Made by a program: the position numbers and the translations under genes. From positions 1 to 64,000 of the forward strand of contig CAMDGQ010000005.1 of assembly GCA_945897955.1 (NCBI GenBank): a stretch of DNA of 64,000 nucleotides, written 5' to 3'. A model generated the notes under the pieces. That model saw only the letters and a list, made by a program, of their open reading frames with translations. It ran no database searches and was not told the origin of the DNA. Positions 1-64,000 of the stretch are shown in pieces. The stretch's first letter is position 1. Each line of letters starts with the position of its first letter. Source of the DNA: Tepidiphilus sp. J10. Its GTDB lineage: Bacteria > Pseudomonadota > Gammaproteobacteria > Burkholderiales > Thiobacillaceae.

Positions 1-960
1 TTTCAGGACTACTGGATTGCGCGCAACCGGCAGCGTGACCTCGGCATCGACGCCGATCCCGAGCATGCGCGGCCGCCCGGCCGCATGGCGGCGGCAGACG
101 ATCTTTACAACTCCAGTCTGGTCGCGCACAGCCGACGCTGGAGCCTGCCACTGCCCGACCTCGCCGCGACCCGCGCCTATCTGGCCGCCGGCCTCGAAGA
201 AACCCTGCATCTGCTGGCGAGCGCGCCGGAAAACGATGCGGCGCTGTATTTCTACCGCCTGGCCCTGTTCCACGAGGATATGCACGCCGAGGCCGCCACC
301 TACATGGCGCAGGCGCTGGATATTGCGTTGCCGGCGGCACTGCGCGCCGAGCCGGCCAATCTGGCGGGCAACAAAGCGTTGGCGTTGCCCGCACAGGTCT
401 GGACCCTGGGTTATGCCGACGCAGGTTTCGCCTTCGACAACGAACTCGCCGCGCATGCGATTGAAGTGCCGGCGTTCGAGATCGACAGCCAGGTAGTGAG
501 CTGGCGGCGCTATCTGCCTGTTGTCGAGGCCGGAAAAGCGGCGCTGCCACGCTATCTGCGGCAGCAGGATGGGGTCTGGCAGGCGCTGCGCTATGGCGTC
601 TGGCAGGTGTTGAACCTGGACCAGCCGGCCATGCATCTGACCTGGCAGGAAGCCGAAACCTGGTGCCGCCTGGCCGGCCGCCGCTTGCCGAGCGAGGCGG
701 AATGGGAAATCGCGGCGCTGACCGAGCCGGACTTTCACTGGGGCGAAGTATGGGAATGGAGCGCCAGCCGCTTTCTGCCCTACCCCGGCTTCAGCGCACA
801 TCCCTACCGCGATTATTCCGCGCCCTGGTTCGGAGACCGTTATGTGTTGCGCGGTGCCAGCCGGGCGACCTCGCCGCGCATGACCCACGCGCGCTACCGC
901 AATTACTTCACGCCGGAACGCAACGATCTTCATAACGGCTTTCGGACCTGCGCCTTATAG
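1..960 (+). CDS. senA: EgtB/SenA-family sulfoxide or selenoxide synthase, 5'-truncated by window edge
   Basis: The frame is open from base 1, so the true start lies outside the window; 319 residues are visible. It reads as a DinB-like helical part with the iron-site element FHEDMH (H-x3-H), followed by a formylglycine-generating-enzyme (FGE) fold. The C-terminal half carries LPSEAEWE, GEVWEWSAS, VLRGAS and a terminal GFRTCA. This is the ergothioneine synthase EgtB family, non-heme iron enzymes joining sulfur or selenium to hercynine. The N-terminal YWIARN and the YDYSAPWF-like stretch resemble my memory of selenoneine synthase SenA more than classical EgtB, so the symbol is tentative. It converges on egtD, which makes hercynine, with a 4-base gap. 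No SenB or SelD homologue is visible; they could lie to the left. Confidence 0.72.
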   Translation, partial: FQDYWIARNRQRDLGIDADPEHARPPGRMAAADDLYNSSLVAHSRRWSLPLPDLAATRAYLAAGLEETLHLLASAPENDAALYFYRLALFHEDMHAEAATYMAQALDIALPAALRAEPANLAGNKALALPAQVWTLGYADAGFAFDNELAAHAIEVPAFEIDSQVVSWRRYLPVVEAGKAALPRYLRQQDGVWQALRYGVWQVLNLDQPAMHLTWQEAETWCRLAGRRLPSEAEWEIAALTEPDFHWGEVWEWSASRFLPYPGFSAHPYRDYSAPWFGDRYVLRGASRATSPRMTHARYRNYFTPERNDLHNGFRTCAL

Positions 961-964
961 ATCA

Positions 965-1915
965 TTACGCCTGGGCCGCGAATACCGCGAACCAGTCACG
1001 CGCGTCCCGCCACTGGCGCTGGCGCGTGAAGCCGGCCTGGCGCAGCAGGTCGGCGAAGTCTTCCGGCCGCCACTTGCAGGAGTTCTCGCTGTGAATCCGC
1101 TCGCCCCGGTTGAAATGGCGCGCGCCGCCGGGCCAGCGGACGAAGCAGTCGCGCACGGCTTCGAGATGCATTTCGATGCGCGATTCAGCGTGGTTGAACA
1201 GTCCGATATGGCGCCAGTCGGCGATGTCGAAATCCGTTTCGATCAAGCGGTTCAGGTGCAACAGCAGATTGCGGTTGAACGCCGCCGTGACACCCAGCGC
1301 ATCGTCGTAGGCCGGCACCAGAACCGCATCCGGCTTGACCAGATCGACGCCGATCAGCAGGTTGCCGCCCTGGCTGGCGGCATGCACCTGGCGCAGGAAA
1401 ACCAGCGCCTCGTCCGGCGTGAAGTTGCCGATGCTGGAGCCGGGATAGAACACGGTACGCGGGCCGGCGCCGACTTCCGCCGGCAGATTCAGGCTTTGCG
1501 AGAAATCCAGGCCGACGCCCAGCATCTGCATGGCCGGATGCTCGTATTGCAATTTATCGAGCGACTCGCGCAGGTAATCGGCGGAAATATCCACCGCGAC
1601 ATAACGCCGGACTGCAAAGGCCTTGAACAGCCGCGCCGCCTTTTCGCAATTGCCGGCGCCCAGATCGACCAGTGTCGCCACCGGGCCGAGCTCGGCGGCC
1701 ATTTCCGCCATGTGGTCGCGAAAGATCGCCGCTTCGGTGCGGGTCGGGTAGTACTCGGCCAGTTCGGTAATCGCCGCGAACAGGCGGGAACCCAGCGCGT
1801 CGTAAAGGTACTTGGGCGATAACGCGGCGCGCGGCGCGCTCAGGCCGGCGATCAGCTCGGCACGCGTCGCGGCGGGGTCGTCATGGGCAATCTGGATTAG
1901 ACGCGGTGTGTTCAT
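965..1915 (-). CDS. egtD: L-histidine N-alpha-methyltransferase EgtD
   Basis: This 316-residue protein has the normal length for EgtD, the S-adenosylmethionine-dependent enzyme that trimethylates histidine to hercynine. Visible family marks are YYPTRTE (residues 55-61), the SAM-binding loop DLGAGN (84-89), the substrate loop PGSSIGNF (158-165) and ENSCKW near residue 280, matching the E-N-S-x-K element that holds the histidine substrate. It is convergent with the EgtB/SenA-type synthase and downstream of the ATP-grasp gene on the same strand. The 203-base gap before it is filled by an inverted-repeat element, so its promoter or RBS may sit within that repeat; no strong Shine-Dalgarno is seen. 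It supplies the substrate of the neighbouring synthase. Confidence 0.93.
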   Translation of the reverse strand: MNTPRLIQIAHDDPAATRAELIAGLSAPRAALSPKYLYDALGSRLFAAITELAEYYPTRTEAAIFRDHMAEMAAELGPVATLVDLGAGNCEKAARLFKAFAVRRYVAVDISADYLRESLDKLQYEHPAMQMLGVGLDFSQSLNLPAEVGAGPRTVFYPGSSIGNFTPDEALVFLRQVHAASQGGNLLIGVDLVKPDAVLVPAYDDALGVTAAFNRNLLLHLNRLIETDFDIADWRHIGLFNHAESRIEMHLEAVRDCFVRWPGGARHFNRGERIHSENSCKWRPEDFADLLRQAGFTRQRQWRDARDWFAVFAAQA

Positions 1916-1919
1916 GTTG

Positions 1920-2158
1920 AACCTTGAAACAGCAGTTGAACCCGTCCGAGGGCGGGGTGGAGAAGCTGGCTGGCAAGGCGCGACAACGAGTCATGCCGAG
2001 GCATGGCGAGGCGGAGCAACGCCGCCAGCCGGCTTCTCCACCCCGACAGCGGGCGGGTAGCGGGCTCACCCGAATGGTGAGCGTCATCGAAGCGCATAAC
2101 ATCAGCCAGCATGAGACGTCACGAAGGATAAGTAGCGGTCAACTGCTGTTTCAAGGTT
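1920..2158. repeat. Nested inverted-repeat element (MITE- or REP-like)
   Basis: Two perfect 20-base inverted arms lie at 1920-1939 and 2139-2158 (AACCTTGAAACAGCAGTTGA and its complement). Inside them a second pair of 21-base arms, 1954-1974 and 2024-2044, pairs with one mismatch (GGGGTGGAGAAGCTGGCTGGC on the left arm). No transposase is encoded in the roughly 240 bases. The right outer arm codes for the last residues of the ATP-grasp protein (LKQQL), and the left outer arm lies directly before the egtD start, so the element appears inserted between two genes of one transcript. Confidence 0.75.
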
Positions 2159-3498
2159 GAAGCCTCCAGTTTGGCTGACCAGCGCGCATCCCAGGCCTTG
2201 TCGTGGTAATCGCTTTCGTGCGCGGCGCAGGCGGCGGACCAGCCGAGCAATTCGCTGGCGGCGGCGCAGCGCGCGCGCAGATCGGTGGCATCGCGCCCGC
2301 CCAGATGCAGGATGCCGTAGCGGTAACTGCCCAGCCATTTGAAATCCCGCTCGATCTGGCCGGCGGTCTTGGCGAAATGGAACAGCAAGGCATCGGGATA
2401 CTCGCGCGCCAGCGCATGTTCCTGGGCGGCGCCGGGAATGGCAGGTCGCGCCGCCGGCTCGAAACTGCGATACACGAAGCTGGCTGCAACGCCGGCCGTG
2501 GGCTGTGTACGCGGCAGCAGGGCCGGGTCGCGGCCATGCGCCAGTTCCAGCGCAACGCGATGCAGGTCGATGCCATCGACACGTTGATACAGGTCGGAGA
2601 ACTGCGCCGCCATGCGCGGGTTGAATTCGATCACCGTCAGGCGATCCGTCGCCGCGTCGTAGAAAAACTCCATGTTGAACAGACCATGGCTGAACCCCAC
2701 CGCCGTCAGAAAACGCCGCGCCACTTCCAGCGCGCGCGCGCGTCCGGCGTCCGGAATTCCGCACGGATAAACAAAGCGCATGAAAGCCTGGGTGCCGGGA
2801 TACATGACCGATTCGACAATGCCCAGCGGACGCATCTCGCCGTTGAAGAAATAGCCGTCCAGGTTGTATTGCGCCGCCTTCACCGGCTGTTCCAGCAACA
2901 TCCGATGCGCGCTGCCGGCCTGCGGCAGACGCTTGCGGGCGACCCGCTCGAACGGTTCCACCAGATGCCGGATCACCCACAATTCCCAGAAGCCGAAGCG
3001 GGTCAGCGTCTCCAGTTCGTCGCGGTTGTGAACCACCCGCGCCAGCACGGAGAACGCCGCCTTGACCGGCTTGACGAAAACCGGATAGCTCAGACCTTCC
3101 GGCGCGGGCTCGCCGTATAGCGCGGGCAGCAGTTCGAAGCCGGTGTTCGCCTCCGGCGCGACTTCCTGCAACACCCGCCGCGCATGCAATTTGTGTTGAC
3201 AGGCCAGCACGGCATCGACCGAGGTACCCGGCCATCCCATGCGTTCGGCCAGCATGGCCGCCGCCAGCGCACCGAATTGCTCATGATTCGATACCACCGC
3301 TTGCCAGCCCTTGCGCCCGGCCTTGCGCGCCAGCCGGTCAACAAAGCGCTCGATGTCGAAATTGACCAGTTGGGCATTGCTGGGAAAGTTGAACAGATCG
3401 AACCCTGCGCTGTGCATTGGAAATGCCTGCAACCAGCGCGAGAAACCGGCGCGATCCCAGTCGTAATTGAAAAGAACCAGTGTGGAAGGGGAAATCAT
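2119..3498 (-). CDS. ATP-grasp ligase, egtD-linked
   Basis: This 459-residue protein has an N-terminal region with VVSNHEQFGALAAAML, a central ATP-grasp lid with PVFVKPVKAAF and MLLEQPVKAAQYNLDGYFF, and the metal-binding element FNMEFF...TVIEFNPRMA typical of carboxylate-amine ligases. The family uses ATP to make an acyl phosphate and couple it to an amine. The substrate is unknown. It lies just upstream of egtD on the same strand and near a hercynine-using synthase, so it may act on histidine, hercynine or a thiol/selenol product; this is inference. The C-terminal tail (about 10 residues) is encoded by an inverted-repeat arm, so the original C-terminus was probably replaced. Start at 3498 gives MISPSTLVLFNYDWD, where the fold begins. 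Confidence 0.8.
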   Translation of the reverse strand: MISPSTLVLFNYDWDRAGFSRWLQAFPMHSAGFDLFNFPSNAQLVNFDIERFVDRLARKAGRKGWQAVVSNHEQFGALAAAMLAERMGWPGTSVDAVLACQHKLHARRVLQEVAPEANTGFELLPALYGEPAPEGLSYPVFVKPVKAAFSVLARVVHNRDELETLTRFGFWELWVIRHLVEPFERVARKRLPQAGSAHRMLLEQPVKAAQYNLDGYFFNGEMRPLGIVESVMYPGTQAFMRFVYPCGIPDAGRARALEVARRFLTAVGFSHGLFNMEFFYDAATDRLTVIEFNPRMAAQFSDLYQRVDGIDLHRVALELAHGRDPALLPRTQPTAGVAASFVYRSFEPAARPAIPGAAQEHALAREYPDALLFHFAKTAGQIERDFKWLGSYRYGILHLGGRDATDLRARCAAASELLGWSAACAAHESDYHDKAWDARWSAKLEASTLKQQLTATYPS

Positions 3499-3758
3499 TC
3501 TGGGCTGATTTTTCTAAATCCGTTCAATGAAAGCGTGCAGGCGTGCTGTTCGACCGGAACGCCTTTGGCTGGCAGTCCGATATCCGCCCAGCGTTGCCCG
3601 CTCGTCAGGGCTGTCATGGTTTCGGCATATCGCCTGAGGACGGAACAGCCTCCCGGCCGGTGAAGAGCTGCCGGATGCCCCATGCGACGCGGCTGCGCGT
3701 CGATTTCCAGGGCTGACACGATATTGGCATGCGTTTTGCGAATGGTCCTGTACGTCAA
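3495..3758 (-). CDS. Possible small ORF coupled to the ATP-grasp gene
   Basis: An 87-residue open frame starts at a TTG (3758) with a weak GGAA upstream, and its TGA overlaps the ATP-grasp ATG in an ATGA arrangement. Such overlaps usually mark translational coupling. The sequence matches no family I recognise; it has one Cys in GGCSVLRRY and one in QHACTL and no signal peptide. Against it: the start is non-ATG, the composition is not distinctive, and the region could be non-coding leader. A weak call. Confidence 0.28.
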   Translation of the reverse strand: MTYRTIRKTHANIVSALEIDAQPRRMGHPAALHRPGGCSVLRRYAETMTALTSGQRWADIGLPAKGVPVEQHACTLSLNGFRKISPE

Positions 3759-3875
3759 CGCGCAGTTCCACGCGGCGACGCACGGGCAGGTGAAAGCTTG
3801 CCTGCGACGGAGGCAACAGGTGTGCGGTCATCAGGCGAAATTCACGCTGTTAATTGATAAAAAAGAGGCACGAAC
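3499..3875. other. Intergenic region upstream of the ATP-grasp gene
   Basis: These 377 bases separate the ATP-grasp start (minus) from a small membrane-protein gene (plus), so promoters for both should lie here. I see the weak ORF described separately and an AT-rich stretch with TTAATTGATAAAAAA just before 3860. No repeat, RNA gene or confident promoter could be picked out. Confidence 0.4.
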
Positions 3876-4073
3876 ATGCAGTCAAATATTTACGAAAGCT
3901 TGCCCTACATCTATCTGGCGGTCGGTCTGGGCGCCCTTCTCGGCGTCGATGCCATCTTCGGCCAGGTTTGCGGTGTGTTGTTGATGATCCTCGGCATTTA
4001 CATCCTCAGAATGCGTACCCAGTTCCGTAAAAGGGAAGAAATCAGGAACCTGATGTTCCACAAACATCAATAA
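3876..4073 (+). CDS. Small membrane protein, unknown function
   Basis: This 65-residue protein has two hydrophobic stretches, YIYLAVGLGALLGVDAIF (about 10-27) and VCGVLLMILGIYIL (about 31-44), followed by a basic, probably cytoplasmic tail RMRTQFRKREE. A purine-rich AAAGAGGC lies about 8 bases before the ATG. It stands alone, divergent from the ATP-grasp gene and convergent with purL. No named family is recognised; the call rests on the RBS, the transmembrane pattern and the charged tail. Confidence 0.6.
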   Translation: MQSNIYESLPYIYLAVGLGALLGVDAIFGQVCGVLLMILGIYILRMRTQFRKREEIRNLMFHKHQ

Positions 4074-4151
4074 GGTGACGGACGGGCCTGCTTCGCCTGG
4101 CCCATCCTGCGGCAGGTTTCGCTGCGCCCGGTCTGGTTCAGGCCGGAAGTT

Positions 4152-7100
4152 TCACCCTACCCACTTTCTTGCATTTCTGAACATCCTCAGCCATGGCGCA
4201 TCCTCGCGCCATTCCGGCGGCCTCCAGGAATGCTGCACGGCGCGAAACACACGTTCCGGGTGCGGCATCATGATGGTGAAACGACCGTCCGGGGTAGTCA
4301 GACCGGTAATGCCCTTGGGAGAACCATTCGGATTGAGCGGATAGGTTTCGGTCTTGCGGCCACGGTTATCTACGTAGCGCAGGCAGACTTCCGCCGCCTT
4401 GCGTTGCGCCTTGCCGCCGCTGAACACCGCCCTGCCCTCGCCGTGCGAGACGACGATCGGCATGCGGCTGCCGGCCATGCCGTCGAACAGGATGGAGGGG
4501 GTTTGCGGCACTTCCACCATGACGAAGCGGGCTTCGAACTGCTCCGACAGGTTGCGTTCGAAGCGCGGCCAGTTTTCCGCGCCCGGAATGATGTCGGACA
4601 GGCGGCTCATCATCTGGCAACCATTGCATACGCCCAGGGCAAAGCTGTCGGCGCGCTGAAAGAAGGCCTGGAATTCATCGCTGGCGCGGGCGTTGTGCAG
4701 AATCGAGGCAGCCCAGCCGCCGCCGGCGCCGAGTACGTCGCCGTAACTGAAACCGCCACATGCGGCGAGTCCCTTGAAGGTTTTCAGCTTGACGCGCCCG
4801 GCCAGGATGTCGCTCATGTGGACATCGACCGGGGTGAAGCCGGCACGCGCGAAAGCGGCAGCCATTTCCACCTCGCCGTTGACACCCTGTTCGCGCAGGA
4901 TGGCGATCCTGGGCCTGGCGCGTTTGGTCTTGATGTAGGGCGCGGCGACATCTTCGTTCAGGTCGAAACTCAATTTGGCGTGCAGGCCGGGATCGCTCCT
5001 GGCCGCGAGTCCGTCGAATTCCTGTTGCGCGCATTGTGGGTTGTCGCGCAGGGATTGCATGCGGTAGCTGGTTTCCGACCAGGCCGCGAGCAACTTGGCG
5101 CGCTTCTGGTTGAACACCGCAACACCTTCACGCAGGATGCGGACGCGATCCTTGGTGTTGGTGCTGCCGACGATATAGAACTCGTCGCGCAGGCCGGCCG
5201 CAAAGCAGGCCTCCATGACGGCGGGCGTATCGGCGCGCCGCACCTGCAGGACGGCGCCGAGTTCCTCGTTGAACAGAATGCCGAACAGGCGGCTGGTATA
5301 GGGTTCGCGCGGGTCGGGAGCGTCTTCCACGTCCTGCATGATGTCGTCATGCAGACGGTGATAGCGCAGTTCATCGACATCCAGATCCACGCCGCAATGG
5401 CCGGCGAAGGCCATTTCACAGATCGTCGCGAACAGCCCGCCATCGGCGCGGTCATGGTAGGCGAGCAACTTGCCTTCCTGGTTAAGGCGCTGGATCAGCG
5501 CGAAAAAGGCTTTCAACTGCGCAGGCTGATCCAGGTCGGGACAGGCATCTCCCAGCTCGCCATGGACCTGGCCGAGGATGCTGCCGCCCAGTCGATTCTG
5601 GCCACGCCCGAGATCAAGCAGAATCAGGTCGGTTGCTTCGCCGTCATTGTGCAGTTGCGGCGTCAATGTGCGAGCGGCATCCGGGCTCGGTGCGAAGGCG
5701 GTGATGATCAGAGACAGCGGCGAGACAACGGATTTATCGACCAGATCCTCGCGCCAACTGGTGCGCATCGACATGGAATCCTTGCCGACCGGGATGCTGA
5801 TGCCCAGTTCCGGACACAGCGCCTTGCCAACCGCATGCACGGTATCGAACAGCGCGGCGTCTTCGCCGGGATGACCTGCGGCGGCCATCCAGTTGGCAGA
5901 TAGCCGAATGTCGCCGATTTCGTTGACGGCGGCAGCGGCCAGGTTGGTGATGGCTTCGCCAACCGCCATGCGTCCGCTTGCCGCCGGGTCGATCAGCGCG
6001 ATCGGGCTGCGCTCGCCGAGCGCGAAGGCTTCGCCGAGCAGGGTGTCATAGCCCATCGTGGTCACCGCCACGTCGGCCACCGGTATCTGCCAGGGACCGA
6101 CGAACTGGTCGCGCGCGGTGTAGCCGCCGACCGTGCGGTCGCCGATGGTGATCAGGAAGCTCTTGCTGGCGACGGCGGGATGGCGCAATACGCGATACGC
6201 CGCCTCGTCGAGGTCGAGCCCTTCGGCGCTGAACGGCGTCAGCGTCGGCGCGACATGCGTGACCTTGCGCGTCATCTTCGGCGGCTTGCCGAGCAGCACG
6301 TCCATTTCCATATCGACCGGCGCGTTCTTGAAATGTCGGTCGGTCACACTCAAGCGGCCTTCCCTGGTCGCCTTGCCGACCACGGCGAACGGGCAGCGTT
6401 CGCGCTCGCACAGCGCGCGGAACAGGTCCAGGCTGGCCGGCGCGATGGCCAGCACATAGCGTTCCTGCGCTTCGTTGCACCAGATTTCGCGCGGCGACAT
6501 GCCGGGTTCAAGACTGAGCACATCGCGCAATTCGAATTTCGCGCCGAGGCCGGCGCCATGCGCGAGTTCCGGCATGGCATTGGACAGGCCGCCGGCACCG
6601 ACGTCATGCACCGAGAGGATCGGATTGCCCTCGCCCATCGCCCAGCAGCGGTCGATGACTTCCTGGGCGCGACGCTGGATTTCCGGGTTGCCGCGCTGCA
6701 CGGAATCGAAATCCAGCGCTTCCATGTTGCTGCCGGCGCCCATGCTGGATGCCGCGCCGCCGCCCAGGCCGATGAGCAGGCCGGGGCCGCCGAGCTGGAT
6801 CAGCAGCGTGCCGGCCTTGAAGGTCTGCTTGTGAATATGGCGTTCCTGCACGTTGCCGACACCGCCAGCCAGCATGATCGGCTTGTGATAACCGCGCACC
6901 TGGCCATCCGGCGTGCGCATCTCGAAGCTGCGGAAATAGCCGGCCAGATTCGGGCGGCCGAATTCGTTGTTGAATGCGGCCGAGCCGATCGGCCCGTCGA
7001 GCATGATCTGCAACGGCGAAACGATGCGGCCCGGTTTGCCGTATTCCGCTTCCCAGGGTTGCTCGAAGCCGGGAATGCGCAGATTGGAAACAGTGAAACC

Positions 7101-8108
7101 GGCCAGGCCGGCCTTGGGCTTGGAACCCTGGCCGACCGCACCCTCGTCGCGGATCTCGCCGCCTGAGCCGGTGGCCGCGCCGGCGAACGGCGCAATCGCG
7201 GTGGGATGGTTGTGTGTTTCCACCTTCATCAGGATGTGGGTGGGTTCGACATGAAAGCGATAAACGTGGTCCTGGTCGGGATAGAAGCGTCCGATGCTGG
7301 CGCCCTCGATCACCGAAGCGTTGTCGGAGTAGGCCGACAGGGTGCCCTGCGGGCGCATGGCGTGGGTATGGCGAATCATCGAGAACAGCGATTCCGGCTG
7401 CATTTTGCCGTCGATGACCCAGTCGGCATTGAAAATCTTGTGCCGGCAGTGTTCGGAATTGGCTTGCGCGAACATCATCAGTTCGACATCGGTCGGGTTG
7501 CGCTTCACGCGTGTGAAGTTCTCCGCCAGGTAATCGATTTCATCCGGCGACAGCGCCAGGCCCCACTCCGCGTTGGCCTTCTCCAGAGCCTTTCTGCCGC
7601 CCTTGAGCAAATCGACCGAGGCCAATGGCTGCGGTGCGACATGGTGGAACAGTTCCGCCGCGCGCCGCTCATCGAGCAGCACGCTTTCAGTCATGCGGTC
7701 ATGCAGATAGGGCAATGCCGACTGCGCCACTGCGGCCGAGACCGGCCTGCCCTTCGGTCCGAGCAGTTGCCAGGCGATGCCATGCTCGATCCGGCTGATC
7801 GCCCGCAAGCCGCAATTGGTGACGATATCCGTCGCCTTGGAAGACCATGGCGAGACAGTGCCCAGACGCGGGGTGATCAATATGGCCGCTGCCGCCGGTT
7901 TGTGCTCGTCCGCATGCAACAACTCGAACAGGAAACTGAGGTCATCTTCATTCAGCCCGTCCGTCAGTTCGGCAAAGTAGCGGTGATGCGCTTCAATCCG
8001 GGCGACCCCCAACGGGGCCAGATCCTGCAACAGCTTCTTGATGCGAAATTCCGAGAGCGCGAAACCACCCTTCAGAAACAGGACTTGCGTGCTAGTCGAG
8101 ATACCCAT
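4152..8108 (-). CDS. purL: Phosphoribosylformylglycinamidine synthase PurL
   Basis: At 1318 residues this is the long, single-chain PurL of Proteobacteria. It converts formylglycinamide ribonucleotide, glutamine and ATP to the amidine in purine synthesis. The order is an N-terminal PurS-like domain, a linker, two AIR-synthase-like halves ([19 protein letters not shown] in the first, GGLGGG-type loop [12 protein letters not shown]) and a C-terminal class I glutaminase with nucleophile Cys in GVCNGCQMM and the MPHPER histidine/glutamate pair near the end. It is monocistronic here; a response regulator gene lies upstream on the same strand 81 bases away. Intact, no anomalies. Confidence 0.98.
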
Positions 8109-8189
8109 TGTGCTGCCCCGCAGGGGTTGGGAAAGCGCGGGATTTTATCCGAAGGGCGCGCCTTATGCGGGTGCTCAACCAGTCGGCGC

Positions 8190-8591
8190 TCAACCAAACG
8201 GCGAATCAAGCGGCGTTTTCAAAGCTGCGCGCAGCGAGGTGCTTACCCTGCCCGCCTTGAACGGCTTGATGATGTAGCCCATTGCGCCAAACCCCACCGC
8301 TTCGCGCACGGTACCCATGCTGGAATCACCGGTGATCATGACGACCCGGATTTCGGGATTGCTCGCGCGGATGTTCTTCAGCACATCGATGCCGGACATT
8401 CCCGGCATGTTCACGTCAAGACAGACTATGTCCGGGCGGGAACGATCAAGCAGGGCCAGAGCGCTCTGACCATCGCGCGCCTCACCCGCCACCTCGAAAC
8501 CTTCATCACGCAGAAGCGCCTTGAGCACTTCACGCATCAGGGTATCGTCATCAACGACCAGGACACGCGCGGGTTTTTCCTTGGAATTCAT
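8190..8591 (-). CDS. Single-domain CheY-like response regulator
   Basis: From MNSKEKPARVLVVDDD this is 133 residues, a lone receiver domain. It has the acidic pocket (VVDDD), the phosphoacceptor Asp in IVCLDVNMPG, Thr in MITGDS and Lys in IIKPF. There is no output domain, so it likely acts by protein contact, like CheY or a phosphorelay intermediate. The start at 8591 was chosen over an upstream in-frame ATG at 8705 because the receiver fold begins there and the extra 38 residues overlap the neighbouring gene. No sensor kinase is adjacent. Confidence 0.88.
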   Translation of the reverse strand: MNSKEKPARVLVVDDDTLMREVLKALLRDEGFEVAGEARDGQSALALLDRSRPDIVCLDVNMPGMSGIDVLKNIRASNPEIRVVMITGDSSMGTVREAVGFGAMGYIIKPFKAGRVSTSLRAALKTPLDSPFG

Positions 8592-8701
8592 CTGGGCGAA
8601 CCGAAGTGGTGGCAACCCGGCGATTTTATGACGATCAGGCCGGATGGCGTTAGCCGCCGCAGTATTACTTTGGATATATGCCGACGGGTTGTCGCATCGC
8701 C

Positions 8702-8902
8702 TCATTCCGCCGGTTGGTTTGGATTCAGCTTGTCGAAATAGCGAAAACCGCAGTAATAGGCGACGAACTCGGCCGCGTCCGGCCCGCTATTCAAGGCCAG
8801 CACCAGTTCATCGGTCAAAGCGTCACAATCCAGGCTCGGACAGGCGGCATCCAGCTCGCATGAAAGCAGAGCGGCGCCCGACAATGTCGTCGAAGTCTCC
8901 AT
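8702..8902 (-). CDS. Small acidic hypothetical protein
   Basis: The 66-residue product starts METSTTLSG; an AAGGAG Shine-Dalgarno lies 5 bases before the ATG at 8902, which favours it over the ATG at 8917. The protein is acidic, with a Cys/Asp-rich stretch CELDAACPSLDCD and YYCGFRYFDKLN near the end. It lies 110 bases upstream of the response regulator on the same strand. No family recognised; the three or four cysteines could suit metal or redox binding, but this is a guess. Confidence 0.6.
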   Translation of the reverse strand: METSTTLSGAALLSCELDAACPSLDCDALTDELVLALNSGPDAAEFVAYYCGFRYFDKLNPNQPAE

Positions 8903-8949
8903 CACAGTCTCCTTCATAAGGTCTGTTATGGGTTTATAGGTGATTCACC

Positions 8950-9792
8950 ATGAAAAGCATGCAAACCATTTCTCTCGACAGCCTGCCAGGCCGACTGCCG
9001 CCGCGAACAGCCGTCAGCCACAAGGGCGATTTCGGTTCCGTCGGAATACTCGGCGGTGCACCGGGCATGGCTGGCGCGGTGTTGCTGACCGGACGCGCGG
9101 CGCTGCATTGCGGCGCCGGACGCGTCTATGTCGGCGCGCTCGATGAGCGGCTGGCGGTCGATCCCGTGTGTCCTGAACTGATGATCGTTGCGGCCGAGGC
9201 GCTGTCCGCCCTGCCCCGCCCGGCCTGCCTGGTCGTCGGCCCCGGCCTCGGCGTGTCGAATTCCGCCCGGCGCGCGCTCGCATCCGCACTGGACGTCGAT
9301 CACACCTTGCTGCTGGATGCCGATGCGCTGAATCTGATCGCAGCCGATGCCGCGCTGCTGACGCAACTGCGCGCGCGCGCCGCCGCCACGATCCTGACGC
9401 CGCATCCGGGCGAGGCCGCCCGCCTGCTCGGACAGGAAACAGGCGCCATCCAGGCCGATCGGGAAACCGCCGTGCAGCGTCTGGTCGAGCAGACCGGCGC
9501 CTGCGTGGTTCTCAAAGGACATGCGACGCTTGTCCTGCAACCCGGCCGCGAAATCTGGTGCAACAGCAGCGGCAATCCGGCCATGGCTGCACCCGGCATG
9601 GGCGATGTACTGGCCGGCATGACCGCTGCGCTGATTGCTCAGGGCATGTCGGTCGAACATGCCGCCGTGCTCGGCGTCTGGCTGCATGGCCAGGCCGGCG
9701 ATGAAGCCGTGGCCGCCGGCCTGGGCCGAGTCGGGCTTGCCGCCTCCGAAGTCAGCCTGTTCGCCCGCCGGATTCTGTCGCGCATCATCTGA
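8950..9792 (+). CDS. nnrD: ADP/ATP-dependent NAD(P)H-hydrate dehydratase, stand-alone
   Basis: This 280-residue protein is the YjeF C-terminal (CARKD) kinase-like domain, which repairs hydrated NAD(P)H by dehydration. Visible are GILGGAPGMAGA near the N-terminus, VVGPGLG, LLDADALN, LTPHPGEAARLL, VLKGH and the catalytic NPAMAAPGMGDVLAGM loop with its GxGD. In E. coli this domain is fused to the NAD(P)HX epimerase; here no epimerase domain precedes it, and none is in the window. An alternative ATG three codons in (8959) is possible. It is convergent with an exported protein gene, 2 bases apart. Confidence 0.93.
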   Translation: MKSMQTISLDSLPGRLPPRTAVSHKGDFGSVGILGGAPGMAGAVLLTGRAALHCGAGRVYVGALDERLAVDPVCPELMIVAAEALSALPRPACLVVGPGLGVSNSARRALASALDVDHTLLLDADALNLIAADAALLTQLRARAAATILTPHPGEAARLLGQETGAIQADRETAVQRLVEQTGACVVLKGHATLVLQPGREIWCNSSGNPAMAAPGMGDVLAGMTAALIAQGMSVEHAAVLGVWLHGQAGDEAVAAGLGRVGLAASEVSLFARRILSRII

Positions 9793-9794
9793 TT

Positions 9795-11033
9795 TCAGCG
9801 CGCTTTCTGTTCGTACACGACATAGGCGCGCGCATGTTCGACCAGTCGATCGCCAAAGCCGGCATGGCGAGCGTCGTCGGCATGCAAGGCAATCTCGACC
9901 AGTCCGATCCGGCTCATTCCGGCCTGCCGCAGACTTTCGAGCTGCCGCGCATCAAGCAGCGGCGGCATGGATGCGGTAAACCCGATCTGCACCGTGTTCC
10001 CGCTTTCACCACGCAGAACCGGCAACGCCCCCGACGCGTCTGCCACCTCGGCTTCAGGACAGCCCGCGAAGTGTGCAAGATTCAGCTTCGACAAGGACAT
10101 GCGCTCGCCGCTTTGCAGTTGTTCCAGCACATCCGCGATATGCGCTGCCGGACCGCACAGTTGCCAGACCGACAGCCCGGCGCTGACCCTGGCCGCGTCC
10201 TCGGCCAGGGTTAACCGCAGTTGTCCATTCACGGTCGCGTCCAATGCGCTGGCCAGGTCGAATTCGAGTCTGCCGTCCTGCTTCCATGCGACCTTGCGGA
10301 CCTGGCTGGCATCGGCTTTCCATTGATAGCCCTCGATGAACCAGGTCATGCCGGCTATATCGAACGCCAGCCCGTACCCGGTCAACATGCCATCGTCACC
10401 CAGCCGTGAAAGGTCGCTCCGAACCAGTTCGGCCAGTACATCCGCGCCAGCCTGCGGGAAAAGTGTGCGCGTATGCATCCAGACGGGCGCGTCAGGCTTC
10501 GTATCCGGCCGTTGCAGCGCCGGGGACGATTCAAAACGCACGTTCGCCAGCAGATCAAGCACCAGGCCAGGCAGTTGTTCCGCTTTGGCGGGTGCAAACA
10601 GCACAAGACTGTAGGCGCGCTCCGCGAACACCGTCGAAAGATGAAAGACGCTGCCTTCCCGCAATTGTCCACGGCAGACCAGCCAGTTCCGCGTCCCGGC
10701 TTCGTGCCAGAAGGTTTGTGCATTGTCGCCATGCCTGGCCTGACAGCTTTTGGTCAACCTAGCGAAATAGGTTTCCGTCTGCGTTTGCAAGTTGCGGACC
10801 TGCCGCATCAAGGCAAGCTGCAAGCCGGCTTCGGCGGCATCCAGCAGCAGAGCATCGTCTTCAACTTCCTGCTCGGGAGCGGCGCGTTGCCAGGGGCTGG
10901 CATAGGGCAGGCTCAAAGCCTGCACGTGCAATTCGGCCGCATCGGCCTGTACAGCGATAATCAGAGTGACCATCCAGAGCCGGCGCGACACTGCCAGACA
11001 CCGCAGCCAACCAGTCAATTCGTCGGATTTCAT
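9795..11033 (-). CDS. Exported protein of unknown function
   Basis: From MKSDELTGWL the product is 412 residues. Its N-terminus has basic residues, a hydrophobic stretch MVTLIIAVQADA and a likely signal-peptidase site near VQADAAE, so export to the periplasm is expected. The body has several aromatic beta-rich segments and two or more Cys pairs (KSCQARHG, WLVCRGQ; WQLCGPA, FAGCPEA), which may form disulfides. No named domain recognised. The start at 11033 was chosen over 11111 because the longer form would bury the signal peptide; its ATG overlaps the hrpA leader head-to-head. Confidence 0.7.
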   Translation of the reverse strand: MKSDELTGWLRCLAVSRRLWMVTLIIAVQADAAELHVQALSLPYASPWQRAAPEQEVEDDALLLDAAEAGLQLALMRQVRNLQTQTETYFARLTKSCQARHGDNAQTFWHEAGTRNWLVCRGQLREGSVFHLSTVFAERAYSLVLFAPAKAEQLPGLVLDLLANVRFESSPALQRPDTKPDAPVWMHTRTLFPQAGADVLAELVRSDLSRLGDDGMLTGYGLAFDIAGMTWFIEGYQWKADASQVRKVAWKQDGRLEFDLASALDATVNGQLRLTLAEDAARVSAGLSVWQLCGPAAHIADVLEQLQSGERMSLSKLNLAHFAGCPEAEVADASGALPVLRGESGNTVQIGFTASMPPLLDARQLESLRQAGMSRIGLVEIALHADDARHAGFGDRLVEHARAYVVYEQKAR

Positions 11034-11049
11034 GCTAAAACGCCGCCCC

Positions 11050-14000
11050 ATGTCCGCTCCCGCATCACAGTCCGCCACACCAGTCCCTGTCGAGTCGGCG
11101 CCTGTCTTCACGCCTGATCTGACCTTCCCCGAAAACCTGCCGGTTTCGGCGCGCCGTGACGATATCGCGGCGGCGTTGATTGCGCATCAGGTCATCATCG
11201 TCTGCGGCGAAACCGGTTCCGGCAAAACCACCCAGTTGCCCAAGATTGTGTTGCTGGCCGGGCGCGGGCTGGGCGGCAGGAAGGGCGGCAAAGTCGGCAT
11301 GACGCAGCCGCGCCGCATTGCCGCCAAGAGCGTGGCCAATCGTCTGGCGGAAGAGACCAAAACTCGCCTCGGCGGCTTCATCGGCTGGCAGGTACGCTTT
11401 ACCGACCAGGTGGGCCCCGACACCCGCATCAAGGTGATGACCGACGGCATTCTGCTGGCGGAGACGCAATCCGACCCTGAATTCCGCGCCTACGACACGC
11501 TGATCCTGGATGAGGCGCACGAACGCAGTCTGAACATCGACTTCCTGCTCGGTTACCTGAAAACGCTGCTGCCGCGCCGGCCCGAATTGAAGGTGATCAT
11601 TTCGTCGGCGACGCTGGAGGCGGACCGGTTTTCCGAATATTTCAACGGTGCGCCGGTGATCGAAGTGTCGGGCCGCACCTATCCGGTGGAGATGCGCTAC
11701 CGGCCGCCGGCGGAGGTCGATAACGCGAAAAAGGACGGCGCCCCCAACAAGCCCGCCGCCAACGAGGAAGAGCCGGACTTCGATCTAGCCCTGCTGCATG
11801 CCGTCGATGAACTCGCGGCCGATGGCCCCGGCGACATCCTGGTGTTCCTGCCCGGCGAGCGCGAGATTCGCGACGCGCAGGAGTCACTCAGAAAGCATCA
11901 CCCGCCGCACACGGAAATATTGCCGCTGTTCGCCCGGCTTTCGGTGACCGAGCAGGAACAGATTTTCAAATCGCACAGCGGCCGCCGCATCGTGCTGGCC
12001 ACCAATGTGGCGGAAACCTCGCTCACCGTGCCGGGCATCCGCTACGTTGTCGATGCCGGCCTGGCGCGGGTGAAGCGTTATTCCATCCGCAACAAGATCG
12101 AGCAACTGAAGATCGAAAAGGTGTCGCAGGCGTCCGCCAACCAGCGCGCCGGCCGTTGCGGTCGCGTGGCGGAAGGCATCTGCATCCGTCTGTATGACGA
12201 ACAGGATTTCCAGGCGCGGCCCAAATACACGACCCCGGAACTGCTGCGTTCATCGCTTGCCGGCGTGATCCTGCGCATGAAATCGTTGCGTCTGCCGGAG
12301 ATCGACAACTTCCCGTTCCTCGACGCGCCGGAACCCAAGCGCATCCGCGACGGCCAGCAACTGCTGACCGAACTCGGCGCACTGGATGAACAGGGACGAC
12401 TGACCGGCATCGGCAAGCAACTCGCGCATCTGCCGGTCGATCCGCGCATCGGCCGCATGCTGATCGCCGCGCGCGACAAGGCCTGCCTGCATGAAGTGCT
12501 GGTAATCGCCGCCGCGCTGACCAGCCAGGACCCGCGCGAACGCCCGCTGGAACATCAGGCCGCAGCCGACCAGAAACATGCGCGTTTCGCCGATCCCAAT
12601 TCGGATTTCATCGCGCTGCTCAAGCTCTGGCACTACCTCGACGAACAAAACGCGCATCGCAAGTCGCAACGCAAGCTGCGCGAAGGTCTTAAAGCCGAGT
12701 ACCTGTCGCCGCTGCGCGTGCGCGAATGGCGCGATGTCTATGGCCAGTTGACGACGCAGGTGAAGGAACTGGGCTGGAAGGTGGAGGACGAGTGGCATGC
12801 GCCCAGTCCTGCCGCAGGGACCGCCGTGCGCACCAAAGACGGTGAATCGGTGCGTACGGCACACCCTGCGGAAGTGCAAGACGAATTCGATACCCTGCTT
12901 GCCTCCCGCTTCGCAAATATCCACCAGGCCCTGCTGCCCGGTCTGCTCGGCAATCTGGGTTTCCTCACCGAGGACGGCGTCTATCTCGGCGCGCGCGAGG
13001 TGAAGTTCCTGATCTTCCCCGGCTCCGGCGTCAAGAAGAAGCCGAAGTGGGTGATGGGCGCGGAGATCGTCGAGACCAAGCGGGTCTATGCCCGCACGGT
13101 GGCGAAGATCGAGCCGGAGTGGGTGGAACATGCGGCCCGGCATTTGCTCAAGCTGTCCTACACCGACCCGCACTGGGCAAAGAAACCGGCGCATGTCGCC
13201 GCCAGCCTGCGCGCCACGTTGTATGGCCTGCCCATCGTCAACGGCCGCAAGGTGCATTACGGCCCGATCGACCCGGTGCTGAGCCGCAAACTGTTCATGC
13301 GCGGCGCGCTGGTCAACGGCGATTTCGAGACGCGTGCGCCGTGGTTCGTCCACAACCAGCGCCTGCTGGAAGAAATCGACGACCTGTCGCACCGCTCGCG
13401 CAACGCCCGCATCGCGGTGGATGAGGAAGCGATTTTCCAGTTCTTCGACCAGCGCATTCCGGCCGGCATACACAACGGCGCGGCGTTCGAGAAATGGCGG
13501 CGCGAGGCCGAACGCAACAACCCGAAGCTGCTGTTTCTGGAGCGCGAAAATCTGCTTTCCGGCGACAGGCAAGCCAGCGCGCGCGACTTTCCACCCGGCA
13601 TCGAATTCAACGGCGTGCGGTTCGCGCTGACCTACCGCTTCGACCCCGGCTCGCCGGATGACGGCGTCACGCTGGAAGCGCCACTGGCCGCGCTGAACCA
13701 GATTCCGTCGCTGGCCTGCGAGTGGCTGGTGCCCGGGCTGCTGGAAGAAAAGATCACCGCGCTGATCAAGAGCCTGCCGCAATCCATTCGTCGCGCCTTT
13801 GTGCCGGTGCCGGAATATGCCCGCGCCGCAACGCAGGCCTTGCTTGAAGGCAAGCGAACGGGGTCTTTGACCGACACCCTCGCCGCATTCCTGAGCAAAA
13901 CCACCGGCACGCTGATTCCGCGCGACGCCTGGCGGCCGGAAGCGCTGCCGGCGCACCTGAACATGCATTTCCGCGTCCAGGACGAGCGCGGAAAGACGCT

Positions 14001-15036
14001 GGCCGAAGGGCGCGACCTGGGCACGCTGCGCCAGCAGCTTGGCGCCGAGGCGCGGCAGGAACTCGCCCGCTCGGCGGAACAGTTCGAGCGCGACAACGTG
14101 ACCAAGTGGGATTTTGGCGATCTGCCCGAGAGCATGCAGGTCGGTTCACCAGGCAAGTCCAAAGTCGCGGCCGGGTTTGCCGCCGGTTTTGCGGCATTTC
14201 CAGCGTTGGAACATGTCACCGGAAGAGTCCGCCTGGCATTGTTCGACAGTGCCGAAACCGCCGAAGCCGCCCACCGCGAGGGAGTCGCTCGCCTGCTCTG
14301 GCTGTCATTCCCGGATTTTCTGAGACAAAACGAACGCGATCTGGCCGCGAAACTGAAAGCGGCCTGCCTGCAATATGGCCTGCTGTTCAAGGGGACGCCC
14401 GGCGACGCCCTGATTCGCGACATCCTCAATGCCGCCGCGCTGGCGACGCTGGCTGCAAGTGACACACCCGGCAGCCCGCTGCCCCGCGAACAGAAGACCT
14501 TCGAAGCGGCCGCCACTGCCGCCCGCCCGCGCCTGCCGGATGCGGTAGCGCGTATGGCTGCTATCACCCAGGAGATTCTGGCCAGCACTTTGAAGGTCGA
14601 GCAGAGTCTGGCCAAGGCGCCGCCGGCCTGGAAAGCCGCCGTCACCGATCTGCGCGACCAACTGGCCGAACTGGTGTTTCCCGGTTTCATGGCGCGCCAT
14701 GCCGCCGCCAGACTGGTACATCTGCCGCGCTATCTGAAAGCGATGGAACTGCGCATCAACAAACTCGCCGGCCAGACTGCGCGCGATCTGGGGTCGATGA
14801 ACGAAATGTCGCGTCTGCTCAATGCCTGGCGCCAGCGCCGCGAGCGTTTGCTCGCGCAAGGCCGCATGAGCGCCGAATCCGGCGGCGGAATCGAGGAGGA
14901 AATGGAGGACTTCCGCTGGCGCCTGGAAGAACTGCGCGTCAGCCTGTTCGCTCAGGAGCTGAAGACGCCGGAGCCGGTTTCGGTCAAACGGCTGGAGAAG
15001 CGCTGGGCTGAGATCGCGGGGCAAAATCCGCGCTGA
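11050..15036 (+). CDS. hrpA: ATP-dependent RNA helicase HrpA
   Basis: The 1328-residue product has the full HrpA layout: Walker A GETGSGKT (53-60), MTQPRRIAA, DEAH, SAT, the helicase C motif QRAGRCGR, then HA2/OB-fold domains and the long C-terminal DUF3418 extension typical of bacterial HrpA. HrpA is a DEAH-box 3'-5' RNA helicase that acts on stalled ribosomes. The start MSAPAS at 11050 fits the usual short lead before FPENLPVS; an ATG at 11032 is also in frame. No strong RBS seen. It is divergent from the exported-protein gene, with start regions overlapping. Confidence 0.96.
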   Translation: MSAPASQSATPVPVESAPVFTPDLTFPENLPVSARRDDIAAALIAHQVIIVCGETGSGKTTQLPKIVLLAGRGLGGRKGGKVGMTQPRRIAAKSVANRLAEETKTRLGGFIGWQVRFTDQVGPDTRIKVMTDGILLAETQSDPEFRAYDTLILDEAHERSLNIDFLLGYLKTLLPRRPELKVIISSATLEADRFSEYFNGAPVIEVSGRTYPVEMRYRPPAEVDNAKKDGAPNKPAANEEEPDFDLALLHAVDELAADGPGDILVFLPGEREIRDAQESLRKHHPPHTEILPLFARLSVTEQEQIFKSHSGRRIVLATNVAETSLTVPGIRYVVDAGLARVKRYSIRNKIEQLKIEKVSQASANQRAGRCGRVAEGICIRLYDEQDFQARPKYTTPELLRSSLAGVILRMKSLRLPEIDNFPFLDAPEPKRIRDGQQLLTELGALDEQGRLTGIGKQLAHLPVDPRIGRMLIAARDKACLHEVLVIAAALTSQDPRERPLEHQAAADQKHARFADPNSDFIALLKLWHYLDEQNAHRKSQRKLREGLKAEYLSPLRVREWRDVYGQLTTQVKELGWKVEDEWHAPSPAAGTAVRTKDGESVRTAHPAEVQDEFDTLLASRFANIHQALLPGLLGNLGFLTEDGVYLGAREVKFLIFPGSGVKKKPKWVMGAEIVETKRVYARTVAKIEPEWVEHAARHLLKLSYTDPHWAKKPAHVAASLRATLYGLPIVNGRKVHYGPIDPVLSRKLFMRGALVNGDFETRAPWFVHNQRLLEEIDDLSHRSRNARIAVDEEAIFQFFDQRIPAGIHNGAAFEKWRREAERNNPKLLFLERENLLSGDRQASARDFPPGIEFNGVRFALTYRFDPGSPDDGVTLEAPLAALNQIPSLACEWLVPGLLEEKITALIKSLPQSIRRAFVPVPEYARAATQALLEGKRTGSLTDTLAAFLSKTTGTLIPRDAWRPEALPAHLNMHFRVQDERGKTLAEGRDLGTLRQQLGAEARQELARSAEQFERDNVTKWDFGDLPESMQVGSPGKSKVAAGFAAGFAAFPALEHVTGRVRLALFDSAETAEAAHREGVARLLWLSFPDFLRQNERDLAAKLKAACLQYGLLFKGTPGDALIRDILNAAALATLAASDTPGSPLPREQKTFEAAATAARPRLPDAVARMAAITQEILASTLKVEQSLAKAPPAWKAAVTDLRDQLAELVFPGFMARHAAARLVHLPRYLKAMELRINKLAGQTARDLGSMNEMSRLLNAWRQRRERLLAQGRMSAESGGGIEEEMEDFRWRLEELRVSLFAQELKTPEPVSVKRLEKRWAEIAGQNPR

Positions 15037-15234
15037 GAAATGGCAGGATTACCAATCTGCAGCCGCAGAGAACATTGTTCGCATCCGTGGAAATTACGAA
15101 GGCACACGGCCTTACTTTGTTAAAGCGCACCGGCAATGCTCGCCAGTTCCAGCACTTACCATCAGCCAAGTGGCCCGTTTCGGAAACCGCATCAACCAGT
15201 CCTGGGTCATTTTAATAAAGTACCGGCCTGATAC

Positions 15235-15264
15235 TTGAGCCAGACGAATAAGAACTGTTATCAT
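15235..15264 (+). promoter_or_regulatory. Putative sigma-70 promoter of the hemP-tonB-exbBD operon
   Basis: The -35 element TTGAGC (15235-15240) is separated by 18 bases from TATCAT (15259-15264), a five-of-six match to TATAAT. A start point near 15271 would give a leader of about 100 bases before hemP. The overlap of the -10 with a Fur-box-like sequence supports it. Confidence 0.55.
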
Positions 15265-15265
15265 C
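15247..15265. promoter_or_regulatory. Putative Fur box
   Basis: The 19 bases AATAAGAACTGTTATCATC match the Fur consensus at about 11 of 19 positions and cover the -10 region of the hemP promoter, the expected place for repression by Fe-Fur. The genes downstream are all iron-uptake functions. Confidence 0.5.
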
Positions 15266-15374
15266 TGCGCAAGTTTCGGGCGGGTAAAAACATATTCCCC
15301 TCGACGACATCCCAACGTCAGCCAGCCAGATAGCCAGCCAGCGTGATTTCAATGTTTCATGTTGGAGTGGCAGC

Positions 15375-15548
15375 TTGGATACCCCGAATCGCACCCTGCA
15401 TTCGTTAAGTTTCGCAACACATTCGTCCCCCCATGTGGAGCAATCGAGCAGCCTGTTCAAGGGCCGCCAGGAAATCGTGATTCGCCATGAAGGCCAGGAT
15501 TACCGCCTGCGGATCACCAGCCAAAACAAGTTGATCCTGACCAAATGA
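15375..15548 (+). CDS. hemP: Hemin uptake protein HemP
   Basis: A 57-residue frame with a TTG start; GGAG lies 7 bases before it. The second half, IVIRHEGQDYRLRIT followed by KLILTK at the end, is the HemP family signature, small proteins that activate or accompany haem and iron uptake in Beta- and Gammaproteobacteria. Its TGA overlaps the tonB ATG (ATGA), so the two are translationally coupled. Family members are 50-80 residues, so it looks complete. The non-ATG start and small size make it easy to miss. It leads the iron operon directly after the Fur-box promoter. Confidence 0.85.
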   Translation: MDTPNRTLHSLSFATHSSPHVEQSSSLFKGRQEIVIRHEGQDYRLRITSQNKLILTK

Positions 15549-16219
15549 ACGCGGGTTACGGTCAACGGCGCGACTGGCGCACGCTGGTCGGAGTGGCCGG
15601 GCTGCATGTGCTGGTTGTCTTTGCATTGCTGCATGTGAAACCTGTCGCCGAGGCGGTTGGCTTGCAACAACCTTTGATGGTGAGCCTATTGGCGGCGAGC
15701 GAGCCCGAGCCGCCGCGTGAAGAGCCGAAACCTTTGCCGCCCACGCCACAGACGCAACCCCGGCGGACGCTGCCGCCGCCGGTTTTGGCGGCGCGGACCG
15801 AGGCGCCAACCCCGGCTGCCGTGCCGCTGCCACCAACGGAACCGGTACCGGTTCCGGTGGTGCTGTCGGCTCCCGAACCCGAACCGGTAAAGCCGGTCGC
15901 GGCGGCCATCGCCAGCTATACGCCGCCCGCGCCCATCACCCCACCGCGTTTCGACGCGGATTATCTGGATAACCCGGCGCCCGCCTATCCCGGTCTGTCG
16001 CGCCGCATGGGTGAACACGGTCGCGTGTTGCTGCGTGTGCTGGTCAGCCCGGAAGGGCTGGCGACGCAAGTGGAAGTGCGCGAGTCCAGCGGCTACGAAC
16101 GGCTCGACAAGGCCGCCCGCGACACGGTGCGGAACTGGCGTTTCGTGCCCGCACGGCAAGGAACCCAGGGCATCGCCGCCTGGGTGCAAGTCCCCATTTC
16201 TTTCTTGCTTCGGAGTTGA
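15545..16219 (+). CDS. tonB: Energy transducer TonB
   Basis: The 224-residue protein has an N-terminal membrane anchor (LVGVAGLHVLVVFALLHV), a proline/glutamate-rich periplasmic spacer from about residue 55 to 130, and a C-terminal TonB domain with YPGLSRRMGEHGRVLLRV, SSGYERLDKAA and a terminal NWRFVPAR motif. It carries proton-motive energy from ExbBD to outer-membrane receptors. The gene overlaps hemP by four bases and is followed by exbB after 3 bases. Standard length. Confidence 0.95.
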   Translation: MNAGYGQRRDWRTLVGVAGLHVLVVFALLHVKPVAEAVGLQQPLMVSLLAASEPEPPREEPKPLPPTPQTQPRRTLPPPVLAARTEAPTPAAVPLPPTEPVPVPVVLSAPEPEPVKPVAAAIASYTPPAPITPPRFDADYLDNPAPAYPGLSRRMGEHGRVLLRVLVSPEGLATQVEVRESSGYERLDKAARDTVRNWRFVPARQGTQGIAAWVQVPISFLLRS

Positions 16220-16222
16220 TGC

Positions 16223-16960
16223 ATGCAACCAAATCTCGGCTTCGGCCATTTCCTCACCCAGGCCGACGGCGTCGGCCACTTCCTGCTGATCGCCATGGCC
16301 GTGATGTCGGTCGCCACCTGGTATCTGATCGTCAGCAAATCTTGGTCGAACTGGACCCTGCGCCGCCACGCGCGTGAGTTCCTGCGCCATTTCTGGGAAG
16401 CATCGGACATGCAATCGGTGTCCAATTACCTGAAACAGAACGGCGTTCGCGATCCGTTCTCGCATGTCACCCACCACGGCCTGCGCGCCGCCGAACAGCA
16501 TCGCGACCGACGCGGCGGTCGCATGGTCGAATCGGGCAGCGCCGATGATTTCCTCACCCGCGCGCTGCGCCGCGCCATCGAGCAGGACACCGCGCGGCTG
16601 GAATATGGCCATACCGTGCTCGCCTCTGTGGCTTCCAGCGCGCCCTTTGTCGGACTGTTCGGCACGGTCTGGGGCATTTATCACGCGCTGCTGGCCATCG
16701 GCATGAGCGGCCAGGGAACGCTGGACAAGGTCGCCGGCCCGGTCGGCGAGGCGCTGATCATGACCGCGCTCGGACTGGCCGTGGCGATCCCCGCCGTGCT
16801 CGCCTACAACGCGTTCACCCGCGCCAACCGCATGCTGCTGGCGGAACTGGATGGCTTCGCGCATGACCTGTTCGCCTTCATGTCCACCGGCAACCGCAAC
16901 GAAGCGCCGGCGCGTAAATCCGGGCCCATTGTGCTGCGGCCTGTCGGGGAGGCCGCGTAA
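16223..16960 (+). CDS. exbB: ExbB, TonB-system proton channel subunit
   Basis: The 245-residue protein belongs to the MotA/TolQ/ExbB family: an N-terminal membrane segment (FLLIAMAVMSVATWYLIV), a cytoplasmic loop, then two transmembrane helices including ASVASSAPFVGLFGTVWG and ALIMTALGLAVAIPAVLAYN, the conserved signature of the family. With ExbD it drives TonB. The stop codon overlaps the exbD start (TAATG). Third gene of the iron operon. Confidence 0.96.
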   Translation: MQPNLGFGHFLTQADGVGHFLLIAMAVMSVATWYLIVSKSWSNWTLRRHAREFLRHFWEASDMQSVSNYLKQNGVRDPFSHVTHHGLRAAEQHRDRRGGRMVESGSADDFLTRALRRAIEQDTARLEYGHTVLASVASSAPFVGLFGTVWGIYHALLAIGMSGQGTLDKVAGPVGEALIMTALGLAVAIPAVLAYNAFTRANRMLLAELDGFAHDLFAFMSTGNRNEAPARKSGPIVLRPVGEAA

Positions 16961-17382
16961 TGGCCTTCGGCGGACTTTCCAACCAACGCGGCGCGCAGCC
17001 GGTGGCGGAAATCAACATGATTCCGCTGATCGACGTGATGCTGGTGCTGCTGGTGATCTTCATCGTCACCGCGCCGCTGCTGACGCACGCGGTGAAGATC
17101 GACTTGCCGAAAGCCTCCAGTGCAGTGAACACGCCAAAGCGCGAGAACATCCACCTGTCGATTGATGCCGGCGGCACGGTTTACTGGAACGGCGAGCGGG
17201 TTGAACGCGATGACCTCACCATCCACATGGCCGAATCCTCCCGGCTCGACCCGCAGCCGGAACTACACATCCGCGCCGATGGAGAACTGGCTTACAAACA
17301 GGTCGTCAGCGTGATGTCAGACGCTTCAAAAGCCGGTCTGACCCGCATCGGCTTTGTCACCAATCCGCGCGAAACGCCGTGA
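16960..17382 (+). CDS. exbD: ExbD, TonB-system stator subunit
   Basis: The 140-residue protein has the ExbD/TolR layout: a short cytoplasmic start, one membrane helix with the essential Asp (INMIPLIDVMLVLLVIFIV, Asp in LIDVML) and a periplasmic domain ending with TRIGFVTNP. It shares a base overlap with exbB, showing coupling. The 107-base gap to the receptor gene contains a REP-like palindrome. Confidence 0.96.
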   Translation: MAFGGLSNQRGAQPVAEINMIPLIDVMLVLLVIFIVTAPLLTHAVKIDLPKASSAVNTPKRENIHLSIDAGGTVYWNGERVERDDLTIHMAESSRLDPQPELHIRADGELAYKQVVSVMSDASKAGLTRIGFVTNPRETP

Positions 17383-17401
17383 CCAATTCCTCATAACCAT
17401 C

Positions 17402-17425
17402 AATCCCGCATGCGCGGGAATGACG
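17402..17425. repeat. Short REP-like palindrome
   Basis: CCCGC-ATGC-GCGGG at 17405-17418 sits within AATCCCGCATGCGCGGGAATG, a form of the dispersed palindromic repeats often found between genes in Betaproteobacteria. It lies between exbD and the receptor gene and could stabilise or attenuate the transcript. Confidence 0.5.
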
Positions 17426-17489
17426 TCTGCCTCCGCCAGCCAGCTTACCGCCAGCCAGCCCCAACCCCCCCCGCAACAAGGAGCTACTG

Positions 17490-19706
17490 GTGCAATCCAA
17501 AATATCCTCACGCTTTGCTGACTCCCGACGTCCAATGCTGCTTCCTCTGGGCGCCGCCTTGATGGCGGTATCGCTTAACGCTCAGGCAGAACCCGCCGCC
17601 GAGAAAACGCTGGCCACGGTCAGCGTCAAGGCCGATGCCGAAATCCTCCAGGATGGCATGCGCGCCACCATCACCCGTGTCGGCAAGACGCTGCAAGACC
17701 CGCATGACATCCCGCAGGCGGTCACCACGGTGACCAACAAGATCATGGAAGAGCAACAGGTCGGCAGTCTGCGCGAGGCGTTGCGCAACGTTTCAGGCCT
17801 CACCTTCAACGCCGCCGAGGGCGGCCGCTCCGGCGACAACATGATGCTGCGCGGCTTCTATACCTTCGGCGACATGTACCTGGACGGCATCCGCGACACC
17901 GCCCAGTACAACCGTGAAACCTTCAATCTGGAACAGGTCGATGTGCTGCGCGGCGCCGGTGCTATGCTGTTCGGGCGCGGCCAGGCCGGCGGCGTCATCA
18001 ACCAGGTCAGCAAGACGCCGTTGCTGACCGATCGTCACAAGGTGACCGGCAGCGTTGGCACGGACAGTTATCTGGAAGCTACCGGCGACTTCAACAAGCG
18101 CTTGGGCGAGACCACCGCCATCCGCGTCAATGTCATGCACCGCGACGAGGGAAGCTGGCGATCCAATCCGGCCAGCGGCACCGAGGCGGAGCTGCACCGC
18201 GAGGGCCTGGCCGCCAGCCTGGGTCTGGGGATCAGCACTGATGACGAATTCACGCTCAGCCACCTGGTCACCACGGTGGACGACAACCCGGATTACGGCA
18301 TCAGCTTCGACGCGGCCACGCGACGCCCGGGCACGACTTTTTCGCCCGGCACATTCTGGGGCAGCGGGCTCAATTTCGACGAGGGCGAAACCCGCATCAC
18401 CACCGCCACCTATTCACATCGCTTCTCGCCGAAAAGCGAATGGCGCACGCAACTGCGCCATGCCGAATACGAGCGCAGCTACTGGGCGCGAACCCCCAGC
18501 CTCACTGTCGCGCCGACCGCCAACGGCGCGTTGTGCACGACCCCGACCACCTGCAACGCCGGTCCGACACGCGCGATGGACTATAAAACCGACACCCTGC
18601 AAAGCGACTTCAACAACAAGTTCAAGGCCTGGGGCATGGGACACGAATTCCTGCTCGGCATGGAGTATTTGAAGGAAGACAGCTTCCGCAACGGCTTGCA
18701 GAACGTCGGCGGCACCACCAGCGCCAACCCGCCACGCTTCACGCCTTACCTGGCTTCCACCACGGCGACGCCGACCACCTTCAAATCCGATTCCTACGCG
18801 GCTTACTTCCAGGACACGATCGAATTTGTGCCGAACTGGAAAGCCACGCTGGGCGCGCGGCGTGACCAGATGGACGCCACCTACTCCAGCGTGACCTCGC
18901 CCGCGCTGAAGTACGGCGAATGGAGCACCCGCGCCGCGCTGTCCTACCATCCCGCGGACGAAACCCACTATTACCTCGGCTTCAGCGATTCCTTCAGCCC
19001 GACCGCCGACCTGTACCAGCTCACCGTCGCGCCGCAGCCGGCAGAGCGCAGCAAAGTGCTGGAACTGGGCGCCAAATGGATGCTGTTCGAGGGCGATCTC
19101 GCGCTCCGGGCGGCGCTGTATCGCGCCGACAAGGATTGGGAACGCAATACCGATCTGGAATCCACCGCCGCGATTCTGACAAAGAAGCGGCGCACCGACG
19201 GTTTCGAGCTGGAAGTGGCCGGACGCGTCAACGAGAACTGGGAAGTGTTCTCCGGCCTGGCCTTGATGGACGCGAAGATTCTCGACACCGCCGAAAACAT
19301 CAATGCAACCACGGGCGTCATCACCAAGGGCAATCTCGCCTACATCGGCCAGCGCGCGCGCAACACGCCCAGGTACACCTTCAACCTGTGGAGCACCTAC
19401 ACGCTCGGCGGTGGTTGGAAAGTGGGCGGCGGGGTGGAAGCCAAGGGCGACCGTTACGGCTACAACCCCAGTGGCGCCGGCGCGATTCCCACCCTGCCGG
19501 GCGGCGCCGAATTCCATCCCAACACCGCGCCGGCATACGAGCGCTGGGACGCGATGCTCGCTTACGAACAGAAGAAGTGGGGCGTTCGCCTCAACGTGCA
19601 GAACCTGTTCGACAAGGTCTATTACGACTCGGTCTACGACAACGGCGGCTTCACCGTGCCGGGCGCCAAGCGCAAGTTGATCCTGACCGGCGAGTACAAA
19701 TTCTGA
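17490..19706 (+). CDS. TonB-dependent siderophore receptor, Fiu-like
   Basis: This 738-residue protein starts at a GTG preceded by AAGGAG. It has a signal peptide ending near LNAQAEP, a plug domain (IPQAVTTVTNKIMEEQQ, LREALRNVSGLTF, MLRGFYTFGDMYLDG, DVLRGAGAMLFGRGQAGGVI) and a barrel ending in the aromatic GEYKF typical of outer-membrane proteins. The plug resembles catecholate receptors of the Fiu type; the following piuC/ybiX gene pairs with fiu-like receptors elsewhere. Ligand is inferred, not proven. It lies in the iron operon 107 bases after exbD. Confidence 0.9.
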   Translation: MQSKISSRFADSRRPMLLPLGAALMAVSLNAQAEPAAEKTLATVSVKADAEILQDGMRATITRVGKTLQDPHDIPQAVTTVTNKIMEEQQVGSLREALRNVSGLTFNAAEGGRSGDNMMLRGFYTFGDMYLDGIRDTAQYNRETFNLEQVDVLRGAGAMLFGRGQAGGVINQVSKTPLLTDRHKVTGSVGTDSYLEATGDFNKRLGETTAIRVNVMHRDEGSWRSNPASGTEAELHREGLAASLGLGISTDDEFTLSHLVTTVDDNPDYGISFDAATRRPGTTFSPGTFWGSGLNFDEGETRITTATYSHRFSPKSEWRTQLRHAEYERSYWARTPSLTVAPTANGALCTTPTTCNAGPTRAMDYKTDTLQSDFNNKFKAWGMGHEFLLGMEYLKEDSFRNGLQNVGGTTSANPPRFTPYLASTTATPTTFKSDSYAAYFQDTIEFVPNWKATLGARRDQMDATYSSVTSPALKYGEWSTRAALSYHPADETHYYLGFSDSFSPTADLYQLTVAPQPAERSKVLELGAKWMLFEGDLALRAALYRADKDWERNTDLESTAAILTKKRRTDGFELEVAGRVNENWEVFSGLALMDAKILDTAENINATTGVITKGNLAYIGQRARNTPRYTFNLWSTYTLGGGWKVGGGVEAKGDRYGYNPSGAGAIPTLPGGAEFHPNTAPAYERWDAMLAYEQKKWGVRLNVQNLFDKVYYDSVYDNGGFTVPGAKRKLILTGEYKF

Positions 19707-19769
19707 TCGTGTCCGCTGTCATTTACGCCAAGGGCGTGAATGACGGTATTTCTCAGGATTACAGCCCCC

Positions 19770-20450
19770 ATGCTCCTCACCATCGACGACATCCTCACCC
19801 CGGAAGAACTCGCCAAAGCGCGCGATCTGCTGGATCGCTCGCTTTGGGCCAGCGGCCAGATCACCGCCGGCACGCAGGCGGCGCGGGCCAAGAACAACCG
19901 GCAACTGGCGGAGGATGCCGAGCATCTGCCGGCCTTGCGTCGACTGGTGCTGGCGGCATTGCAGCGCAATCCGATGTTCTTCACGGCGGCGCTGCCGCTG
20001 AAAATCCTGCCGCCGTTCTTCAACCGCTACGGCGGCGACGCCAACCATTACGGCTGGCATACCGACAACGCCATGCGCTTAGCACCCGATAGCGGCTATG
20101 TTCGCGCCGATGTCTCGGCGACCCTGTTTCTGTCCGACCCGGAAGAATACGAAGGCGGCCTGCTCACCATCGAGGACACCTTCGGCAACCACGGCGTCAA
20201 ACTCAAGGCGGGCAGCATGGTGCTGTATCCGTCCTCCTCGATCCATCAAGTGACCGCCGTGACGCGCGGCCAACGCAGCGCCTGCTTCATGTTCATCGAA
20301 AGCATGGTGCGCGACCCCGGCCAACGGCGGCTGCTGTTCGACATGGACATGGCCTTGCTCGACCTGCGCGCGCGGTTGGGCGAAGCTGATTCGGTAGTGC
20401 GCCTGACCGGCGCGTACCACAACCTGTTGAGACGCTGGGCAAGCTCATGA
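19770..20450 (+). CDS. piuC: Fe(II)/2-oxoglutarate PKHD-type hydroxylase (PiuC/YbiX)
   Basis: From MLLTIDDIL the product is 226 residues, the normal length for the PiuC/YbiX family. The double-stranded beta-helix iron site is visible as HTDNAMR (His and Asp) and the distal His in SSIHQVTAVTRGQR, where Arg binds 2-oxoglutarate. These enzymes accompany siderophore receptors of the Fiu/PiuA type; their substrate is uncertain. An upstream in-frame ATG at 19740 exists, but the family start matches 19770. Last gene of the iron operon, followed by a terminator hairpin. Confidence 0.92.
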   Translation: MLLTIDDILTPEELAKARDLLDRSLWASGQITAGTQAARAKNNRQLAEDAEHLPALRRLVLAALQRNPMFFTAALPLKILPPFFNRYGGDANHYGWHTDNAMRLAPDSGYVRADVSATLFLSDPEEYEGGLLTIEDTFGNHGVKLKAGSMVLYPSSSIHQVTAVTRGQRSACFMFIESMVRDPGQRRLLFDMDMALLDLRARLGEADSVVRLTGAYHNLLRRWASS

Positions 20451-20540
20451 GCCGCCTGGCACAACCGAGCGATCAGGCCTTTTCTTGTTCGCGATTTCCT
20501 TTGTCAGCCAGCCACCCGGACGCGGTTTTTCCCTCCAGCT

Positions 20541-20563
20541 GCGGGCAGCCCGCTGATTTTTTT
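20541..20563 (+). terminator. Rho-independent terminator after the iron operon
   Basis: GCGGG (20541-20545), loop CAG, CCCGC (20549-20553) and a run of seven T (20557-20563). It ends one base before the apparent ATG of the next gene, so it either closes the iron operon or attenuates entry into the hydroxy-acid dehydrogenase gene. Confidence 0.6.
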
Positions 20564-20564
20564 C

Positions 20565-21650
20565 ATGTCTGAACCGCGCCTGGACAGCTTGCCGGCCGCT
20601 ATCGAAACGGCCGGCGACTATGAAGCCCATGCCGCCACCCGGCTCGACCCGGTCGCCTGGCGCTATCTGCAAGACGGCAGCGGCAAGGGATTGACGCTGG
20701 CCGCCAATCGACGGGCGTTCGAAGCGGCAAGCCTGCTGCCGCGTCCGCTGGTCGATGTGCGCGGCGGCCATACCCGCCTGAACCTGTTCGGTCAGACACT
20801 GGCGCATCCGATCATGCTGGCGCCGATTGCCTATCAACGACTGTTTCATGCCGATGGCGAATGCGCCAGCGCGATGGCCGCCGCGGCCCAGGGCGGCGCT
20901 TTCTGGGTCAGCAGTCTGGCCAGCCAGACGCTGGAAAGCATCGCCGATGCCAGTCGGCAAACCGGCGACGCGCCCTGGTTCCAGCTTTATTGGCAGGGCG
21001 AGCGCGCTTCCACCTTGCGCCTGACGCGGCGCGCCGAAGCGGCGGGCTATCCAGTGCTGATGCTGACTGTCGATGCGCCGGTGAAACTGGCCACGCTGCA
21101 ACTCCCCGGCGCCGTTCAGGCGGTCAACCTGGAACGACCGCTGACGGCAGACCCGCCACCGCCAAACGGCAGCCCGGTATTCGATGGCTGGATGGCGCGG
21201 GCGCCGACCTGGGACGACCTAGCCTGGCTGCGCGACCAGCTTCGTCAACCTCTGATCCTCAAGGGCATCCTGCATCCCGATGACGCCGAACACGCGATCA
21301 GGCTGGGTTGCGACGGGCTGGTGGTGTCGAATCACGGCGGTCGCGTCCTCGATGGCGCGCCGGCCAGCCTCGACGCACTGCCGGAGATACTGGCGCGGGT
21401 GGCGGGGAGGGTTCCGGTTCTGCTCGATAGCGGCATCCGCGATGGCCGCGATGTGTTCAAGGCGCTCAGCCTGGGGGCCAGCGCGGTGCTGCTTGGACGG
21501 CCCTATATCTGGGGCCTGACCAGCGCGGGGGCGATCGGCGTCGCCCATGTCATTCGCCTGTTGCGCGACGAACTGGAGATGTCGATGGCGCTATGCGGCT
21601 GCAAGACGCTGGCGGACTTGAATATGTCGCAACGCGGCCACGCCGCGTAG
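20565..21650 (+). CDS. FMN-dependent alpha-hydroxy-acid dehydrogenase/oxidase
   Basis: The 361-residue protein belongs to the lactate oxidase/glycolate oxidase/LldD family. It has PIMLAPIAYQRLFH, FQLYWQGER, the catalytic LILKGI lysine, the active-site His in VVSNHGGR and the FMN phosphate loop DSGIRDGRDVFKAL followed by LLGRPYIWG. It oxidises a 2-hydroxy acid to the keto acid; the exact substrate cannot be read. Odd: the ATG directly follows a hairpin plus T-run and has no Shine-Dalgarno, so the true start may be a few codons downstream (TTG at residue 9) or the mRNA may be leaderless. Confidence 0.88.
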   Translation: MSEPRLDSLPAAIETAGDYEAHAATRLDPVAWRYLQDGSGKGLTLAANRRAFEAASLLPRPLVDVRGGHTRLNLFGQTLAHPIMLAPIAYQRLFHADGECASAMAAAAQGGAFWVSSLASQTLESIADASRQTGDAPWFQLYWQGERASTLRLTRRAEAAGYPVLMLTVDAPVKLATLQLPGAVQAVNLERPLTADPPPPNGSPVFDGWMARAPTWDDLAWLRDQLRQPLILKGILHPDDAEHAIRLGCDGLVVSNHGGRVLDGAPASLDALPEILARVAGRVPVLLDSGIRDGRDVFKALSLGASAVLLGRPYIWGLTSAGAIGVAHVIRLLRDELEMSMALCGCKTLADLNMSQRGHAA

Positions 21651-21879
21651 CCTCGGGACGACCAGCTCCGCCAACACCGCGCCTCACGCCAATTACTCGG
21701 CGATGCGGATGAACCAGCTCAAACCCGTTCGCGCCGGCGCGATAACTGGAACCCGTTCCACCTGATATCCCCGCTCCGCATCAAGCGGTAACTTGATTTC
21801 TTCACAAGCGCGGGGTGGAGAGCGCGGCAGGCTGAAGATGGTCGATAACAGCAACGGATTTCCCCCGTAAAATCGCCGC

Positions 21880-23879
<2,000 letters not shown>

Positions 23880-23894
23880 TATCTGGAGATAAAC

Positions 23895-24716
23895 ATGCAC
23901 AAACCATTCCGCCTTACCCTCTCCCTGATTGCCTTGTCACTCGCCGCACTCGGCGTTTCCAGCCAGGTGCTGGCGCAACAACCGATTCTCATCACCCCCG
24001 CAGGCGCCCCCAATCCTTACCTGCCCAGCGCATTCCCGTCGCCCTTGCCGTTCGGTCTGCCGACCATCGGCCTGCCCACGCTGCCCAGCTTGCCGAGTCT
24101 GCCGACGCTACCCGGCATTCCCGATCTGCGTGGCATTCCGGTGCCGCTCATCGGCACGCTGTCGCCTACGCCGACCAAACCTTACACGATGCGCCCCGGC
24201 ATTCCGGACGGCGTCAAGACGCAGATGATGCAGATGATGATGCCGATCATGAGCAGCGTATTCCGCATGTCGATGCCGGATGCGATGAACTGGTTCACGC
24301 TGAAAATCAAGGCCAAGCCGGGCCTGAGCTTTGACGATGTTGTCGAGTCGATGATGCTGCGCGCCAACAAGCTGAACTTCAAATATGTTGGCAACAACCT
24401 GATGTACAAGGATTTTCAGGCTGTGCTGGGCGACATGACGGCGCCGCGAATCGAAGTGCACAGCTTCTGCGACATCGCCGTTGGCCGCGATCTGCTCAAG
24501 ATCAGCCCGGAATTCCTGGTATTCCTGCCCTGTCGGATCGGCGTCATGGAAGATGCCGACAAGCAAATCTGGGTAATGATGCTGGACTGGAACCTGGAAT
24601 GGATCGGCGGTTACGAGAAACAGATGGGCGTATCGCCGGAACTCTCCAAGGGCGCCATCGATATCCGCAAGAAGATGGCGGAAATCATGCAGGCCGGCGC
24701 CGACGGCGATCTTTGA
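23895..24716 (+). CDS. Exported DUF302-type protein with Pro/Leu-rich linker
   Basis: The 273-residue product has a signal peptide ending near SQVLAQ, then a low-complexity stretch at about residues 45-95 in which LP/IP/TLP words repeat (LPTLPSLPSLPTLPG), a methionine-rich patch (MMQMMMPIMSS) and a C-terminal domain that reads like DUF302 (FDDVVESMMLRANKLNFKYVG, FCDIAVGRDLL, FLPCRIGVMEDADKQIWVM). DUF302 proteins recur in sulfur-oxidising and other respiratory bacteria; their biochemical role is not settled. It lies 15 bases after glnB with a GGAG site and is probably co-transcribed, though functional linkage to nitrogen control is unlikely. Confidence 0.75.
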   Translation: MHKPFRLTLSLIALSLAALGVSSQVLAQQPILITPAGAPNPYLPSAFPSPLPFGLPTIGLPTLPSLPSLPTLPGIPDLRGIPVPLIGTLSPTPTKPYTMRPGIPDGVKTQMMQMMMPIMSSVFRMSMPDAMNWFTLKIKAKPGLSFDDVVESMMLRANKLNFKYVGNNLMYKDFQAVLGDMTAPRIEVHSFCDIAVGRDLLKISPEFLVFLPCRIGVMEDADKQIWVMMLDWNLEWIGGYEKQMGVSPELSKGAIDIRKKMAEIMQAGADGDL

Positions 24717-24721
24717 TAAAG

Positions 24722-26107
24722 CTATAGGTTCTGCGCAACCTTGCTGCGCGAAAGCGGCGGGTTGCGATCGAAATAGCGCTTGATGCCGGTCACGATGGCG
24801 CTTGCCATCTTGTCCTGGTAATCGTCATCGTTGAGACGTTTTTCTTCCTCCGGGTTCGAGATGAACGCTGTCTCGATCAGGATGGAAGGAATGTCCGGCG
24901 CTTTCAGTACCGCAAAGCCCGCTTGTTCGACACGTGGTTTATGCAGCCGGTTGATGCCGCCGATTTCTTCCAGCACGGCTGACCCCACTTTCAGGCTGTC
25001 GCTGATCTGCGCGGTCTGTGAAAGATCGATCAGCGTCTGCTTCAGATACACGTCCTTCATGCCGACATTGACGCCGCCAATAAGGTCGGCGTCATTTTCG
25101 TTCTTTGCCAGCCATTTCGCGGCAGCGGAGGTTGCGCCTTTTTCCGAAAGTGCAAACACCGAGGAGCCGCGCGCATGCGGCTTGATGAAGGCATCGGCAT
25201 GCACCGAGACGAACAAGTCGGCCTGAGCGCGCCGCGCCTTGTTCACCCTTTCGTGCAACGGAATGAAATAGTCGCCATCGCGGGTCAGGTAAGCGCGCAT
25301 GTTTTCCTGTTTGTCGATCAGCCCCTTGAGTCGACGAGCGATGGACAACGTGATGTCTTTCTCGTAGGAACCTTTGGCCCCCTTGGCACCGGGGTCTTCG
25401 CCGCCATGGCCGGCATCGATGGCGATGGTGATCAGCCGGACGAATTCGGGTTTCTCAGGTTTGGCGACTGTATCGTGTTTCACCGGTTTTTCCGGCTTCA
25501 CCACGCTACGCAGATCAGTCACTTTCGACCCGGATTTTTCTTCCGCTTTGGCGGCCGACTTGGCTGCCTCGCTTCGCTTTTCAGCCGTCTCGATGGCGTC
25601 TTCGACCTGTTTCTCGAACGCATCCAGCGAGGCCGGGTAAATATCCATCACCAGGCGATGACCATAGTCACCCATCGGCTTCAGCGTGAACAGTTGCGGC
25701 ATCGCCTCCGTCTTCAGTTCCACCACCAGACGGGTGACACCCGGCCGGTTGCGCGCCACGCGTATCGAGTTGATATAAACATCCTGTGGCGTGACCTTGC
25801 TGGCGACATCGGCGAGCATGGGCTCGGGATTGACGCCTTCGAGGTCGACAACGATGCGCTCCGGATTCTTCAGGCTGAAGTGCTTGTAGCGGATCGCCGC
25901 ATCGAACTCGATGGCAATCCGACTGTATTCCGGCGAAGGCCAGACACGCGCCGCCTTGGCGATGATCGTCGTGACCGGTGCGGCGACAGCGGGAACGGTT
26001 TTGTCGACCGGATCGGCAGACAGCACCGGCAACGCCAGAAAAACGCCTGCGCACAGCGCCAGCAAGCGCCTGAAAGCGGTATTCAAAGTCCCAGCCGTCC
26101 CATGCAT
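24722..26107 (-). CDS. amiC: N-acetylmuramoyl-L-alanine amidase AmiC-type
   Basis: The 461-residue protein has a hydrophobic signal sequence, an AMIN domain (about 45-150; YSRIAIEFDAAIRYKHFSL) for septal targeting, a charged linker and an Amidase_3 zinc domain with IAIDAGHGGEDPG, the catalytic-site Glu in GSYEKDITL, LFVSVHADAF and IETAFISNPEEE. It cleaves peptide stems from glycan chains at division. It overlaps tsaE by 25 bases, the standard tsaE-amiC arrangement. Confidence 0.96.
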   Translation of the reverse strand: MHGTAGTLNTAFRRLLALCAGVFLALPVLSADPVDKTVPAVAAPVTTIIAKAARVWPSPEYSRIAIEFDAAIRYKHFSLKNPERIVVDLEGVNPEPMLADVASKVTPQDVYINSIRVARNRPGVTRLVVELKTEAMPQLFTLKPMGDYGHRLVMDIYPASLDAFEKQVEDAIETAEKRSEAAKSAAKAEEKSGSKVTDLRSVVKPEKPVKHDTVAKPEKPEFVRLITIAIDAGHGGEDPGAKGAKGSYEKDITLSIARRLKGLIDKQENMRAYLTRDGDYFIPLHERVNKARRAQADLFVSVHADAFIKPHARGSSVFALSEKGATSAAAKWLAKNENDADLIGGVNVGMKDVYLKQTLIDLSQTAQISDSLKVGSAVLEEIGGINRLHKPRVEQAGFAVLKAPDIPSILIETAFISNPEEEKRLNDDDYQDKMASAIVTGIKRYFDRNPPLSRSKVAQNL

Positions 26108-26574
26108 GCGCGTCCTGCCTCCGTCAAGGCTTCAAGGCGAATCCTGCGTCCGCTATCCGGAATTTCGAACAGCACCCGCAAATCCGGTTGCGGCAAGCGT
26201 CCGCCGGCTTTCGCAGGCCATTCGACCAAACAAACACTGTCTGCATTGAAATATTCACGAAACCCCGCGTCTTCCCACTCATCTGGATCAGTGAATCTAT
26301 ACAAATCAAAGTGATATAGATTAAACCTCGACAACTCATAAAGTTCAACCAAAGTATAGGTCGGGCTCTTGACTCGGCCGGAAAAACCCAGTTCCCGCAA
26401 CACGCCGCGCGTCAAGGTGGTTTTGCCCGCGCCCAGATCGCCCACCAACCAGATGTTCAGGCCTGCGGCAAGCGCGCGCGCCAGCCGTGCGCCCAGAACC
26501 AGCGTGGCGTTTTCGTCCGGCAAGTCGATACAAATATCCGCTGGCTGGCTCACGTTATCATCCCTGCATGCCAT
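26083..26574 (-). CDS. tsaE: tRNA t6A modification ATPase TsaE
   Basis: From MACRDDNVS the product is 163 residues. It has the Walker A loop GDLGAGKTTL, SPTYTLVELY and the VCLVEWPAK motif conserved in TsaE, the ATPase partner of TsaB/TsaD in threonylcarbamoyl-adenosine synthesis. The ATG at 26574 was preferred to an upstream TTG (26595). Its 5' end overlaps the divergent queG start by seven bases, and its 3' end overlaps amiC. Confidence 0.95.
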   Translation of the reverse strand: MACRDDNVSQPADICIDLPDENATLVLGARLARALAAGLNIWLVGDLGAGKTTLTRGVLRELGFSGRVKSPTYTLVELYELSRFNLYHFDLYRFTDPDEWEDAGFREYFNADSVCLVEWPAKAGGRLPQPDLRVLFEIPDSGRRIRLEALTEAGRACMGRLGL

Positions 26575-27662
26575 CAAAACCTGACTCAGCAACATTGGCC
26601 GGACTGAAGCCCCGCATGCGCGCCTGGGGGCAGGAACTGGGCTTCAGCGCCATCGGCTTTGCGGCGACAGATCTGGGCGATGCTGAACACGGACTCATGG
26701 CTTGGCTTGCGGCTGGCTATCACGGTGGAATGGATTATATGGCGCGCCATGGCGCCAACCGCGCAAAGCCGGCCGAATTGCTGCCCGGCACCGCCACTAT
26801 CATCAGCGCGCGCATGGATTATCTGCCGGACGCAGCCGATGCCTGGTGCAACCTGGCTGATCCTGAGCGCGCCTACGTTTCCCGCTATGCCCTCGGGCGT
26901 GATTACCACAAACTGATTCGCGGCCGCTTGCAGCAACTTGGCGAACGTCTGGCGGCGGCGACAGGCGGCTGCATGTTCCGCGCTTTCAGCGACAGCGCCC
27001 CGGTGATGGAGGTCGAACTGGCCGGAAAGGCGGCTCTGGGCTGGCGCGGCAAGCACACCTTGCTGCTTGATCGCTGTGGTTCCTGGTCATTTCTTGGCGA
27101 ACTGTTTGTCGATCTCGCCTTTGAACCCGATGTGCCCGGAGCCGGCCATTGCGGTTCGTGCCAGGCCTGCATCGAAATCTGTCCGACCCAAGCAATCCTG
27201 GCCCCCTACAAACTCGACGCGCGGCGCTGCATTTCCTATCTCACCATCGAACATGCCGGCCCGGTTCCCATCGAACTGCGTCCACTCATGGGCAACCGCA
27301 TCTATGGTTGTGACGACTGCCAACTCGCCTGCCCGTGGAACCGCTTCGCCCGGTTCAGCGCGGAGCCCGATTTTCAGGCGCGCAATCAGCTCGACAGTAC
27401 GACCTTGCTGGAAATCTTCGCCTGGAATGAAAGCGAATTCCTTAAACGGCTGGAAGGTTCGGCAATCCGCCGGATCGGCCATGAACGCTGGTTGCGCAAC
27501 ATCGCCATTGCCCTGGGCAACGCCCTCGCCCATGCACCTGAAAACGCGGCCGCCATTGTCAACGCTTTGCATGCTCGCTCAGACCACCCGTCGGCGCAGT
27601 TGCGTGAGCATCTACAATGGGCGCTTTCCCAGCAGAGCAGAAACAATGCCGACCGAACTTGA
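26568..27662 (+). CDS. queG: Epoxyqueuosine reductase QueG
   Basis: The 364-residue protein reduces epoxyqueuosine to queuosine in tRNA, using a cobalamin and two [4Fe-4S] clusters. The clusters are visible as CGSCQACIEICPTQAI and YGCDDCQLACPWNRF. The C-terminal HEAT-like region ends with REHLQWAL. The start at MPSKPDS (26568) fits family length. It is divergent from tsaE and overlaps murI by 17 bases. Confidence 0.96.
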   Translation: MPSKPDSATLAGLKPRMRAWGQELGFSAIGFAATDLGDAEHGLMAWLAAGYHGGMDYMARHGANRAKPAELLPGTATIISARMDYLPDAADAWCNLADPERAYVSRYALGRDYHKLIRGRLQQLGERLAAATGGCMFRAFSDSAPVMEVELAGKAALGWRGKHTLLLDRCGSWSFLGELFVDLAFEPDVPGAGHCGSCQACIEICPTQAILAPYKLDARRCISYLTIEHAGPVPIELRPLMGNRIYGCDDCQLACPWNRFARFSAEPDFQARNQLDSTTLLEIFAWNESEFLKRLEGSAIRRIGHERWLRNIAIALGNALAHAPENAAAIVNALHARSDHPSAQLREHLQWALSQQSRNNADRT

Positions 27663-28458
27663 TCCGCGCAGCCCGATTGGTGTCTTCGATTCCGGCGTCG
27701 GCGGTCTCACCGTTGTGCGTGCGCTGATGGAGCGCCTGCCGTTCGAGTCGATTCATTATTTTGGCGACACCGCGCGTGTGCCTTACGGCGTCAAGTCTGT
27801 ACAGACCATTGCGCATTACACGACGCAAATCGCCGAATTTCTGCTTGAAAAACGCGTCAAGGTTCTGATCATCGCCTGCAACACGATGGCTGCCGTAGCC
27901 GCCCAGGTCGTGCGCGACCTGTCGCCGACCCCGGTACTCGACGTCATCGACGCCGGTGCGCTGGCCGCGCTGGCCGCCACACGCAGTCGCCGCATCGGCG
28001 TCATCGGCACGCCGACCACGATCAACAGCAACGCCTACGCCCGCGCCATCCACAGCATCGAACCCGATGTGCGCCTGACCTCGCAAGCCTGCGCTCTGCT
28101 GGTGCCGCTGGTCGAGGAAGGCTGGCTGGATCATCAGGTAACGCGCCTGACCGCACAGGAGTACCTGAAACCGGTGTTGGCCGAGCAGGTCGACAGCCTG
28201 GTCCTGGGTTGCACGCATTACCCATTACTGAAATCGCTGTTGCAGGAAGTTGTCGGCCCCGGCATCACCCTGGTCGATTCCGCCGACGCCATGGCTGAAC
28301 AGACCGCTGCGCTGCTCACCGACCTGAACCTGCACAACCCGAACAGAACTGCGCCCGAGTACCATTTCTGGGTGACCGATGTACCGCTACGCTTCCAGAC
28401 CATCGGCGAGCGTTTTCTCGGTCGCAGCCTGAGCAACGTGCATGTCGTGCAGTGGTAG
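27646..28458 (+). CDS. murI: Glutamate racemase MurI
   Basis: The 270-residue protein interconverts L- and D-glutamate for peptidoglycan. Both catalytic cysteines are seen, in ACNTMAA and LGCTHYPLL, along with the FDSGVGGLTV start motif and DTARVPYG. The ATG lies inside the end of queG, so translation is coupled. A cytochrome c gene follows after 108 bases. Confidence 0.96.
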   Translation: MPTELDPRSPIGVFDSGVGGLTVVRALMERLPFESIHYFGDTARVPYGVKSVQTIAHYTTQIAEFLLEKRVKVLIIACNTMAAVAAQVVRDLSPTPVLDVIDAGALAALAATRSRRIGVIGTPTTINSNAYARAIHSIEPDVRLTSQACALLVPLVEEGWLDHQVTRLTAQEYLKPVLAEQVDSLVLGCTHYPLLKSLLQEVVGPGITLVDSADAMAEQTAALLTDLNLHNPNRTAPEYHFWVTDVPLRFQTIGERFLGRSLSNVHVVQW

Positions 28459-28566
28459 CCCCATATTGGCAATTGATTTAAGTCATTGCGCAGTGAGAAC
28501 ATTCGCATACACTTCGGCCCGGTTTTTCCGGTCTTTTTTGTAGTTCAACCCTGAAAAGGAAATCTG

Positions 28567-28869
28567 ATGAAAGCACTCTCCGCAGTAGTCCTCGCCGCCG
28601 CAGTTCTGATGTCCGGCTCCGCCCTCGCCAGTGCCGATCTCGCCAAGAAGAACGGCTGCGTCGCCTGCCACGATGCCGCAGTGAAGAAGATCGGACCGAC
28701 CTGGAAAGATATTGCAGCCAAGAACAAGGCCGACAAGGACGCCGAGAAAACCCTGGTCGCCGCGATCGCCAAGGGTGGCAAGGACAAATACGGCAAGATC
28801 CCGATGCCGCCGCAGCCGAAGGCCGCCGGCGACGCCGCCGCGCTGGCCAAGTGGATCATGACGCACTGA
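28567..28869 (+). CDS. Small periplasmic c-type cytochrome (class I)
   Basis: The 100-residue product has a signal peptide cleaved near SALASA, one haem site CVACH and the distal axial Met in KIPMPPQ; the arrangement of about 80 mature residues matches the c551/c552 class. It carries electrons in the periplasm, donor and acceptor unknown. AAGGAAA precedes the ATG and a strong terminator follows, so it is a single-gene transcript. Confidence 0.93.
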   Translation: MKALSAVVLAAAVLMSGSALASADLAKKNGCVACHDAAVKKIGPTWKDIAAKNKADKDAEKTLVAAIAKGGKDKYGKIPMPPQPKAAGDAAALAKWIMTH

Positions 28870-28889
28870 TCTGCTGTCCATGCGGATTG

Positions 28890-28924
28890 AAAAACGTGGG
28901 CCTGGCCCGCGTTTTTCTTTTTCC
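28890..28924 (+). terminator. Rho-independent terminator after cytochrome c
   Basis: AAAACGTGGGC (28891-28901), loop CTG, GCCCGCGTTTT (28905-28915), one G-T pair, then a T-rich tail to 28924. Confidence 0.85.
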
Positions 28925-28979
28925 GGCATCAGTTTCGACACACCGGAATCCTGGGTAAAGGGTGTCTCAAGCCACGGAC

Positions 28980-30392
28980 TCAAGCCACGATGTCGTAACT
29001 CGCACCCAGCTCCGGAACCTCGACATTCCAGCCCAGGCCTGACCGGATCAACTCGGCAAAGCCAAGTGCGGTTTCCTGCTCGCCATGCACTACGAAAGTC
29101 CGCTCCGGCGGAATTCTGAAGTGGGCAAGCCAGTTCACCAGTGCATCCCGATCGGCGTGCGCCGAGAGGCCGCCCAGGGTGAAAAGATCGGCCCGAACCG
29201 GAATGATTTCGCGGAATATGCGCACCGTCCTCGCTCCATCGACCAGACGCCGCCCGAGCGTGCCTTCGGCCTGGAAGCCGGCGATGATCACCGAGCACTC
29301 CGCGCGCGGCAGGTTGAATTTGAGGTGGTGCTTGATGCGTCCGGCATCGCACATGCCTGACGCCGAAATAATGATGGCGCCCTGGCGGATCTTGTTCAGC
29401 GCCATGGAATCCTCCACATCCTCGGTCACACGCAGATAAGGCGCATCCGGACTGGTGCGGAACCAGCGCAACAGATCGAGGGATTCCGCATCCATCAATT
29501 CGTCATGCTTCAGCGTGATTTCAGTGGCGGCGCCGGCCATCGGCGAATCCACGAAGATGGCCAGATTGCGCGGCAGGCGACCCTGGCGCACCAGATCCAT
29601 CAACAGGTAGAGCAAGTCCTGAGTCCGCCCCACCGCAAAAGCGGGAATGATGACGTTGCCTTTCTTGCGTGTGATCGTATCGTTTACCGCATCAGCCAGT
29701 TCATCCACCGTATCGGCGAGCGATTTATGCAGCCGGTTGCCGTAGGTGGACTCCACCAGCAAGACGTCGGCTGTTTCGATAGAAGCCGGATCATTGAGAA
29801 TCGGCCGTCCAGGCATGCCAAGGTCGCCGGAAAATACCAGTTTTCGTGTCTTACCGTTCTCGTCCAGCCAGACTTCGAGAATGGCCGATCCAAGAATGTG
29901 GCCGGCATCCTGAAACCTGACCCGGACACGCGGATGCGGCCGTATTTCATGGTCGTAAGAAACGCCGCGCAACCGCTTCAGCACGTCCCGCGCCTGCGTC
30001 ACGGTATATAGCGGCGCCAGTTCGTTCTTGTGCTGCTTGCGGGTCTTGCGCTTGTCATAGTTGGCCCATTCGGCTTCCTTCTCCTGGATGAAGGCCGAAT
30101 CCGGCAACAACACCCCAAGCAGATCGGCACTGGCGCGCGTGCAATGCACCAACCCGCGAAAACCCAGCGCGAACAGGCGCGGCAGCAGGCCGGAGTGGTC
30201 GATATGCGCGTGAGTGAGCAGCACGAAGTCGATTCGTTCCGGATCAAAGGCGGGAAATCGACGATTCAGTTCATCCGCCGCCCGGCCGCCCTGAAACATG
30301 CCGCAATCGACCAGGAAACGGAGTTTTTCCGATTCGACCAGGAAGCAGGAGCCGGTAACTTGGCGCGACGCGCCGAGGAAGGTGAGTTTCAT
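28980..30392 (-). CDS. Beta-CASP metallo-beta-lactamase-fold hydrolase (RNase J/CPSF73-like family)
   Basis: From MKLTFLGAS the product is 470 residues. It has the metal site HAHIDHSG, DAGHILGSA, the beta-CASP insert with VESTYGNRLH and GRTQDLLYLLMDL, ISASGMCDAGRIKHHL, and a C-terminal RMMBL segment with LSAHADRDALVNWL and FVVHGE. Such proteins are predicted RNA exonucleases or RNA-specificity factors, often called YsnE-type MBL exonucleases; the exact substrate is unknown. The ATG at 30392 was chosen over 30422 because the fold begins there. Confidence 0.88.
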   Translation of the reverse strand: MKLTFLGASRQVTGSCFLVESEKLRFLVDCGMFQGGRAADELNRRFPAFDPERIDFVLLTHAHIDHSGLLPRLFALGFRGLVHCTRASADLLGVLLPDSAFIQEKEAEWANYDKRKTRKQHKNELAPLYTVTQARDVLKRLRGVSYDHEIRPHPRVRVRFQDAGHILGSAILEVWLDENGKTRKLVFSGDLGMPGRPILNDPASIETADVLLVESTYGNRLHKSLADTVDELADAVNDTITRKKGNVIIPAFAVGRTQDLLYLLMDLVRQGRLPRNLAIFVDSPMAGAATEITLKHDELMDAESLDLLRWFRTSPDAPYLRVTEDVEDSMALNKIRQGAIIISASGMCDAGRIKHHLKFNLPRAECSVIIAGFQAEGTLGRRLVDGARTVRIFREIIPVRADLFTLGGLSAHADRDALVNWLAHFRIPPERTFVVHGEQETALGFAELIRSGLGWNVEVPELGASYDIVA

Positions 30393-30498
30393 GCTTTCAG
30401 CATAGGCCCGTCCCACAGCCACGCCAGCACTTAACCGGCCCTCGACCGACCGTCACTTTGCCTGAATCAGGCCGCGACGGCCGGTGGTCAACCAGCGC

Positions 30499-32877
<2,379 letters not shown>

Positions 32878-32935
32878 TTTGTTTCCTCGATAGATATTGA
32901 CTGAAGCGTCGCTTCCTTTTCGGCATTTCCCAACC

Positions 32936-33757
32936 ATGACACCTGTACGCCCGGTTTACTTCATCTCCGATCACACCGGCATCACCGCCGAAATCATTGG
33001 CAAGAGCCTGCTCTCCCAATTTCCCGACGAAGCGTTCGCGCCGGTGAGTTTACCCTTCGTCGATTCGTTGGAGAAAGCAAATATTGCAGCGCAACAAGTA
33101 TGCGATGCCTGGAAACGTTCGAACGTAAAACCCTTTGTGTTTTCAACGCTTACCGAGCCCAGCGCACGTGCAGCATTGGATGCCTGCGGTGCGGTTGTGA
33201 TGGATATTTACGGTCACTTTCTCAACATGATGGTGGGAGAAATCGGCTATCCGCCGGAACCCCTGCGCGGGCGCTTTCACGGCATGTCCGACGACAACTC
33301 CTACCGCACCCGTATCGACGCGGTCAATTTTGCTCTGGCGGCAGATGACGGCCTCGGCCTGGAAAAATACCAGCGTGCCGATCTGATCCTGGTCGGCGTC
33401 TCGCGCAGCGGCAAAACTCCGACCTCGCTGTATATGGCGATGCAATATGGTCTCTGCGTCGCCAATTACCCGTTGACCCCGGAAAATTTCGAGCAGCCTG
33501 GCTTGCCCCGCTCGTTGCATCCCTTCCGGGCCAAGTTGCGTGGTCTTACACTGGCGCCCGAACGCCTGGCGCAGATTCGTTCCGAACGTCGTCCGAACAG
33601 CCCCTACGCATCGCTGGAAACCTGCAAAAAGGAACTCAAGCAGGCTGAATTGCTGATGCGCAGTGAAGGTATTCCAGTTGTCGATTCGACGCATCGCTCA
33701 ATCGAGGAAATCTCGACGATGATCAAGCATTCGCTGAGCAGTGATCGGAAGAACTGA
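32936..33757 (+). CDS. ppsR: PEP synthase regulatory kinase/phosphorylase PpsR
   Basis: The 273-residue protein is the DUF299 enzyme that switches PpsA off by ADP-dependent threonine phosphorylation and on again by phosphate-dependent dephosphorylation. Visible are [12 protein letters not shown] at the N-terminus and the nucleotide loop [15 protein letters not shown]. The start MTPVRP at 32936 gives the usual length. The divergent layout with ppsA is the typical context. Confidence 0.96.
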
Positions 33758-33810
33758 GGCTTTCCGGGGGACGGATCAGCGCAACCGGTTGGCCGTGAAA
33801 GCAGGCGTTA

Positions 33811-35343
33811 TCAGCTTCCCATGACGCGGTTTTTACCGGCGCGCTTGGCCAGGTACATGGCCTGATCGGCCCGCTTGATGGCGTCGGCGCCGGAATCATC
33901 CGCCGTGACCTGGGCGACGCCGGCGCTGAACGTGATCAATATCTTTTCCTTTCCGGCCAGGAAGAAATTCCTGGTGAGTTCACGTTGCAAGCGAGTCATG
34001 GCCTTGATGGCTTCATGCAACGGGGTGTCCGGCATCAGAATGACGAATTCCTCGCCGCCATAGCGTGCCAGCGTGTCTTGCGGGCGCAGACATTCGCGCA
34101 CGACCTTGACCAGGTGCAACAAGGCTTCGTCACCTGTTTCATGCCCCAGCCGGTCATTCAGAGTCTTGAAATTATCGATATCCAGCAGGGCTACCGAGAG
34201 TGGCGTGTCCTTGCGTCGCATGGTGGCAATCTCGCGCACCAATGCTTCATCCAGACCCTTGCGATTCAATACATTGGTCAGCGGATCATGTCGTGCCGAA
34301 GCGCTGGCGTTGAGCAAGTCCAGATGCAACTTGGCGATTTCCGCTTCAGTCGCCAGAACCTTGGCTTGCAGCGAATTGAGTTGCTCTCGTGCATGTGTTG
34401 TTTCGTCAGCCATGCTTCGGGTGGCGCCGATCACCTTTTCCAGCAATGGCGGCAGGTCTTCAATCGACTTGACCTGTTCAATCTGCTGGGCGCTTTCTTC
34501 CAGCTTGTCCTGGAAGATGGCACTGGAATCATTCATTTTGGCCAGTCGTTCGATGAATGCGGAAAGCATCAGGCGCATTTCTTCCTGGGCTTCAAGCGAG
34601 CGCCCTTTCGCGGCATCCTGCTTGACCATCACATCCCGAATGCGGCGCTCCACATCGTCCAGACGCCGCAAGGTAAGCGGGCGCTTGATCGCGTTCAACA
34701 AGGCATCTATCTGGCCATCCAGCCAACTGTCGGCGAGTGTCAATTTGCTGATGTTCTCGATGATCAGATGCAACAGCTTGAGCAAAGCCTGTTTGATCTC
34801 GGCCTGCTCTTCCGCAGCGAAGGAGAGGCGATGACTGAAGATAGCCAATTCGCTCTGGGCAACTTTGATATCCGCAGCCGGATCGTGCAGTGTCTTCAGC
34901 AAGCCGGCCACCTGGTCGGAAAAACGATCGTCGTCACTCTCAAGGGCAGGCAGCATGCTTTCGATCATGAGCGCCAGTTTCGCCAGCAACTCGGTGGCGG
35001 CGGGCTGACCAGCCATGACGCTTGCGGATTCTGTATCGCGAAGCGGATCGGGCGCGACGCAGAGTCGGATGAAACCAATCAGTGCAGTTTCGAAATTCTT
35101 CCAGCTATGGCGCCCGATCGCACTGTCGAGTTGATCCAGTTGCTCCTGCTGCGCTGGAGTGTGGGCTGACAGGGACAGCGCTATCTGGCGCAGATGGGCA
35201 TCGGGAAACGCCGCCGCATTCGAAATACCGGCAATCTCGTTGTAACACTCCTGATAATTGATCGGCGTGGGCGATAGCTTGCGGATGGCCAACTGCCGCA
35301 ACGCCTCTCGCGCGATCTCTGATGGATTTTTCTGGCGGTGCAT
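33811..35343 (-). CDS. Diguanylate cyclase (GGDEF) with long helical N-terminus
   Basis: The 510-residue protein has about 330 residues of mostly helical, soluble sequence with heptad-like segments (TTHAREQLNSLQAKVLATEAEIAK is one), then a GGDEF domain with DPLTNVLNRKGL, DIDNFKTLND, the active RYGGEEF and a matching inhibitory site RPQD five residues before GGEEF. It makes cyclic di-GMP and should be product-inhibited. No membrane segment or known sensor domain is seen, so the input signal is unknown. Confidence 0.93.
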   Translation of the reverse strand: MHRQKNPSEIAREALRQLAIRKLSPTPINYQECYNEIAGISNAAAFPDAHLRQIALSLSAHTPAQQEQLDQLDSAIGRHSWKNFETALIGFIRLCVAPDPLRDTESASVMAGQPAATELLAKLALMIESMLPALESDDDRFSDQVAGLLKTLHDPAADIKVAQSELAIFSHRLSFAAEEQAEIKQALLKLLHLIIENISKLTLADSWLDGQIDALLNAIKRPLTLRRLDDVERRIRDVMVKQDAAKGRSLEAQEEMRLMLSAFIERLAKMNDSSAIFQDKLEESAQQIEQVKSIEDLPPLLEKVIGATRSMADETTHAREQLNSLQAKVLATEAEIAKLHLDLLNASASARHDPLTNVLNRKGLDEALVREIATMRRKDTPLSVALLDIDNFKTLNDRLGHETGDEALLHLVKVVRECLRPQDTLARYGGEEFVILMPDTPLHEAIKAMTRLQRELTRNFFLAGKEKILITFSAGVAQVTADDSGADAIKRADQAMYLAKRAGKNRVMGS

Positions 35344-35477
35344 GAGGAAAGTTCAGGCAGTCTTCCGGCAGCTAGTGAGAATCGCCGGCATCAAACGGCC
35401 ATCATCGGCAGAGACCGACGCGAATAACGACGTACGTTTCATGTGCCTGCCCATCGAGACCGGATGGCTCATGCAGC

Positions 35478-36059
35478 CTAATCCTGAGCCTTGCCAATCA
35501 ACTCATCGATTTCAGCTTCCGCTGCATGCCAGTCCGCTTCCTCGAAACCGGGTGCAAATCCACGTTTTTCCCAGCGGTGGTAAGCGGCAGTCTCAACCCA
35601 GCGCCGACGCTCTTCAGGAGAGGGAGGAACTGGTCGCTCTGCCGGATTCTTCTTGGCCACTACCGGGGTCTTGGCTGGCTCGGCCTTGCTTGCGGCAGGC
35701 GCCTTGGCGGCGACCTTGGCTGTTGCAGCGGCTTTCTTGGGTTTGGCTGCAACCGCTTCAGGATTGGGAGCTACTGTTTTGGGCGCTGATTTTGGGGTCG
35801 CTTTTGGGGTTTCTTTTGCGGCTGCCTTTGGGGCTGCCTTTGCAGTAGTTGTTGCCTCAGACTTTGTCGCCTCCCTGGCCTGCTTGGGCTTGGCCGATGC
35901 AGCCGCGCCTGTGGCAGCCTTGCCGGCTGGCTTGTCTGCTGCGGCAGCTTTACTTTCTACCTTGGCTGGCGCTGCCGTCTTTTTCGGCTTGGTTGCTTCC
36001 GGTGCGACAGCGGCCTTCTTGGTGGCCCGCTTGACTGTTGCGGTTTTCTCTTCTGACAT
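35478..36059 (-). CDS. Histone-H1-like Lys/Ala-rich protein with C-terminal DUF2934
   Basis: From MSEEKTATVK the product is 193 residues; an AGGAG site precedes this ATG. Residues 1-145 are almost entirely K, A, P and T in PKK/AAK words, like H1-type tails that coat DNA. The last 45 residues (ERRRWVETAAYHRWEKRG, WHAAEAEIDELIGKA) match the DUF2934 helical module. Likely a nucleoid-associated or polyanion-binding protein; inference from composition. The tract is built from repetitive codons and may vary in length between strains. Confidence 0.75.
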   Translation of the reverse strand: MSEEKTATVKRATKKAAVAPEATKPKKTAAPAKVESKAAAADKPAGKAATGAAASAKPKQAREATKSEATTTAKAAPKAAAKETPKATPKSAPKTVAPNPEAVAAKPKKAAATAKVAAKAPAASKAEPAKTPVVAKKNPAERPVPPSPEERRRWVETAAYHRWEKRGFAPGFEEADWHAAEAEIDELIGKAQD

Positions 36060-36317
36060 CGTGGTTTCTCCTGTAACAAATAAGCTGTTCAAGTCGCCTG
36101 GGCAAGGCTCATCGACAAACGATAAATGACCATGCCGTATTTTGGCCGCTTAGCTAACAAGTGGATAGCCTATTCGATCGGGATCTTCCTTCCGACAGAG
36201 GCTGCCATCAGCTTGTGCCGGATCGGTCGGCAGGCGAGCGAAGCGCAGAAAGGCAGTCGCTGCGCCGACGTGCTTGGGGCAAAACCCACCTTGCCTGGAC
36301 GCCTCCGCACCATCGAG

Positions 36318-39300
36318 CTATTTCTTTGCCACGCCGAGTTCCATTTTTGCCTCGACTTCACGGCCATTAGCCTCCGCCACCGTTGCCTTGCCCAGCGTAA
36401 TGCGTTCAGCCGGAGCGCCTGCGGCGACAAGTCCTTGCAACGCGGCTTCGCCCCGCCGCTGGCCCAGAATTTCCAGGTCAACATCCGACACCGCTTCCTT
36501 GTCCAGCAAACGCTGGTAAAGGAGAGCATGCAAATCAGCATCCTTGAGTTGGGCGAGGTCGTCGGCGGATAACGGTTCATCTTTCTTGAACAGGCCTTTC
36601 AGGCGCGACATCATTTTTCCGGCCCCCTTCTCCGGCTTTAGGTCCGGATTGGCCTGACGCCATTTGGCGTTGAGCGCAAGCCAGTCGGCTTCGCCGAAAC
36701 GCTGCGCATAGAGACCTTCCAGAGCGGCCTGGCTCTTGGGATTGGCGGTGGATATCGGGCCGGCATCTTCGCCGGCGACCAACTTGACGCCCATCTTTTC
36801 GGCGACTGCGCGGCGCAAGCGGCTTTCCTTCAAAACCGGGCGATCAATCTCGGCCGCCCAGACTCCGTGAATGCTCAGCGCCAGACCGGGTCTTTTGCCG
36901 AGGATCTGGGCAATCTGTTTGAACTTCTCCTTTTCAGGTGGCGTCAGCGCGTCCTGACCGGCTTCGAAGGCGAGCTTCTCCAGCTTCTCGCCACCACCGC
37001 CGAACAACGCACCCAGTGCGCGGAACGGCGCGGTAACGATCTTGGTGAGAATGTTGCCGATGGCCTTCCAGATAATCCTTCCATAGCTGAACTGCGGGTC
37101 GTCCAGGCTGCCGGAGACCGGTAAACCCAGGTCGATCTTGCCATCCGAGTCTTGCAGGATGGCGATCGCCAGATCGAGTGGCAGGTTCAGCGCGCCCGGG
37201 GTTTCAACCCGATCGCCCAGGGTCAGCTTGTCCATGATGATCTGGTTTTCGCCCAGCAACTGGCGCTGCTTGATCTTGTATTCAAGGTCGAGCGAGAGCT
37301 TGCCGGAAGCAATCTTGCGGCCCGCGAAAGTGGCCGAATAGGGCGTCAGATTGGTCATCTCGACATTGCGGAACACCACTTTGATGTCCATGAACCCGGT
37401 CGGATTGAACAGATCGACCTGACCGACCGCGCGTGCCAGGCCGAATTCATCCACCTGACCGTCGATTTCCAGTTCCGCCAAAGCGCCTGGTTGGGTGGAT
37501 ATGCCGTTGAATGCGCCTTTCAGCGCGTGAACCCGAGTACCGAATGGCAGGGCCAGTGAATAGTCGGCGAACTCCATCTCGCTGTTTTCGATGCGGATGC
37601 GGTCTATCGCCAGCCGGAAGGCATTGGGGTTCGCTGTGGTGTCCATTTTCGCCGCCGGCTGAGTCGGCGCGGCTGCGCCGACTTCAACCGCCTTTCCGGC
37701 CTTTGCAGCCGGCGCGGCCGCATCGGCCTGCTCTGGCGACACCGCCACCGGCTCGGCGGCTGCATCGGACGATTTCATGATCCGCTTCAGATTGGTGCTC
37801 TTGTCCTTGAAGATGATCAGCTTGGCGTCGAGTTTATCCATACGCAGTTCGTCGATATCCAGCGCCGCCGGACTGGCGCGCACGCTATCGCTGGCAAGCC
37901 GCTTCCAGGCCAGGAAGCGCGCCCCGCCTTCGCTTTCATTGAGCAGCAGGTCGGTGACCTCGAAGCCGCCCTTGAAGTCGATTCTGGACGCCGCATTTGC
38001 CTTGGCCTCGAACTTGACCTGGCCTTGCGTTGAAGCGCGGCCGGAGGCGAGTACAAGATTGGCGGCCTGGGTCAGATAGGGTTGCGCCGGCGACAACGCC
38101 AGGTTGACCAATTTGAACTTGATATCTGCTGCAGGCGTTGCGGGAATGACTTTGCCTTCGGCCTGGAAATTGCCACCCTGTTTGATCTGAAAGCCCAGGC
38201 GCACCGGCAAGGGTGTTTTCAGGTTTTCCGTGACGCCGGTTACCGACGCTTCGATCTTGTCCAGCGTCAGCGCGATGGCGGGTTTCACCCCCTCCTCCCG
38301 CATGTCGATCTGGAAGCCCGCCAGATTGATTTGCTTGATCTGATAGCCCCAGCCTGGCTGTTCGACTTCCTCCCTGGTTTTAACGACGGGTTCCTCCCGC
38401 GTGGCGGGTTTGCCTGGCGCGGGCTTGAAGGCATCCAGCAGCGCAATGCCGCCATGTACGTCGCGCACCGCCTCGACCTTGCCATTGCTCAGGCTGATGC
38501 TGCCGACGCTGGCTTGTCTGGCGGCAAGATCGATACGACCTTCGTCCAGGGAGATTCCACCCAGCACGAACAGCGGATTGGCTGCGCCGCCGGATAGCAG
38601 ACGGATACCGGAAACATCGATGCCGAGTCCTTCCACGATGGCCTGAGTTTGTGCACCGCCGGCTTCGGCTCTGGCGGTGAAACCGATCTGGAGATTGCCG
38701 ATTTCCGCCTGCAAAGGGGCGGCAAAGCCGGCGTCGCTGAACTGGATGCCGAGTCCATTGAGTGCAAAGCGAGCGAGATTGATATGCCATGGCGCGGTCC
38801 GGGCCGGTTTGACCGACTGCGTTGACTTGGCGTGGGCTGACGACGCAGCTGCATTCGCTTCGGATTTTCCGGCTTCCGGGCCTTGCGGGAACCAGTCCTG
38901 AATATCCAGTCGGCCCGCCTTGTCCCGCCGCAGAGAGACCTTGCCGCCATTCAGCGCAATCTCGCCAAGATTCATTTCCCGCTTTTCCAGGTCGAAGCTG
39001 CCGCCGCTGAGACTCAGTTTATCCAGCTTGATTGCCGGTTCCTTGGCACCCAAACCCGTCAAGGCCAAGCCTTCCAGACTGAAACCGAGTTTATCGAGCA
39101 GCAGGGAAAACCTTTTGTCGGCATAGGCGGCGCGATAGGTCAAAGCCAACCCGGCAATCCCCTCGGGCGGTGCAATAGCCAGCTTCTCCTTGAGATAGGG
39201 CCAATAGCGCGCAAGCACGACCTGCTCGATCGCCAGCTCGCCCGTCGCCTGGACGGGTTTCAGGCCGACATCGCCCTTCCAGCGGATGCGTGCGCCCGAT

Positions 39301-39905
39301 TGCAGCGTGGCGGCGAGGGTGTATGCCCCCTTGTCATCGGGCAGGGTGGAAATGTCGTTCAAGGTCAGATCGAGCGGGTTCAGCGCTGTTTCAAAGTCGA
39401 CCTTGCGATCGGCGACATCGAACCGGCCCTTTTCAAGGGCGATGCGACGGACGAGCAAACGCGGCAACGGCTTGTCCTCCTCTTCCTCCTTGCTCTTCAG
39501 CGCCTCGATCAACGGCGTCCAGTTCAGGTTGCCGTCGGCAAGCAGAACCAGCTTCACGTCCGGTGCGGTGAGGCGGATGTCATCGAAGGCATAAGCCCAC
39601 TTGAACAGACTGCCGGCGTCGAAATCGACGAAAAGCTCGCCAAAGGCCAGCAGCGGCTTGCCATCGGGCTCGGTCAATTTCAGCCCCTTGATCGAGAGCG
39701 ACAAGGCCAGGGGATCGAAACGCGCGGCTTCGATTTGCAATTTGTGCTGGCTCTTGTCGGCAATGAATTTGGGCGCTGCCCATTTGATCAGCGGTTCGAA
39801 GCCGAACCAGGCAAACAGAAAATAGGCCGCGATCAAGCCGGCGGCGATCTTTGCCGGTGTTTTCAACAACAAGGTGCGGATCAAGGCGAACAACCGAGCA
39901 AGCAT
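36318..39905 (-). CDS. Large AsmA-like DUF748 envelope protein
   Basis: The 1195-residue protein has one N-terminal membrane segment (IAAGLIAAYFLFAWFGF, about 20-37) followed by a long periplasmic body of beta-strand-rich repeats as in the AsmA/TamB/YhdP group; DUF748-type segments include FDPLALSLSIKGLKLTEPDG near the start. The C-terminal 200 residues include LGKRPGLALSIHGVW and KESRLRRAVAEKMGV, like an OmpA-like helical end. Family members help lipid transport or outer-membrane homeostasis. It appears to be first in a run of minus-strand genes or alone; the following 28 bases lead to the SpmAB gene. Confidence 0.85.
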   Translation of the reverse strand: MLARLFALIRTLLLKTPAKIAAGLIAAYFLFAWFGFEPLIKWAAPKFIADKSQHKLQIEAARFDPLALSLSIKGLKLTEPDGKPLLAFGELFVDFDAGSLFKWAYAFDDIRLTAPDVKLVLLADGNLNWTPLIEALKSKEEEEDKPLPRLLVRRIALEKGRFDVADRKVDFETALNPLDLTLNDISTLPDDKGAYTLAATLQSGARIRWKGDVGLKPVQATGELAIEQVVLARYWPYLKEKLAIAPPEGIAGLALTYRAAYADKRFSLLLDKLGFSLEGLALTGLGAKEPAIKLDKLSLSGGSFDLEKREMNLGEIALNGGKVSLRRDKAGRLDIQDWFPQGPEAGKSEANAAASSAHAKSTQSVKPARTAPWHINLARFALNGLGIQFSDAGFAAPLQAEIGNLQIGFTARAEAGGAQTQAIVEGLGIDVSGIRLLSGGAANPLFVLGGISLDEGRIDLAARQASVGSISLSNGKVEAVRDVHGGIALLDAFKPAPGKPATREEPVVKTREEVEQPGWGYQIKQINLAGFQIDMREEGVKPAIALTLDKIEASVTGVTENLKTPLPVRLGFQIKQGGNFQAEGKVIPATPAADIKFKLVNLALSPAQPYLTQAANLVLASGRASTQGQVKFEAKANAASRIDFKGGFEVTDLLLNESEGGARFLAWKRLASDSVRASPAALDIDELRMDKLDAKLIIFKDKSTNLKRIMKSSDAAAEPVAVSPEQADAAAPAAKAGKAVEVGAAAPTQPAAKMDTTANPNAFRLAIDRIRIENSEMEFADYSLALPFGTRVHALKGAFNGISTQPGALAELEIDGQVDEFGLARAVGQVDLFNPTGFMDIKVVFRNVEMTNLTPYSATFAGRKIASGKLSLDLEYKIKQRQLLGENQIIMDKLTLGDRVETPGALNLPLDLAIAILQDSDGKIDLGLPVSGSLDDPQFSYGRIIWKAIGNILTKIVTAPFRALGALFGGGGEKLEKLAFEAGQDALTPPEKEKFKQIAQILGKRPGLALSIHGVWAAEIDRPVLKESRLRRAVAEKMGVKLVAGEDAGPISTANPKSQAALEGLYAQRFGEADWLALNAKWRQANPDLKPEKGAGKMMSRLKGLFKKDEPLSADDLAQLKDADLHALLYQRLLDKEAVSDVDLEILGQRRGEAALQGLVAAGAPAERITLGKATVAEANGREVEAKMELGVAKK

Positions 39906-39933
39906 GGTTTATCTCCAGAAAGCAGAGCGCGAT

Positions 39934-41166
39934 TCAGAGCGTCGCGCCAAAAAACAAATACGCCGCCAGCACCGCTGCGACAAAGCCGCCCAGATCGGCA
40001 ATCAGTCCACCGGCGACAGCATGCCGCACGCGTTTGATGCCGACCGACCCAAAATATACCGCGAGGACATAGAACGTCGTTTCACTGCTGCCCTGCACGA
40101 TAGCGGCAAGACGTCCGGCAAAGGAATCGGCGCCGGATGCCTGCATCGTTTCGATCATCATCGCGCGCGCGCCGGAACCCGACAGCGGCTTCATCAACAT
40201 GGTCGGCAGCGCATCCACCCAGGCCGCGTCGAAGCCGGACATCAGCACCAGGGCGCGCACCGCCTCGACGAATGCCGGCAACGCGCCGCTGGCACGCAAC
40301 ATACCAATCGCCACCAGCATCGCCACCAGATAGGGAATGATCGTAACGGCCGTTTGAAAACCCTCCTTGGCGCCTTCGATGAAGGCCTCGTAAGCATTCA
40401 CTCGCTTGACCAGCGCGCCTATGAGAAAAGTCACCAGCAACCCAAGCAGCAGAAAATTCGACAGAACCGAAGACTCCGCAGTCATCCGAGCGGCCGGGAG
40501 ACTGGCGAAATACAGCGCCAGCCCGCCCACCAGCGTCGTGATGCCGCCCAGCCAGGCGAGAACCACGGCATCGAGCCTTATGCGCTGCACGGCGGCGACA
40601 AACAGAAATCCGGCCAGCGTAGAGCAGTAGGTCGCCATCAGGATGGGGATGAACACATCGGTCGGGTCGGCCGCGCCGAGTTGCGCGCGATAAGTGAAGA
40701 TCGCCACCGGCAACAAGGTCACCGAAGACGCGTTGATGACCAGGAACAGAATCTGCGCGTTGCTGGCGGTTTCCTTGTCCGGGTTCAGATCCTGCAATTC
40801 GCGCATCGCCTTGAGTCCCATCGGCGTCGCCGCGTTGTCCAGACCCAGCACGTTGGCGGCCATGTTCATCGTGATCGAACCCAGTGCCGGATGGCCGCGC
40901 GGCACGTCGGGAAACAGACGCGCAAACAACGGCGCCAGCCAGCGTCCCATAAGGCCGAGAAAGCCGGCCTGTTCACCGATTTTCATGACCCCCAGCCACA
41001 AGCACATGACACCGGTGAGGCCGAGGGCGACTTCGAAAGCGGTTTTCGCGGAGTCGAAGCCGGCTTTCATCACCAATGCGAAGATGGTCTGGTCGCCGCC
41101 CAGATATTGCAGAATCGCCGCGCCGAACGCGACCAGGAAGAAGCCGATCCAGAGCGCGTTCAGCAT
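39934..41166 (-). CDS. Nucleoside-recognition membrane protein, SpmA-SpmB fusion
   Basis: The 410-residue, strongly hydrophobic protein has two Gate (nucleoside-recognition) domains. The first half carries NMAANVLGLDNAATPMGLKAM (SpmA type) and the second half MLMKPLSGSGARAMMIETM and QGSSETTFYVLAVYFG (SpmB type). In Bacillus these are two genes for spore maturation; in Gram-negatives the fusion occurs without sporulation and its role is unknown, possibly transport. Three bases separate it from the downstream AmpE-like gene's stop. Confidence 0.9.
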   Translation of the reverse strand: MLNALWIGFFLVAFGAAILQYLGGDQTIFALVMKAGFDSAKTAFEVALGLTGVMCLWLGVMKIGEQAGFLGLMGRWLAPLFARLFPDVPRGHPALGSITMNMAANVLGLDNAATPMGLKAMRELQDLNPDKETASNAQILFLVINASSVTLLPVAIFTYRAQLGAADPTDVFIPILMATYCSTLAGFLFVAAVQRIRLDAVVLAWLGGITTLVGGLALYFASLPAARMTAESSVLSNFLLLGLLVTFLIGALVKRVNAYEAFIEGAKEGFQTAVTIIPYLVAMLVAIGMLRASGALPAFVEAVRALVLMSGFDAAWVDALPTMLMKPLSGSGARAMMIETMQASGADSFAGRLAAIVQGSSETTFYVLAVYFGSVGIKRVRHAVAGGLIADLGGFVAAVLAAYLFFGATL

Positions 41167-41169
41167 GGC

Positions 41170-42066
41170 TTACAAGCTGCCCAGCCAGAGCAGGCCGACA
41201 ATGGATAACCACAGTAGCGCCGCGCGCCAGATCAGGGCGACTGCGGCATCGATGCTTTCCGGCCCAGGCATTTCTTCCATGCCGAGATCCGGCCGCCAAA
41301 CCTCGCAGTCGGCAAGGCATATCGGACCGCCCAGTCGAATGCCCAAGGCGCCCGCCCCTGCCGCAAGCAGCACGCCCTCGCTGTCGTCACGCCAGGTCCT
41401 GGCCTGGCCGCGCCAGCATTCGGTGGCGTCCTGAAAATTGCCGACAATGGCGAAACTGAAACCCAGCGCGCGAGCCGGCATCCAGTCCATCCAGTAAACG
41501 ACTTTCTGCGAGAAGGCCGAAAACACTGCTTCGCTTTGCCATTGTTCACGGCAGGAATGGCTCAGCGAATACAACGCCGCGCCTGCGGGTCCAGCCAGCC
41601 AATACCAGAACAGGATGCCAAACAGGGTCGTCAGCGCCGATTTCAGTGTTTCTTCCAGTGTTTGTCGGACCAGATCGTCATCACTGTCGCCGGGCGCCAA
41701 GCCCGGATGCCACTTCAACAAGCTGTCACTCGCGTGCGCACGGTCGCCCGCCACCAAAGCGCGCGCGATGCTGGCGGCCTGGTAGGACGCGACACGAAAG
41801 CCGAACATGAAATACAGCAGCACGACCTCGACCGCCCAGCCCGAAATTGTCTCGCCGCCCCCCAGACCAGCCACGGCCAGCCCCACCAGCAGCGCCGGCA
41901 ACAGCGCGCCCAGGCTCCATGCCAGCAGGCCATGCTGCTCGCCGCCGGCATTGAAGTTGTCCAGCAGCCAGCGATGGCCGCGCGCGATTTCGCGCAGCGG
42001 CCATTCCGGCACCTGCGGCCGGTAATGCTGCCAGGCCAGCGCGGCAAGCGGTGCAAACAGACTCAT
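41170..42066 (-). CDS. AmpE/CobD-CbiB-like integral membrane protein
   Basis: From MSLFAPLAALA the product is 298 residues with 4-5 membrane segments, including ALLPALLVGLAVAGLGGG and VVLLYFMFGFRVA, and the terminal WLSIVGLLWLGSL. It resembles betaproteobacterial proteins labelled CobD/CbiB family, which are closer to AmpE. No other cobalamin genes are near, so a cobalamin role is doubtful. GAGG precedes the ATG at 42066; longer in-frame starts reach 42249 but overlap the upstream gene. Confidence 0.75.
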   Translation of the reverse strand: MSLFAPLAALAWQHYRPQVPEWPLREIARGHRWLLDNFNAGGEQHGLLAWSLGALLPALLVGLAVAGLGGGETISGWAVEVVLLYFMFGFRVASYQAASIARALVAGDRAHASDSLLKWHPGLAPGDSDDDLVRQTLEETLKSALTTLFGILFWYWLAGPAGAALYSLSHSCREQWQSEAVFSAFSQKVVYWMDWMPARALGFSFAIVGNFQDATECWRGQARTWRDDSEGVLLAAGAGALGIRLGGPICLADCEVWRPDLGMEEMPGPESIDAAVALIWRAALLWLSIVGLLWLGSL

Positions 42067-42076
42067 GTTACCGACC

Positions 42077-42622
42077 TCATGGACGCTCGACCTCGACACT
42101 GAGTTGTCCCATGCGCAATACCGAGTCCGACACTTCATAGATTTCCACCGTGGGCATGCGTATGCCCTCGCCTCGCGCTTGCAGATAGCCATCCAGCGCC
42201 GCGTAGGCGCGCCCCGGCGCAAGCATGCTGCCGGCGCGCACGCGGGCAACCAGAACCTGCCGTGCCGGAATGGTGGCTACTTCCAAGGGCAACGGGACCG
42301 TCACCCCTGGCGTCACCAGATAGCCGGTACGCGCCTGTCGCTGACCGACATCCACCAGGTCGGGATTGGAAAACAACACCGTGATCGGATTCCCAATGGC
42401 AATGCCAGCCGCCTGCAGGACTTCACGGGCCTCCACCGCCTTGTCCGGCAGTTTCGAATAATCGCCTCGACTTTCCAGGTAGGCATAGCTATACGGACCC
42501 GCAACAGATGCTTCTATCTGCACCGGGTTGAAACCACCCCACCAGATGTATACCAGCAGCAGGGGCAAGACGAAGGCGAGCAGAAATGGGGTGATGCCGG
42601 GCAGGAACTTCTTCAGATTCAC
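42077..42622 (-). CDS. Membrane-anchored GyrI-like (effector-binding) protein
   Basis: The 181-residue protein has one N-terminal hydrophobic segment (FLLAFVLPLLLVYIWWGG, about 13-30) and a soluble part that reads like a GyrI/effector-binding fold: YSKLPDKAVEAREVLQAAG, ATIPARQVLVARVRAGSM, RAYAALDGYLQARG and the ending TVEIYEVSD...VEVERP. In that family the fold binds small hydrophobic ligands; tethered to the membrane it may bind a lipid-like molecule. Family assignment is moderate. It lies 10 bases before the AmpE-like gene on the same strand. Confidence 0.55.
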   Translation of the reverse strand: MNLKKFLPGITPFLLAFVLPLLLVYIWWGGFNPVQIEASVAGPYSYAYLESRGDYSKLPDKAVEAREVLQAAGIAIGNPITVLFSNPDLVDVGQRQARTGYLVTPGVTVPLPLEVATIPARQVLVARVRAGSMLAPGRAYAALDGYLQARGEGIRMPTVEIYEVSDSVLRMGQLSVEVERP

Positions 42623-42730
42623 GTGACTAGACTGACTAAAAAAGACCTGTCGAAGATACTACAGATGCTCTGTTGGCTGGCTTCCTATAATCTTCGAGCA
42701 CCCTCCCTTTCATGCAAAGAAGGATTTTCC

Positions 42731-43690
42731 ATGCGCGCCATCCTGCTTGTTCTAATTTCCCTCTGGTTAAGCGCGGCTGCTTGTGCAGAAGCGATATACC
42801 CCCCCGTCTCGGTCAATGTGCGCGCAGAAAAGGTCGCGCCGCACAGTTATTACATCCCCGGACTGGACGGTGCTGCGAGCGCCCGCAATGAAGGCTTCAT
42901 GTCGAATGCCGGCTTTGTCATCACGCCGGCCGGTGTCGTGGTGTTCGATACCCTGGCTTCGCCATCCCTGGCCCAGGAGATGGTCAAGCGGATACGCGAA
43001 CAGACCAGGTTGCCGATCAAGCGCGTCATCCTCAGCCACTATCATGCCGATCACTATTACGGCATGCAGGTATTCAAGGAACTTGGCGCGGAAATATGGG
43101 CGCACCAGGGCGGCAAAGGCGTGGTTGGCTCCGATGCCGCCAGGCACCGGTTCGAGCAACGCAAGGAGATACTCGGAACATGGATCAATGATCAAACCCA
43201 GCGCTTTGTAGAACCCGATCTCTGGTTATCCGGAGATACCGATTTCGAACTGGGCGGCATCCACTTCCGGTTGCGCCATGTCGGTCCCGCTCATTCCGAA
43301 GAAGACCTTGCCATGCTTGTGGTGGAAGACGGCGTGCTGTTTGCCGGTGACCTGGTTTTCAAAGGCCGGGTGCCCTACGTCGGCGACGCCGACTCGAGAC
43401 TCTGGCTGAAGGCGCTGGATAAATTGATGGTGTTGAATCCAAGGTTGCTCGTCCCCGGCCATGGCGGCGCCTCAGACACGCCAATGCAGGATCTGACCCT
43501 TACCCGCGACTACCTGATGTTTTTGCGAACCGAAATGGGGCGGGCGGTCAACGAAATGGTTCCATTCGATGAAGCCTACGAAAGAACCGACTGGTCGCGC
43601 TATGCAAGCATGCCCGCATTCTTCGAAGCCAATCGGCGCAATGCTTACAACGCTTACCTGCTGATGGAGAAGGAGAGTGTCGCCAAATGA
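42731..43690 (+). CDS. Exported metallo-beta-lactamase-fold hydrolase, SoxH-like
   Basis: The 319-residue product has a signal peptide (LLVLISLWLSAAACAEA) and an MBL fold with the zinc motif SHYHADHYYG, a second metal site HVGPAHSEED, GDLVFKG and GHGG. Exported members of this group occur near sulfur-oxidation (SoxH-like) and quinoprotein genes; substrate unknown. AAGAAGGA precedes the ATG and a TATAAT-like word lies at 42686-42691. Its stop overlaps the next gene (ATGA), so the two act together. Confidence 0.85.
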   Translation: MRAILLVLISLWLSAAACAEAIYPPVSVNVRAEKVAPHSYYIPGLDGAASARNEGFMSNAGFVITPAGVVVFDTLASPSLAQEMVKRIREQTRLPIKRVILSHYHADHYYGMQVFKELGAEIWAHQGGKGVVGSDAARHRFEQRKEILGTWINDQTQRFVEPDLWLSGDTDFELGGIHFRLRHVGPAHSEEDLAMLVVEDGVLFAGDLVFKGRVPYVGDADSRLWLKALDKLMVLNPRLLVPGHGGASDTPMQDLTLTRDYLMFLRTEMGRAVNEMVPFDEAYERTDWSRYASMPAFFEANRRNAYNAYLLMEKESVAK

Positions 43691-43989
43691 GTGACTCGAT
43701 CATTGTCGAGCGGCAGATCAGCATCGCCCGCCAGACAGAACTTGGCGTGCATGGCTGGCCAACCTGGAAAGATGGCACCGGAACGCGTCAACTGGACTAT
43801 GACGCGGCGGAGAAAAGCTATCTGCTCGACGGATCCGCCATGCTGAGTATGCAGGATGGTGTTGAAGTCATCGTCGAAAAAGGCGATCTGGTAATCATCC
43901 CGGCCGGCAAATGCGTATGGGTCGTTCACCAGCAAGTGCGAAGGCATTACCGCTCGGATGCGCTTTCACCGGCTTGCTGCATTATTTGA
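43687..43989 (+). CDS. Small cupin-domain protein
   Basis: The 100-residue protein reads as a single cupin barrel of the EutQ/DUF861 type: GTGTRQLDYDAAEKSYLLDG, VIVEKGDLVIIPAGKCVWVVHQ. The classical metal histidines are largely missing in the first motif, so metal binding is uncertain. It overlaps the MBL hydrolase by four bases and is followed by a strong hairpin. A partner of the MBL enzyme is likely. Confidence 0.75.
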   Translation: MSDSIIVERQISIARQTELGVHGWPTWKDGTGTRQLDYDAAEKSYLLDGSAMLSMQDGVEVIVEKGDLVIIPAGKCVWVVHQQVRRHYRSDALSPACCII

Positions 43990-44052
43990 GACGGGATGAT
44001 CCGGTAACGAACGTACCGGGATAATTCGGAATTCTGGCCAGTTGTGAACCGG

Positions 44053-44076
44053 CGACGCCTGGAAGCCCAGGCGTCG
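44053..44076. terminator. Hairpin between convergent genes
   Basis: CGACGCCTGG (44053-44062), loop AAGC, CCAGGCGTCG (44067-44076): a perfect 10-base stem between the cupin gene and HU. T-runs do not follow at once on either strand, so it may be a processed 3' end or a weak bidirectional terminator. Confidence 0.5.
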
Positions 44077-44088
44077 TATGCAATCAGA

Positions 44089-44394
44089 TTACTTTTTCTT
44101 GCCTTTGGCAGCCGGCTTCACTGGATTGGCAGCAGCGGTAAGCTTGGCGCCAGCCTTGAAACGAACAACTTTCTTGGCTTCAATTTTCATTTCCTTGCCG
44201 GTTTGCGGATTGCGGCCAGTGCGAGCCTCGCGTTGTTGAACGCTGAATGTGCCAAATCCGATGAACTGCACGCTATCCCCTTTGGCCACGGCTTCAGTGA
44301 TAGCGTCGATTGCGGCACTGACAACGTCACCGGCAGTGACTTTGGAAGTACCAGCCTTTTCAGCAACGATGTCGATCAGTTCGGTCTTGTTCAT
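44089..44394 (-). CDS. hupB: DNA-binding protein HU
   Basis: From MNKTELIDIVAEKAG the product is 101 residues. It has the HU beta arm region REARTGRNPQTGKEMKI and AKKVVRFKAG, and ends in a lysine tail (KPAAKGKKK). It bends and compacts DNA as a dimer. AGGAGA precedes the ATG. The fold ends where typical HU ends; the K/A tail of about 13 residues is an extension seen in some betaproteobacterial members. Confidence 0.95.
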   Translation of the reverse strand: MNKTELIDIVAEKAGTSKVTAGDVVSAAIDAITEAVAKGDSVQFIGFGTFSVQQREARTGRNPQTGKEMKIEAKKVVRFKAGAKLTAAANPVKPAAKGKKK

Positions 44395-44716
44395 GCATGT
44401 CTCCTGACAATGATATGGGCGGGTAAAAGCAATTTTTTGTGGTGTTATTTTCATCAACTTCACCATCGGCGAACTCTGTTGATATTTCACCGATAGGATC
44501 GGCTACATCTGATCAACCTGGCGGTGGCGGGTAAATGCCCCCTTACGGGTGAACCACACCGCTAGCGTAAGCGAGAAGCCGAGTTCAGAGAAGGGGCGTA
44601 ACGCATAGAAACACAGAAAATCTGCTGATTTTTGCCGGAGAAACCGCAGCATCAGCAAAAAATCAGATTGGTAGAAAAAAATGACGCCAATCCCACGCAG
44701 CGCTACGCCATCAACA

Positions 44717-45469
44717 TTAGCGCGGAACCATGGGAACGATGCCGCCAAACATGCGCGGATCAATCATGGGTATGGATGGAAACGCCTGCGGATAAGAAGG
44801 AACCATGGCGCCTGTCTGACCGCCAAAAGAAGGCATCTGCATCATGCTATTCATGGTCGGCCCATAAGATTGGGGGCTTGCCACGCTACCCATCCATTGA
44901 CCATACCAATTTGGATTGATCGGCGCAGTCGCCATGCCAAGGGTACGCGGATCAAGCGCCGCACCAGCAAATTTGAGGTAGGTGTTCGGATTCAACGCAT
45001 TGAGAAGCAGCCCCAACGCACGCGGATCCATCGGCGCCATCATCCAGCGCATCAGTTTGTTGGGATCGGTCATCACCGTGGTCGCCGCTGCAATAAACTG
45101 AGGGTCCATCAAGGCCTGCGACCAATTTGCAAGTACCACCGGATCCATCGCCTTGGCAAAATTGGAATAGGCGCGGGGGTCCATCAAGCTGGAAGTGGAT
45201 TGCAAGTACAGATTGGGGTCCAGCATAGCTTTGCTGGCGGCCATCAGAAACTCGGGCTCGGACACAGTTGCCAGCGCCGCGATGAATTTTTTCGGGTCGG
45301 CCAACATGTCGCCATTGCGGGTGAAATCAGACAAATAACTGACCCATTCAGTTGTACTTACAGGCACAGCGGCAGTTTGCGTAGTGGCTTGTGCTGGGGC
45401 ATCTGCGGACAGACTCGCCATACTGTATGAAGCAAGTGCAATTGCGAGAATAGTGCGAGTGGCATTCAT
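44717..45469 (-). CDS. Exported protein with twelve ~13-residue (D/N/E)P repeats
   Basis: From MNATRTILAIALAS the product is 250 residues; GGAG precedes this ATG, so it is preferred to the TTG at 45481. A signal peptide ends near SLSADA. Between residues 58 and 199 a Pro preceded by Asp, Glu, Asn or Ser occurs twelve times at steps of 13,13,13,12,13,13,13,12,13,12,13 residues, as in MDPRAYSNFAKA and LDPNLYLQSTSSL. Each unit is likely a short helix started by the DP cap, giving a solenoid. The C-terminus is rich in Met, Pro, Gly and Ser. No named family recognised. Confidence 0.75.
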   Translation of the reverse strand: MNATRTILAIALASYSMASLSADAPAQATTQTAAVPVSTTEWVSYLSDFTRNGDMLADPKKFIAALATVSEPEFLMAASKAMLDPNLYLQSTSSLMDPRAYSNFAKAMDPVVLANWSQALMDPQFIAAATTVMTDPNKLMRWMMAPMDPRALGLLLNALNPNTYLKFAGAALDPRTLGMATAPINPNWYGQWMGSVASPQSYGPTMNSMMQMPSFGGQTGAMVPSYPQAFPSIPMIDPRMFGGIVPMVPR

Positions 45470-45780
45470 CCTGATCTCCAATAAAATTCAATATTAACAA
45501 CTGCTTATGTTTATCTCGCAAAGCGAGCGAGGCGGATTGTGCCGTTAATCGAATACAAGGTGTCAGGAAAATGGGCAGATTGAATCTGCCCTCGCAATGA
45601 TCAGTTGAACAACCATGGAAACTGGAAGCTTCCTAATGGCGTTCAGGATCATATCTATCGGATAGGTGCCGAACGTCACCTCCTGCTGTCAGAGAATCGC
45701 TTGACTGCGCCAGATGCGCCACGTAGATTCAACAGCGCTGCTTGTATTTTCAGAGTAGATCTCCATTTAAGACGAACAAA
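45470..45780. other. Intergenic region before tmRNA
   Basis: These 311 bases separate the repeat-protein start (minus) from tmRNA (plus). A hairpin-like GGGCAGATTGAATCTGCCC lies near 45578-45596. A promoter for tmRNA is proposed at 45701-45729. No ORF with family support is seen. Confidence 0.5.
45701..45729 (+). promoter_or_regulatory. Putative tmRNA promoter
   Basis: TTGACT (45701-45706), a 17-base spacer and TAGATT (45724-45729). It would start transcription about 45 bases before the mature tmRNA 5' end, a usual leader for RNase P processing. Confidence 0.5.
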
Positions 45781-46141
45781 GGGGGCGACCTGGCTTCGAC
45801 GGGGGTCGCGAAGCAGACAAGGGCATACCGAGGACCAGTTACCTCGTAAATACATCTGGAATCTAGTAGTCGCCAACGACGAAACCTACGCTCTGGCCGC
45901 TTGACGGCTAGACTCCACACCGGTTGGTCCATGGGCCGGGCTGGGAAACCAGCAGTGGAGTCATTAACATGGACTCGCCTAGATTCGGGCTACTTGAATC
46001 AAGGTTAAATTAAGGTAGCTCGCTTGAACTCAGCCTGTCTGGCCGGCGGGGTTCAGGTTAAAACCAAATGACCAGACTAAGTATGTAGAACTTGCTGTAG
46101 AGGACTTTCGGACGCGGGTTCGATTCCCGCCGCCTCCACCA
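45781..46141 (+). ncRNA. ssrA: tmRNA (SsrA)
   Basis: The one-piece tmRNA of 361 nt starts GGGGGCGACC and ends with the tRNA-like 3' part GGTTCGATTCCCGCCGCCTC plus CACCA; its 5' and 3' ends form a 7-base acceptor stem with one G-U pair. The tag frame reads ANDETYALAA then TGA (GCC AAC GAC GAA ACC TAC GCT CTG GCC GCT). It rescues stalled ribosomes. CCA is encoded. Confidence 0.97.
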
Positions 46142-46176
46142 TTTACCCATCCAACAACATCCAGCAACATCCTTAA

Positions 46177-46200
46177 ACCGGCCTAAGTGCCGGTTTTTTT
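46177..46200 (+). terminator. Rho-independent terminator after tmRNA
   Basis: ACCGGC (46177-46182), loop CTAAGT, GCCGGT (46189-46194) and a T-run to 46200. Confidence 0.85.
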
Positions 46201-46427
46201 ATGCCTTTTTCAACCATTGCGGGGTTACATAGGCTTACAGCCTCCAAAATTTTCGAGGGTAACAATGCGGGTAACAAGGTAACGCGGACAAAACAGCGTC
46301 CCCTATAATCGCTCTGATGTCTGATCATGCTCTCCACCGGGTTTGGGCAACAGAGCAGATGCGGCAGACCACCACGACTGCAGATTGTTTCAATCGCTTA
46401 CCATGTGCTTACCGCGAAACGCAGAAG

Positions 46428-46455
46428 CAAAAACGGCGACTATAGTTGTCGCCGT
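46428..46455 (-). terminator. Rho-independent terminator after tRNA-Val
   Basis: On the minus strand ACGGCGAC, loop AACTATA, GTCGCCGT and TTTTT: stems 46448-46455 and 46433-46440, T-run 46428-46433. Perfect 8-base stem. Confidence 0.8.
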
Positions 46456-46481
46456 AACCAACTGAATCCAATGGATAGTTC

Positions 46482-46556
46482 TGGTGGGCAGTACGGGGTT
46501 CGAACCTGTGACCCCCGCCGTGTGAAGGCGGTGCTCTACCACTGAGCTAACTGCCC
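46482..46556 (-). tRNA. tRNA-Val (anticodon CAC)
   Basis: The minus strand reads GGGCAGTTAGCTCAGTGGTA at its 5' end, with anticodon stem CCGCC/GGCGG around loop TTCACAC (anticodon CAC, codon GUG), T-arm GGTTCGAACC and encoded CCA. 75 nt. Confidence 0.96.
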
Positions 46557-46583
46557 TTGAACGTTGCGTTCAAAGAGGCGCGC

Positions 46584-46612
46584 ATTCTAATGATGCGGAG
46601 ATACAGGGTCAA
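46584..46612 (-). promoter_or_regulatory. Promoter of tRNA-Val
   Basis: On the minus strand TTGACC (46612-46607), 17-base spacer, TAGAAT (46589-46584): a near-consensus sigma-70 promoter 28 bases before the tRNA. Confidence 0.75.
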
Positions 46613-46682
46613 AGCTTTTTTCCGGCGGCGAAAGCGATGAGCGCCGGGTAAAATCACAAGCTTTCGTCTTACCGCCAAGATC

Positions 46683-48095
46683 ATGGTCCGCACTCGTTTC
46701 GCTCCTTCTCCTACCGGTTATCTGCATATCGGCGGCGCTCGCACTGCTCTGTTTTCCTGGGCCTACGCCCGCAAGATGGGCGGCGAATTCATTCTGCGTA
46801 TCGAAGACACCGACCTCGAACGTTCCACCCAGGCTTCCGTGCAGGCCATTCTGGATGGCATGGCCTGGCTCGGCATCGATTGGGATGAAGGTCCGTACTA
46901 CCAGATGCAGCGCATGGAACGTTACAAGGAAGTCGTCGATCAGTTGCTGGAAGAAGGCCACGCCTACTATTGCTACGCCAGCAAGGATGAGCTTGATGTG
47001 ATGCGCGAGGCGCAAAAGGCGCGCGGCGACAAACCGCGATATGACGGTCGCTGGCGGCCGGAAACCGGCAAAGCCCTGCCCGTACCGCCGCCTGGTGTGA
47101 TGCCGGTGATCCGGTTCAAGACGCCACAGGATGGCGTAGTCACCTTCAATGACATGATCAAGGGCCCGATCAGCGTGGCCAATGCCGAACTCGACGATTT
47201 AGTCATCGTGCGCGGCGATGGCGTGCCGACCTATAACTTCGGCGTCGTCGTCGATGATTGGGACATGCGCATCAGCCACGTCATTCGCGGCGATGACCAC
47301 GTCAACAACACACCGCGCCAGATCAACATCCTGAACGCGCTGGGTGCGCCGATTCCGACCTACGCGCATGTGCCGATGATTCTCGGCAACGACGGCGAAC
47401 GGCTGTCGAAGCGGCATGGCGCGGTGTCGGTGCTGCAATATCGGGATGAAGGTGTCCTGCCGGAAGCCCTGCTCAACTATCTGGCGCGACTTGGCTGGAG
47501 TCACGGCGATGAAGAGAAATTCAGCCTCGACCAATTCGTCGAATGGTTCGATCTGGGCCACGTCAGCCACTCTGCCGCCCGTTTCGACGGCAGCAAACTG
47601 GCCTGGCTCAACCAGCAATATCTAAAGGAAGCCGACAACACGCGACTGGCCGAGTTGGTGCAACCCTTTCTGCACGCGCAGAACATCGACACCGGCAGCA
47701 ACGACAACCTCGCCGGCCTGATCGGCCTGGTCAAGGAACGCGTCAACACCGTCGCAGAGCTGGCCGATGGTCTTCACATCTATTTCAAGCAAAACCTGGC
47801 CAGCGCCGATGACTTGCGGGCAAAATTACCGCGCACCGCGCTGCCCGCTTTCGAGCAACTGAAACAGGATTTCGCTACGGTGGCCTGGGAAGCCCCGGCT
47901 CTGAGCCAGTTGTTGAAGGACACCGCGCAAGCCTTCGGCCTGAAGATGGGCCAGATCGGCATGCCACTGCGCCTGATCCTGTTCGGCACTGCCCAGACTC
48001 CCGCCATCGACCAAGTGCTTGCCCTGCTTGGCCGCGACGAAACCCTACGTCGATTTGAATCTGCCTGGCCGCATATTTTGCTGGTAGTGGAGTAA
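46683..48095 (+). CDS. gltX: Glutamyl-tRNA synthetase
   Basis: The 470-residue class I synthetase has the HIGH-like motif APSPTGYLHIGGART, RIEDTDLERST, the KMSKS-like RLSKRHGAVSV and the helical anticodon-binding C-terminus. It charges tRNA-Glu, also used for tetrapyrrole synthesis. Divergent from tRNA-Val across 126 bases; no RBS stronger than a weak AAGA is seen. Confidence 0.97.
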   Translation: MVRTRFAPSPTGYLHIGGARTALFSWAYARKMGGEFILRIEDTDLERSTQASVQAILDGMAWLGIDWDEGPYYQMQRMERYKEVVDQLLEEGHAYYCYASKDELDVMREAQKARGDKPRYDGRWRPETGKALPVPPPGVMPVIRFKTPQDGVVTFNDMIKGPISVANAELDDLVIVRGDGVPTYNFGVVVDDWDMRISHVIRGDDHVNNTPRQINILNALGAPIPTYAHVPMILGNDGERLSKRHGAVSVLQYRDEGVLPEALLNYLARLGWSHGDEEKFSLDQFVEWFDLGHVSHSAARFDGSKLAWLNQQYLKEADNTRLAELVQPFLHAQNIDTGSNDNLAGLIGLVKERVNTVAELADGLHIYFKQNLASADDLRAKLPRTALPAFEQLKQDFATVAWEAPALSQLLKDTAQAFGLKMGQIGMPLRLILFGTAQTPAIDQVLALLGRDETLRRFESAWPHILLVVE

Positions 48096-48174
48096 ACCTT
48101 GGCACGACCGGTAAAATCGCGCCTCGCGGTCAGAAATTGCGTCATCAACACATAACGAACTCAAGCACGTATTC

Positions 48175-48795
48175 ATGCCTCAAAAAATGCAACTCATTGG
48201 TTCGCTGACCAGCCCGTTTGTGCGCAAGGTTCGCATCGTCGCAGCGGAAAAGTTCATCGAATACGAACTCGTCATTGAGACCCCGTGGAGCGAGGACACG
48301 CGCGTTCCTGAATTCAACCCGCTCGGCAAAGTACCGGTCTGGGTGCAGGAGGATGGCAAAACACTGTTTGATTCGCGGGTCATAGTCGAATACCTCGAAC
48401 ACGTCAGCCCGGTCGGCCACCTGTTGCCGAAAGACGCACGCCCACGTATCGCGGTGAAGCGCTGGGAAGCCCTCGCCGATGGGGTCTGCGACGCTGCCGC
48501 GCTGATCTTCATCGAGCGTAAACGTGTTACCGACAAGCAGGATTCAGACTGGATCAAACGCCAGATGGCCAAAGTCGAAGCCGGCCTGAAAATGATGAGT
48601 GACGACCTCGGCAACCAAAACTGGTGCACCGGAGAATTCTTCTGTCTGGCCGATGTCGCGGTCGGCTGTGCGCTCGGTTACCTAGAATTCCGCTTCCCGG
48701 AGATCGACTGGCGTCGCGCCCACCCCAACCTGTCCGAACTGTTCGACCGTTTGATGCAGCGCCCGGCGTTCAAGGAGACGGTGCCGGTGGCGTGA
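48175..48795 (+). CDS. Glutathione S-transferase, YibF-like
   Basis: The 206-residue protein has a thioredoxin-fold N-terminus (MQLIGSLTSPFVRKVRIVA, catalytic Ser in TSPF; NPLGKVPVW; LFDSRVIVEYLE) and a helical C-terminal domain with LADVAVGCALGYLEFR. It should use glutathione; substrate unknown. Starting at MPQKMQLI or five codons in are both possible. Stands alone between gltX and the remnant region. Confidence 0.92.
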   Translation: MPQKMQLIGSLTSPFVRKVRIVAAEKFIEYELVIETPWSEDTRVPEFNPLGKVPVWVQEDGKTLFDSRVIVEYLEHVSPVGHLLPKDARPRIAVKRWEALADGVCDAAALIFIERKRVTDKQDSDWIKRQMAKVEAGLKMMSDDLGNQNWCTGEFFCLADVAVGCALGYLEFRFPEIDWRRAHPNLSELFDRLMQRPAFKETVPVA

Positions 48796-49037
48796 ACCGT
48801 AAACCGGGGTGCGGCAAGCCGCGCCAAAGCGTGAGCTTCACGCCTCAGCCCGACTTGCACGGATTCGAAATGAACCGATAGCGGACACCACGAAAAATCC
48901 GTCGCACCAGCGAAATCAAGTTAAGTGGGCAACCGCTCAAATTGACTCGAATCAAGGTTATTTCAGCTTCCCAAAGAGCTAATTGGTTCCCGACAAGACA
49001 AATCGCAACGTTTTTCCTGTTGCATTGAGAAACTGTC

Positions 49038-49366
49038 ATGGGGGAGCTGATAGTGCAGTTGCTCGCTCGTCAAATAGGGCTGATCTGGCTATTTCCACTC
49101 GCGGCGCAAGCCAGTAACGGCCTCAACCTGATCGGCTACGGCGCCGAATGGGTGGCGCTTGGCGGCACCCATTCGGCAATCGCCGGCGACACGTCCGTGT
49201 CCAACCGTTTCATTCCAGTCGGCGGCTTCGGCCATGTGCGCCGGCCGAAAGGCTCAGACTGCGCCAGGGGCGTGGCATCCTTTGGCCAGGGTGGTGCAGG
49301 AGTCGTTTATGAAAATCTGAATACACTGTTCGGCAGCGTCTACGAATTGTCTTCGCAGGTACCGAT
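49038..49366 (+). pseudogene. FadL/OmpP1-type outer-membrane protein, 5' remnant
   Basis: The frame starts with a signal-like LIWLFPLAAQAS, then GLNLIGYGAEWVALGGTHSA and VSNRFIPVGGFGHV, GQGGAGVVYENLNT and YELSSQV, all features of FadL-family channels for hydrophobic compounds. The coding sequence is about 110 residues against about 400-450 for the family. It ends where IS3-type transposase sequence begins (near 49360), and the segment between AIAGDTS and VSNRF looks shortened too. It is a dead gene cut by the insertion element. Confidence 0.65.
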
Positions 49367-49771
49367 GTGTTACGCATGGCCTGGTTCAGGCGACAGCCGG
49401 AGCCTGGGCTGATCTTCCATTCGGATCGCGGCAGCCAATATTGCAGTCATGGGTTTCAGGGCGCGCTCAAGGGCTATGGAATGCAATCCTCGATGAGCCG
49501 CAAGGGAAACTGCTGGGACAATGCGCCAACCGAAAATTTGTGGGGCCGGTTGAAGGTCGGCAGGCTGTACGGCAGGAAGTTTGCAACCCGGCGAGAGGCC
49601 ATGGATGAGGTCATGGACTGGCTGACGTTCTACAACCACAAAAGATTGCACTCGACGCTGGAGTATGTCAGCCCCATGACGTTTGAGCAACGCTGGTTTG
49701 CGGCCTAGCAACAAGGCAGAAAGTCAGCATAATGGTCAGCCTATGGAGTCCGGAATTCAGGGGCAAGGTCA
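49367..49771 (+). mobile_element. IS3-family element, 3' fragment with OrfB end
   Basis: A 113-residue frame (49367-49708) is the C-terminal end of an IS3-type integrase: IFHSDRGSQYCS, SMSRKGNCWDNAPTENLWGRLK (the late Glu of DDE), FYNHKRLHSTLEYVSPMTFE. The first catalytic Asp and all of OrfA are absent. A likely right terminal repeat ends at 49771 (reverse strand TGACCTTGCCCCTGAATTCC). The left end is missing, so the element is immobile. Its frame continues from upstream sequence of the porin remnant. Confidence 0.8.
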
Positions 49772-50013
49772 GTGTCTATCGACGTTGCCGGGAACTGCTT
49801 TCAATCGTTCTCGGCGTTGCGCCATCGGCCGAGATTGAATCCCTCATCCGGCTTTCGCGCGAAGGCTGATCGCGCCCCCCTCAAGCCCTGGTCTGGGCCG
49901 CCTCGAAGCATGCCCCGAATACCTTGGCGAATCGGTAGGTTATCTGTAAGCAAGACGTGTCCATAACGTCAAATCGGGGATAGTTACTCTTAGACAATGT
50001 AAAGGAGACCATC

Positions 50014-50370
50014 ATGAAACTCACTACCCTGGCATTCGCCTTGATCGAAATCGCAACCGTATTACCCGTCAAGGCCAATTTTGACGAAAACAATTGGAGT
50101 CGCTCCGAACTGCTGTGGAACGAGGAGTACGACAACTATGTGGTAGCGCCCACGCTGAAGCCGGACATCTTTCTGGAACGCTTGGTCTGAAGCGATCACT
50201 ACACCGATTTCGTGCCTGTCGCCATGGCCTATATGGCCAAGTTGCGGGACTACCACGAACAGAAGGTCTGGAGTGAACAACAAGGCGCTTTTGTTGTGCG
50301 GGCGAGCATCAAACCATGTCCGAAATTGGGCGCGCAAACCGCTTTGATGCGTTTATCCAGACTTCATTGA
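50014..50370 (+). pseudogene. Small secreted-protein gene with an in-frame TGA
   Basis: An AAGGAG site precedes ATG 50014. The product has a signal-like MKLTTLAFALIEIATVLPVKA, then NWSRSELLWNEEYDNYV, and meets TGA at 50188-50190 after 58 codons. The same frame then stays open 59 more codons (SDHYTDFVPVAMAYMAKLRD and on) to TGA at 50370. Composition is similar on both sides of the stop, which suggests one interrupted gene, TGG to TGA for instance. Selenocysteine is possible but unsupported. It lies beside IS and porin debris. No family recognised. Confidence 0.5.
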
Positions 50371-50442
50371 TCAACCAGCTGTGCAGCAATTGGCCTGACT
50401 GCACCCTCCAACCGCCACATTCACATCGAAAGGGGAAAGTTC

Positions 50443-50934
50443 ATGTCACTCACCCTTATTCCCACAAAGACAGCGGCTTTCGGAGCCTGGCCCATGTATG
50501 CGGCAACGAACGTTTCCGAATTCGGCGCCAGCGAGGAATCAAGCATTTCCCATGCTGAAAGCATCTATACGGTGATTCTGGCCAGCGGCACGGAAGATGG
50601 CGGCAAACGTGCCACTCTGGCCCTTTCCATGGCTTGCACGGCACTCTCCATGAACTTGACAACACATCTTTTCCTGGTCGGCGCGGGCAGTATCTGGGCC
50701 TACCAGGGGCATGCCGATTGCATTCAGGTAGACGGTTTTCCGGCATTGGATGAGTTACTGGGAAGCTTTGTCGACCTGGGTGGAAATCTGGCCGTCTGTT
50801 CAACCTGCAATCAATCCCTTTGCCACGCCAACGGCAGCCAGGAAAAGACGTTTACCCGCCGCCCGGGCGTTCAGATCCAGGGAATGGCAACAGCGATAGC
50901 GCATCTCATGCAAGGACGCGCCGTCACTTTTTAA
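50443..50934 (+). CDS. DsrE/DsrF-like sulfur-relay family protein
   Basis: The 163-residue protein has an extra N-terminal segment of about 40 residues, then the DsrE-type Rossmann core IYTVILASGTEDGGKRATLAL, HLFLVGAGSIWAY, FPALDELLGSFVDLGGNLAVCSTC with the conserved Cys placed as in DsrE/TusD, and a further Cys in NQSLCHANG. Such proteins carry persulfide sulfur in sulfur oxidation or tRNA thiolation. GGGGAAAG precedes the ATG. No dsr, sox or tus partners are near. Function inferred from the family. Confidence 0.75.
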   Translation: MSLTLIPTKTAAFGAWPMYAATNVSEFGASEESSISHAESIYTVILASGTEDGGKRATLALSMACTALSMNLTTHLFLVGAGSIWAYQGHADCIQVDGFPALDELLGSFVDLGGNLAVCSTCNQSLCHANGSQEKTFTRRPGVQIQGMATAIAHLMQGRAVTF

Positions 50935-51065
50935 GCACGCAACTTCAACTTCTATTACCTGTTCAAGGAGGAGGCTTCCTATCTTCGATATCAGGCCCAT
51001 ATGGATTTCGCAGCCAAAATTTTCTTGTTACCCGCATACAAGCGCGAATTGTCCATAATCAGTGC

Positions 51066-52310
51066 ATGCCCACCGATCAACTCGCCACCCTGTATCCCTT
51101 CCTGACCAGCCTTGCCATCGGCCTGCTTATCGGCCTGGAACGCGAACGTTCGCCGGCTGCCCGCGCCGGATTACGCACTTTTTCGCTGGTCGCGCTGGCC
51201 GGCACGCTGGGTGCATTGTTGTCGGAAAAAACCGGCGCGCCTTGGCTTCTTGGCGCCGGGTTGATGGTGATGGGCGGCATGATGGTGGCGGCCTATTTCA
51301 AGGACTCCGAGGTGGACGACCCCGGCACCACAACAGTTGCTGCCGTCGTCGTGTGTTACGCGCTCGGGGCGATGGTCTGGTTCGATCTGGAGCAACTCGC
51401 GGTGACACTGGCGATCCTGACCACCGCCCTGCTCTACTTCAAGCCGGAGCTGCGCGGTGTGTCGCGCAATCTCACCCGCCTTGATCTGGTTTCCATCCTG
51501 CAATTCTCGGTGCTGTCGTTCGTCATCCTGCCGATTCTGCCGAATCAGGATTATGGCCCTTACGACGCGCTCAACCCGTATCAAATCTGGTGGATGGTAG
51601 TGCTGATCTCAGGTCTGTCGCTGGCCGGCTATGCCGCCCTTCGCGTCGCCGGCCAACGCCAGGGAACGTTGCTGACTGGCCTCTTCGGCGGCATCGCATC
51701 AAGCACGGCAACCACGCTGGCGTTTTCCCGACATGGCCGCGACTCGCCACAACTGGCCGGCATGGCGGCGCTGGTGATCCTGCTGGCCAATTGGGTATTG
51801 CTGATCCGCCTGAGCGTTCTGGTCGCGTTGTTGGCACCGAATATGCTGCAGTCAATGCTGCCGCTGCTGGGTAGCGGCGCGCTGGCCGGATTGGTGATGA
51901 TTTACCTTGCCTGGCGGCGGCTCGGCCGACAGAACGACGCGCCGGTACTGGAAATGAAAAACCCGACCGAAATCCGCGCCGCGTTGAGCTTTGGCCTGCT
52001 CTATGCCGGCGTGCTGTTTGCTGCCGCCTGGTTGTCGGATCTGGTCGGCAGCCAGGGGGTTTATGCCGTGGCGCTGGTTTCCGGGTTGACCGATGTTGAT
52101 GCCATCACCCTGTCCAGTTTGCGATTGTTCAATCTAGGCAACCTGGCAAGCGACCAAACCGCCACTGCCATCCTGCTCGCGATCGTCTCGAATATCGCGT
52201 TCAAAAGCGGGCTGGCCAGCGTCATCGGCGGTGCCGCGCTGGCCCGTCGTGTGCTGCCTGGCATGGCTGCGGTGGCGGTTGGGCTGGTTGTCGGCTGGCT
52301 GCTGATCTGA
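51066..52310 (+). CDS. MgtC/SapB-like membrane protein with DUF4010
   Basis: The 414-residue protein starts with FLTSLAIGLLIGLERER, the MgtC/SapB motif, and continues into a long DUF4010 membrane domain (FGGIASSTATTLAFSRH, LVSGLTDVDAITLSSLRL). About ten membrane segments are seen. A transport or ion-stress role is assumed. The ATG at 51066 begins at the family start. No neighbour suggests a substrate. Confidence 0.88.
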   Translation: MPTDQLATLYPFLTSLAIGLLIGLERERSPAARAGLRTFSLVALAGTLGALLSEKTGAPWLLGAGLMVMGGMMVAAYFKDSEVDDPGTTTVAAVVVCYALGAMVWFDLEQLAVTLAILTTALLYFKPELRGVSRNLTRLDLVSILQFSVLSFVILPILPNQDYGPYDALNPYQIWWMVVLISGLSLAGYAALRVAGQRQGTLLTGLFGGIASSTATTLAFSRHGRDSPQLAGMAALVILLANWVLLIRLSVLVALLAPNMLQSMLPLLGSGALAGLVMIYLAWRRLGRQNDAPVLEMKNPTEIRAALSFGLLYAGVLFAAAWLSDLVGSQGVYAVALVSGLTDVDAITLSSLRLFNLGNLASDQTATAILLAIVSNIAFKSGLASVIGGAALARRVLPGMAAVAVGLVVGWLLI

Positions 52311-52390
52311 TCAGCAGAATCAACCTGGCAAACTCAGTTGAGCGCGGATTTTTCTCCGTGAAGCCTCCTGGATACTGCGCTCCCGCAACG

Positions 52391-52416
52391 CTCGCGCCGC
52401 AAGCGGTCGCTCCTAC
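52391..52416. repeat. REP-like palindromic repeat
   Basis: Minus-strand GTAGGAGCGACCGCTTGCGG followed by CGCGAG is a form of the dispersed GTAGGAGCG repeat common between genes in Proteobacteria. It lies 27 bases past the der stop and may shape its 3' end. Confidence 0.5.
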
Positions 52417-52442
52417 CACGCGGACAACTGCCGGATATAGGA

Positions 52443-53840
52443 TCAACGTTTGAGGTGCTGCGGCCGCCGCTTGCTGTCGCGCTGCGCGGTGCGTTCCTGA
52501 CGCGGTGTCAGGGGTTTGACATCACGCGCCTCGAACGGGTTGTGGCCTGATTTGAACTCGACCCGCAACGGCGTGCCTTGCAGGCTGAAGGTGGTACGGA
52601 AGATGTTCTCCAGATAGCGTTTATAGCTTTGCGAGATGCCTTCCAGATGGTTGCCGTGAATGATGATGATGGGTGGATTGCTGCCGCCTTGGTGGGCGTA
52701 TTTCGGCTTCGGCCGGAACAGGCCGGACTTGGGCGGCGTGTGCTGCGCGACCGCATCGAGCAAGACGCGGGTCAGGCGCGGTGTCGCCAGTTTCGCCATC
52801 GCGGCGGCATAGGCTTCATCAACCGACTTCAACACTTCCGTGATGCCCTGTGCGCGCAATGCGGAAATGAAGTGAAAGCGGGCAAACGACAGGAATTCCA
52901 TGCGCCGGGTCAGTTCACGCTTGATCTGCTCGCGGTCATAACTGTCCATGCCGTCCCACTTGTTGACCGCCACCACCAGCGCGCGGCCGGCTTCCAGCAC
53001 AAAGCCGGCGAGGTGCGCATCCTGATCCGAGATTTCCTGCTGTGCATCGAGCACCAGCACCACCACGTTGGCGTCTTCAATGGCTTGCAGGGTCTTGATC
53101 ACGGAAAACTTTTCGATCGCCTCGGTGACCCGCCCTTTGCGCCGCACACCGGCGGTGTCGATCAGCGTATACGGCTTGCCGTTGCGTTCGAAATCAACAT
53201 AGATCGAGTCGCGCGTCGTGCCAGGCTGGTCGAAGGCGATGACCCGCTCTTCGCCGACGAAGGTGTTGACCAGCGTCGACTTGCCGACGTTGGGACGACC
53301 GACGATGGCGATCTTCGGGTGCTGGACTTCGGCGTCTTCGGCGGCATCCGGGAATGGCTCCATCACCAGATCGATCAACTCGCGCACGCCTTCACCATGC
53401 GCACCGGACACGGCAACCGGCTGGCCGAGGCCGAGTTCATGGAATTCGGCCGTCACCACGCCGGCGTTCATGCCCTCGGTCTTGTTCACCGCTAGCAATA
53501 CCGGCCGCCCGCTACGACGCAGTTTGTCGGCGATGATCATGTCCTGCGGCGTAATACCGGAACGGCCATCGACCAGGAAGATGACCGCATCGCCTTCGGC
53601 TACGGCCTGCATGGTCTGCTTCGCCATTTCGGCCAGGATGCCGGACTCGGCAACCGGTTCAAAGCCGCCGGTATCAACCACCAGATACGGCTTTGAACCA
53701 ATGCGGCCGTGGCCATAATGGCGATCGCGGGTGAGGCCCGGTAAATCATGCACCAGCGCATCCCGCGTCTTGGTCAGACGATTGAACAACGTGGATTTGC
53801 CGACATTGGGTCGGCCGACCAATACGAGGGTGGGTTTCAT
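52443..53840 (-). CDS. der: Ribosome-assembly GTPase Der (EngA)
   Basis: The 465-residue protein has two tandem GTPase domains, each with [10 protein letters not shown] (residues 8-17 and about 185-194), DTGGF/DTAGV, NKTEG and NKWDG, then a KH-like C-terminal domain and a basic tail ([15 protein letters not shown]). It assists 50S assembly. It closes the minus-strand block from ndk. The 53-base gap to bamB contains no terminator. Confidence 0.97.
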
Positions 53841-53893
53841 AATTGCAGGTTAGGTGTTGTAGCGTGGCTGCCAAGCAGCAGACCACGTCGTCT

Positions 53894-55045
53894 TTACTGG
53901 AGACGGTAGGCGAATAAGCCGCCATTCGCAGTCTGCACGAGCAGGCCGGATTTGAGCGGAAGCATGACACTGTTGATCGGGCTGCCGTCACTCGCCACGC
54001 GGGCGGCAAAACTACCGTCTTCGGTATTGAGCAGATGTATCTGGCCCTGAAAATCGCCCACTGCGACAAAGCGTTCAGCCACGGCAACCGGGCTGGACAA
54101 CTTGCGATCGCGCAGTTTGTCCTGTTTCCAGGGATTCGTACCGCGTGCCTTGTCAAATGCCGACACAGCGCCGTGTTCATCGGCAGCAAAGACATAACGT
54201 TCGTCCATCGCGACACCACGCGGAGCGGAAAAATCGCGAACCCAGGCAACTTCGCCGGAAACCTGACCAATGCAGCCAACACGGCCCTGGAACGCGCCGG
54301 CACAGATCAGCCCATCATCCAGCGCAAGCGGCCCGACAACATCTGCGATCCGTTCCAGTTCGGTGGCGCCGCGAGGCAATGCCACATTGGCTTCCCATAA
54401 CGGTGCGCCATTGTTCAGCGCCAGCGCAGTCAGTTTGCCGCCGGCATGACCGGCAAATACGGCATTGCTGGCCAGCAGCAGATGGCTTTGTTCGCGCAGC
54501 ATCAATACCGGCAAAGTGCGGTTATAGCTCCAGCGTTGTTTGCCGGTGGCGCTTTCAAGCAGAAACACCTTGCCGTCATTCGAACGTGCCACTACAACAC
54601 CATTTTCGGCAATCGGCGGCGTCAGAATTTCACCTGAAAGTTTGGTGCTCCAAACTGGCGCGCCATCGCTGCTCTTGAACGCCAGCAACATGCCTTTTGG
54701 CGTTCCCACCAGCACTAGTTCGTCGCCAATGCCGACCCCCGCCGACAACATCTGGTCGGCATCGATGCGCCATATTTCGCGCCCAGAAGCCAGGTCGAGT
54801 TTGACGATCTTGCCTTCCCGGCCGGCGGCATAGACTGCTTGACCATCGCTTTCCGGCGAGAAGGCGAATGGACTACCGGCGCCGACATTGGCATCCCAAG
54901 CCTTGACCAACGTGACACTGGGCTTGAACTCAACCAGTTCGGCCGGTTTGATCAGCGGTGCATCTGATCCGAACCAACCGCCGATGGTCGAGCAGCCAGA
55001 CAGCAGAGCCGCGAGCGCGATCAGAACAGAAGCGAGTTTCAGCAC
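53894..55045 (-). CDS. bamB: Outer-membrane assembly lipoprotein BamB
   Basis: The 383-residue protein has a lipobox LLSGC near residue 18, then PQQ-like beta-propeller repeats (VYAAGREGKIVKLDLASGREIWR and similar; words such as GxPVWS and GxxxxLD recur). It assists the BamA machine. It lies one base after yfgM and before der, the standard order. Confidence 0.95.
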   Translation of the reverse strand: MLKLASVLIALAALLSGCSTIGGWFGSDAPLIKPAELVEFKPSVTLVKAWDANVGAGSPFAFSPESDGQAVYAAGREGKIVKLDLASGREIWRIDADQMLSAGVGIGDELVLVGTPKGMLLAFKSSDGAPVWSTKLSGEILTPPIAENGVVVARSNDGKVFLLESATGKQRWSYNRTLPVLMLREQSHLLLASNAVFAGHAGGKLTALALNNGAPLWEANVALPRGATELERIADVVGPLALDDGLICAGAFQGRVGCIGQVSGEVAWVRDFSAPRGVAMDERYVFAADEHGAVSAFDKARGTNPWKQDKLRDRKLSSPVAVAERFVAVGDFQGQIHLLNTEDGSFAARVASDGSPINSVMLPLKSGLLVQTANGGLFAYRLQ

Positions 55046-55046
55046 A

Positions 55047-55676
55047 TCAGCCTCCCAGGCTATCGAGGCGAATTTCTACCAACGGTTTGAGCGAACTTGT
55101 ATCGCCCAGCTTCTCCAAAGCCAGCTTGTAGGCCGTACGCGCCTCGGCATCCTTGCCCTGCGCGGCCAGGACATCGCCCTTGAGTTGTTCGGCAAGGCCC
55201 TGGAAGGCGGGATCGAATGCGTCTTCCAGCAATTTCAATGCGCCAGGCAAATCCTTTTCTTCAAACAACAGTGTCGCCAAACGCAAACGCGCCAACTGCT
55301 TGACGCCATCATCACGCGCATGATCGAGCGCGAATTCGTATTGCGCACGCGCGCTCTTGCTGTCGCCAGCCTCCATATTGATCCGCCCGGCAAGCCAGGC
55401 GGCAGGAGCGCCATAGGCACTGCCAGCATGCTTCTCCATGATTTGGGCGGTGACTGCCTTGGCCGTTTTCAGATCATTCATGCTGGCCGCCTGAATCGAC
55501 TGATCAAACAGCATGGAAGCTTCCGCCGCCTGAGTGTGGGTCCAGGTCTGCCAGGCACGCCAGCCGGCGACAACCAGCAGGAAAACAGTGACCCCCCAGA
55601 TAACCTTGCTGCCATTCTGTTTCCACCAGGCTTTCGCCTCATCTACCTGTTCCTGTTCTTCAAGATCGAGCGCCAT
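55047..55676 (-). CDS. yfgM: YfgM-type tetratricopeptide membrane protein
   Basis: The 209-residue protein has an N-terminal helix (VIWGVTVFLLVVAGWRAW, about 26-43) and a periplasmic TPR-like body (DLPGALKLLEDAFD, DVLAAQGKDAEARTAYKLAL). YfgM works with SecYEG and periplasmic chaperones. It sits between hisS and bamB with one-base and 12-base gaps. Confidence 0.92.
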   Translation of the reverse strand: MALDLEEQEQVDEAKAWWKQNGSKVIWGVTVFLLVVAGWRAWQTWTHTQAAEASMLFDQSIQAASMNDLKTAKAVTAQIMEKHAGSAYGAPAAWLAGRINMEAGDSKSARAQYEFALDHARDDGVKQLARLRLATLLFEEKDLPGALKLLEDAFDPAFQGLAEQLKGDVLAAQGKDAEARTAYKLALEKLGDTSSLKPLVEIRLDSLGG

Positions 55677-55688
55677 TGCCTATCCCTT

Positions 55689-56969
<1,281 letters not shown>

Positions 56970-56974
56970 CTTGC

Positions 56975-57072
56975 GGTGAAGGGTGAAGGGTGAAATGTGA
57001 AACGTGAAACGTGAAACGTGAAAGCGCGCGGCTTCACCTTTCAGATTTCACTTTTCACTTTTCACTTTTCAC
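56975..57072. repeat. Heptamer repeat array forming an inverted pair
   Basis: The left arm repeats GTGAAAC/GTGAAGG words (GTGAAACGTGAAACGTGAAA within 56975-57024); after GCGCGCGGCTTCACC the right arm repeats TTTCACT (CTTTTCACTTTTCACTTTTC to 57072). The arms are imperfect complements, so the transcript can fold into a long hairpin between ispG and hisS. Copy number probably varies. Confidence 0.8.
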
Positions 57073-58301
57073 GCCTTTCCTCCATAGGTTCGTTGAACAT
57101 AATCATCGACGATGGCCTGGAACTCTTCGGCGATGCGGTCGCCCTTCAGCGTCACCGTCTTGTGGCCATCGACATACACCGGCGCCACCGGGGTTTCGCC
57201 GGTACCGGGCAGGCTGATGCCGATGTTGGCATGCTTGCTTTCGCCGGGGCCGTTGACCACGCACCCCATCACCGCGACGTTCATTGTCTCGACACCGGGA
57301 TACTGCTTGCGCCAGATTGGCATCTGGCTGCGCAGCCAGTTCTGGATGTTCTGCGCCAGCTCCTGGAATACCGTGCTGGTGGTGCGGCCGCAACCTGGAC
57401 AGGCGGTGACCAGCGGCGTAAACGAACGAATGCCGAGAACCTGCAGGATTTCCTGCGCCACCTGGACTTCAGTGGTGCGAGACTCACTTGGTTGCGGCGT
57501 CAGCGAAACACGGATGGTGTCGCCGATGCCTTCCTGCAGCAGCAAAGCCAGCGCCGCCGACGAGGCGACGATACCCTTGCTGCCCATGCCTGCTTCGGTC
57601 AGGCCGAGATGCAGTGCGTAATCGCTGCGTGAGGCGAGATCGAGATACACCTTGACCAGATCCTGCACGCCCGACAACTTGCAGGACAGGATGATGCGAT
57701 CGCCTGGCAAACCGAGTTCCTCGGCGCGACGGGCGGAGTCCAGCGCGGAGGTGATCAGCGCATTGCGCATAACATATTCCGGCGTGTGCGGCTGCGGTCG
57801 CTTGGCATTCTCGTCCATCATCCGGGCCAGCAATTCCTGATCCAGACTGCCCCAGTTGACGCCGATGCGCACCGCCTTGCCATATCGAGCGGCAGCTTCG
57901 ACCAGAACCGCGAATTGCTCGTCTTTCTTGGCGCCACGGCCGACATTGCCCGGATTGATGCGCAGCTTGGCCAGCGCTTCGGCGCATTCCGGCACCGCCT
58001 TGATCAAACGATGGCCATTGAAATGGAAGTCACCGATCAGCGGCACATTGCAGCCAAGCGCATCCAGCTTTTCCCGGATCACCGGCACCGCGCGCGCGGT
58101 TTCCTCGGTATTGACAGTCAGCCGGACCAGTTCCGAACCAGCCTGCCAGAGTGCATGCACCTGGGCGACCGTGCCGGCGATATCGGCGGTATCGGTATTG
58201 GTCATCGACTGCACCACCACCGGCGCACCACCGCCAACCGGCACATGCCCCACCAGCACGCGGCGGGTGGGACGACGAACGATGGATGTAATCAAGCTCA
58301 T
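57069..58301 (-). CDS. ispG: HMB-PP synthase IspG (GcpE)
   Basis: From [10 protein letters not shown] the product is 410 residues. It reduces MEcPP to HMB-PP in the MEP isoprenoid pathway with a [4Fe-4S] cluster; cysteines lie in TACPGCGR and CVVNGPGE. The N-terminal TIM barrel shows [16 protein letters not shown] precedes the ATG at 58301; a TTG at 58322 would overlap rodZ. Its 3' end runs into the repeat array. Confidence 0.97.
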
Positions 58302-58314
58302 GCGGAAACTCCGA

Positions 58315-59253
58315 TCATTCAAGGGTCAGCCGTGCCACTTTCTGGCCGATGAAAGGGGCCAGATCAATGCTGTGACCGTTATAAGTCAGCTTGACCAGTG
58401 CGGCTTCGCCAACCACCAGGCGAAACGGCGGCATACCGGAAAAAGCTTCCGCCGTACCGGCAAGTACCAATTTCGAAAAACGCGCGCCCTTGGCATCGAC
58501 AACCTGAATCCAGGCATCTGTGACCGGTTCGAAACGCATGCTGCGGGTAGCCGCTTTGGTGTCGGCATTAACGTTGACCGCCGGACTGATCGCTTCCGGA
58601 GCCATGGGTTGAACCGGCGGCGTCCTGGTGACGGCTTCCGGCGAACCTGTTGCAGCGGAATCATTCGGCATTATTGGCACCGGTGCAGGCAGCGCAGCCG
58701 TTTGCCCAGGCACTTGATTGACATCCGAGTTTGGTGCGCTTGCATCAGGTAGCGGTGTGATGCTGGGTGCTATAAGAGTCCCCCCGGGTTGATCATCCAA
58801 GCCAGCAACCACGCTGGAAGGTTCGCTCAGGCCGATCGCTGGTGGGGTCGTGATCAAAGCATCTTCACCCTGGCGCAACCAGTAATAGAGCGCAACCACC
58901 AGCAACAGGAAAAACGTCAACGCGATGACCGGATACACCAGCCAGATACGAATACCACTGGACCCGACAGTCAAGCCGGCGTTGGGCGCGGTAATCGTCT
59001 CCGAAACTTCGGCCTGAGCATCGACCGGCGCGATCAAGCTATCCGGTTCAATACCGACCAAACGGGCATAGTTGCGGACAAATCCACGCACAAAGACTTC
59101 ACTTGGCAAATGGCCGAAATCTTCCTGCTCCAGCGCCTCAATCTGACGCGCGGTCAACTTGAGCTTGGCGGCGACATCCGACTGCGTAAGATTTCTGGCT
59201 TCACGAGCGGCTTTCAAACTGCCGCCGAAATTGGCCTGAAACACCTCTCTCAT
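58315..59253 (-). CDS. rodZ: RodZ-like helix-turn-helix cell-shape protein
   Basis: The 312-residue protein has an N-terminal HTH ([20 protein letters not shown]), a membrane helix ([22 protein letters not shown], trimmed) near residue 115-135, a Pro/Ala-rich periplasmic stretch and a C-terminal DUF4115 domain ([19 protein letters not shown]). It links MreB to the wall machinery. It overlaps pilW by four bases. Confidence 0.93.
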
Positions 59254-60077
59254 AACAGGCTCCCGGCTTGATCATACTGCCCGTTGAGCAACCATTGCGC
59301 CTGGATTGCTTCGGGATAACGACGCCGCAACAAGGCGCCAAAGTTGGCCTCGGCCTCATGGTCGCCAAGTTTGCGTTCGGCGCGCACACCCAACCAAAGT
59401 GCTTGCGGTCCGAGTGCAGCGAGTTCGCTGAATTGGGCGCTGTACTGACGCAACAGCGTGCGTGCAGCAAGCCAGCGATCCTGCCGGAAATGCAATTCCG
59501 CCATGCCCAGCAGCGCGGTGGATTGGTTCGGCACCCGTTTCAGCGCGCGCGTGAAATAAATCTCAGCCTGCGCCCTGTCACCCTTTTCAAGCGCGCAATT
59601 ACCTGCATTGGCGAGGGCCATTTCCGGCGTCGAATACAAGGAATTGGTCAAAGCCAACTCGGAATGCTTCAAAGACTCCGCCACTCGGCCACGTTGGCAC
59701 AGAAATAACGCAAAGTTGTTATGCGCTTCGGAATAATTGGGCGACAACTCGATCGCTCGCCGAAAATGGCTTTCCGCCTCCTTGTCTTCCCGCAACTGAG
59801 CATGCACCAGCCCCAGAATGCTGTAAGCCGGAGCGTAGCGACCATCCGAGGCGAGCGCGATGCGCAACTCCTGTAATGCCACCGCGTACTGACCACGCTG
59901 AAAGTAGCTGGCGCCGAGTTCGGTATGCAGCCGCGCACTGGGGTTATCTTCACTCGCCGCGCGGGCTTCCATACTGCCGCCACCGCCCGACGGCTGCGAG
60001 GTTGCGCACCCCGCCAGCAACACGAGCAGACTGATCGAAAGACCCAATCTGAAACGCAACAATGCAGCTTGCTTCAT
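59250..60077 (-). CDS. pilW: Type IV pilus secretin-pilot lipoprotein PilW/PilF
   Basis: From MKQAALLRF the product is 275 residues with a lipobox LLAGC near residue 24 and TPR repeats ([22 protein letters not shown], trimmed; [16 protein letters not shown]). The family places the pilus secretin PilQ. It overlaps rlmN and rodZ by four bases each. No other pilus genes are in the window. A longer start at 60146 would remove the signal peptide. Confidence 0.92.
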
Positions 60078-61195
60078 GCCGCCAACTCCATGCGTTTGAT
60101 GACACGCTTTGATTTGTCTTCCACCTGGCCCGCAAGTTGGCCACAAGCGGCATCGATATCGTCACCCCGCGTTTTGCGCGTGGTGGCAACCTTGCCGGCT
60201 TCAATCAGCTGGGAAGCAAATTTGCGAACACGTTCAGACGGAGAACGCTTGAAACCTGAATTGGGGAAGGGATTGAACGGTATCAAATTGAATTTGCAGG
60301 AAATATCGCGTGTCAGATGCAGCAGTTGCTCAACATGCTCGGGTTGGTCATTGACCCCATCCAGCATGACATATTCGAAGGTAATGAAATCACGCGGCCC
60401 ATCGACGATGTAGCGCTTGCAGGCCGACATCAGTTCCTTCAATGGGTATTTGCGATTCACCGGCACCAACTGATCGCGCAACGCATCGTTAGGCGCATGC
60501 AGTGAAACAGCCAGCGCTACCGGCAGCCGTTCCCGCAAACGATCCATCGCCGGCACGATGCCGGAGGTTGAAATGGTGACCCGACGCCGCGACAAGCCAT
60601 ATGCATGGTCATCCAGCATCAGGGAAACCGCCGTCACCGTGTTTTCAAAGTTGAGCAGCGGTTCGCCCATGCCCATCAACACCACGTTGGAAATGATGCG
60701 TTCATTCTTGCTATCGAATCCGTGCGCCAAGGTTTGATTCGCCAAAACCTTGTTTGCCAAAGCCCTGTTTGCCCACCATAGCTGGCCGATGATTTCCGCC
60801 GCCGACAGATTGCGGTTGAAACCTTGCTTGCCGGTGGAACAGAAGGCGCAGTCGAGCGCGCAACCCACTTGGGAGGAAACGCATAAGGTACCGCGATCAT
60901 CCTCCGGGATGAACACGGTTTCGACCCGATTGTTCGGCCCGACTTCGAGCAACCACTTGCGGGTGCCATCGCTGGAGCATTGTTCATGACCGAGTACAGG
61001 TGGCCGAATCTCGGCCACCTCGGGCAGCCGAATCCGCAATGACTTGGCCAGATCGGTCATCTGTTCAAAATCATCCGCCCCTCGCTGATGCAACCATTGC
61101 AGCACCTGGCGGGCGCGGAAAGGCTTCTCGCCGATACTTTCAAAGAAAGCGACAAGGCCAGGCAGATCGAAATCGAGCAGATTGACTCGGTTCAC
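60074..61195 (-). CDS. rlmN: 23S rRNA/tRNA adenine-C2 methyltransferase RlmN
   Basis: The 373-residue radical-SAM enzyme has the cluster motif CALDCAFC (CX3CX2C), followed by STGKQGFNR, a Cys in GTLCVSSQ and a second catalytic Cys in DAACGQL near the C-terminus. It methylates A2503 of 23S rRNA and A37 of some tRNAs. Odd: an insertion of three to four 5-residue units ([19 protein letters not shown]) between the cluster region and [10 protein letters not shown], encoded by 15-base near-repeats. Confidence 0.96.
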
Positions 61196-61221
61196 TTCAG
61201 AAATGCTTTAGCAGCGACAAA

Positions 61222-61647
61222 TCAACGTGAATAAACCTGGCTAGCGGGGAAGAAATAAGAAATTTCGACAGCAGCGGTTTCAGCGGCATCGGAACCATGC
61301 ACGGCATTGGCATCAATGCTTTCGGCAAAATCGGCGCGGATGGTACCGGCGTCAGCTTTTTTCGGATCGGTAGCACCCATCAGTTCACGATTCTTGGCAA
61401 TCGCGTTTTCGCCTTCCAGCGCCTGGATCATCACCGGGCCGGAGGTCATGAACTCGACCAGATCGTTGAAGAAAGGACGGCCTTTGTGCACGGCGTAAAA
61501 ACCTTCCGCTTCAGCGCGCGACAGATGCGCCATGCGCGCAGCGATGATCTTCAAGCCGTTGGATTCAAAGCGGGAATAGATCTTGCCAATCACGTTTTTG
61601 GCGACAGCGTCAGGTTTGATGATGGACAGGGTACGTTCAACAGCCAT
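61222..61647 (-). CDS. ndk: Nucleoside diphosphate kinase
   Basis: The 141-residue enzyme balances NTP pools. It starts [14 protein letters not shown] and has the active His in NAVHGSD within [20 protein letters not shown]. It leads the block to der. AGGGGCAT-like purines are weak before the ATG; the 211-base region upstream separates it from the divergent SPOR gene. Confidence 0.97.
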
Positions 61648-61858
61648 TTTTTATGCTCCGAAGAAAAACAATGAAATTGGGAAAAGGACAAGCGGAATAA
61701 GCAACGATCAATGCGATGCCCGCCAACCAGGCTCAAGTCGGCGCCAGAAATGGCATGGCAAAGGATTGAATACAAGCGAAAAAGCGCGCGCAAGTTACCA
61801 TGAAACGCCCCTAAAATAAAGGCGATGCGCCGCTCCCGTGCGCCCTCTGGAGACCTGA

Positions 61859-62560
61859 ATGCAAGCTGAAAATGGGATGTCGGAAAATGAAGATGTCCGG
61901 AAAAAAGCACTGCTGCGTCTCGCTGTTGCCGGCGTCGTGACCGCCACCGCGTTGGGCGGGCTTTGGTGGCTCGACCAGTCCGACAGCAAAAAACCGCCTG
62001 TCGCAGAAGCACCGCCGACACCCATCGTTTCCGCGCCACCGACTGAAGTTGCCGCTCCACAAACTGAAGCACTCGAACCCGAGACTGATATACCGCCAGC
62101 AAAGGACAGTACCGAAGTCGCTACCGAACCTGACAGTGATCAAGCAGCACAGGCGGAAGCATTGTCTTTCGATTCGTCGCCACCGCCGCCCAAGGTCAGC
62201 AACAACGGGCTGCAGCCGCGCCCGCAAACTTCGCCGCAACCTGCTTTCCCATCCGTGACGACGCCCCGCCCAACGCCAGCGCCCCCCGCCGCCAAGCCGC
62301 TGCCGCAAGAGGTAACAGGCAAAGGCTACGTCGTACAACTGGGCGTATTCAGCAATCCCGACAATGCGCGTGAGTTGGTCAACAAGTTGAACAAGCAAGG
62401 CATCCGAGCGCAAATGGAAGCACGCGTGCAAATGGGCCCATTCCTGAACCGCCAGGAAGCAGAAAAGGCGCAGATGGAAATGCGCAAGCTGGGTTACAAC
62501 GCGCTGCTTGCCCTGCCCTATTCCGTCACACCTGATGCGTTTTCGCCTGCCACGAAATGA
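61859..62560 (+). CDS. SPOR-domain septal/wall-binding protein
   Basis: The 233-residue protein has a cytoplasmic N-terminus, one membrane helix (LLRLAVAGVVTATALGGLWW, about 20-39), a Pro/Glu/Ala-rich spacer and a C-terminal SPOR domain (GYVVQLGVFSNPDNARELVN, RVQMGPFLNRQEAEKAQMEM, trimmed) that binds denuded peptidoglycan. GGAG precedes the ATG. Its end overlaps tilS by 35 bases, tail to tail. Confidence 0.92.
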   Translation: MQAENGMSENEDVRKKALLRLAVAGVVTATALGGLWWLDQSDSKKPPVAEAPPTPIVSAPPTEVAAPQTEALEPETDIPPAKDSTEVATEPDSDQAAQAEALSFDSSPPPPKVSNNGLQPRPQTSPQPAFPSVTTPRPTPAPPAAKPLPQEVTGKGYVVQLGVFSNPDNARELVNKLNKQGIRAQMEARVQMGPFLNRQEAEKAQMEMRKLGYNALLALPYSVTPDAFSPATK

Positions 62561-63857
62561 TCCAGCCGGCTTCTTCCGGTTTGGTCAGAAAGTCGCTGTC
62601 CGCACCTACCCCGGCTGACCAGACCAGATCATCGTCAAGATAGATCAGCGGCATCACGCCACGCTGCCAGGCTGGTATTCCCGCTTCGCGCAGCAGGTTC
62701 TTCAAGGTGCGTCGCGGCCGTCCCGGCCCCGGCTTGATTCGCTCCCCACCCAGACGCTTGCGAATGCTGACCACCCCCGGAGCAAGCCGCACACCTTCGC
62801 CCTGTGCAGACTGAAATTGCAAACTGCCAGCCTCGCCGAGATCAAGGCACTTTTCGCCCTGCCAGATCCGTATCGAGGTTGCGTCCTGGCTGATCTCCGG
62901 CAACGCCGCCTCCACCACTGCCCAACCCCGATAGCGACGCAAGCTATGTTGCCCAAAATCGACGCGCACCTGCGCATCCGGGCGAGCGTCGCACAATTGC
63001 CGCAACGCCTCACGCACAGCCTCGGGATGCATTTCCGCACCGGCACGCTCAAGAAAGCGGCGCAGAAGATTGCGTGCACGCGATTCAGGCAAAGCTTGCA
63101 AAGCTGCAACAGCCAAACCGTGTTGACCGATTGCCGCGTGGCCATCCTGATCCGCCAGCGCATCCAGCAACAAGGCGGCTTCAGTGAATTGAACGGCGGC
63201 TTGCGCCAGCGCTTTCGGCGCATGTGGGAAATGCAGGTTCAGGCGGGGAAGCACATCCTGCCGTAACGCGTTGCGCGCCAGCCGGAGATCGGCATTGCTT
63301 GCATCCTCGACCCAGGACAAGCCCATTTCAGCCGCACCTGCCGCAATTTCAGCCCGCGTCATCGCCAGCAATGGCCGCAGCAGCATGAGTTTTTCCGTCA
63401 GTGGCCGCACCTCCGGCATCGCCGCCAGGCCTTTCAAACTGGCGCCTCGAAGAAGTTGCAACAATACTGTCTCGGCCTGGTCGTCGCGGTGATGCGCCAA
63501 CACCAGAAAATCGGCATCCAGCTGGCAAAAAATCCGATACCGTGCGGCGCGCGCAGCCGCCTCCAGGCCTTCTCCAGCAAGCTGAACATTGACCCGATGA
63601 ATCGCCAATGGCACATCAAGGGCGGCACAAACCTGCATGCAATGCTGCGCCCAGACATCCGCCTGATTCGACAGACCATGATGCACATGGACTGCGGTAA
63701 GACTGAAACCCAGCCTTTGCCTGGCCTCGGCCAACAGATGCAGCAACAGGCTGGAATCAAGACCGCCCGAGTAACCGACACAAAGCCGGCTGGTCGCGCC
63801 AACGCACCCTGTATCGGACTTAATATGGCGTTTTAGGCAGACAACAAGCTGGAGCAT
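62526..63857 (-). CDS. tilS: tRNA(Ile)-lysidine synthase TilS
   Basis: The product from MLQLVVCLKRHI is 443 residues. It has the PP-loop GYSGGLDSSLLLHLL, AVHVHHGL, LVLAHHRDDQAETVLL and a C-terminal domain with NLLREAGIPAWQR. It makes lysidine in the CAU tRNA-Ile anticodon. The start is not certain: GTG or ATG codons further upstream (to 63911) are in frame; 63857 keeps the family-like length. accA lies just upstream, the usual betaproteobacterial order. Confidence 0.93.
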   Translation of the reverse strand: MLQLVVCLKRHIKSDTGCVGATSRLCVGYSGGLDSSLLLHLLAEARQRLGFSLTAVHVHHGLSNQADVWAQHCMQVCAALDVPLAIHRVNVQLAGEGLEAAARAARYRIFCQLDADFLVLAHHRDDQAETVLLQLLRGASLKGLAAMPEVRPLTEKLMLLRPLLAMTRAEIAAGAAEMGLSWVEDASNADLRLARNALRQDVLPRLNLHFPHAPKALAQAAVQFTEAALLLDALADQDGHAAIGQHGLAVAALQALPESRARNLLRRFLERAGAEMHPEAVREALRQLCDARPDAQVRVDFGQHSLRRYRGWAVVEAALPEISQDATSIRIWQGEKCLDLGEAGSLQFQSAQGEGVRLAPGVVSIRKRLGGERIKPGPGRPRRTLKNLLREAGIPAWQRGVMPLIYLDDDLVWSAGVGADSDFLTKPEEAGWIISWQAKTHQV

Positions 63858-63925
63858 CAAACTTGCCCAGCCCGGGCTGCAGCCGAGAGTCAACATAACC
63901 CCGGGAGTCAACGCACCCCCAAGCG

Positions 63926-64000
63926 TCAGGTGCGAGCTTCCTTGAACTTGCCGTAACCCATCAAACGGGCATAGCGGCTATTCAGCAAGGCATTCAGCGG
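63926..64000 (-). CDS. accA: Acetyl-CoA carboxylase carboxyltransferase subunit alpha, 3' end only
   Basis: Only the last 24 codons are inside the window; on the minus strand they read PLNALLNSRYARLMGYGKFK then EART and stop. This ending (RYxRLMxYGKFKE) is typical of AccA. The accA-tilS order supports the call. The rest lies to the right of the window. Confidence 0.85.
   Translation of the reverse strand, partial: PLNALLNSRYARLMGYGKFKEART

Follow-up and report, generated by a model that had tools for sequence, protein, structure and literature searches.

The window analysed here, the first 64,000 nucleotides of contig C5 of the Tepidiphilus sp. J10 assembly, carries at its left end three genes and one dispersed repeat (Table 1). 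Because the window begins at base 1 of the contig, senB and selD of this gene copy are out of view.

Table 1. Features at the left end of the window.
Feature	Position	Strand	Evidence and remarks
senA, C-terminal 319 codons	1..960	+	NF041186 match; 5′ end beyond contig start
egtD, histidine N-alpha-methyltransferase	965..1915	-	TIGR03438, PF10017
MITE-like repeat (245 bp, dispersed), between egtD and ligase	1917..2161		Inverted repeats, copies elsewhere in genome
ATP-grasp ligase, 459 aa, L-amino-acid-ligase-like fold	2119..3498	-	PF13535, predicted structure, conserved residues

The truncated senA product scored 407.6 bits with the SenA profile NF041186 (cut-off 420; profile positions 52–382 of 382, the N-terminus being absent) versus 167.7 bits with the EgtB profile TIGR03440, which did not reach its cut-off of 360. 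With the SenA score so far above the EgtB score, the product is SenA-like, and EgtB was ruled out as its identity. The full-length senA on contig C96 of the same genome reached 483.9 bits with NF041186, above the cut-off. Of the EgtB/SenA-type synthase named in the original prediction, the SenA side is thus retained and the EgtB side dropped. The EgtD assignment made there was confirmed (TIGR03438, 367.6 bits, cut-off 290.9), as was the placement of egtD and the ligase gene on one strand. The ligase matched PF13535 (34.1 bits, cut-off 27) and reached the cut-off of none of the curated NCBIfam families in a profile search; membership in the only family matched, NF002563, was rejected, as the match was partial (60.7 bits against a cut-off of 625).

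The repeat has 23-nt terminal inverted repeats (1917–1939 and 2139–2161) and an inner inverted repeat (1940–1974 and 2024–2058), and encodes the last 13 codons and the stop codon of the ligase. Other contigs of the genome carry it at 25 or more additional sites. Contig C96 contains a copy of window positions 1–2156 that is 91% identical; senA is complete there and is accompanied by senB and a FAD-SelD fusion gene. No ligase gene lies in the 917 bases that separate the repeat from the end of C96, and the assembly has a single ligase copy. Adjacent senB and selD beside senA were observed on C96 and in congeners G014, G009 and G020. Contig C109, which carries a SenB paralogue beside rlmH, was considered as a candidate for the sen genes expected to the left of the window and rejected, having no match to the window.

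Among known systems, the ergothioneine cluster (egtBD with or without egtACE) shares EgtD with the window; however, its synthase is of EgtB type, whereas that of the window scores as SenA. EgtA of this cluster is a glutamate-cysteine ligase, a member of another family. The selenoneine cluster (senA-senB-senC/selD) resembles the window in the position of senA beside egtD and, in relatives and on C96, in senB and the FAD-SelD fusion next to senA. As published, it comprises three proteins, SenA, SenB and SenC (PMC10891094; PMC9814287). No description of a ligase of the selenoneine pathway was found in the open-access literature searched. There, "selenoneine" and "ATP-grasp" were not found together (the founding selenoneine and ovoselenol papers lie outside this literature), and "ergothioneine" with "ATP-grasp" gave matches that were all off-topic by their titles and abstract openings. 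A term search of the main text of a 2015 selenium comparative-genomics paper found no mention of ATP-grasp.

Fold and conserved residues of the ligase

The structure model of the ligase (pLDDT 89.4) matched best, among solved structures, the L-amino acid ligase BL00235 (3vot_A; Z 30.5, rmsd 3.6, 377 residues), followed by a row at Z 27.9. YwfE/BacD gave Z 26.8 over 382 residues and RizA Z 25.3 over 348, and purine-synthesis ATP-grasp enzymes scored nearly as high as BL00235. The ligase profile also selected 3vot_A by sequence (E = 1.9 × 10−4). The ATP-grasp residues K143, E203, E277, E291, N293 and R295 were invariant in both alignments used (A1 and A3); E291-N293-R295 aligned with the carbamoyl-phosphate synthetase motif and K143 with BL00235. 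Judged by its domain and retained residues, the protein belongs to the ATP-grasp superfamily, and its modelled fold is of the amino-acid (amide) ligase type, in line with the earlier guess of an amino-acid ligase. L-amino acid ligases, which join free amino acids, share this predicted fold and the ATP-grasp residues but only 13–16% identity with the protein (BL00235, YwfE/BacD, RizA). The fold alone leaves the substrate unfixed.

Weak phylum-wide matches (208–249 bits) were obtained in six genomes. They were rejected as family members and assigned to a sister subfamily, four copies having fallen outside the family in the tree. The sister subfamily matches PF13535 (tested on L161), and two aligned members have the same invariant residues; however, these two show 23 and 26% identity to the ligase and lack its GFDLFxFP and KWLGSYRY motifs. 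EgtD was present in four and SenB in two of the six genomes, and an S15-like peptidase/hydrolase gene was visible beside 6 of 7 sister-subfamily copies, Pfam-confirmed for one.

Distribution of the ligase in the genus and the order

Within the window's genus, the ligase occurs in 5 of 23 genomes, exactly the five that encode EgtD, and adjoins egtD and senA in all five. All four ligase genomes other than the window's share the grouping, and in them ligase and egtD lie too close together to accommodate a repeat like that of the window. Comparison with four congeners shows purifying selection on the ligase (dN/dS 0.14–0.18).

In a draw of 280 genomes from the order, the ligase was found in 32, EgtD in 125 and SenB, the selenosugar synthase, in 90. 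EgtD was present in all 32 ligase genomes against 125/280 overall (Fisher's test, p = 5 × 10−13), and SenB in 31 of the 32 against 90/280 (p = 2 × 10−16); these genome counts are inflated by shared ancestry. The ligase occurred in 31/70 genomes with both genes, 1/55 with EgtD alone, 0/20 with SenB alone and 0/135 with neither. Counting genera with EgtD instead, it was present in 19 of the 41 with SenB versus none of the 31 without (p = 2 × 10−6). The ligase therefore goes with EgtD and SenB together, as the selenoneine set, and not with EgtD alone. The difference that SenB makes among EgtD genomes points to selenium, while the 39 of 70 genomes that have both genes and no ligase indicate that the enzyme is optional. 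The predicted association of ligase, EgtD and SenA was borne out, and the constant presence of EgtD argues strongly against a chance grouping.

A link to general selenium metabolism rather than selenoneine was rejected on the 0/20 count, a weak control: in 13 of these 20 genomes inspected, SenB lay near a SelD-like gene in four and beside rlmH in two, so some of these SenB proteins may be paralogues. In one of the 13, G119, senA and senB occur together with a SelD-like gene, but there is neither an EgtD match nor a ligase.

Genomic neighbours and alternative explanations

Physical linkage was less constant than co-occurrence. In 8 of the 32 ligase genomes of the order draw, egtD, senA or senB lay no more than about 8 kb from the ligase, a lower bound since some contigs end sooner. 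The original prediction would have attributed the grouping to chance if the ligase lay far from egtD in most genomes, and in terms of physical linkage this is the pattern observed in the order draw. The linked cases come from six families, with the genes arranged in several ways (G039, G136, G211, G241, G293, G300 and G207 besides the window).

Neighbours were surveyed at the best 80 of 285 relatives, a set therefore biased to close kin. Physical linkage was observed at 47 of these 80 loci. The fetched stretch included egtD at 43, and at 23 of these egtD follows the ligase in the same orientation, at most 1.1 kb downstream. In G021 the ligase, a YHS gene and egtD form an unbroken chain of end-to-end overlaps; ligase and egtD also overlap in G020, and in G014 the gaps are at most 17 bases. 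Linkage was clustered on the ligase tree (20 changes versus 39.9 after shuffling), a quick tree with long branches from which no history was drawn and from which L167 and L187 (<330 residues) were left out. Neighbours were counted by tblastn, keeping one best match per gene and locus, because simple gene calling misread several GC-rich loci. The most constant neighbour was a YHS gene, present at 55/80 loci and in 51 of the 55 just downstream on the same strand. DUF547 was present at 25 loci, FAD oxidoreductase at 18 and ArsS at 6; TIGR04282 and TIGR04283 glycosyltransferases were near the ligase at 6 and 5 loci. The "selDf" matches in L109, L110 and L125 are short and may represent the FAD part only.

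These neighbours would fit another role, in which the ligase would serve a selenium/arsenic-type module (YHS, DUF547, FAD oxidoreductase, ArsS radical SAM, TIGR04282/TIGR04283), act on its product, and meet the sen genes since both modules share selenium-using bacteria. Besides the frequency of YHS, DUF547 and FAD oxidoreductase genes, this is favoured by the NCBIfam name of the ArsS and YHS families, "(seleno)protein", and by G038 and G052, where the ligase lies among ArsS/glycosyltransferase/DUF547/FAD-oxidoreductase genes away from sen genes (no ArsS was seen in G052). However, ArsS and the two glycosyltransferases accompany the ligase at few loci, and the module alone explains neither EgtD in every ligase genome nor the single ligase among 55 EgtD genomes without SenB. 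We consider this explanation unlikely.

Still less probable is a step that precedes the main pathway or runs parallel to it, such as the making of a histidine dipeptide, or action on ergothioneine instead of selenoneine. Free amino acids are the substrates of L-amino acid ligases, EgtD accompanies the ligase throughout the order draw, and at 23 of the 80 loci the two genes are close together on one strand. A histidine role, however, needs no SenB, and the ligase is nearly confined to SenB carriers.

That the repeat simply brought the ligase beside egtD in this genome, with no pathway link, is scarcely credible: the repeat between the genes and the ligase-free copy on C96 would fit, but the co-occurrence counts contradict it, with the same grouping in the four congeners that have no room for the repeat and near-total co-occurrence with EgtD and SenB across 19 genera.

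Proposed role in the selenoneine pathway

Taken as a whole, the ATP-grasp ligase very probably belongs to the selenoneine pathway. In the proposed scheme, EgtD would form hercynine, SelD and SenB the selenosugar, and SenA would join the two into selenoneine. In the manner of L-amino acid ligases, the ligase would then use ATP to activate a carboxylate as acyl phosphate and couple it to an amine. Hercynine and selenoneine both have a trimethylated amine that is closed to acylation, so with either compound as substrate the reaction would probably take place at the carboxylate. Activation of the selenoneine carboxylate seems the best candidate and would give a selenoneine amide, such as a selenoneinyl-amino acid. 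To the complete proposal, a dedicated accessory enzyme of the pathway that probably amidates the selenoneine carboxylate, with substrate, amine partner, product and role all deduced, we give an even chance. Weighing against it are the sparse linkage in the order draw, a most constant neighbour that is the YHS gene and not a sen gene, the ligase-free sen locus on C96, the 39 genomes with EgtD and SenB but no ligase, and the similar fold scores of purine-synthesis enzymes.

Few selenium small molecules are known to have a dedicated bacterial pathway; a 2026 review gives two as recently characterised, selenoneine and ovoselenol (PMC13188914). In the draws made, the ligase occurs almost only where hercynine and the selenosugar can both be made, which points to a further product. 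Tentatively, and with somewhat less confidence than in the enzymatic proposal, selenoneine amides, formed with amino acids or another amine, may represent a so far unknown class of selenium metabolites, made by a new ATP-grasp ligase family that marks a branch of the pathway and perhaps handled by the YHS protein. Such a further-modified selenium compound could be looked for in ligase-carrying isolates, which include Limnobacter, Rhodoferax antarcticus and Hydrogenophaga aromaticivorans.

Gene arrangement at the contig end and in the genus

The window covers bases 1-64000 of contig C5 in an assembly of 128 contigs, 92% complete and 4.9% contaminated, in which the ligase is present as a single copy. 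The MITE-like repeat between egtD and the ligase gene recurs at no fewer than 25 other places on further contigs of this genome, many of them partial. It supplies the ligase stop codon and last 13 codons, leaving the conserved core unaffected.

Features at the left end of the window
Feature	Position	Strand	Remarks
SenA fragment	1-960	+	truncated by contig start
EgtD	965-1915	-	
MITE-like repeat, 245 bp	1917-2161		between egtD and ligase; bounded by 23-nt inverted repeats, with another inverted repeat inside
ATP-grasp protein (ligase)	2119-3498	-	459 residues
purL-type gene	4152-8108	-	upstream of ligase, same strand; FGAR amidotransferase domains

A second egtD-senA-senB-FAD:SelD locus was observed on contig C96 of the same genome (L009, 1-6531). 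Its senA-egtD stretch is 91% identical to window positions 1-2156, with senB and a FAD-SelD fusion in addition. No ligase adjoins this copy; a small CopG/RelE-like gene pair, recognized by eye, lies at the corresponding place. The copy may stem from a second strain or from a duplication.

Within the genus, the ligase was found in 5 of 23 genomes, including that of the window, and EgtD in exactly these five; ligase, egtD and senA are grouped in all of them. Two other congeners (G001, G015) have a SenA-model match with neither EgtD nor ligase. The repeat holds the position of a YHS gene located between ligase and egtD in three of the four ligase-bearing congeners (G014, G009, G021), while the two genes overlap in the fourth (G020). 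The locus in G014, G009 and G020 also contains senB, the FAD-SelD fusion, ArsS, a FAD oxidoreductase and two glycosyltransferase-like genes. In one congener, a joint locus (L021, 1257-13392) combines selenium-type and "arsenosugar"-type genes: ArsS radical SAM, FAD oxidoreductase, TIGR04283 and TIGR04282 glycosyltransferases, ligase, YHS, egtD, senA, senB and FAD-SelD.

Properties of the ligase

An AlphaFold2 model built from 46 family members had a mean pLDDT of 89.4, with residues 432-459 as the only stretch below 50. Of the solved structures, 3vot_A, an entry for the L-amino acid ligase BL00235, matched best, with Z 30.5 and an rmsd of 3.6 over 377 residues, against Z 27.9 for the next in the list; the ligase profile also found 3vot_A from sequence (E 1.9e-4). 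YwfE and RizA ranked lower, among purine-synthesis ATP-grasp enzymes. Residues K143, E203, E277, E291, N293 and R295 are invariant, two sister-subfamily members included. That separate subfamily (L161, 1258-4049; L163, L164, L165) occurs in other proteobacteria, its gene adjoining a peptidase S15-type hydrolase. Pairwise dN/dS against the four congeners was 0.14-0.18, indicating that the ligase gene is maintained.

Co-occurrence with selenoneine genes

Across 280 genomes drawn from the order and searched for all four proteins, the ligase was detected in 32, EgtD in 125, a SenA-model match in 129 and SenB in 90. All 32 ligase genomes carried EgtD and a SenA-model match, and 31 carried SenB. In the exception, G094, senA starts 152 bases from the contig start, so senB may be absent from the assembly. 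The grouping of synthase, EgtD and ATP-grasp ligase noted in the original prediction is confirmed, and the counts in the genus and the order speak strongly against chance. The ligase was present in 31 of 70 genomes with both EgtD and SenB, 1 of 55 with EgtD only, 0 of 20 with SenB only and 0 of 135 with neither. With genomes collapsed to genera, it occurred in 19 of 41 EgtD genera with SenB versus 0 of 31 without (p = 2e-6). For 25 of these 32 ligase genomes the SenA score lies above the curated threshold; a lower-scoring SenA-like gene directly adjoins SenB in G147, G159, G196, G230 and G259 and lies apart from it in G300, and the G202 match is partial (419-bit). Among 398 genomes drawn from the phylum and searched at E values no higher than 1e-60, the family proper was found in G000 (the window's genome) and G293, and six weak matches belonged to the sister subfamily.

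A SenB-model protein was also seen directly adjoining an rlmH-like gene (named by eye), distant from sen genes (L193, 6490-7356), a pairing shared by G022 and G017; TIGR04348 may take in paralogues not serving selenoneine.

Physical linkage and proposed role

Linkage of the ligase to egtD, senA or senB is real but partial. The distance is at most about 8 kb in at least 8 of the 32 order-draw ligase genomes (G000, G039, G136, G207, G211, G241, G293, G300), covering six families and varied arrangements; this count is a lower bound, as several other contigs stop sooner. G300 has two ligase paralogues (L191, L192): one adjoins senB and a SelD-like gene, and sen genes are absent from the 10 kb fetched around the other.

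Among the closest 80 loci of 285 relatives found, 47 contained at least one of senA, egtD and senB; when only the 46 loci exceeding 20 kb are counted, 30 did. In 20 of the 80 there was a match to a selenate-type ABC binding protein, of which the L024 copy scored above the TIGR04553 cut-off. The most frequent neighbour, in 55 of the 80 loci, was a gene for a YHS "(seleno)protein", a family that a table in PMC13188914 lists among predicted selenoproteins. The main alternative, that the ligase serves a YHS/DUF547/FAD-oxidoreductase module, accounts for these commonest neighbours; however, it does not on its own explain why the ligase almost always requires both EgtD and SenB. The earlier interpretation, a ligase that may attach an amino acid, is partly supported and can be sharpened to a selenoneine-associated ligase family, a description of which was not found in our open-access literature search.

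SenB makes a selenosugar from selenophosphate, and SenA couples it to hercynine (PMC9814287; PMC10891094). The ligase probably acts in connection with this pathway, and the substrate, amine partner and biological role considered for it are inferred.

The amine of both hercynine and selenoneine is trimethylated. An amide ligase acting on either compound would therefore have to activate the carboxylate, and for this reason a selenoneine amide is proposed: the ligase would activate the carboxylate of selenoneine and thereby yield a selenoneine amide.
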